Positions 1 to 32,680 of a DNA stretch of 32,680 nt are shown in pieces. The stretch is taken from positions 1 through 32,680 of the forward strand of contig CAIXWQ010001208.1 of NCBI GenBank assembly GCA_903923175.1, read 5' to 3'. The stretch comes from an uncultured delta proteobacterium. GTDB taxonomy: Bacteria; Myxococcota_A; Polyangia; Polyangiales; JADJMO01. Below the pieces are notes generated by a model. It searched no databases. It was not told the origin of the DNA and saw nothing but the letters and a program-made list of their open reading frames with translations. Each line of letters starts with the position of its first letter. Position 1 is the first letter of the stretch. The position numbers and the translations under genes were made by a program.

Positions 1-21
1 GGGCGCTCGAAGCGCTAGCCC

Positions 22-1122
22 GTGTCGCGCGCTGCCCGGGCGTTCGCCTCCGCGCCCCCGCCGCGCGGGGCCGGCGCGCGCGCGCCTTCGCCTTCGGTCG
101 CGCTCCTCCTCTCGCTCCTCTCGCCCTGTCTCGGCCACGTCTACGTGGGGCGCGCGCGGCGGGGCGCGGCGTGGATCGGCGCGTGGCTGCTGCTCCAGGT
201 GCCGCTCGCGTGGCTGCTCGTGCGCGCCGCGCCCGTCGCGGGGCTCGTCGCGCTCGTCGTGCTCGGCCTCGTGATCTGGCTCGGCGCGGCGCTCGACGCG
301 CTCGTGCTCGCGCGGCGCGCGACGTCTCAGGCCCCCTGGCGGCTCGTCGCGGCGACGCTCATGGCGCTGCTCGCCTTCGAGCGGCTCGGGACGCTCCTGT
401 GCAAGCGGTGGGTCCTCGAGGCGTTCGTCGCGCCCTCGGCGTCGATGGCCCCCTCGCTGCTCGTCGGCGATCACTTCCTGATCGACAAGACGCGCGGCGC
501 GCGGCAGCCGCCGGCCCCGGGCGAGGTCGTGGTGTTCCGCAGCCCAGAGCGCCCGCAGGATCGCTACGCCTTCCGCGTCGTCGCGACGGCGGGGCAGCGC
601 GTCGAGCTGAAGGACGGCCGCATCTGGATCGACGGCGCGCCCATCCCGCGCTGCGACGTCGGGCCCGCGACGCTCGGCGACGCGACGGTCACCGGCGAGG
701 TCGCCGCCGCGTCGACGCTCGTGGGCGAGGTCTACGTCGAGCGGCTCGGCGCGCACGCGTGGCTCACGCTCGTCTCCGCCGCCGCCTCCGCGTCGCGCGA
801 CGGCCAGAAGCAGGTGCCGATCTACGTGCGCACCAACGGCGGCCCGTGGACGGTGAAGGCTGGCGAGGTCTTCGTCCTCGGCGACGACCGCAACGACGCG
901 CGCGACTCGCGCGAGTGGTTCGACGGCGCGGGGGGCGGCCTGCCGCTCGCCAACGTCGAGGGGCGCGCGTTCGCCGTCCTGTACTCGGACAGCGCCACCG
1001 GCCCGCGCTTCGATCGCAGCGGCGCCGATCCGAGCGGGCGACCGCGGCTGCCGAAGGACCTCACGGCGCTGCAGCCGAAGCTCGAGCGCTGCCTCGCCGA
1101 CGGCGCGCCGTTCGAGAGGTGA
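22..1122 (+). CDS. lepB: Signal peptidase I-like membrane protein, catalytic Lys replaced
   Basis: This 366-aa protein belongs to the signal peptidase I (S26) family, which removes signal peptides at the outer face of the inner membrane. An N-terminal membrane part (about residues 25-125) has several hydrophobic segments and a PCLGHVYVGR motif like that preceding many deltaproteobacterial SPase I domains. The catalytic part has APSASMAPSLL with the expected nucleophile at Ser141, a box D-like stretch RVVATAGQRVEL (185-196) and box E GDDRNDARDSR (287-297). The family's general-base Lys lies just before the Arg of box D (IKRAVG in E. coli). Here the reading is YAFRVV, so Phe184 occupies that place. 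The domain also has an insertion of about 60 residues (210-275). The GTG start at 22 follows a TAG at 16-18 that may end an upstream gene. Family membership is confident; peptidase activity is uncertain. Confidence 0.85.
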   Translation: MSRAARAFASAPPPRGAGARAPSPSVALLLSLLSPCLGHVYVGRARRGAAWIGAWLLLQVPLAWLLVRAAPVAGLVALVVLGLVIWLGAALDALVLARRATSQAPWRLVAATLMALLAFERLGTLLCKRWVLEAFVAPSASMAPSLLVGDHFLIDKTRGARQPPAPGEVVVFRSPERPQDRYAFRVVATAGQRVELKDGRIWIDGAPIPRCDVGPATLGDATVTGEVAAASTLVGEVYVERLGAHAWLTLVSAAASASRDGQKQVPIYVRTNGGPWTVKAGEVFVLGDDRNDARDSREWFDGAGGGLPLANVEGRAFAVLYSDSATGPRFDRSGADPSGRPRLPKDLTALQPKLERCLADGAPFER

Positions 1123-1189
1123 GCCCTCTGCGCGCGGACGTCGCGCGCGCCGCTGCGGAGCCTGCCGCGCGTCGCGATGCGGCATACGC

Positions 1190-1606
1190 TCACCGCGCCC
1201 GCACCTCGTACCGCGCGACCCGCGCGAGCGTCACGCCACCGGTCTCGCCGAGCGGGAGCTTCATCGTCATCGCGGCCTCGCCGGGCTTCGCGAGCCGGTA
1301 GACCCCCTCGGAGAGCTTCACCGGCTGGAGCCCGGCCGACGCGAGCGCGTCGACGACGTCCTCGAGGCGTAGGCCCAGCCGACGGACCGCGTCCGCGTCG
1401 ATCTCGACGACGTGCACCGGCCCGCGCGAGGGCTCGGGCTTCGCGCTCGGCGTCGGCGTCGGCGTCGGCGTCGCGCTCGCGGACGACGCGGGGTCCTTCG
1501 CGATCGGCGGCGCGCGCTCGTCGCCGCGGCAGCTCGTGAGCGCGAGGAGCGCGAGGAGCGCGAGGAGCGCGAGGAGCGCGAGGAGCGGCGCGAGCGGGCG
1601 GAGCAT
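1190..1606 (-). CDS. Small lipoprotein with a repeat-built signal peptide
   Basis: This 138-aa predicted lipoprotein has unknown function. The frame is open further upstream, but the ATG at 1606 puts a signal peptide directly at the N-terminus: MLRPLAP, then a Leu-Leu-Ala run, then lipobox LTSC. A linker with a Thr-Pro run follows, encoded by a 6-bp repeat. The remaining domain of about 80 residues contains EIDADAVRRLGLRLEDVVDA, which loosely recalls a subdomain of RND efflux pumps (a weak resemblance only). The signal-peptide core is encoded by five perfect copies of a 9-bp unit. The gene is convergent with the signal peptidase-like gene and divergent from the histidine kinase. Confidence 0.65.
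   Translation of the reverse strand: MLRPLAPLLALLALLALLALLALTSCRGDERAPPIAKDPASSASATPTPTPTPSAKPEPSRGPVHVVEIDADAVRRLGLRLEDVVDALASAGLQPVKLSEGVYRLAKPGEAAMTMKLPLGETGGVTLARVARYEVRAR
1449..1472. repeat. 6-bp tandem repeat, four copies
   Basis: Four perfect copies of GGCGTC lie inside the lipoprotein gene. On the coding strand they encode the Thr-Pro run of the linker after the lipidated Cys. Copy-number change would lengthen or shorten the linker without breaking the frame. Confidence 0.85.
1542..1586. repeat. 9-bp tandem repeat encoding a signal-peptide core
   Basis: Five perfect copies of GCGAGGAGC, preceded by a degenerate copy, encode the Leu/Ala hydrophobic core of the lipoprotein signal peptide on the minus strand. 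The unit is a multiple of three, so slippage would change core length by three residues without a frameshift. Confidence 0.9.
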
Positions 1607-1910
1607 GGTCGGCGCAGCGTACTCGGCGCGGGCGAACGCATTCGCGGGCTCTTCGCCCTCGAGGCGCGGTCCCGGAGATCGGCCGGGCCGCGGCTCTTTC
1701 CCAATCGACCCTTCTCGCCGCGTGGTGTCCGGCGCGGCGAACGCGGCGAGGCCCGCGAGGAACGTCGTGCTATCCGGTTCCTCCGGGCCGGCCGATTCGA
1801 CGCCCTTCGTCTCGAATTGAACCCGGCGGAGGTAATGCGCGGCGCCGGTGCGGCCGTCCACGATGGGGTTCCGTCATCCGACGGCCGCTCGACGTTCGAC
1901 GAGGTGCCGC
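1607..1910. other. Divergent intergenic region
   Basis: About 300 bp separate the lipoprotein gene (minus) and the histidine kinase gene (plus). It should hold both promoters. I saw no convincing -35/-10 pair, hairpin or small gene. Open frames crossing it look like upstream extensions without conserved content. Confidence 0.5.
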
Positions 1911-4031
1911 ATGTCCGAGGACGACCCCGCGCCGCTGCTGGAGGAACGTGCGACCGCCGCGCGACTCTCCGCGCTCGTCGCGCAGTTCCCCGGCGGCGTG
2001 ATGCTCGAGACGCCGGACCGACACATCGTCGAGGTGAACCGCGCCTTCTGCGAGCTGTTCGCCATCCCGGTCGCTCCCGAGAGGCTCGCCGGGGTCGACT
2101 GCGCGGCCTCGGCGCAGCAGTCGAAGCTCCTGTTCGCCGACCCCGAGGCGTTCCTCGCGGGCATCGACCGCGTGCTCGCGAGCCGCGCCGCGGCGCTGGG
2201 CGAAGAGCTGCTCCTGCGCGACGGCCGCGTGTTCCGTCGCGACTACGTCCCCATCGACTTCGGCGACGGCCGCCTCGGTCACCTCTGGCACTACCGTGAC
2301 GAGAGCGAGCGGGCGCGGTCGGAGGCGATCGTGCGTGCGCGCCTGCGACTCGTCAGCGAGGGCGAGGGGCGAGTGCCCGCGGAGGTGCTGCGCATCGCGC
2401 TCGACGAGTGCGAGGCCGTGACGGGGAGCGCGATCGGCTTCTTCCACTTCGTCGGCGAGGATCAACGCACGATCGAGCTGCAGGCGTGGTCGACGGCGAC
2501 GCGCGGCACGATGTGCAAGACGTCCCCCGACGCGCAGCACTACCCGATCGGGCAAGCCGGGGTGTGGGCGGACGCGGTGCGCCAGCGCCGCACGGTCGTC
2601 CACGACGACTACGCGTCGCTGCCGCATCGTCACGGGCTGCCCGAGGGGCATGCGCCGCTCACGCGCGAGCTCGTCGTCCCGGTGCTGCGCGAGGGGCGCG
2701 TGGTCGCGCTCGCCGGCGTGGGGAACAAGCCCGGGCCGTACGCTGCGCACGACGTCGAGGCCGTGTCGCAGATCGCCGAGGCCGCGTGGGACGTCGTCGC
2801 GCGCCTGCGCGCCGCCCAGGAGCTCCGCGAGACCAACGACCGGCTCGCGCAGGCGCTCGCGGAGCTGGAGCGGGTGCGCGAGCGCGTCATCCAGCAGGAG
2901 CGGTTGAGCGCGGTCGGCCAGCTCGCCGCGGGGATCGCGCACGACTTCAACAACCTGCTCGCCGTCATCGTCGCGTACTCAGAAGTCACGCGGGACGCGG
3001 CCGACGTGCCCGCCGAGCATCGGGAGGACCTCGACGAGATCGCCGGCGCGGCCCACCGCGGCGCGCAGCTCGTGCGGCAGCTCCTCGATTTCGGTCGGCG
3101 TTCGGTGCGGCAGCCGATCACGCTCGACCTCGTCGCGCCGCTCGACCGGACGCTCCACTTCATGCGGCGCACGATCTCGGAGTCGATTCGCCTCGAGCTC
3201 GACGCATCGCCCGGCGAACACCGCGTCGTCGCCGACGAGCTGCAACTCCGGCAGGTGATCGCGAACCTCGCCCTGAACGCGCGCGACGCGATGCCGGAGG
3301 GCGGGACCTTCACGCTCCAGCTCCGCAACGCCAGCGTCGTCGGCGCGGTGTGCGCGTGCTGCGGGGAGCCGCTCGACGGCCCCTTCGAGGAGCTCTCCGC
3401 GTCCGACACGGGGACGGGCATCGCCCCGGACGTGCTGCCGCACGTCTTCGAGCCGTTCTTCACCACCAAGACGATCGGCAAGGGGACGGGCCTCGGTCTC
3501 GCGCAGGTCTACGGCATCGTGCGCCAGCACGGCGGCCACATCACGGTCGAGAGCGCGCTCGGCGTCGGCACGCGCTTCCGCATGCTCTTTCCCGCCGCCG
3601 CCTCCGACGCCGCCTCCGACGCAGAGGCCGCCGCGCCGGCCCTCTCGTCGCCGGGGGCGCGGCGCACGCTGCTCCTCGTGGAGGACGAGCCGGCGGTGCT
3701 CCGCGCCACCGCGTTGATGCTGCGGCGCCTCGGCCACCACGTGTGCGCGGTCGGGTCGGCGGCGGAGGCGATCGCGACGTTCCGCGCGCGGCGCGCCGAG
3801 ATCGAGCTGCTGATCACCGACGCGGTGATGCCGGGGATGAGCGGACTGTCGCTCTCGGCCGAGCTGCGGGCGCTCGAGCCGAAGCTCCCGGTGCTGGTCC
3901 TGAGCGGCTATCCCGCCAGCGACTTCGCCGCGGCGCAGTCGGAGCTGCGCGACCTGCGGTGGTTGCAGAAGCCGGCCTCGCTGAGCGAGCTCGATCGGCA
4001 CGTGCGCGAGGCGCTGGCGGGCCCGACCTGA
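1911..4031 (+). CDS. Hybrid sensor histidine kinase (PAS-GAF-HisKA-HATPase-receiver)
   Basis: This 706-aa protein is a soluble hybrid two-component kinase; no membrane segments are visible. In order it has a PAS-like region (22-125), a GAF domain (155-300) with HYPIGQAGVW and GHAPLTRELVVPV, and a helical linker. HisKA follows with phosphoacceptor His344 in GIAHDFNNLL, then the HATPase with N-box NLALNARDAM (452-461), DTGTGI (499-504) and GKGTGLGL (523-530). The C-terminal receiver has acidic residues LVEDEP (589-594), phosphoacceptor Asp637 in LITDAVMPG and Lys687. A CACC motif (481-484) lies between the N-box and DTGTGI; I recall similar Cys clusters in related kinases, and it may bind metal or sense redox. 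The ATG at 1911 is chosen because GAGGT at 1901-1905 precedes it; earlier GTG/ATG codons would add an unconserved tail. No response regulator or output gene is adjacent, so the target pathway is unknown. Confidence 0.92.
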   Translation: MSEDDPAPLLEERATAARLSALVAQFPGGVMLETPDRHIVEVNRAFCELFAIPVAPERLAGVDCAASAQQSKLLFADPEAFLAGIDRVLASRAAALGEELLLRDGRVFRRDYVPIDFGDGRLGHLWHYRDESERARSEAIVRARLRLVSEGEGRVPAEVLRIALDECEAVTGSAIGFFHFVGEDQRTIELQAWSTATRGTMCKTSPDAQHYPIGQAGVWADAVRQRRTVVHDDYASLPHRHGLPEGHAPLTRELVVPVLREGRVVALAGVGNKPGPYAAHDVEAVSQIAEAAWDVVARLRAAQELRETNDRLAQALAELERVRERVIQQERLSAVGQLAAGIAHDFNNLLAVIVAYSEVTRDAADVPAEHREDLDEIAGAAHRGAQLVRQLLDFGRRSVRQPITLDLVAPLDRTLHFMRRTISESIRLELDASPGEHRVVADELQLRQVIANLALNARDAMPEGGTFTLQLRNASVVGAVCACCGEPLDGPFEELSASDTGTGIAPDVLPHVFEPFFTTKTIGKGTGLGLAQVYGIVRQHGGHITVESALGVGTRFRMLFPAAASDAASDAEAAAPALSSPGARRTLLLVEDEPAVLRATALMLRRLGHHVCAVGSAAEAIATFRARRAEIELLITDAVMPGMSGLSLSAELRALEPKLPVLVLSGYPASDFAAAQSELRDLRWLQKPASLSELDRHVREALAGPT

Positions 4032-4128
4032 GGCCTGGGCTTTGCGCTTCTGGGCGAGAGGAGCACGCGCCTTCACCGCCGCCCTCGGCGCTCCGAGGTG
4101 CCGGCGGGGAGGGTGAGCGCTCGCAGTC

Positions 4129-5169
4129 CTACGCCCCGCCGCCGACCGGCTCGACCATCAGCGCGCGGATCAGATCGTCGGCCGGCTTGCGCGCCAGGAT
4201 CCCCGACGCGATCGTGGTCACGATCGGCGCCTTCACGCGCCGGCGCTCCGCGAACGCGGAGACCAGCGGCGCGAGCTCCACCGCCTCGACGCGCTGACCG
4301 AGCGTGGCGAGCGTCGCGTCGAGGTCCTCGCCGCGCGCGAGCGCCTCGCCGAGGCGGATCTCGGGGCGCGCCTCCTCGCCGATCGACGCGAACAGATCGC
4401 CGAAGCCGGCGAGCCCGAGGAACGTGCGCTCCTCCGCGCCGGCGGCGGCCGCGATCCGCGCGCACTCGTGGATCCCGCGCGTCATGAAGGCCGACACCAG
4501 CCCCGCGCCCGCGCCGGAGCCCTTGGCGAAGCCGACCGCGACGGCGAGCAAGCCGGTGAGCGCGCTCGCCCACTCGAGGCCGAGCAGATCGTCGGTCGAG
4601 TAGACGCGCACCGCCGAATTCGCGAGCGCGCGCTGCGTCGCCGCGATGACCTCCGGGTAGCGCGAGGCGACGACCAGCACGCTCGGCGCGCCGGCGTGGA
4701 GCTCCTCGGTGAGCGCGGGACCGCCGAGCGCGCCGAGGCGGCGCACCGGGGTCTCGGCGCGCAGCACCGACGCGATCGTGCCGAGATCGCCGTCGTCGCC
4801 GCGCGCGCTCGGCACCAGCCCGCGCACGCCGTGGACGATGGCGTGACGGCCGTCGAGGTGCTCGCCGAGCTCGCGCGCCATCTCCGCGACCACCGGGCTC
4901 GGCACCGTGAGCAGGATCAGGTGCGCGTGCGCGGCCACGTCGGCGAGCGACGCGGTGACCCGCACGCCGTCTTCGGCGACGCCCGAGCGGCGCGTGTAGA
5001 GCAGCACGTCGTTGCCGGCGTTGGCCGACGCGAGCGCGAGCGCGCGCCCCCACGCGCCGCCGCCCACCACCGAGACCGAGATCTTCTCGGCCTTCGCGGT
5101 CTTCTCGGTCTTCTCCGTCGCCTTCGAGGCGCCGGAATCGCCCGAGCCGTTCGTCTTCGCCGCGCTCAT
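4129..5169 (-). CDS. gpsA: GpsA-like glycerol-3-phosphate dehydrogenase, active-site residues altered
   Basis: This 346-aa protein resembles NAD(P)-dependent glycerol-3-phosphate dehydrogenase, which makes sn-glycerol 3-phosphate from dihydroxyacetone phosphate for phospholipid synthesis. It has an Ala/Lys/Glu-rich N-terminal extension (1-29), a Rossmann motif GGGAWG (36-41), LGGPALTEEL (148-157), STDDLLGLEW (191-200), MTRGIHECAR (229-238) and GLAGFGDL (252-259). The two catalytic lysines of the family appear missing. The vsatKG position reads HGVRG (Arg116), and the GALKNV position reads SALTGL (Thr205). The SRN motif near the C-terminus is also changed. The ATG at 5169 overlaps the TGA of the upstream acyltransferase gene as ATGA, which decides the start and implies translational coupling. 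The fold is confident; activity on the usual substrate is doubtful. Confidence 0.8.
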   Translation of the reverse strand: MSAAKTNGSGDSGASKATEKTEKTAKAEKISVSVVGGGAWGRALALASANAGNDVLLYTRRSGVAEDGVRVTASLADVAAHAHLILLTVPSPVVAEMARELGEHLDGRHAIVHGVRGLVPSARGDDGDLGTIASVLRAETPVRRLGALGGPALTEELHAGAPSVLVVASRYPEVIAATQRALANSAVRVYSTDDLLGLEWASALTGLLAVAVGFAKGSGAGAGLVSAFMTRGIHECARIAAAAGAEERTFLGLAGFGDLFASIGEEARPEIRLGEALARGEDLDATLATLGQRVEAVELAPLVSAFAERRRVKAPIVTTIASGILARKPADDLIRALMVEPVGGGA

Positions 5170-6806
5170 CGCGAGAGCCCTCCGCCCCACGCGACGCCGT
5201 GCGCCGCGAGCCGGTTCTGGTAGTAGAGCAGCACCCTCGGATCGAGCAGCGCGACGCCGCCGTCACGCGTGCGGAGCACCGGCGAGGAGTGGTAGCCGTC
5301 GAACGCGCGCTCGGCGTCCTTGAGCAGCTCGGCGCCCGTCGCGCCGCGCACCGCGGGCGAGAGCACGATCTCGCCCTTCGCCTCCAGCTCGCCGAGCCGG
5401 CGCTGCGTCTCCTCGATCGCGGCCGTGATCTCGACGTACGGGATGGCGATCTCGTCCTTGCGGCGCACGAGCGCGAACAGGTCGGCGTTCGGGAACTTCG
5501 CCCGCAGCCGCGCGAACGCCGCCGTCGCGACCACGTGCGTCGGCATCGCCACGGTGTCGCGCAGGTACGCGCGCATCACCACGTCGGCGAGCTCGCGCGT
5601 GTACTGGACGTCGCGCCCCGCATCCATCACGACCTCGTCGCGCCCGAGCACCGGCTCGACGTACGTGCGCGGATCGACCTCGCGGCCGCGCGCGTCGTAG
5701 GAGCGGCCGTCGTCCTCGACCTTGTTGCCGAACGGATCGACGGGATCGCAGAAGCGCACCACGCAGCTCTCTTCCATCTGGAAGAGCTTGCGCACGAAGG
5801 CGTTGATGCGGCCGAAGCGCGTGCTCTCGTCGTCCTCGATGATGTAGCGCGCCTTGCCCGCCTCCTTGAGGTGGTCGTCGACCAGCGTCTCGGCCTCGAG
5901 CGTCAGCATGTAGTTGATGGTCGCGGGGACGAAGAAGACCTTGCGCGGCCGGCCCGCGCGCGAGGTGCGCACGAAGGCCTCGAGGCCGGTGCCCGCGAGC
6001 CCGAGCTTGAGCTTGCGCTCCACGCCGCCGCTGCGCGAGCGCGTGCCGCCCGGGAAGAAGAGCGAGTGGAACCCGCGCTCGATCAGGATGCACGAGTAGG
6101 CCTTCAGCACGTGCTTGTAGACCTCGTGCCGCAGCCGCCGATCGACGCGGTAGGCGCCGAGGTTGCGCATGAAGAACGAGAGGATCGGGTTGGAGAAGAG
6201 GTTCTTCCCCGCGCCGTACGTGACCGGCGGCAGCCGCGTGCTCTCGAGCGCGTAGGCGAACACCGGCGAGTCGAGGTTCGACAGGTGCGTCGGCACGTAC
6301 ACGACGGTGCCGAGCTGCGCGAGCTTGCGGATGCGATCGATCGGCCCGCCGGTGTGCACGCGATCGGCGAGCGGGCCGCCGCGCAGCAGGTAGAGCGGAT
6401 CGTTCTGCACGAGCACCTGCGGGCTCAGGAAGATCGACAGGCTCGCCGGCAACACGCGGTTCGCGAACATGTAGACGCGGCGATCGAACTTGCCGGCGAC
6501 GTCGCGCGCGTGCACCTCGATCACGTCGCGGAGCAGCTTGCGGGCGCCCGGATCGTCGATCGAGCCGAGGGTGCGCGCGAGCTTGCGCCAGATCGGCAGC
6601 TCGTCGCGCTCGCGCCCGCCCGTCGACTCGAGCCTCCGGATCTCGTGGTAGGCGGCGTCGTTGAGCAGGTAGATCGGGTCGCGCGCCTCGGCGAGGACGC
6701 GCTCCACGACCGCCCGCACGAGCTCCTCGCGCTGCTCGTTGAAGTGGAAGATCGGCGCTTGCACGAGGGCGAGCGTACACGAGCGCGTGTCAGGGGCGCG
6801 TGGCAC
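5166..6806 (-). CDS. Glycerol-3-phosphate acyltransferase (PlsB/GPAT-like)
   Basis: This 546-aa protein is of the PlsB/GPAT acyltransferase family, which acylates sn-glycerol 3-phosphate at the cytoplasmic face of the inner membrane. Motif I is THLSNLD, with catalytic His174 and Asp179 (HX4D). Motif III reads FFPGGTRSRSG (250-260), so the Glu of the common FPEGTRSR is Gly here. Motif IV is VPATINYML. The C-terminal LLYYQNRLAAH recalls the PlsB C-terminus. The N-terminal 130 residues form a helical region as in PlsB. The GTG at 6806 is the first start in frame; it has no strong ribosome-binding site, so a slightly later start is possible. The gene ends in an ATGA overlap with the GpsA-like gene, so the pair may form a supply-and-acylation unit. 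Confidence 0.82.
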   Translation of the reverse strand: MPRAPDTRSCTLALVQAPIFHFNEQREELVRAVVERVLAEARDPIYLLNDAAYHEIRRLESTGGRERDELPIWRKLARTLGSIDDPGARKLLRDVIEVHARDVAGKFDRRVYMFANRVLPASLSIFLSPQVLVQNDPLYLLRGGPLADRVHTGGPIDRIRKLAQLGTVVYVPTHLSNLDSPVFAYALESTRLPPVTYGAGKNLFSNPILSFFMRNLGAYRVDRRLRHEVYKHVLKAYSCILIERGFHSLFFPGGTRSRSGGVERKLKLGLAGTGLEAFVRTSRAGRPRKVFFVPATINYMLTLEAETLVDDHLKEAGKARYIIEDDESTRFGRINAFVRKLFQMEESCVVRFCDPVDPFGNKVEDDGRSYDARGREVDPRTYVEPVLGRDEVVMDAGRDVQYTRELADVVMRAYLRDTVAMPTHVVATAAFARLRAKFPNADLFALVRRKDEIAIPYVEITAAIEETQRRLGELEAKGEIVLSPAVRGATGAELLKDAERAFDGYHSSPVLRTRDGGVALLDPRVLLYYQNRLAAHGVAWGGGLSR

Positions 6807-6939
6807 ATCGGCGCGGCGCGCGTGGCCTGGGGCACGCGCTGCGTCGTGGAGTCACGCTTCGCCGCACGTTTGTCGCCGCCTCGGGCCGGCTTGCCGCGGG
6901 GGCACGCGGGGGCACGCGGCTTGTAGAGGGCGTCGCGCC

Positions 6940-8124
6940 ATGGAGGCCTGCGAGATCCCCGCCCGTGCCGGCGACCCCGAGCGTGCGTACGCGTTCGTGC
7001 CGCTCCTGATCGCGCTCACCCTCGGCGTGCTCGGCGTGCGCGCGCTCGATGGCCTGTACCTCCGCGGCATGCACCATCAGCCGCTGTACCTGGCGCTCGG
7101 CCTCGCGATGGCGCTCCCCGCAGCGTTCCTGCTGCGCACGCGCTCCGCGTTGCGCGCCGCCTACGCGCTCTACGCCGCCGGGCTGCTTGTGATGCTGCTG
7201 GCCCTCGCGCGCGGCCACGATGGCTTCGACGCGCGCTGGCTCTCGCTCGGTCACGGCGTGCGCATCCGCGTCGCCGAGCCGATGGCGCTCGCGCTGGTGC
7301 TCGCCCTCGCGCGCACCAGCGGCGCGCCGGCCCCGCGCTGGCTCGCGCCGCTGCTCGTGCTCGCGCCTTGCCTGGTGGCCCTCGCGGGGCGTGATTTCGC
7401 CTCGGTCGCGACCTTCCTCGCGATCGCCGCGGTCGTGCTGATCGCGGAGGGGCGCGCGTGGCTCGTGCTCGGCGCGGGGGCGTGCGCGATCGCGGGCGCG
7501 CCGATCTTCTACCGCTGCCTGCACGGGTATCAGCGCCAGCGGATCGCGGAGTTCCTCGGCCCGTCGGATCCGCTCGGCGCGGGCTGGATGCCGGCGCAGG
7601 TGCGCGCGATGGTGCGCGGCGGCGGCTTCTCGGGCGCGCCGAGCCCGCACGAGGCGAGCCGCGCGTTCGGCGACGCGGAGGTCGCCTTCCCGGTCCTCGC
7701 GCGCCACTGGGGCTTCGTCGGCGCGCTCCTCGCGATCGCGCTCTTCGCCGCGTTGATCGTCTTCGCGCTGCGCACGGCCTCGCGCGCGCGCTCCCGTGGC
7801 GGCGCGCTGATCGCGCTCGGCCTCGCCGCGTGGCTCGCGTGGAAGACCGCGGTCGGGCTCGCGATCGCGCTCGGCGTCGCGCCGATCGTGGCGATCTCGA
7901 TGCCGATGCTCGGCTACGGCGGCACCAACGTGGTCGCGACGCTGCTCGCGACCGGGGTGCTCGCGTCGATCGCGCGTGAGGCGCGCGCCGGCCGCGAATC
8001 ACCGGAAATTCCAGGCGATCCGCTCCTGCCGTCGCTGCTCCATCACGCCGACGCGCTCGCCCTCGGCGTCACCCTCGTCGCGGCGCTGATCGCCGCGCGG
8101 CTCTTCGTGCTTCAGGTCGCGTGA
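6940..8124 (+). CDS. SEDS-family (RodA/FtsW-like) membrane protein, divergent
   Basis: This 394-aa multipass protein has about ten hydrophobic segments and belongs to the SEDS family of peptidoglycan glycosyltransferases (RodA, FtsW, SpoVE). The best signature is YQRQRIAEFLGPSDPLGAGW (197-216), matching the extracellular loop of RodA. Near the C-terminus MPMLGYGGTN matches the family's SYGGxS/N. The essential Asp of the HTDFIFAVL-type motif is not in place: the segment reads GDAEVAFPVLARHWGF (244-259), with Glu247 or the shifted Asp245 as the nearest acid. The usual QPSE is RVAE. The ATG at 6940 is preferred because AGAGGG lies at 6925-6930 and the hydrophobic region begins soon after. It is divergent from the acyltransferase gene. 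No class B PBP partner is next to it. It may be a specialised or altered paralogue. Confidence 0.8.
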   Translation: MEACEIPARAGDPERAYAFVPLLIALTLGVLGVRALDGLYLRGMHHQPLYLALGLAMALPAAFLLRTRSALRAAYALYAAGLLVMLLALARGHDGFDARWLSLGHGVRIRVAEPMALALVLALARTSGAPAPRWLAPLLVLAPCLVALAGRDFASVATFLAIAAVVLIAEGRAWLVLGAGACAIAGAPIFYRCLHGYQRQRIAEFLGPSDPLGAGWMPAQVRAMVRGGGFSGAPSPHEASRAFGDAEVAFPVLARHWGFVGALLAIALFAALIVFALRTASRARSRGGALIALGLAAWLAWKTAVGLAIALGVAPIVAISMPMLGYGGTNVVATLLATGVLASIAREARAGRESPEIPGDPLLPSLLHHADALALGVTLVAALIAARLFVLQVA

Positions 8125-8128
8125 GCGC

Positions 8129-8845
8129 TCACCAGTGCAGCACGGCGACCGCGTCGAGGTCGAACCCGGCCATCCCCTGCTGCGCCGGGCGGTCCGAGCG
8201 CAGATCGCGGATGCGCACGAACTTCGCCTTCTTCACGCCGATCGCCGCGAGGTCGAACCCGTCGCCGCCCGCCTTCGCGCTGCTGCCGAGGTCGACCGGG
8301 CTGTCGGGCGTCGCGAAGACGGGGCGCCACCCCGCGCAGTCGCCGTAGCTCGGCGGCCCCGATTTCGGATCGCAGGCGAACGTCGTCCAGGTGACGCCGT
8401 CCTCGCTCACCGAGACCTCGCCGAGCTCGGTGAAGACGTTCTTCGGATCGTTGGCGATCTCGAAGGCGTTCTCGAACACGATGAAGTCGGGGCCGTCGCC
8501 GTCGACGATCTCGCTCTCGAAGCCGAGCACGACCTCGCCGCCGTTGCCGAGCGACAGCACGTCGGTCGAGCCGTAGCAGCACCCGCCGCCGTGCGGTGGG
8601 CCCTGGATGATGCTCGGCAGCTGGTCCTGGCCGTAGCCGCCGCCGTCGCCGAGCGTGAACGACACGACCGTGGTCGCGTACTTCGCCGGCTGCCCGACCG
8701 GGGCGACCGTGGGGTGGCTGCCGACGTCGGCGCCGGGCAGGGGGCCGCCGTCGCTGCCGAGCCCTTGCTGGGTGGAGGTAGGATCGGCGGCGCCGCAGGC
8801 TGCGAGCGTCACGCACAGACACAACGAGAGAGCACGGGTCGGCAT
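8129..8845 (-). CDS. Cobalamin-riboswitch-controlled secreted lipoprotein
   Basis: This 238-aa lipoprotein has signal peptide MPTRALSLCLCVTLAACG with lipobox LAAC. The mature part contains GGYGQDQLPSIIQGPPHGGG, LSLGNGGEVVLGFESEIVDG, GDGPDFIVFENAFEI, EVSVSEDGVTWTTFACD and a C-terminal GFDLDAVAVLHW. From memory these motifs occur in bacterial proteins labelled only 'cell surface protein'; the biochemical role is unknown. A cobalamin riboswitch lies in its 5' leader, so expression is probably repressed when adenosylcobalamin is plentiful. The inferred job is surface capture of a cobalamin or a B12-dependent need. The ATG at 8845 is chosen because GAGG sits a few bases upstream and the signal peptide begins there. 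No TonB-dependent receptor or btu transport gene is nearby. It ends 4 bp from the convergent SEDS gene. Confidence 0.8.
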   Translation of the reverse strand: MPTRALSLCLCVTLAACGAADPTSTQQGLGSDGGPLPGADVGSHPTVAPVGQPAKYATTVVSFTLGDGGGYGQDQLPSIIQGPPHGGGCCYGSTDVLSLGNGGEVVLGFESEIVDGDGPDFIVFENAFEIANDPKNVFTELGEVSVSEDGVTWTTFACDPKSGPPSYGDCAGWRPVFATPDSPVDLGSSAKAGGDGFDLAAIGVKKAKFVRIRDLRSDRPAQQGMAGFDLDAVAVLHW

Positions 8846-8890
8846 CGATCCTCGTCGCGCCATCGCCCGGGCGCGCACAGGGGCATCGAA

Positions 8891-9070
8891 GAGGCCAGGT
8901 CTCCGGGCTTTCGGATCGTCCTTCCGTCGACTCCTTCCCAGGCTCCGAAACGCGCGACCGCAAGGACGCGCGCTCGGTGATCCCAGTGGCTATTGTCGAC
9001 GGTCGTCCCCGAATTACCGTGGCGGGCGCCGCGCCGGATTCACACCGGCTTCCCTCTTGGCGTCGAGACG
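8891..9070 (-). promoter_or_regulatory. Cobalamin (B12) riboswitch
   Basis: Read on the minus strand, the region between two divergent genes carries the ordered conserved boxes of the cobalamin riboswitch. They are AAGAGGGAAGCCGGTG followed by GAATCCGGC (9033-9058), CGCCACGGTAAT (9013-9024), the B12-box-like TAGCCACTGGGAT (8980-8992), GGGAAGGAG, and the 3' box AGCCCGGAGACCTGGCCTC (8891-8909). Order, spacing and total length (about 180 nt) fit the family. A GAGGC/GCCTC pairing between 9099-9103 and the 3' end could close P1, giving a 5' boundary nearer 9105. The aptamer ends about 45 nt before the start codon at 8845. No U-rich terminator was seen, so control is probably at translation; the 3' CCTC could pair with the GAGG ribosome-binding site. 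Confidence 0.9.
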
Positions 9071-9233
9071 ATCCGCGGGATGCGGGGCGGCGCGACGAGC
9101 CTCGACGGTCTGTGCGGCGACGCTAGCCCGGACGGGGAGGTCGCTCAAGCGCGGCGCGGAGCGAGAACCCACCGCCCGCGCGGCCGGGCGCGCGCGGCCG
9201 GCATCGCGCAACGGCTGCGTCTATCCTGGAGCG

Positions 9234-10436
<1,203 letters not shown>

Positions 10437-10457
10437 CGCTCGCCTCGAAGGGCGCGC

Positions 10458-11381
10458 TCAGCGGCGCGTCGGTCGCCGCGCGCGCCGACGCCGCAGCAGG
10501 GCCGCGCACGAGGCGATCGCGAGCGCGCCCGTGAGCGCGTACGCCCCGCTCACCGCGCCGGCGGAGGTCGAGCAGCCCGGGCCCCCCGACGACACGCCCG
10601 CGGGCGTCGCGCTCGTCCCCGCGTCGTCGCCGTTGCTGCTCGGCGGGGTCGTCGTCGCCCCCGAGCACGGGGTCGGACAGGGCACGCCGATCGTGATCGT
10701 GTCGGTGACGTAGGTCGGGCCGTTCGGCATGCGCACGCGCGCGGCGACGTGGAAGACGCCGTCGCCGTACGGGCACTTGCGCGCGAGGCCGCCGACGAAC
10801 CCGTCGTACCCGAGGTCGCCGTAGCGCCCCTCGCTCACGTCGACGGGGCTCCCGTCGACGATGAGATCGACCGCCACGAGCTCGCGGAACGCGGCGATTT
10901 CGGGCGTGTAGGCGAGGTAGACGTCGGAGTACGCGAGCCCGGTCGGCAACCCTGACTCGTCGCACGGCAGCCCCTCGGGGCGCGTGCTCGCCGAGAGCGT
11001 GCCCGCGGAGGTCGGCAGCGCACGGACGCCGGTCGCTTCGAAGGCCTGCGTGCTCGGCCCGCCGCACTCGTCGGTCCACTGCACCCTGTAGCCCTTCCCC
11101 GGAGCGAGCGGCGCCGACAGCGCGAGCACGATCTCGCCGTCGGGCTCCGGCGCCTCGAGCGTGGTGGGGATCGGTGTGCCATCGGGTGCCAGCAGCGACG
11201 GCGCGATCGGCGTTCCTCGAAACGGGATCCCGGGGGTGTTCGCCGGAAAGCGATCGGGGATCACCGGCCACGCGTGCGTGCACGGCGGCGGCGCGTCGAG
11301 CGGGGCGCTGGTCTCGGCGAGCGCGGCCGACGGCGCGAGGAGCACCGCGGCGATCAGCGCGAAGGCGAACGTGCGGGCCAT
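10458..11381 (-). CDS. Secreted protein with MYXO-CTERM sorting tail
   Basis: This 307-aa protein has an N-terminal signal peptide ending near ALAET and a C-terminal tripartite tail: GGPGCSTSAG, a hydrophobic helix, and RRRRARRPTRR. That is the layout of the myxobacterial MYXO-CTERM sorting signal, in which the conserved Cys is thought to be processed for surface anchoring. Between these lie two regions that may be Ig-like, with paired Cys (PCDESGLPTG, KCPYGDG, VPCPTPCSG), and a Gly/Ser/Thr spacer. Function is unknown. It starts 58 bp after the end of the PQQ-propeller lipoprotein gene on the same strand and may share its transcript. It converges with the beta-helix gene. Confidence 0.78.
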   Translation of the reverse strand: MARTFAFALIAAVLLAPSAALAETSAPLDAPPPCTHAWPVIPDRFPANTPGIPFRGTPIAPSLLAPDGTPIPTTLEAPEPDGEIVLALSAPLAPGKGYRVQWTDECGGPSTQAFEATGVRALPTSAGTLSASTRPEGLPCDESGLPTGLAYSDVYLAYTPEIAAFRELVAVDLIVDGSPVDVSEGRYGDLGYDGFVGGLARKCPYGDGVFHVAARVRMPNGPTYVTDTITIGVPCPTPCSGATTTPPSSNGDDAGTSATPAGVSSGGPGCSTSAGAVSGAYALTGALAIASCAALLRRRRARRPTRR

Positions 11382-11439
11382 GCCTCGCCGCTCCGCGAGG
11401 CGCGTGCCGCGCAGAGGCGCGCGCCGCGATGGCGCCGCT

Positions 11440-13155
11440 TCATTTCGCGACGAACGCGTAGAGCGCGCCGTCGCCGGCGACGAAGAGGCGGCCGTGCACC
11501 GCGATCGGCACGGTGAAGCGGCGGACGTTCCCCATGACGTCGGTCGCGCCGCCGCCGGCGAACACCACCGCGCCGGTCTCGCCGTCGAAGCCGTGCAGCC
11601 GCTTGCTCCCCTCGGCGCCGTCGGTCCACACCACGACGTCCGAAGACGCGGGGACGCCGCTGGTCGTGGTGGCGATCGGCGAGCCTTGCCCCGCGCTCGC
11701 CGCGCACCAGGCGACGCTCAACGTCGGCGGCGCGCCCACGCCGATCTTCACGCCGACCAGATCGCCCGATTGCCCCGCCGGGCAGCCGGCGGCGGTCCCC
11801 GAGTCGATGTGGAACGCGGCGAAGGTGCCCGACGCCGTGCGGTACACGGTCGCCGAGTTGATCAGCTCGGCGTTCGCGACCTTGGCGCTCGCGAGCCCCT
11901 CGCCGGTCGTGCCGTTGCCGGTGCCGAAGCCGCCGAGGTTGCTGCGATTCAGCAGGTAGGCGACGCCGTTCTTGCCGCCCGCGAGGACGAGCGCCGACGG
12001 GGTCGCGCCGGGGAGATCGAAGAGCACCGGCCCCGAGCCGCCGAGATCGACGTCGCCCGCGTCGAGGGCCTTCCAGTTGGAGGGCGTGAACCAATCGGTC
12101 GTCGCGTTCGCGAACGTCGGCCCGGCGTGGAAGCGCAGCACGGCCTCGCCCTGCGACCACGTCGTCGCGCCGAAGGTGTTGCCGGTCGCGGCGAACACGT
12201 CGGTGCCGTCGCTCGACGGCCCGCCGGGCGACCACATGCCGCCGCCGCGCGCGGCCGTCGCGAAGCCCTTGGTCATCGACGGGGCGGCGGTGGGGATGCC
12301 GAGCACCCAGCCGTGGTAGTTGCCGCAGTCGCCGTAGTGCCCGCCGTAGGTCACGTACAGCGTGCCGCCCACGAGCAGCAGCGCGCTGCGCTGGTTCTGC
12401 AGCTTGGGGTCGAACGTGCTGCCGTTCGCGGCGATCCCTGCGGTGTCGAAGGGGAAGCCCGCGCGCTCGGTGCCGTCGTCGATCGACAGGGCGTGGATCT
12501 CGTGGCGCGAGATGGTGGTCGCGGTGCCGACCGCCGCGTCGAGGTAGAGCGTGCGCGTGGCGTGATCGATCACCGGCGTCCCCGTGATGCCGAGCGGCGC
12601 GATGTTGCCGCACCCCGCGCCGGTCTGCCCGGCGGCCGTGCCGACGCTCTTCGACCAGATCGTCGTGCCGTCGGCCTCGCTCAGCGCGCGCACGTCGTTG
12701 CTCTCGGTGACGACGTAGAAGACCCCTTTGCCGCCGGGGCCGTCCTGCACGTAGAGCGGCTGCGCGTAGACGTTGCCGGTCACGGTCGCCTTGAACGTCG
12801 CGTCGAGCGACATCTTCGCGGCGGCCGCCTTGGTCAGCGTCGGCTGCAGGTACACCGCGTCGCGCGTCGCCCGCTTGCCGCGCTCGAGCACCGACTCGTC
12901 GGCGAGCACGCCGCCGTCGGCCGCGTCGGTGAGCGCGTCCGCGGGGCCCGCGTCACCCGCGTCGGCGGGCGTCGTGTCGTTCGCGCCGGTGTCGCCGAGG
13001 GTGTCCGCGGCGAGCGTGTCGGCTCCGAGCGTGTCGCCGCTCGCGTCGGCGGCGGGGGGCGTCGCGCTCGACGTCGAGCCGCAGCCCGGGGTGAGGGCGA
13101 GGGCGAGCGGCAGCGCGGCGCCGAGGACGAGCGAGATGGAGATACGGCGTCGCAT
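11440..13155 (-). CDS. PQQ-like beta-propeller lipoprotein
   Basis: This 571-aa predicted lipoprotein has signal peptide MRRRISISLVLGAALPLA and lipobox LTPGC. A linker rich in Asp, Ala and Thr follows, then a beta-propeller of the quinoprotein-like type. Blade motifs include ALSEADGTTIWSKSVG, ALSIDDGTERAGFPFD, FDGETGAVVFAGG and GDGALYAFVAK. Scattered Cys may form disulfides. Proteins of this type often act as scaffolds or sugar/cofactor binders, and no redox role is shown here. The ATG at 13155 is used because the signal peptide begins there and a purine-rich AAGGGGG precedes it; the frame stays open upstream without signal-like content. It is divergent from the GNAT gene across about 175 bp. 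Confidence 0.78.
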   Translation of the reverse strand: MRRRISISLVLGAALPLALALTPGCGSTSSATPPAADASGDTLGADTLAADTLGDTGANDTTPADAGDAGPADALTDAADGGVLADESVLERGKRATRDAVYLQPTLTKAAAAKMSLDATFKATVTGNVYAQPLYVQDGPGGKGVFYVVTESNDVRALSEADGTTIWSKSVGTAAGQTGAGCGNIAPLGITGTPVIDHATRTLYLDAAVGTATTISRHEIHALSIDDGTERAGFPFDTAGIAANGSTFDPKLQNQRSALLLVGGTLYVTYGGHYGDCGNYHGWVLGIPTAAPSMTKGFATAARGGGMWSPGGPSSDGTDVFAATGNTFGATTWSQGEAVLRFHAGPTFANATTDWFTPSNWKALDAGDVDLGGSGPVLFDLPGATPSALVLAGGKNGVAYLLNRSNLGGFGTGNGTTGEGLASAKVANAELINSATVYRTASGTFAAFHIDSGTAAGCPAGQSGDLVGVKIGVGAPPTLSVAWCAASAGQGSPIATTTSGVPASSDVVVWTDGAEGSKRLHGFDGETGAVVFAGGGATDVMGNVRRFTVPIAVHGRLFVAGDGALYAFVAK

Positions 13156-13330
13156 GGAGCCCCCTTCGTGCGTGGATCGACGGTCACCGGACCGGGTTCC
13201 GATGCGCGCGCGTACGGCAGCGTCACCGGCCGACCTCGGGCCGGGAGCGACGACCATACCGCGCCGAGGTAGATTCGACCTCACGACGTGCGCTGCGCGC
13301 GGCGTTCGCCCAGCCACCCCGCCGAGGTCC

Positions 13331-14266
13331 ATGTTCGATCTGCGCGCCTACGCACCCCACGAGGACGAAGCCGGCGTCGTCGCGCTCCACGCGCGGGCGC
13401 GCGCGCTCGATCCGCACGTCCCGCCGCTCGATCTCGAGCGCTGGCGCGCGGTCGTGGGCGGCGCGTGCTTTCGCGACGGCCTCGACTCGCGCGTGATCGA
13501 CGACGACGACGCGGTGGTCGGGCTGCTCGTGTCGGGCTGGCAGGAGGACTTCCGCGCCCCGGGCGGGCTGCGGGTGATCCGCGTGCTCGTCGACCCCGCC
13601 TACCGTCGCCGCGGGCTCGGGACGGCGCTGCTGCGCGAGGCGGTGCTGCAGGCCGAGACCGAGCAGGCGTTCGGCCTGCAGACCGACGTCGCCGGCGAGT
13701 GGCGCGCGGGCCGCGCCTTCGCGGAGGCGCACGGCTTCGAGGTGCTCGTCCGCGACTTCTTCCTCGCGCGAGACGCCTCGCCGCCCGGCGCGCCGCCGCT
13801 GCCGTCCGGGATCGCGCTGCGCGCCTACGCCGCGGGGCGCGACGAGGAGGCGTGGGCGCAGCTCGCGAACCTCACGCTCGTGCGCGACGCCGTGTTCCGC
13901 GCCGAGAGCGCGCGGTCGGTCGCGCAGCACGCGCGCGCGCCGGGGTTCGCGCTCTTCTTCGCGGAGGCGGCGGGCGCCGAGACGCCCATCGGCTTCTGCC
14001 ACGTCGAGCGGCGCGGCGAGCTCGGGCTCGTGCAGGCGCTCGGCGTGCGCGCGCCGCATGAGGGGCGCGGCGTCGGCTCGGCGCTCCTCGCGCGCAGCCT
14101 CGAGGCGCTGATCGCGGCCGGCGCGCGGCGGATCGAGCTCTGCACGGAGAGCGACAACGTGCGCGCCCAGCGGCTCTACGCCCGCCACGGGTTCGCGCTC
14201 GCCCGCGAGGCGTACACGTATCGGCGCGCGCTGGTCCCCCCCTCGGAGACCGGCGCGCGCGCCTGA
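13331..14266 (+). CDS. Tandem GNAT-family N-acetyltransferase
   Basis: This 311-aa protein has two GNAT domains. The first (about 1-145) carries the acetyl-CoA motif VLVDPAYRRRGLGTALL (86-102). The second (about 160-311) has QALGVRAPHEGRGVGSALLA and a closing C-terminal CTESDNVRAQRLYARHGF. Two complete R-x-x-G-x-G/A loops suggest both halves once bound acetyl-CoA; double-GNAT proteins such as mycothiol synthase have this layout, but nothing here identifies the substrate. The ATG at 13331 is preceded by GAGG at 13324-13327; upstream frame is open but unconserved. It converges with the biotin carboxylase gene. Confidence 0.88.
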   Translation: MFDLRAYAPHEDEAGVVALHARARALDPHVPPLDLERWRAVVGGACFRDGLDSRVIDDDDAVVGLLVSGWQEDFRAPGGLRVIRVLVDPAYRRRGLGTALLREAVLQAETEQAFGLQTDVAGEWRAGRAFAEAHGFEVLVRDFFLARDASPPGAPPLPSGIALRAYAAGRDEEAWAQLANLTLVRDAVFRAESARSVAQHARAPGFALFFAEAAGAETPIGFCHVERRGELGLVQALGVRAPHEGRGVGSALLARSLEALIAAGARRIELCTESDNVRAQRLYARHGFALAREAYTYRRALVPPSETGARA

Positions 14267-14279
14267 CGCGCCGACGCCG

Positions 14280-15674
<1,395 letters not shown>

Positions 15675-15817
15675 GTCGGCCTGATAGCGGAATGCTTCGT
15701 GTGCGAAAAGAGTTGCCGGCGCGGCGCCGACGCGAGCGGAAATTGGCCGACGTGCTGGCGTGAGACGGGCGCATCACGACCCGAGCGAGCTTGCGCGCGG
15801 CCTGGTAAGAAGGCGCC

Positions 15818-16510
15818 GTGATCGAGACCCTCACCTGCGCCCCGACCGACGATCCGAAGCGCGTGCGCGCCCCCGACGGCCGCGTGCTCGACGTCCCCGC
15901 CGGCTGGACCTTGCTCCTCCCCGGCGACGCCGGCCTCACGCGCCGCGTGAAGGCGGCCGGGCCGACCTGGACGGTGGTCGAGAAGAAGGGGCGCAAGACC
16001 TTCTCGCGCGGCGTGTGGGCCCCCGACGTGCACGTCGCGACGGCGCGCGCCGCGCTGCTCGGCGAGCGCGCGACCGACGCCTACGCGAAGAAGCGCGTGG
16101 CCGACGTGCGCAGACGCGAGGCCGCGCAGGCGACCTACGTGAGCGACTTCGAGGCCGAGGTGCGGGCGTTCCTCGGGTTCTCGCCGCTGTTCGCCGCGCT
16201 CGGCGACGCGCTCGCCAGGGCCGTCACGGCGCACGCGACGCCGGTCGGCAGCGGCACGGTGGCGCGCACCAAGCGCATCGAGATCGATCGCCGCGCCGAG
16301 GCCGCCGTGATCGCGTGGCTGCGCCACCAGACGACGGCGTACGACTCGATGTCGGTGGCGCGCGTGAAGGGGGCGCGGCGCGAGGTGCGACGCGAGCTCG
16401 CGGCGACGTCGCGCGTGCTGCTCGACAAGCACCGGCGCGATCTCGCGCACGCGCCCGAGGCGTGCCCGCTGTGCAAGGTGCTCGGCGCGAACGGCGCGAG
16501 CGCGACCTGA
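15818..16510 (+). CDS. DUF2293-like protein
   Basis: This 230-aa protein is rich in Arg and Ala and has no signal peptide. The second half resembles the DUF2293 domain as I remember it: HATPVGSGTVARTKRI, then RAEAAVIAWLRHQTTAYDSM and a basic helical region. The tail has EACPLCKVLG, a single CxxC pair. The first half has PDGRVLDVPAGWTLLLPGDAG. The function of the family is unknown to me. The GTG at 15818 is preceded by AAGAAGG, which supports it. The gene is divergent from accC and converges with a small lipoprotein gene. Confidence 0.72.
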   Translation: MIETLTCAPTDDPKRVRAPDGRVLDVPAGWTLLLPGDAGLTRRVKAAGPTWTVVEKKGRKTFSRGVWAPDVHVATARAALLGERATDAYAKKRVADVRRREAAQATYVSDFEAEVRAFLGFSPLFAALGDALARAVTAHATPVGSGTVARTKRIEIDRRAEAAVIAWLRHQTTAYDSMSVARVKGARREVRRELAATSRVLLDKHRRDLAHAPEACPLCKVLGANGASAT

Positions 16511-16525
16511 GCTCCGGCGCTGGGC

Positions 16526-17092
16526 CTACTCGCAGGCCTTCCAGCCCGCGGCGTCCTTCGCGGTCATGCGGCAGTTGAAGATCCCGACGTTCATGTAGCC
16601 GTCGCACTCGCGCACGACCTCGCCGACGCCGTCGACCGTGGAGGCGCCGATCGCGACCGCGTGCTGGCCGTATTTCGAGCACTCGTCGGCGTCGTGGCGC
16701 TTGGGGAGCGCGTTCTGCGCGATCTCCGCCACCGCGCGCGCCTTCTTGGTGAGCGGGCCGCACTTCTCGAGCTCGGCGACGGAGTGCGCGAGGCGCGAGC
16801 AGTCGCGCTGGCCGTCGTCGGGGGCGCCGACGCAGAGCTTGTCGAGCTCGGCGATCGCCGCCTTCTCGGAGGGGCGGGCGCGCAGGCGCACCGACTCGAC
16901 GGTGAAGGGCTCCTCCGACGCGCTGGCGACGGCGATGAGCCCGATCCCGCGGCCGAGGAAGCCGTCGCAGTCCTCCTGCGTGAGCTTGCGCGAGCAGGCC
17001 ACGACGCTCGCGCTCGACAGCGTGAACGCGCCGAGCACGACCGCGCGCCGAAGGGCGCTCCTGTTTCGGCTGTTCCGGATCCGCGGCTGCAT
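16526..17092 (-). CDS. Hypothetical Cys-rich lipoprotein
   Basis: This 188-aa predicted secreted protein has basic start MQPRIRNSRNRSALRR, a short hydrophobic stretch and a probable lipobox VVAC. The mature part has several cysteines (EDCDGFLGRG, KLCVGAPDDG, RDCSRL, EKCGPLTKKA, DECSKYG, RECDGYM, FNCRMTAKD), suggesting disulfides, and a helical composition. I do not recognise a family. The ATG at 17092 is chosen because the open frame upstream of it is antisense to the next gene. The two genes start about 70 bp apart on opposite strands. Confidence 0.6.
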   Translation of the reverse strand: MQPRIRNSRNRSALRRAVVLGAFTLSSASVVACSRKLTQEDCDGFLGRGIGLIAVASASEEPFTVESVRLRARPSEKAAIAELDKLCVGAPDDGQRDCSRLAHSVAELEKCGPLTKKARAVAEIAQNALPKRHDADECSKYGQHAVAIGASTVDGVGEVVRECDGYMNVGIFNCRMTAKDAAGWKACE

Positions 17093-17161
17093 CCAGACTT
17101 CATACGCCACCTCGGGCGGCGCCTCGACGCCCCCGCGCCGCCGACCTACACGACGCGGACG

Positions 17162-17425
17162 ATGGCCGACGAAAAGAGGGACTTGGGCGCGCTCGTCGAC
17201 AAGGAGATCGACGGCCTCTTCGACGACCTCGACGGGCTGCTCAAGAACGCCGACGTGCAGACCGTCGCGACCGCACGCGGGGTGAACTCGTCGATCGCGA
17301 TGCTCGTCGCCGACGGCCTGCGCGCGTACCTGCGCGGCGAGAAGGAGCGGGCCATCGAGGATCTCTCGATCGCGGTCGAGGAGATCACGCAGCGCTACAA
17401 GCAAGGGGCGAAGGGGGACGCGTGA
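17162..17425 (+). CDS. Small acidic cytoplasmic protein
   Basis: This 87-aa protein begins MADEKRDLGALVDKEIDG and appears to be helices only, with no signal peptide, membrane segment or Cys. The C-terminal half (RAYLRGEKERAIEDLSIAVE) could be a single helical hairpin of TPR type. I do not recognise a family. The ATG at 17162 lacks a strong ribosome-binding site, but composition and helical periodicity look real, and the gene fills a gap between divergent neighbours. Confidence 0.55.
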   Translation: MADEKRDLGALVDKEIDGLFDDLDGLLKNADVQTVATARGVNSSIAMLVADGLRAYLRGEKERAIEDLSIAVEEITQRYKQGAKGDA

Positions 17426-17533
17426 GGTAGCGAGCCTCGCCCCGCTGGCCCCCCGCTCCGCGAGCTGGGGAGCGAGCGCGACGAAGCGCGAGGCGCCGGC
17501 CGTCGTGGGCGCCCCTGGACTGCCCCTCTCTCG

Positions 17534-17945
17534 TCACGCCGCCGGCTCGAGCCCCGCCTTGCGGAGCGCGCCGATCAGGCGCTCGCGCCGCCCGGCCTCC
17601 GCGAACATCCGGAACACCGGCACGCGCGAGCGCGACCGCGACCCCGCGATGCGCCTCCGTCGCGCCCGGCCACCCGCGCGAGAGCCGCTGCCCGTAGCAC
17701 CAGGCCGCGTGCGCCTGCGCGGCCGTGAAGTCCGCTTCGATCTCGAGCGCCCGATCCAGGAGCGAGAGCGCTGCGGCGTTGTCCTCGGGCGTGAGCCGGT
17801 AGACATGCGGCAGCGCCCGCAGGAACAGGTCGTACGCGGCCAGGCTCGCGGGGCGCTTTCGTCGCGCCTCCTCGACCTCGACCGCGCGGATCGTCGGCTC
17901 GAGAAGGGCTCCGCGATCTGGACGGCGCACCTCGACGAGTCCGAG
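17534..17945 (-). pseudogene. Remnant of a TPR protein of the adenylate-cyclase/CadC type
   Basis: One frame encodes EPTIRAVEVEEARRKRPASL, AAYDLFLRALPHVYRLTPED, NAAALSLLDRALEIEADFTA and AAWCYGQRLSRGWPG. This is the opening of the TPR region of bacterial adenylate-cyclase or CadC-like TPR proteins. Near 17625 the coding switches frame to VPVFRMFAEAGRRERLIGAL and RKAGLEPAA before a stop at 17534, which looks like the extreme C-terminus of the same kind of protein (usually ending LRKAGLPE). The roughly 200 residues normally between them are missing, as is the N-terminal catalytic or DNA-binding domain. The sequence therefore seems to have suffered an internal deletion with frameshift and loss of its 5' part. 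Confidence 0.7.
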
Positions 17946-18075
17946 TGACTTCTCCGGCTGCCGAACGCGCGGCTGGCGAGCCGTCCTGCTCGTTCAGAGC
18001 GCTCGCCTGAGCGTTCTCCTACGCGCCGAGCGAGTGCTCCTCCGCCGTCCAGCGACCGATCTCCGCAGCTCCGGC

Positions 18076-19485
18076 TCACTCCAGCGCCGCCGCGATCGCC
18101 TCCTCGACGTCGTGCACGGGGACGACCTCGACGCCGGCGCGATCCGCGGCCGACATGCGCTCGGCGGTGCTCGCGGGGACGAGCGCGCGCTTGAAGCCCA
18201 TCGACGCCGCCTCGGCGAGGCGCGTCGCGCCGCGGGGGACGCCGCGCACCTCGCCGGCGAGGCCGACCTCGCCGAACGCGACCAGATCGCGCGCGCACGG
18301 GCGGTTGCGCGCGGCCGAGGCGATCGCGAGCGCGAGCGGGAGATCGATCGCCGGCTCGTCGATGGCGAGGCCGCCGGCGATGTTGGCGAAGACGTCGGCG
18401 CCCATCAGCTGCAGCCCGGCCTTGCGCTCGAGCACCGCGAGCAGCATCGCGAGGCGCGCGGTGTCCACGCCCTGCGCGGTGCGCCTCCCGCCGCCGCCCG
18501 ACACGCCGACCAGCGCCTGCACCTCGACGAGCACCGCGCGCGCGCCGCCGGTCTGCGGCGTGACCGACGCGACCACGCTGCCGGCCGCGTGGGCCGGGCG
18601 CTCGGCGAGGAACAGCTCGCTCGGGTTCGGCACCTCGCGCAGGCCGGCGGGCGACATCTCGAACACGCCGACCTCCGTCGCCGAGCCGAAGCGGTTCTTC
18701 GAGGCGCGCAGCGCGCGGAAGGCGTGGCCGCGCTCGCCCTCGAACGAGAGCACCACGTCGACCAGGTGCTCGAGCACCTTCGGCCCCGCGATCGCCCCCT
18801 CCTTGGTGACGTGACCGACCAGGAACACCGCGGCGTGCGTGCGCTTGGCGAGATCGACCAGGCGCGAGGTCACCTCGCGGAGCTGCGAGACGCTCCCGGG
18901 CGCGCTCTCGAGATCCGCGCTGCGGATGACCTGCACCGAGTCGATCACGATGGCGGTCGGCTTGGCGATCTGCGCGGCCTGCTCCACCTCGGCGACGTCG
19001 CTCACGCCCACGATCTGCAGCCGATCGCCGAGCGGCACTTCGCCGAACGCGAGGCCGAGCCGGCGCGCCCGGAGCGCGACCTGCGCGATCGACTCCTCGC
19101 CGGACGCGTAGAGCGCGCAGGGGCCTCGGCGCGCGATCCCCGCCAGCGCCTGCAGCAACAGCGTCGACTTGCCGACGCCCGGATCGCCGCCCACCAGCGC
19201 GACGCTCCCGAGCACCACGCCGCCCCCGAGCACGCGATCGAGCTCCGCGATGCCGGTCGGCATGCGCGCCGCGGCGTCCTCCTCGATGGACTCGATCGGC
19301 ACCGGCGTGCCGCGCGCGGGCCCCTCGCCGAGCGCGCCGGCGCCGCGGGCCGCGCCGCGGGGGCCCTTCTTGACGAGCTCCTCGACGAGCGTGTTCCACC
19401 CGCCGCAGGCCGGGCAGCGCCCGAGCCACCGCGGCGAGGTCGCGCCGCACCCCTGACACACGTACTGCGTGCTCGCTTTCGCCAT
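18076..19485 (-). CDS. radA: DNA repair protein RadA (Sms)
   Basis: This 469-aa protein is RadA, a RecA-like ATPase that promotes branch migration in recombination and repair. It has an N-terminal four-Cys zinc finger (Cys10, 13, 24, 27), a Walker A motif GGDPGVGKST (99-108), Walker B-like AIVIDSVQ, the RadA signature KNRFG (263-267) and a C-terminal Lon-protease-like domain ending near AIAAALE. Length matches the family, and all key motifs are present. The ATG at 19485 gives the canonical N-terminus. The tandem-CNB gene ends about 50 bp upstream on the same strand, so they may be co-transcribed, though a functional link is unclear. Confidence 0.97.
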   Translation of the reverse strand: MAKASTQYVCQGCGATSPRWLGRCPACGGWNTLVEELVKKGPRGAARGAGALGEGPARGTPVPIESIEEDAAARMPTGIAELDRVLGGGVVLGSVALVGGDPGVGKSTLLLQALAGIARRGPCALYASGEESIAQVALRARRLGLAFGEVPLGDRLQIVGVSDVAEVEQAAQIAKPTAIVIDSVQVIRSADLESAPGSVSQLREVTSRLVDLAKRTHAAVFLVGHVTKEGAIAGPKVLEHLVDVVLSFEGERGHAFRALRASKNRFGSATEVGVFEMSPAGLREVPNPSELFLAERPAHAAGSVVASVTPQTGGARAVLVEVQALVGVSGGGGRRTAQGVDTARLAMLLAVLERKAGLQLMGADVFANIAGGLAIDEPAIDLPLALAIASAARNRPCARDLVAFGEVGLAGEVRGVPRGATRLAEAASMGFKRALVPASTAERMSAADRAGVEVVPVHDVEEAIAAALE

Positions 19486-19537
19486 GTCCGCGCTCGACAG
19501 ATAGCAGGGCGCGGTTGCGTGCGCGTGGGCGACCGGC

Positions 19538-21055
19538 TCAGCCCACGCGTTCGAGCACCGCCGCGACGCGCGGATCGGCCCCCGCGAGCGCGCGCAGCTT
19601 GTTCGCGTCGAACCACACGAGCGTCGCGCCCGGCAGCGCGACGACCGTGCGCGGCGCAGGGGTCGCGTGGATGGCGTCGCGCACGCCGACGAAGGCGTCG
19701 GCGCCGAGCCTGTCGTCTTCGAGCGGCGCGCCGCGCGCCTCGGGCGGTCGCGCGCGGTGGAGGACGACCTCGCCTGCGGCCACCAGCAGCGCGGCCGTCG
19801 GCACCTCGCCGGCCGTCATGACGACCGTCTCGTCGTCGTGCTCCTCGACCGCCGAGACCGCGTGGATCAGCTCGTCGCGCGCGAGGACCTCGAGCCGGCC
19901 GAGCTCGGGGTGGGTGGTGAAGAAGCTGTCGAGCCGGTTGAGGTGCTTGGTGGCGGCGAGGCGCTGCCGCAGCGACGGATCGTGCGCCATCACGCGACGG
20001 ATGGCGTCGGCCTGGATGACCCACACCTCGGCCGGCCCCTCGGCGCGCAGCGTGGCCGACGACGTGAGGCGATCGTGGTGGAGCACGCTCCCCTCTCCGA
20101 GCACCCAGCCGGGGTGGCAGAAGCGCACGCGCCGCTCGCCCCCTTCGGGGAGCTCGATCGACACCGCGAGGAGCCCGGATTTGACGACGTACACGGCGCT
20201 CGCGGGCGCCCCTTCGCGCAGCAGGATCTCGCCGGCGTCGAGCGGACGCAGGTCGCAGTTCAGCACGAGCCAGCTGCGCTGCGCGGGGTCGACGGCCGCG
20301 AAGGGGCCGGCGTCGAACAGCGACTCGAGCGGACGGACGCGCGCGCGCGCCCCTTCGACGAGGCGCTGCACGAGGCTCCCCGCGAACGCTCCGCGCGGCA
20401 GCATGCTCATCGCGATCGCGGCGCAGCGCTCGAGCGCGGGCATCTCGAAGCGCTCGGCGAATTCCCGGGCGGCCGCCTCGAGGTGGCTCATCGCGGTGGT
20501 CGCGTCGCCGAGGCGCCGCTCGATCTCCGCCAGCCACACGAGCGTGATCCCGCGGCGCGCGGGGTCGACGAGCAGCCTCGGCAGGAGCGAGCGGGCCCGC
20601 TCGTGATCGGCGGGCTCGTTCGACTCGAGGAGCCCCTTCACCTGCGCGCGCAGCGCCTCGAGCGCGTCGGGCGCGAGCTCGTCGGCTTCGTCCGGCTGCG
20701 TCGCCGCGCCGGTCGCGTCGGCGAGATCGTCGAACAGCTGCGCGAACTCGTCGGAGCGAGCGGGCGGCGGCGCGGGGACCGCGGGCGGGGCCAGGCTCGG
20801 AGCCGGTGGGAGCATCGAGGTGCGGATGGCGTCGACGACGTCGCTGAGCGAGCGCCGTGGCCGCACCTCACCGCCCTCGTCGAGCTCCAGATCGAACAGC
20901 GGGAGCTCCCCCGCCGACGACGGCGCCACCACGCGGAACTGCCAGGCCACGCCGGCTGCGCGGCGCACCGGTCGCACGTCGCGCGCCGACACGAGCGGCC
21001 CGAACGCGGCGCGCAGGTATCCCGTCACCGCCACGAACGCTTGGTCGCGCGTCAC
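19538..21055 (-). CDS. Tandem cyclic-nucleotide-binding-domain protein with helical N-terminus
   Basis: This protein of about 505 aa begins with a region containing QAFVAVTGYLRAAFG and ELPLFDLELDEGGEVRPR, then a Pro/Ala linker and a TPR-like helical part (DHERARSLLPRLL, ITLVWLAEIERRLGD). Two CNB-like beta-barrels follow. The first has LRPLDAGEILLREGAPAS, VYVVKSGLLAVSIELPEGG and a cassette-like GEGSVLHHDRLTSSATLRAE. The second (from about residue 385) is degenerate, and its cNMP-binding cassette is hardly visible. There is no DNA-binding helix-turn-helix, so it is not a Crp-type activator. GTG at 21055 is preferred over a TTG at 21148 because an AT-rich, promoter-like stretch lies at 21145-21180; the start remains uncertain. 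Confidence 0.72.
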   Translation of the reverse strand: MTRDQAFVAVTGYLRAAFGPLVSARDVRPVRRAAGVAWQFRVVAPSSAGELPLFDLELDEGGEVRPRRSLSDVVDAIRTSMLPPAPSLAPPAVPAPPPARSDEFAQLFDDLADATGAATQPDEADELAPDALEALRAQVKGLLESNEPADHERARSLLPRLLVDPARRGITLVWLAEIERRLGDATTAMSHLEAAAREFAERFEMPALERCAAIAMSMLPRGAFAGSLVQRLVEGARARVRPLESLFDAGPFAAVDPAQRSWLVLNCDLRPLDAGEILLREGAPASAVYVVKSGLLAVSIELPEGGERRVRFCHPGWVLGEGSVLHHDRLTSSATLRAEGPAEVWVIQADAIRRVMAHDPSLRQRLAATKHLNRLDSFFTTHPELGRLEVLARDELIHAVSAVEEHDDETVVMTAGEVPTAALLVAAGEVVLHRARPPEARGAPLEDDRLGADAFVGVRDAIHATPAPRTVVALPGATLVWFDANKLRALAGADPRVAAVLERVG

Positions 21056-21138
21056 GGTGGGAAGGATAGGCGAGAGAAGCGCTCGAGGGAGGGCCTCCGC
21101 GGTGGCGTCGAGGCCGCAGTTGGCGCTGATGTCGTACC

Positions 21139-21148
21139 TTGCGCGCAA
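21139..21148. promoter_or_regulatory. Perfect 10-bp palindrome beside an AT-rich island
   Basis: TTGCGCGCAA is a perfect palindrome between the two divergent CNB genes. It is followed by AAACGGATAAAAAACGGAAA, the most AT-rich stretch nearby. It could be an operator or part of a promoter. No protein can be assigned to it. Confidence 0.35.
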
Positions 21149-21295
21149 AACGGATAAAAAACGGAAAGCGAGGGTTTACGGGATGAAGCTACGGCCCGGC
21201 GCACGTGGTAGGCATGCTCCGACCTCGCCGGGCGCCGCGCGGAGCGCCCACTTCCAGGCGACGAACCCGCCCCGCGACCGAGCGCCGATCGAACC

Positions 21296-22729
21296 ATGCG
21301 ACCTGACGAAGCCACGATCCGCGCGCTGCGCCTGAAGGCCGCCGACGCCCTCGAGGGCGGCGTGCTCGAGGTCGCCTCGGCCGCGTACCTGGAGATCGTA
21401 CGGCTCTCGCCCGACGATCTCGTCGCCCGCCAGCGCGCGGCGGAGCTGCTGGGGAAGCTCGGTCGTGCCGAGAAGGCCATCGCGCACTACCGGCACCTCG
21501 TCGGTCGCTTCGCCGCCGACGGCCAGCTGCTCAAGGCGATCGCCATCTGCAAGCAGATCCTCGAGCTCGATCCGACGCACGAGGCGACGCAGGCGACGCT
21601 CGCCGATCTCTTCGCGCGCCACGACTCGCGCCCGCCGCCGCCGATCGTCCCGAGCACCATGGCCGGCGCCATCCCGCGCCGCGCGACGCTCCCGTTCCTG
21701 CCGCGCTCGTCGAGCTCGCCGTCGCTCCCCCGGGTCGAGCCGGACCGCCCCCAGCCCGGCAAGCGCCACGACGACGCGCGCACCAGCTCCGCGCCGTCCG
21801 CGCCGCCCGCGCCGCCCGCGCGCCCCGCGCCCACGCGCCGCGACTCCAGCGTGGAGTTCCGCGCCGACGCGCCGGTCATCCTCGAGGTCGACGCGCTCGC
21901 CCGCATCCCGCTCTTCTCCGATCTCCCGCGCGAAGCCTTCCTCGGCGTGCTCGAGCGCGTGCGCATGCGCGTGGTGCGCGCCGGCGAGGCGATCGTGCGC
22001 GAGGGCGAGGAGGGGCACGCGATGTTCGCGGTCGCGCAGGGGGCCGTCCGCGTGGAGCGACGCATGGCGAGCGGCGTCGTGCGCACGCTCGCGCAGATCG
22101 GCGAGGGGTCGTTCTTCGGCGAGATGGCGCTGCTCGGCGGCGGGCCGCGCCTCGCGACCGTGACCGCGGTGCACGACTGCGTGCTGCTCGAGTTCGAGCG
22201 CGCGCAGCTCGACCAGATCTGCATCGAGCACCCGCGCGTCCGCGAGGTGATCGAGCAGTTCTACAAGACGCGGCTGCTCTACAACCTGCTGCGCGCGTCG
22301 GCCGTCTTCCACCACCTCGACGACCGCGCGCGGCAGCAGGTCGTCGAGGCGTTCCACTTCCAGGCGATCGCCAAGGGGCACGTGCTGCTCGAGCAGGGGC
22401 ACCAGGGGAGCGCGTTCTACGTGCTCTTGCGCGGCATCTGCGAGGTCGTGCACCGCCGCGCCGACGGCACCGAGCACGCTTACCCGCAGATGCGCGAGGG
22501 CGACGTGTTCGGCGAGCTGTCGCTGCTGCACGGGATCCGCGTCACCGCGACCGTCCGCGCGTTCACGCCGTGCGTGGTGCTCTCGCTCGACCGAGGGCTG
22601 TTCGACACCCTCGTGCTGTCGAACGAGGAGGCGCGCGCCGCCATCTCGCGCCTCGCGTTCGAGCGCCTCGAGCGCACGCAGGGCGTGCTCGCGAGCGAGG
22701 GGCTCTCGCTCGAGGACATGCTGATCTGA
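21296..22729 (+). CDS. TPR and tandem cyclic-nucleotide-binding-domain protein
   Basis: This 477-aa protein has an N-terminal TPR-like part (1-110; AAYLEIVRLSPDDLVARQRA and AIAICKQILELDPTHEATQA). A disordered Pro/Ser/Arg linker (111-190) precedes two CNB domains. CNB1 (about 200-320) has the phosphate-binding cassette FGEMALLGGGPRLATVTA with Glu276 and Arg285, the two residues that hold cyclic nucleotide. CNB2 (about 330-450) has FGELSLLHGIRVTATVRA. No helix-turn-helix or kinase follows, so it would work through protein contacts. It is divergent from, and built like, the 19538-21055 protein. The ATG at 21296 starts directly at the first helix. A terminator-like hairpin follows the gene. Confidence 0.85.
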   Translation: MRPDEATIRALRLKAADALEGGVLEVASAAYLEIVRLSPDDLVARQRAAELLGKLGRAEKAIAHYRHLVGRFAADGQLLKAIAICKQILELDPTHEATQATLADLFARHDSRPPPPIVPSTMAGAIPRRATLPFLPRSSSSPSLPRVEPDRPQPGKRHDDARTSSAPSAPPAPPARPAPTRRDSSVEFRADAPVILEVDALARIPLFSDLPREAFLGVLERVRMRVVRAGEAIVREGEEGHAMFAVAQGAVRVERRMASGVVRTLAQIGEGSFFGEMALLGGGPRLATVTAVHDCVLLEFERAQLDQICIEHPRVREVIEQFYKTRLLYNLLRASAVFHHLDDRARQQVVEAFHFQAIAKGHVLLEQGHQGSAFYVLLRGICEVVHRRADGTEHAYPQMREGDVFGELSLLHGIRVTATVRAFTPCVVLSLDRGLFDTLVLSNEEARAAISRLAFERLERTQGVLASEGLSLEDMLI

Positions 22730-22781
22730 GCTCGCGAGGCCTCGCCGAACGAAGGGCGAGCGGGCGCGCGACGAACGACGA

Positions 22782-22812
22782 AAGCCCCCTCTCCGCTCGG
22801 GATAGGGGGCTT
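22782..22812. terminator. Intrinsic-terminator-like hairpin between convergent genes
   Basis: A perfect 9-bp stem AAGCCCCCT / AGGGGGCTT encloses a 13-nt loop. It lies between the stop of the plus-strand CNB gene (22729) and that of the minus-strand outer-membrane gene (22833), so it can serve both. There is no long T tract; on the minus strand TTTCG follows the stem. Confidence 0.7.
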
Positions 22813-22832
22813 CGGTGCGAGCGCTTCTCGGC

Positions 22833-24845
22833 TCAGTACGCGATGCCGAGGAACAGGCGGACCGTCTGCGCGGTCGAGACCTCGGGCTTCGTGCCCGCGG
22901 AGCTGGCCGGATCCTTGTCGTTCGGCAGGTAGCCGAGGCCGCCGAGCGGGAAGAGCACGCCGTACTGGAGCATCGCGTAGAACCCGCCGATCTTGGTCGG
23001 GTCGTCGTTGAGGCTGCCGTCGCGCGACTGGTAGTAGAGCGAGAGGTCGATCTCGACGCCGAGGTCGGCCTGGTGGCCCGGCGCCTGGATCGGCTTGGTC
23101 GCGCGGCTCCAGATGATCTCGGCGCGGCCGCCGATCTTCTCGCCGTCGAGGGCGCGGGAGAAGTCGTACTCGATGCCGGGCTTGAAGTAGTACGCCCCCT
23201 GCACGCGCGTCAGGATCTCGCGGAAGAGGATCAGGTCGACGCGGTACGCCGGGTTGAACCGGAACGTCGAGTCGGTGCTGTCGTTCGAGAGCAGGCGCGG
23301 CTGCAGGCCGCTGCTCCCCGGGACGAGCCCGTCGACGCCCTGATCGCCGGTCGCGAGGCCGTGCGAGAAGCGCAGGTGCAGGTCGTCGTTCAGCGCGCGG
23401 TACTCGAGCTCGGTCGCGTAGCCGAACTGGCGGATCTTGTAGTTGTCCTGCGTGTACTGGCCGGAGTCGATCGTGCGCGGGTTCTCGACGGCGCCGTTGA
23501 TGTAGACGGCCTCCATCTCCCAGCGGAAGTTCTTCGCGAGGATCTGGAGCCAGAGGTCCGGGATGACCGCGTGGGCGCCGACGCGGGTGAGCCCCTTCTG
23601 GTAGATGTCGAGCTGCTGCCCGAGCGAGTTCGAGGCGCTCTCGTTGGCGAGGATCTGCTGCCGGTAGACGGTGTAGAGGCCGCCGTTGACCACGACCTCG
23701 CCGCGCGAGATGCGCCGGGCGGCGTCGTCGGGGCGGACACGGCGCGCGATCGCGAGCACCCACTGGCTCACGTTCTCGAGCTGCGAGACGTTGTACGGCT
23801 GCCCCTGCTGATCGACGACGGTCTGGCTGGTCTTGCCCGAGCCGGGGAAGTCCCACGACCCGATGAAGTACAGGTCGTACCGCTTGATCCCGGTGATGAA
23901 CATGATCCGGTCGGCGGTCGTCTGGTAGTCCGAGTCGAGGTAGTCGCCGCCGTTCGCGAGGATGCCGAGGCCCCAGTGGCTCGGCATGCGCCCGAAGCGC
24001 AGCTGGCCGACGGGGGTCATGAACTCGCCCCAGACGCGCTTCACCGTCACGCTGTTCTGCAGCGAGTTGATCCCGGCGACCGGCGCGACCTGCGTGGTCG
24101 AGAACGCCTTGAGCGGCACGTAGCCGCCACGTCCCGTCGAGGCCCAGGCGCCCGGCACGCCGCTGCCGCTCACGTTCGGCGTGTTCGTGTACCCCTCCGG
24201 CGTCGAGCCGAGCACGAGGTTATCGAGCATGTCGATCTGCGTCATGATCCGCAGGTTGTCGGAGATGTGGATCTCCGGATCGAGCCGGAAGCGCATGTTC
24301 GCCGAGGCGTTCGTCTTGCTCGAGCAGACGCCGTTCGCGTCGCCTTGGCCGCAGCCCGTGTTGGCGCCGGTGGTGCCGGAGGCCCCGGGGCCGTGCCAGT
24401 TGTTGTTGAGGTCCTGCCAGGTGTCGTCGGCCGGGCGCGGGAAGAGGCGCGACTCGGGGGTGCCCGGGGCGTCGATGCGACCGAGCGAGAAGTTGTGGAA
24501 CAGCTCCCCGCGCGTGCGCATGAAGCCGTGGATCTCGACGATCGGGCGGGTGTTGGACCACCACGAGTCGCTGTAGACCGGGCCGCTGGTCGGGTCGGCG
24601 TTCGCGCCGCCGGTCTCGCTCGGGCGCGCGTCGCCCTGCTTCTCGAGCGTGGCCTTGTCCTTCGACGGATCGACGCCGGGCGCCGCCTCCGCGGGGATCA
24701 GCGCCGGCTTGTCCGTCGGGGCGGGGGCGGCCTTCTCACCATTGCCCTCGGCTGCGGCGCGCGCGGAGAGCGTCGCGGCAGCGAGCACGGCGGGAACGGC
24801 GAAGGCGCAGAAGCGAGCGGTGGCGCGCGTACGGAGCGTCGGCAT
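22833..24845 (-). CDS. Large outer-membrane beta-barrel protein (TIGR04551-like)
   Basis: This 670-aa secreted protein has signal peptide MPTLRTRATARFCAFAVPAV and cleavage near ARAAAEG. A charged linker is followed by a long region of alternating polar/hydrophobic strands ending in TVRLFLGIAY, where the final aromatic residue fits an outer-membrane barrel. Motifs such as IVEIHGFMRTRGELFHNFSL, FGRMPSHWGLGILANGGDY and DSDYQTTADRIMF match what I recall of the myxobacterial TIGR04551 family (role unknown). A Cys pair (TGCGQGDANGVCSS) lies in a probable loop. The ATG at 24845 starts the signal peptide; upstream frame would only add leader sequence. The 5' leader carries a possible attenuator. Confidence 0.78.
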   Translation of the reverse strand: MPTLRTRATARFCAFAVPAVLAAATLSARAAAEGNGEKAAPAPTDKPALIPAEAAPGVDPSKDKATLEKQGDARPSETGGANADPTSGPVYSDSWWSNTRPIVEIHGFMRTRGELFHNFSLGRIDAPGTPESRLFPRPADDTWQDLNNNWHGPGASGTTGANTGCGQGDANGVCSSKTNASANMRFRLDPEIHISDNLRIMTQIDMLDNLVLGSTPEGYTNTPNVSGSGVPGAWASTGRGGYVPLKAFSTTQVAPVAGINSLQNSVTVKRVWGEFMTPVGQLRFGRMPSHWGLGILANGGDYLDSDYQTTADRIMFITGIKRYDLYFIGSWDFPGSGKTSQTVVDQQGQPYNVSQLENVSQWVLAIARRVRPDDAARRISRGEVVVNGGLYTVYRQQILANESASNSLGQQLDIYQKGLTRVGAHAVIPDLWLQILAKNFRWEMEAVYINGAVENPRTIDSGQYTQDNYKIRQFGYATELEYRALNDDLHLRFSHGLATGDQGVDGLVPGSSGLQPRLLSNDSTDSTFRFNPAYRVDLILFREILTRVQGAYYFKPGIEYDFSRALDGEKIGGRAEIIWSRATKPIQAPGHQADLGVEIDLSLYYQSRDGSLNDDPTKIGGFYAMLQYGVLFPLGGLGYLPNDKDPASSAGTKPEVSTAQTVRLFLGIAY

Positions 24846-24893
24846 TCGTCGGACCTGGGGCTGGTGGGCGACCACGAGCCGCGAGAAATCGCC

Positions 24894-24925
24894 AAAAAAG
24901 GCATCCCCACCGACCTTCGGCGGGG
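24894..24925 (-). terminator. Intrinsic terminator in a gene leader (possible attenuator)
   Basis: On the minus strand a 9-bp stem CCCCGCCGA / TCGGTGGGG (one G-T pair) with a 3-nt loop is followed by ATGCC and six T. It sits about 50 nt upstream of the start codon at 24845. No gene ends upstream on this strand, since the neighbour (25103) is divergent. CCGACC upstream (24927-24932) can instead pair with GGTCGG of the stem (24910-24915), giving an exclusive anti-terminator. This suggests attenuation, but the alternative pairing is only 6 bp in GC-rich DNA. Confidence 0.6.
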
Positions 24926-25102
24926 TGGTCGGCGTCTCGCACGAGCGCAGCGGTGCGGCAATCGGCGAATCCGGGGCGGCCGCGGGGCCGGGCGCGTTCG
25001 GTCGGGTCGCGCCGGCCCGCGCTGGCGCGTGAGGGCTCGCGCCGTGCGGAGCGTGCGCCGACACAGGTTCGGAAACCGCGCGGCGATCCTAAGCTGCGTC
25101 GG

Positions 25103-26164
25103 ATGGGACGCCGCGCGCACCGCCACGCGATCGCCGCCGGCGCGTGGGGCGCGTGGGGCGCGTGCGTCGCGGTCGGCTGCGCGCTGCTCGCCGGGGCTGC
25201 ACGCGCGGAGGCACTGGTGGCGGCGGTGGCGCCGGCGGAGGGCGATCCGCGCGCCGAGGCGACGCTCGCCGAGCTCCGTCTCCTGCCACGCGGGCCGACG
25301 CTCCCCGACCTGACGCACGTGGCGGCCGAGGGCTCGTTCGAGCAGGTGACCGCCTCGGTGATCCCTCGCGGCGGCGCGGACCCGCTCGGCGCGCACCTCT
25401 TCCACGCGGAGGTGGAGCTGCCGCTCGCGCGCTGGCTGTTCGTCGGCGGCACGTACGGCGCGGCGGTCGCGCGCGCGGCGAACGGCGATGCCGCGAACGG
25501 CGCGACCGGCGTGACCGGCGAGACGCGCTTCGTCTCCGCGCAGCCCGAGGCGTTCGCGCGCGTCGTGCACCAGGGGCTCGGCGCGAGCTACACGCTCGGC
25601 GCGGGGCTCGGCGTGGTGCCGCCGCTCGTCACGTACGACGGGCTCGACGACGAGCGTCGGCTCGCGCAGGCCACCGCCTCCGCGCTCGTGGGGATCCTGC
25701 AGCCGTGGGACGTCCCGCTGTACCTCGATCGTCGCCTCACGCTGCGGCCGTGGATCGACATGCGCACGGCGCGCAAGCACCTGGTGGCGCAGTTCCGCGG
25801 GCGCATGGACTTCTCCTTCCGGACGAGCGCGCCGCCGGCGCTGCTGCCGACCGACACGCGCGCGCAGGCGGGCGATCTCGAGCTCTTCGCGTCGGCGGCG
25901 CTCTACCTCGGGTGGCGGCCGACGCGCGAGGTCTCGCTCGGGCTCGAAGCGTGGGAGGTCTACTTGCTCAAGACCCCGTTGCCGCTCGCCGACCGCGATC
26001 GCGTGACGTTCGCGCTCTCGCCGAGCGTGCGGCTGCACTTCCGCTGGGTGGAGCCGGCGCTGAGCGTGCTGGTGCCGCTCGGGCGGCCGCTGTTCGGCGT
26101 GGCGGAGGGGTACGTGGCGTTGCGGGTGGATGTGCGGGTTTGGTTGGAGCGGCCGCCGCTCTAG
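25103..26164 (+). CDS. Hypothetical outer-membrane beta-barrel protein
   Basis: This 353-aa protein has a basic N-terminus and signal peptide (GAWGAWGACVAVGCALLAG, cleavage near AARAEA). The mature part looks like a beta-barrel: amphipathic strands such as FHAEVELPLARWLFVGGTYG, LYLGWRPTREVSLGLEAWEV, VRLHFRWVEPALSVLVPLG and the last strand YVALRVDVRVWLERPPL. No family is recognised. Part of the signal-peptide core is encoded by three near-identical 9-bp units (25139-25165). The ATG at 25103 is chosen because the signal peptide begins there. A structured repeat begins three bases after the stop. The 257-bp gap to the divergent gene holds the attenuator and presumably both promoters. Confidence 0.7.
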   Translation: MGRRAHRHAIAAGAWGAWGACVAVGCALLAGAARAEALVAAVAPAEGDPRAEATLAELRLLPRGPTLPDLTHVAAEGSFEQVTASVIPRGGADPLGAHLFHAEVELPLARWLFVGGTYGAAVARAANGDAANGATGVTGETRFVSAQPEAFARVVHQGLGASYTLGAGLGVVPPLVTYDGLDDERRLAQATASALVGILQPWDVPLYLDRRLTLRPWIDMRTARKHLVAQFRGRMDFSFRTSAPPALLPTDTRAQAGDLELFASAALYLGWRPTREVSLGLEAWEVYLLKTPLPLADRDRVTFALSPSVRLHFRWVEPALSVLVPLGRPLFGVAEGYVALRVDVRVWLERPPL

Positions 26165-26166
26165 GC

Positions 26167-26376
26167 GGAGGCATTCCATGCCTCCGGCGGGCAGAGGTGC
26201 ATCGGGGGGCTGCACCCCCCGCGGCACCTCTGCACTCCCGCTCCCCCGCTTGGGGCTCGTTGTGTTCGGAGGGTCGCAGGAGGCTTCGCTTCGCTACGCC
26301 CCGTTGCTCCGACGGGGGTCGGCTCGACGAGGGTGCGGGGCTCCGGGGCGACGCTCCGCTATCGGGGCGTGCGGGA
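26167..26376. repeat. Structured intergenic repeat, copy A
   Basis: This element of about 210 bp starts three bases after the stop of the outer-membrane gene. Hairpin 1 (26167-26185) has arms GGAGGCAT / ATGCCTCC around a TCC loop. Hairpin 2 (26191-26233) has arms GCAGAGGTGC / GCACCTCTGC with inner GGGGGG / CCCCCC. A conserved tail (26268-26340) includes GGAGGGTCGCAGGAGG and GTTGCTCCGACGGGG. It is a direct repeat of copy B at 27825-28045, and the hairpins differ by paired substitutions. Confidence 0.88.
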
Positions 26377-26444
26377 GTTGCCGTGGCGCGGCGCGTGCGG
26401 TTTTGGGAGGGGCGGGGCGTGGGGGGTCGGTAGGATCAGGGGCG

Positions 26445-27815
26445 ATGCACGTTCATCTGATCGCGCCGTCGAACGAGGACTCGACGTACATCAAGCCGCT
26501 CTGGGTCGCGACCTTGGCGGCGCATACGCCGCCCGACGTGGAGGTGACGTTTCGGGACGACGGGCTGGAGCCGCTCGACGTCTCGCGCGCGCTGGACGGC
26601 GCGGGGAGGCTGCCGGATCTCGTCGGGTTGAGCGTGACCTCGAAGACGGCGGCGCGGGCGTATGCGATCGCGGACGCGTATCGGGCGCGGGGCGTGAAAG
26701 TGGTGCTCGGGGGCATCCACGTGACGGCGCTGCCGGACGAAGGGCTCGAGCACGCGGACGCCATCGTGGTGGGCGAGGCGGAGGGGCTCTGGCCGCAGGT
26801 GATCGAGGACGCGCGGCGCGGCAAGCTCGGCAAGACGCGGTCGCTCGCGAGCCCTTCGCTGTACCGGCACGAGGGGTTCCCGACGCTGGAGAACCTGCCC
26901 CTCCCGCGGCGCGATCTCTTCACGTCGCGGCGGTACGTGCCGTTCGACGTCGTGCAGACCACGCGCGGGTGCCCGTACCCGTGCGAGTTCTGCAGCGTGT
27001 CGACCTACAACGGCACGACGTTTCGCTTCCGCCCGGTGCGCGACGTGATCGCGGAGCTCGAGACGGTGGGGCCGCGCGTGCTCTTCGGCGACGACAACGT
27101 GATGGTGCACGCGCGCTACAGCCACGAGCTGTTCGAGGCGATGGCGCCGCTGAAGAAGTCGTGGGTCGCGCAGGCGTCGCTGGCGGCGCTGCACAAGGTC
27201 GAGAACGTCGAGGTGATGGCGCGCGCGGGGTGCAAGGCGCTGTTCATCGGCTTCGAGTCGGTGGACGACACGACGGTGCGCTCGGTGGGCAAGAAGCAGA
27301 ACAAGCCGTCGAAGTACGTGGAGATCGTGCGGCAGCTCGCCGACCACGGCATCGCGGTGTGGGGGAGCTTCGTGTTCGGGCTCGACGAGGACACGCCGGC
27401 GTCGTTCGAGCGGACGGTCGAGTTCTGCGTGCAGTCGAAGCTGACGATGGCGCTGTTCGCGCTGCTCACGCCGTACCCGGGCACGCGGCTCTACAAGCGG
27501 CTCGAGGCCGAAGGGAGGCTGACCAAGCCGCGGTGGTGGCTCGAGAGCGAGCACGACGCGGGCGCGCCGTTCTACGTGCCGAAGCAGATGTCGCGCGAGG
27601 TGCTGCGCGCGTCGTGGGTGAAGGCGTGGCAGGCGATGTACTCGTATGGGTCGATCGCGCGGCGGTTCGATCCTGCGTTCGATCACTCGTGGATCCAGAA
27701 CTTGGCGTACTGGCCGATCAACTTGCTGATGCACGAGCTCGCGGAGCGGAAGATCGCGGGGGGCGATCGCGGGTTTCGCAAGCATCGGGCGTTGGATCTT
27801 CCTTTCGGTCTTTAG
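26445..27815 (+). CDS. Radical SAM enzyme with N-terminal B12-binding-type domain
   Basis: This 456-aa protein is a radical SAM enzyme. The N-terminal domain (1-150) resembles the cobalamin-binding fold found in this class (IAPSNEDS, DLVGLSVTSK, VVLGGIHVTALPDEGLEHAD, VVGEAEGLWP), without a DxHxxG motif. The linker LPLPRRDLF is typical. The radical SAM core has CPYPCEFC with cluster ligands Cys176, Cys180 and Cys183, followed by RFRPVRDVIAELE and GDDNV. Later elements are FIGFESVDDTTVRSVGKKQN, GSFVFGLDED and PYPGTRLYKRLEAEGRL. This subgroup contains methyltransferases and cyclases with lipid-like or tetrapyrrole substrates; the substrate here cannot be named. The ATG at 26445 is preceded by AGGGG at 26437-26441. 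Copies of a structured repeat lie on both sides. Confidence 0.9.
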   Translation: MHVHLIAPSNEDSTYIKPLWVATLAAHTPPDVEVTFRDDGLEPLDVSRALDGAGRLPDLVGLSVTSKTAARAYAIADAYRARGVKVVLGGIHVTALPDEGLEHADAIVVGEAEGLWPQVIEDARRGKLGKTRSLASPSLYRHEGFPTLENLPLPRRDLFTSRRYVPFDVVQTTRGCPYPCEFCSVSTYNGTTFRFRPVRDVIAELETVGPRVLFGDDNVMVHARYSHELFEAMAPLKKSWVAQASLAALHKVENVEVMARAGCKALFIGFESVDDTTVRSVGKKQNKPSKYVEIVRQLADHGIAVWGSFVFGLDEDTPASFERTVEFCVQSKLTMALFALLTPYPGTRLYKRLEAEGRLTKPRWWLESEHDAGAPFYVPKQMSREVLRASWVKAWQAMYSYGSIARRFDPAFDHSWIQNLAYWPINLLMHELAERKIAGGDRGFRKHRALDLPFGL

Positions 27816-27824
27816 GAGATTTCT

Positions 27825-28045
27825 GGAGGCACTCCGTGCCTCCGGCGGGCAGAGGGGCGATGGGGAGCTGGGCGCTCCCCGCCCGCCCCTCTGCACTCCC
27901 CCGCTCCCCTGCCTGTGGCTCTTTGTGTACGGAGGGTCGCAGGAGGCTCCGCTTCGCTGCGCCCGTTGCTCCGACGGGGCTCGCTCGACGAGGGCGCGGG
28001 GCGGTAGGGGCGATCGCTGCCGCTCTGGGCGTGCGTGGGGGGAGC
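27825..28045. repeat. Structured intergenic repeat, copy B
   Basis: This is the second copy, same orientation as copy A, starting 10 bp after the radical SAM stop. Hairpin 1 (27825-27843) has arms GGAGGCAC / GTGCCTCC. Hairpin 2 (27849-27894) has arms GCAGAGGGGC / GCCCCTCTGC with inner GGGGAGC / GCTCCCC. A conserved tail follows from about 27930. Compared with copy A, closing pairs T-A/C-G, T-A/G-C and G-C/A-T change together on both arms. Confidence 0.88.
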
Positions 28046-28072
28046 TTTACAGGGGGATCGTTGGGGGGTTCG

Positions 28073-30154
28073 ATGCGGCGCATGCGCACACGCTGGCTGC
28101 CGATCTCGATGTTGCTGCTGTTCGCGTGTGGTGCGGCCGAGAAGGGGCCGACGCAGCCCGCGGCGGGCGTGCCGTTGGCGTCGTCGAGCGGCTCGGCCGG
28201 TGCGAGCGCGTCGGCCAACCCGGAGGTCGTGGTCGCGCCGATCGTGCTCGCGGCCGACGCGCGGCAGACGACGGCCGCGGGGACGGCGTTCACCGCGCCG
28301 GCGGGGTGGACGCTGCAGGCGCAGGGTGCGCGCGTGTCGATCACCGCGCCCGAGGGCGATCTGCGCGTCGCGGTGGTCGAGGCGAAGGGGGCGGGCGCGG
28401 GCAGCGCGGACGGCGCGGATGCGGCGGTGCGTGCGGCGTGGGCGTCGGTGCACCCCGGCTTCGCGCGGCCGCTCAGGCTCGCGCAGCCTCGGCCCGGCCG
28501 GCGCGGCTGGGACGAGCAGCGCATCTACGACTACGAGACCTCGCCCAACGAGAAGCTCTACGTCCTCGCGCGCGCCTTCAGGCACGGCGACGCGTGGACG
28601 GTGCTCGTCATCGAGAGCGGGCTCGCGACGCTCGAGAAGCGCGCCTCGCAGCTGCGGCGCATCGGCGACACGCTCGTGCCGCCCGGCTGGTCGCGCGAGA
28701 CGTTCGCCGGCAAGGCCGCGCACGAGCTCGACGCCGCGCGCCTCGAGCGCATCAAGGCCTCGGCCGACAAGGCGCGCGAACAGGCGGGGATCCCCGGCGA
28801 GGGGCTCGCGCTGGTGCAGAACGGCAAGGTCGTGTTCGAGGGCGGGCTCGGGGTGAAGGAGCTCGGCAAGCCCGACAAGATCGGCGCGAACACCACGTTC
28901 CTCATCGCGTCGAACACCAAGGCGCTCACCACGCTGCTGCTCGCCAAGCTCGTCGACGAGAAGAAGATCGCCTGGGACACGCCGGTGAAGAAGCTCTACC
29001 CGGACTTCAAGCTCGGCGACGCGGCCACCACCGACAAGGTCCTCGTCTCGCACCTGATCTGCGCCTGCACGGGCATGCCGCGGCAGGACATGGAGTGGCT
29101 CTTCGCGTTCCAGAAGCAGACGCCGAAGAGCGAGATGGAGCTGCTCGGCACCATGCAGCCGACCACCAAGTTCGGCGAGGCCTTCCAGTACTCGAACTCG
29201 ATGGCGGCGGCGGCCGGCTACGTCGGCGCGTTCGTGCTCGCGCCCAAGAAGGAGCTCGGTCAGGGGTACGACGAGGCGATGCAGTCGCGCGTGTTCGGCC
29301 CGCTCGGCATGAACGACACGACCTTCGACTTCGCGCGCGCGCTCAAGGGCGACCACGCCATCGGCCACGCGCTCGACGTCGACGGCAAGCCCTCGCGCGC
29401 CGTCATGGAGCTCAACCGCTCGGTCATCCCGCTGCGCCCGGCGGGGGGCGCGTGGTCGAGCGTGCACGACGTCGCGAAGTACGTCGCCATGGAGCTCGCC
29501 AAAGGGGCGCTCCCCGGCGGCCAGCGCTACGTCTCCGAGGACGCGCTGCTCGCGCGGCAGAAGCCGAACGTCTCGATCGGCGAGTACGCGACGTACGGCA
29601 TGGGCCTGATGGTCGACACCGAATTTGGCGTCCACGTCGTGCATCACGGCGGCGACCTCTTCGGCTACCACAGCGACATGTTCTGGATCCCCGAGGCGAA
29701 CACCGGCGGGGTCATCCTCACCAACGGCGACGGCTACCTCGTGCGCAAGGCCTTCATCCGCAAGGTGCTCGAGGAGCTCTACGACGGCCACCCCGAGGCC
29801 GACGACGACGTCGCCTCCGCCATCACCGAGTTCCGCGCGCAGATCGCGGTGGAGCGCAAGCGCATGGCGCTGCCGGCCGATCCCGCGCTCGTCGCCAAGC
29901 TCGCCAAGCGCTACCGGAGCGCCGCGCTCGGCGACGTCGTCGTCCACGCCGACGCGAAGCCTGGCGCGACCTTCGAGCTCGGCGGGTGGAAGAGCGAGAT
30001 CGCCACGCGCAAGAACGACGACGGCACCGTCTCGATCGTGACCGTCGCGGCGGGCGGCGCCGAGGTCGCGTTCGTGGTCGCCGAGCGCGAGGGCAAGCGC
30101 GCGCTCGTCGTGCGCGACATGCAGCACGAGTACGTCTTCGTCGAGCAGCCTTGA
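28073..30154 (+). CDS. Serine hydrolase (beta-lactamase/DD-peptidase fold) lipoprotein
   Basis: This 693-aa predicted lipoprotein has a short signal peptide and lipobox LFAC (Cys19). A disordered Ser/Ala linker leads into a domain of about 140 residues (70-205; APAGWTLQAQGARVSITAPE). The serine-hydrolase domain has SNTK (Ser280, Lys283), YSN (373-375) and HHGG (524-527), the three motifs of class C beta-lactamase/penicillin-binding-like hydrolases. It opens with GIPGEGLALVQNGKVVFEGG, as in this family. A C-terminal domain (about 600-693) resembles the beta-rich domain often appended to such proteins. All catalytic residues are present, so activity on a peptide or ester is likely; the substrate is unknown. 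The ATG at 28073 is chosen because signal peptide and purine-rich leader fit it; ATG at 28082 is an alternative. Confidence 0.88.
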   Translation: MRRMRTRWLPISMLLLFACGAAEKGPTQPAAGVPLASSSGSAGASASANPEVVVAPIVLAADARQTTAAGTAFTAPAGWTLQAQGARVSITAPEGDLRVAVVEAKGAGAGSADGADAAVRAAWASVHPGFARPLRLAQPRPGRRGWDEQRIYDYETSPNEKLYVLARAFRHGDAWTVLVIESGLATLEKRASQLRRIGDTLVPPGWSRETFAGKAAHELDAARLERIKASADKAREQAGIPGEGLALVQNGKVVFEGGLGVKELGKPDKIGANTTFLIASNTKALTTLLLAKLVDEKKIAWDTPVKKLYPDFKLGDAATTDKVLVSHLICACTGMPRQDMEWLFAFQKQTPKSEMELLGTMQPTTKFGEAFQYSNSMAAAAGYVGAFVLAPKKELGQGYDEAMQSRVFGPLGMNDTTFDFARALKGDHAIGHALDVDGKPSRAVMELNRSVIPLRPAGGAWSSVHDVAKYVAMELAKGALPGGQRYVSEDALLARQKPNVSIGEYATYGMGLMVDTEFGVHVVHHGGDLFGYHSDMFWIPEANTGGVILTNGDGYLVRKAFIRKVLEELYDGHPEADDDVASAITEFRAQIAVERKRMALPADPALVAKLAKRYRSAALGDVVVHADAKPGATFELGGWKSEIATRKNDDGTVSIVTVAAGGAEVAFVVAEREGKRALVVRDMQHEYVFVEQP

Positions 30155-30161
30155 CGCCGCG

Positions 30162-31655
30162 TCAGGGGAGCAGCGCCATCGCGTGCCCGACCCGGGCGGA
30201 CGGCGCGGTGCCTGGAGGGGCCTGGATCCAGCTCGCGCCGCTCCACGTCCAGGTGTCGTTCAAGTCGTTCAGGTCGCCGAGCCCGCCGAAGACCACGACC
30301 CCGCCGACGCCCGTCGCCATCGCGTGGAGGGATCGCCTCGGCGGCGACGCGAGGACGCCGGCCTTGGCCCAGCTCGCGCCGTTCCACGTCCAGGTGTCGT
30401 TCATCGCGAGGCTCGCGGAGTTGCCGGCGAAGAGGACCACCGCGCCGTCGAACGTCGCCATCGCGGAGTCCTTGCGCGAGTACGGCGAGGTGCCGCTCAC
30501 CTGCGCCCAGGCCGCGCCGTCGAACGTCCAGGTGTCCGAGAAGCCTTGGCCTCCGAAGAGGACGATCTTGCCGTTCAGCGTCGCCATGGAGTGACCGACG
30601 CGAGCGGCCGGCGCGGGGATGTTCAGCTGCGTCCATGCGGCGCCGTCCCACGTCCAGGTGTCGCCGAGCGTCTGGATGCTCCCCACGGCCCCGCCGAAGA
30701 GCACGACCTTGCCGCCGAGCGTCGCCATCGCGTGGCCGCCGCGCGCGGGGGGCGCGGTCGTGACGCTGGCCGCCGTCCACGCGGCGCCGCTCCAGGTCCA
30801 GGTGTCGCCGAGGCTCCCGCCCGCGCCGTTGCCTCCGAAGAGGACGATCTTGCCGTTCAGCGTCGCCATCGCGTGCGTCGAGCGCGGGGGCGGCGGGGAC
30901 GCGACGCTCACCGCGGTCCACGCCGAGCCATTCCACGTCCACGTGTCGTTCAGCATCCTGGTGCCGTCGTAGCCTCCGAAGAGGACCTCCTTCGGGCTCG
31001 GCGCGCACGCCCCGGCGTCGCACGCGCTCCACCCACCGCAGGCGCTGCACGCGCCGCCGGCGCTGCCGCAGGCGCCGGCGCTCGTGCCGGTTCGACAGAC
31101 TCCGCCCGCGCAGCAGCCGGCGCAGCTCGCGGGACCGCACGCGGGGGCCGCGAGGCAGCACCCGACGCCTCCGCCTTGCACGCACGGCGCGTATCCGGGG
31201 TTGCACGCGAGGTCGCAACCGCCTGCGACGCACGTCGCGCTCCCGTTGCCGTTCACCGGCGCCGGGCATACCGCGCAGCCCGCGCCGCAGGCCAGCGGCC
31301 CCTCCGCGACGCAGCTGCCGCCGCAGCGCTGCTGCCCGGCCGGGCACGGCGCCGACGAAGCGTCCTTCGATGGCGCCGGCGCGTCGCCTTGCGGAGACGA
31401 CGCGTCGGCCCCGGGCTGCGTCGTCGCGTCGGCGTCGGCGTCGGCGTTCGCGTCGCGGTCGGCCGCGGCGTCGACCGCCGTGTCGGGGGCGTCGGGGACG
31501 TCGGGGAGGTCGGGGGCGTCGGGGACGTCGGGGGCGTCAGGGGTGTCGAGCGGCGCTGCGGGCGAGGTGCTTCCGCACGCGAGACCCGAGCTCGCCAGCG
31601 AGAGGCACCAGAGGGGGAGGCCGAGGACCGAGCGGAGGGCTGAGCGATTCATCAT
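30162..31655 (-). CDS. Cys-rich kelch-repeat lipoprotein
   Basis: This 497-aa predicted lipoprotein has signal peptide MMNRSALRSVLGLPLW and lipobox GLAC. An Asp/Pro/Ala repeat linker follows (PDAPDVPDAPDLPDVPDAPD). Then comes a Cys-rich segment of about 90 residues (CPAGQQRCGGSC, CGAGCAVC, CDLACNPGY, CCLAAPACGPASCAGCC), likely disulfide-bonded. The C-terminal 280 residues form about six kelch repeats with the pattern HAMATLNGKIVLFGG, DTWTWNGSAW, sufficient for one six-blade propeller. At DNA level these repeat every 128-143 bp and are highly similar, suggesting recent duplication or gene conversion. The role is probably binding at the cell surface. ATG 31655 is used; the next codon is also ATG. 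It converges with the serine hydrolase gene. Confidence 0.85.
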   Translation of the reverse strand: MMNRSALRSVLGLPLWCLSLASSGLACGSTSPAAPLDTPDAPDVPDAPDLPDVPDAPDTAVDAAADRDANADADADATTQPGADASSPQGDAPAPSKDASSAPCPAGQQRCGGSCVAEGPLACGAGCAVCPAPVNGNGSATCVAGGCDLACNPGYAPCVQGGGVGCCLAAPACGPASCAGCCAGGVCRTGTSAGACGSAGGACSACGGWSACDAGACAPSPKEVLFGGYDGTRMLNDTWTWNGSAWTAVSVASPPPPRSTHAMATLNGKIVLFGGNGAGGSLGDTWTWSGAAWTAASVTTAPPARGGHAMATLGGKVVLFGGAVGSIQTLGDTWTWDGAAWTQLNIPAPAARVGHSMATLNGKIVLFGGQGFSDTWTFDGAAWAQVSGTSPYSRKDSAMATFDGAVVLFAGNSASLAMNDTWTWNGASWAKAGVLASPPRRSLHAMATGVGGVVVFGGLGDLNDLNDTWTWSGASWIQAPPGTAPSARVGHAMALLP

Positions 31656-32017
31656 GGGCGGCTTTCGGAGCGATCTCTTCTGCTGCCCGTCGAGGCGTCC
31701 GGGCGCAGGCGCCGCATGAGCAAGCGACGCTCCAGCTCGGCGCGCGCTCCGCGGCCTCCGGCGAAGGCGCGGCGCGCGTGCGGCGCGGGCCGCGTGGCTC
31801 CCGCGGGCGTCGATGGCTGTGACTCCGCGAGCGCAGCGCGCTCCGCAGAGCACACGACGCGGCTCCGTCGGGGTCGAGCGCGGCGCGTGGGCCTCGTCCG
31901 CGGCGATCGGCGCCGGACCGGGGTCGCGCTCGGCGGCACGAGGGATGCTGCCTTGTGCGTGGGCGCGGCGCGCGGCGCGGGAGGGCGACGCGGAGATGCG
32001 CGCCGGTGGGGGCGGTC
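31656..32017. other. Intergenic region, no gene seen
   Basis: About 360 bp between the kelch lipoprotein gene (minus) and the acyl-CoA synthetase remnant (plus). Open frames on both strands are Arg/Ala-rich and look like GC-biased noise. I saw no clear promoter, hairpin or repeat. Confidence 0.45.
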
Positions 32018-32203
32018 ATGGCCGAGAGCTTCAAGGACCTCGTCGAGCTCTGCGACCGCAGCTGCGCGCGGTACGCGGAACGTGCGTCGTTCGGGACCAA
32101 GCGCGGCGGCGCGTGGATCTGGACGCGGTACGGCGAGCTGCACGCGCTGATCGCGCGCGCGCGCGCGGGGCTCGCCGCGCTCGGCGTGGCGCGCGCGGCG
32201 TGA
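32018..32203 (+). pseudogene. N-terminal fragment of a long-chain acyl-CoA synthetase
   Basis: From the ATG at 32018, 61 residues read MAESFKDLVELCDRSCARYA, then FGTKRGGAWIWTRYGELHAL and AGLAALGVARAA, then a TGA. This matches the start of long-chain fatty-acid-CoA ligases of the AMP-forming family, which normally continue with GDRVAVI and run past 550 residues. No continuation was found in any of the three frames after the stop, so the rest of the gene seems deleted. The fragment would lack all ATP- and CoA-binding motifs. Confidence 0.68.
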
Positions 32204-32345
32204 GGCTGCCGGCGAGCGAGGGCGTTCAGGTGCGCGCTCGCGCGCGGGGGCACGAGTCGTGAGCGCGATCCCGCGCTCGAGGGGCGGTGCGCCGACGAGG
32301 TGATCGTCGTCGTAGCGGTCGTGCGTCTCGGGAGCGTCGCACGCT

Positions 32346-32680
32346 TCAGAACGTGACGTAGACCGCCGCCCGCACCCCACCCGGGACAGGAACCACGCCG
32401 AACCCGGCGGCGGGCACGGGTGAAACGTCGAGGTCACCGACGGCCGCGGTCGCGCTCGGGACCCGCTCGCCGGGAGTCGCGAACAGATACCAGCCTACGC
32501 CCCCCAGCGCGGCGAACCCGGCCGCGACCCCGACGTAGGGCCACGCGCTCGACCTGCTCGACGGCGACTCCCCGGCGCGCAGCCGCCACTGGCGAAGCAG
32601 GTGTGCGTGAAGAGGAGCGCGTCGAGCGTGATCAGCGCGCCTGCGCTGCCGGCGAGCCCGAGCGCGAGGCCGCCGACCCA
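32346..32680 (-). pseudogene. Partial, apparently frameshifted two-helix membrane protein
   Basis: Only the 3' end lies in the window. In one minus-strand frame the edge encodes a membrane helix and loop (WVGGLALGLAGSAGALITLD, ALLFTHTCFASGGCAPGS). The second helix and tail are in a different frame: WPYVGVAAGFAALGGVGWYL, then FGVVPVPGGVRAAVYVTF and a stop at 32346-32348. Two helices with a Cys-containing loop and a beta-like tail match the C-terminus of common myxobacterial PEGA-type membrane proteins. A frameshift near 32560-32600 would join the halves. It could be a true pseudogene, a sequencing error, or two adjacent ends; the window edge prevents a decision. Confidence 0.45.

Follow-up and report, generated by a model that had tools for sequence, protein, structure and literature searches.

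A complete cobalamin riboswitch upstream of a BtuH-like lipoprotein gene in an uncultured Myxococcota bacterium, a probable cobamide-capture locus

The window, which is the whole stretch of 32,680 nucleotides analysed here, carries on its minus strand a lipoprotein gene (8129..8845) that starts with ATG at 8845-8843, has 238 codons and whose stop codon ends at 8129. An in-frame ATG at 8863 lies upstream and gives a 244-aa alternative, and the residue numbers used below follow this 244-aa frame (P0001). The N-terminus of the protein, MPTRALSLCLCVTLAAC, reads like a lipoprotein signal with the lipobox LAAC (8795..8806, minus strand, from the translation), in which the lipid-anchored Cys is encoded at 8795-8797. 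A probable ribosome-binding site, ACGAGG (8850..8855, minus strand), was read from the sequence 4 nt before the ATG at 8845. Based on the open reading frame, NF033170, AlphaFold2/Foldseek and hhalign, the product was assigned as a BtuH-like lipoprotein of the LIC_13355-like superfamily. Its conserved globular domain comprises residues 58-244 (8132..8692, minus strand; AlphaFold2 and alignment A1).

A complete cobalamin riboswitch aptamer (RF00174) is located at 8877..9115 on the minus strand. The cmscan search with Infernal and Rfam 15 covered positions 1-189 of the 189-position model with 79.1 bits (E 4e-18), far above the gathering threshold of 31.5, and the Rfam scan of the window gave no other match. 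The original prediction, that all boxes of a cobalamin riboswitch are present on the minus strand and that a gene for a 238-aa lipoprotein follows, is thus borne out by the complete aptamer, the open reading frame, the ribosome-binding site and the lipobox. It had put the spacing at about 45 nt, which is right when the count begins where the B12-box region ends, while the ATG at 8845 lies about 32 nt past the end of the aptamer model. The aptamer was also recovered by our covariance model R1, of which it is one of the 19 seed sequences.

Between the aptamer and the gene, RNA folding gave a candidate expression-platform hairpin with a 6-bp stem (8856..8875, minus strand), which adjoins the ribosome-binding site on its 5' side and whose loop, CGGGCGAU, pairs with CGCCCG of the L5 region. 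Known class-I switches have a hairpin with a loop complementary to L5 that ends at the ribosome-binding site. In this GC-rich sequence, both the stability of the hairpin and the complementarity of its loop with L5 are within the expectation from shuffled sequences, so we can only speculate that it is the expression platform of the riboswitch. A kissing-loop platform kept among relatives was considered and found no support: complements of 5 nt or longer were present in 11 of 28, compared with 57% in shuffles.

The lipoprotein gene stands alone as the single gene behind the riboswitch. It is convergent with an FtsW/RodA gene (6739-8124, plus strand), and a divergent lipoprotein gene (9233-10436, plus strand) lies upstream of the riboswitch. 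This divergent gene starts about 120 bases from the riboswitch and encodes a repetitive, right-handed beta-helix-like protein without a Pfam match. The tested neighbours included no TonB, btu or cob gene, in agreement with what was predicted from the sequence. Elsewhere in the window just one gene with a link to B12 was seen (26130-27815, plus strand), 17 kb off; its product is a radical SAM protein that carries a B12-binding domain (PF04055, PF02310, DUF4070).

The lipoprotein matched no Pfam family at E <= 1. In NCBIfam it matched NF033170 (LIC_13355) over residues 62-206 (E 4e-10), scoring 39.3 bits where the curated cut-off is 120. It is a single-copy gene without paralogues in its own genome, and homologues are widespread, being present in 150 of 290 genomes of the class and in 125 of 189 genomes across the phylum. 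Where carriers are named, most of them belong to Myxococcota (Polyangium, Myxococcus and Lujinxingia, for example). An alignment of 30 diverse homologues (A1) showed a conserved core, GxDFIVFENxF, in which N132 is invariant and F134 nearly so; in the window protein these residues belong to the motif FENAF (8462..8476, minus strand). The AlphaFold2 model had a mean pLDDT of 84 and was mostly above 85 from residue 61 on. A literature search, mostly outside subscription papers, found no report of either this lipoprotein family or BtuH in Myxococcota.

The model was compared with all PDB chains by Foldseek, and known cobalamin binders came near the top. The first rank was BtuG1 of Bacteroides thetaiotaomicron (8blw_B, E 5.9e-5; the output gives this match without its aligned region), and the fourth was B12-bound BtuH2 (7biz_B, E 2.3e-3). 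BtuG1 is a BtuG propeller fused to a BtuH domain (PMC12751083). The remaining matches were mostly carbohydrate-binding or discoidin-type domains. The TM-scores by query length were modest, at 0.42-0.46 with multi-domain chains as targets, and homology was therefore tried separately by profile alignment. The hhalign comparison of the family with the BtuH2/BtuG1 pair gave a probability of 87.8, E 3.3e-6 and 42% identity over 48 columns, with a score of 46.3 compared with at most 20.0 in 100 column shuffles and 12.0 for the reversed version. The BtuH chains had been retrieved from the PDB with a BtuH-like consensus, which served as bait only; the homology test used the retrieved BtuH2 and BtuG1 chain sequences. 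Neither 7biz nor 8blw was reached by phmmer or by the HMMER profile of the family at E <= 1, and searches of the PDB with the lipoprotein sequence or profile returned no B12 protein. The published criterion for the BtuH family is BLASTX E <= 0.03 to BT1488/1490/1956; the simple searches here were made with phmmer and the family profile. Taken from sequence and model, these results support distant homology between the predicted domain and the domain with which BtuH binds B12. The protein had been described as one of unknown function; it does have a precedent, as BtuH is a studied distant relative.

According to PMC8941943, Asn399 and Phe401 of BtuH2 contact B12 at its phosphate and lower ligand. 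By hhalign, with BtuH2 numbering taken from the alignment of 7biz_A, they correspond to N132 and F134 of the FENAF motif. The likely counterpart of Gln333 is Q79 (GYGQDQLP), which is variable in A1, and the Tyr, Trp and His contacts of BtuH2 fall outside the 48 columns of supported alignment. Thus only two of the eight contact residues named in PMC8941943 can be matched. This low number fits with a protein that is regulated by B12 and does not bind it, but assists the uptake machinery in a structural or accessory role (as a scaffold, a vesicle protein or a receptor-associated lipoprotein); BtuL and BtuK2, which are encoded in B12 operons of B. thetaiotaomicron, indeed gave no cobalamin binding (PMC12751083). 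We consider such a non-binding role unlikely, because the two residues that can be matched are those at the phosphate and lower ligand, N132 is invariant in the 30 diverse homologues, and the nearest solved structures are B12 binders.

If the protein takes part in cobamide capture, its homologues should be found with riboswitches elsewhere, and this is what the survey showed. A hundred homologue loci were fetched, and R1, built from 19 seed riboswitches that had been identified either with Rfam or from the order of their boxes, was run on 99 of them plus the window. Among 101 homologues of the class, window included, 64 were preceded on the same strand by a riboswitch at a distance of up to 5 kb; it stood directly in front of the gene, within 600 nt, for 40 of them, at 0.6-2.2 kb for 18 and farther away for six. 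R1 gave 75 matches in the 1.4 Mb of homologue loci. Scans of 14 genomes found 39 riboswitches in about 135 Mb, and from this density about 0.4 matches would be expected by chance in 1.4 Mb. As the seeds of R1 came partly from loci of the class, 40 held-out loci were taken from other classes of the phylum. Of these, 32 had a riboswitch, which without exception preceded the gene on the same strand by no more than 2 kb, though some of the held-out genomes may overlap the named loci scanned with R1. One held-out locus had a second, unrelated riboswitch. Rfam's own model confirmed nine of 11 held-out loci that were rescanned, and the other two were also without an R1 match. Named loci scanned with R1, including those of Myxococcus and Lujinxingia, showed the same pairing.

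When a TonB receptor or a BtuG-like propeller is counted as well as a riboswitch, 76 of the 101 homologues of the class have such a link. The clustering of hand-called open reading frames was crude, and the key counts were repeated with profiles. The other 25, many of them Polyangium-like, have no riboswitch, receptor or propeller in the stretch that was read, and these unlinked homologues may be regulated otherwise or may have drifted in function. Seven Polyangium-like loci whose homologues are without riboswitch or receptor share a conserved neighbourhood, often with a histidine-kinase-like gene. The homologues without any B12 link, together with a platform hairpin that does not rise above chance, are what would be seen if the riboswitch were a remnant or a coincidence and the lipoprotein a general surface protein. 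We give this possibility next to no weight: pairing at 64 of 101 and 32 of 40 homologues, in many families and in Myxococcus and Lujinxingia, compares with well below one expected, and the held-out survey contradicts it. The original prediction had asked whether homologues go together with such riboswitches or with btuB-like genes, and these counts answer that they do.

The genes next to the homologues are of types known from B12 uptake. TonB-dependent receptors with Plug and barrel domains adjoin homologues, and for two of three receptors tested TIGR01779 (TonB-B12) was the best NCBIfam model, far under its cut-off. Beta-propeller lipoproteins adjoin homologues too, and the propeller profile matches solved BtuG chains with E 1e-5. 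At three loci of distant homologues the domain stands in a row with, or is fused to, DUF4465, together with a TonB receptor and behind a riboswitch, and the Pfam matches of DUF4465 at these loci have E 1e-49 to 1e-53. In two of them (L280 and L283) the DUF4465 and BtuH-like genes come first after the riboswitch, in either order, and the TonB receptor comes next; in the third (L282) the BtuH-like region and DUF4465 are apparently one protein of 542 aa. This apparent fusion (4951-6579 of L282, minus strand) has a PEP-CTERM tail, with the riboswitch before it and the TonB receptor after it. DUF4465 proteins, eight distant ones among them, bind B12 in experiments (PMC13398666).

At several loci of other Myxococcota classes (L249, L252, L262, L266 and others), a predicted lipoprotein of about 160-180 aa lies between the riboswitch and the BtuH-like gene; it has a motif like GEWxTNFGGxETIT, and one that was tested had no Pfam match. 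At three further loci (L240, L242 and L231), riboswitches precede MetE-like and class Ia-type ribonucleotide-reductase-like genes, which were recognised by eye as those of B12-independent isozymes.

Riboswitches of the relatives thus precede MetE-like, nrdA-like and cbiM genes as well, and such a wider regulon might link the riboswitch to a protein that captures some other aid in B12 shortage, for example a cobamide precursor, a cobalt complex or a prey component. LIC_13355 of Leptospira, which is reported to bind laminin and plasminogen (PMC11891782), also speaks for another ligand. We regard this as very improbable, since a row of genes that includes TonB receptors, BtuG-like propellers and DUF4465 marks a locus for uptake and not one for isozymes, and the structural likeness is to a B12-binding domain.

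The draft genome of the host is 10.7 Mb in size and 95.6% complete, and has one cobalamin riboswitch besides that of the window. At its locus (L004 7497-9162, contig C1121), this second riboswitch precedes the gene of a 447-aa lipoprotein of a 'TWGRHGGPLG' family, which follows riboswitches in each of the five genomes sampled from its family, and also in one that is Polyangium-like. It had no Pfam or NCBIfam match. Its assignment as BtuG was rejected: the middling model is beta-propeller-like, and no BtuG chain was among its best 50 structure matches. It probably represents a second, uncharacterised family of B12-regulated surface proteins.

The description of the lipoprotein as an orphan is correct for the locus and does not hold for the regulon, as BtuB operons, controlled by a separate riboswitch, are present at other sites in the genomes of relatives. 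In G246 and G234, two related genomes, one riboswitch precedes the lipoprotein gene, and a second one, at a different site, precedes the gene of a BtuB-like receptor followed by that of a propeller. With separate riboswitches, the capture protein and the receptor belong in these genomes to a regulon and not to an operon, and the orphan status is only local. The only BtuB-like receptor found in the host itself was a weak match (E 5e-23, 31% identity), on a 5.7-kb contig (C257) with 276 bases before the gene. Counterparts of this gene in the host's family had no riboswitch nearby.

The host genome has at least 24 matches to the B12-binding domain PF02310, one of them in a frame of methionine-synthase size, and CbiC was not found in the draft genome. 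It means that the host probably needs imported cobamide. Only 15 of the 290 genomes of the class have cbiC, a corrin-ring gene, so most of them probably depend on imported cobamides too. The idea that the lipoprotein tracks the loss of B12 synthesis was rejected, as it is carried by eight of 15 genomes with cbiC and by 142 of 275 without. One genome of the same genus as the host (G270) has CbiC and no lipoprotein, but with no correlation over 290 genomes this contrast is an anecdote.

Because of the kinship with BtuH and the recurrent riboswitch pairing in the phylum, scavenging of B12 is the most likely role of the 'orphan' protein. We consider it highly probable that the locus is a B12-repressed cobamide-capture gene, whose BtuH-like lipoprotein would pass cobamide to a BtuB-type receptor. 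When intracellular cobalamin is low, the leader would be open and the mRNA translatable. The lipoprotein would then be made, exported, lipidated and presumably shown on the outer membrane, where the domain is expected to grip cobamide partly on its nucleotide-loop and phosphate side via Asn132 and Phe134. The cobamide would be handed to a TonB-dependent BtuB-type receptor encoded elsewhere, and with plentiful B12 the riboswitch would close the leader and turn expression off.

Surface capture of B12 by dedicated lipoproteins has so far been described mainly for gut Bacteroides. Such capture lipoproteins are known, and a role as one of them is the best explanation of the present sequence and model results; what would be new is the occurrence in Myxococcota of a distant BtuH-like family with a single domain, controlled directly by a riboswitch. 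This distant version is now placed across the phylum, a large unnamed lipoprotein family gains a testable role, and candidate vitamin-binding residues are suggested. It also raises the question of whether B12 is bound by LIC_13355 of Leptospira, which has been investigated as an adhesin. A broader proposal joins two claims: that the small-lipoprotein superfamily, from Myxococcota to the LIC_13355 group, is in origin a family of cobamide-binding BtuH homologues, and that Myxococcota scavenge B12 with a full Bacteroides-style system of BtuB, BtuG-like, BtuH-like and DUF4465 proteins. We offer it tentatively, and rate the chance that both are true as somewhat below even.

Among known systems, LIC_13355 (NF033170) is an outer-membrane lipoprotein of similar size, to which the window protein is a remote match under the cut-off. 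Both cobalamin riboswitches reported for L. interrogans precede genes other than LIC_13355 (PMC3953431). DUF4465/BtuJ (PF14717, IPR027828) is a riboswitch-controlled extracellular B12 binder, which adjoins or is fused with the BtuH-like domain at the loci of distant homologues; the window protein has no PF14717 match and belongs to a different sequence family, so membership in DUF4465 was rejected. BtuG, the beta-propeller B12 lipoprotein, occurs at the same type of locus, and related propellers (clusters c3 and c7) adjoin many homologues, whereas the window protein matches a beta-sandwich-type domain and not a propeller. The closest comparison is with the BtuH family of Bacteroidetes, including BtuH1 (BT_1488), BtuH2 (BT_1956, 7BIZ) and the domain of BtuG1/BtuGH (BT_1490, 8BLW). 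Unlike these, the window protein is a single domain of about 185 aa, compared with about 260 aa for the BtuH domain, without PKD, propeller or the longer loops, and is encoded by a stand-alone gene in a Myxococcota host; its sequence likeness is seen by profile-profile comparison alone, and Gln333 is not conserved. It shares with BtuH the predicted lipoprotein nature, the locus with a cobalamin riboswitch, the best fold match in the PDB, the naming as 'cell surface protein', and an aligned core with the equivalents of Asn399 and Phe401 followed by an acidic SEPG-type segment.
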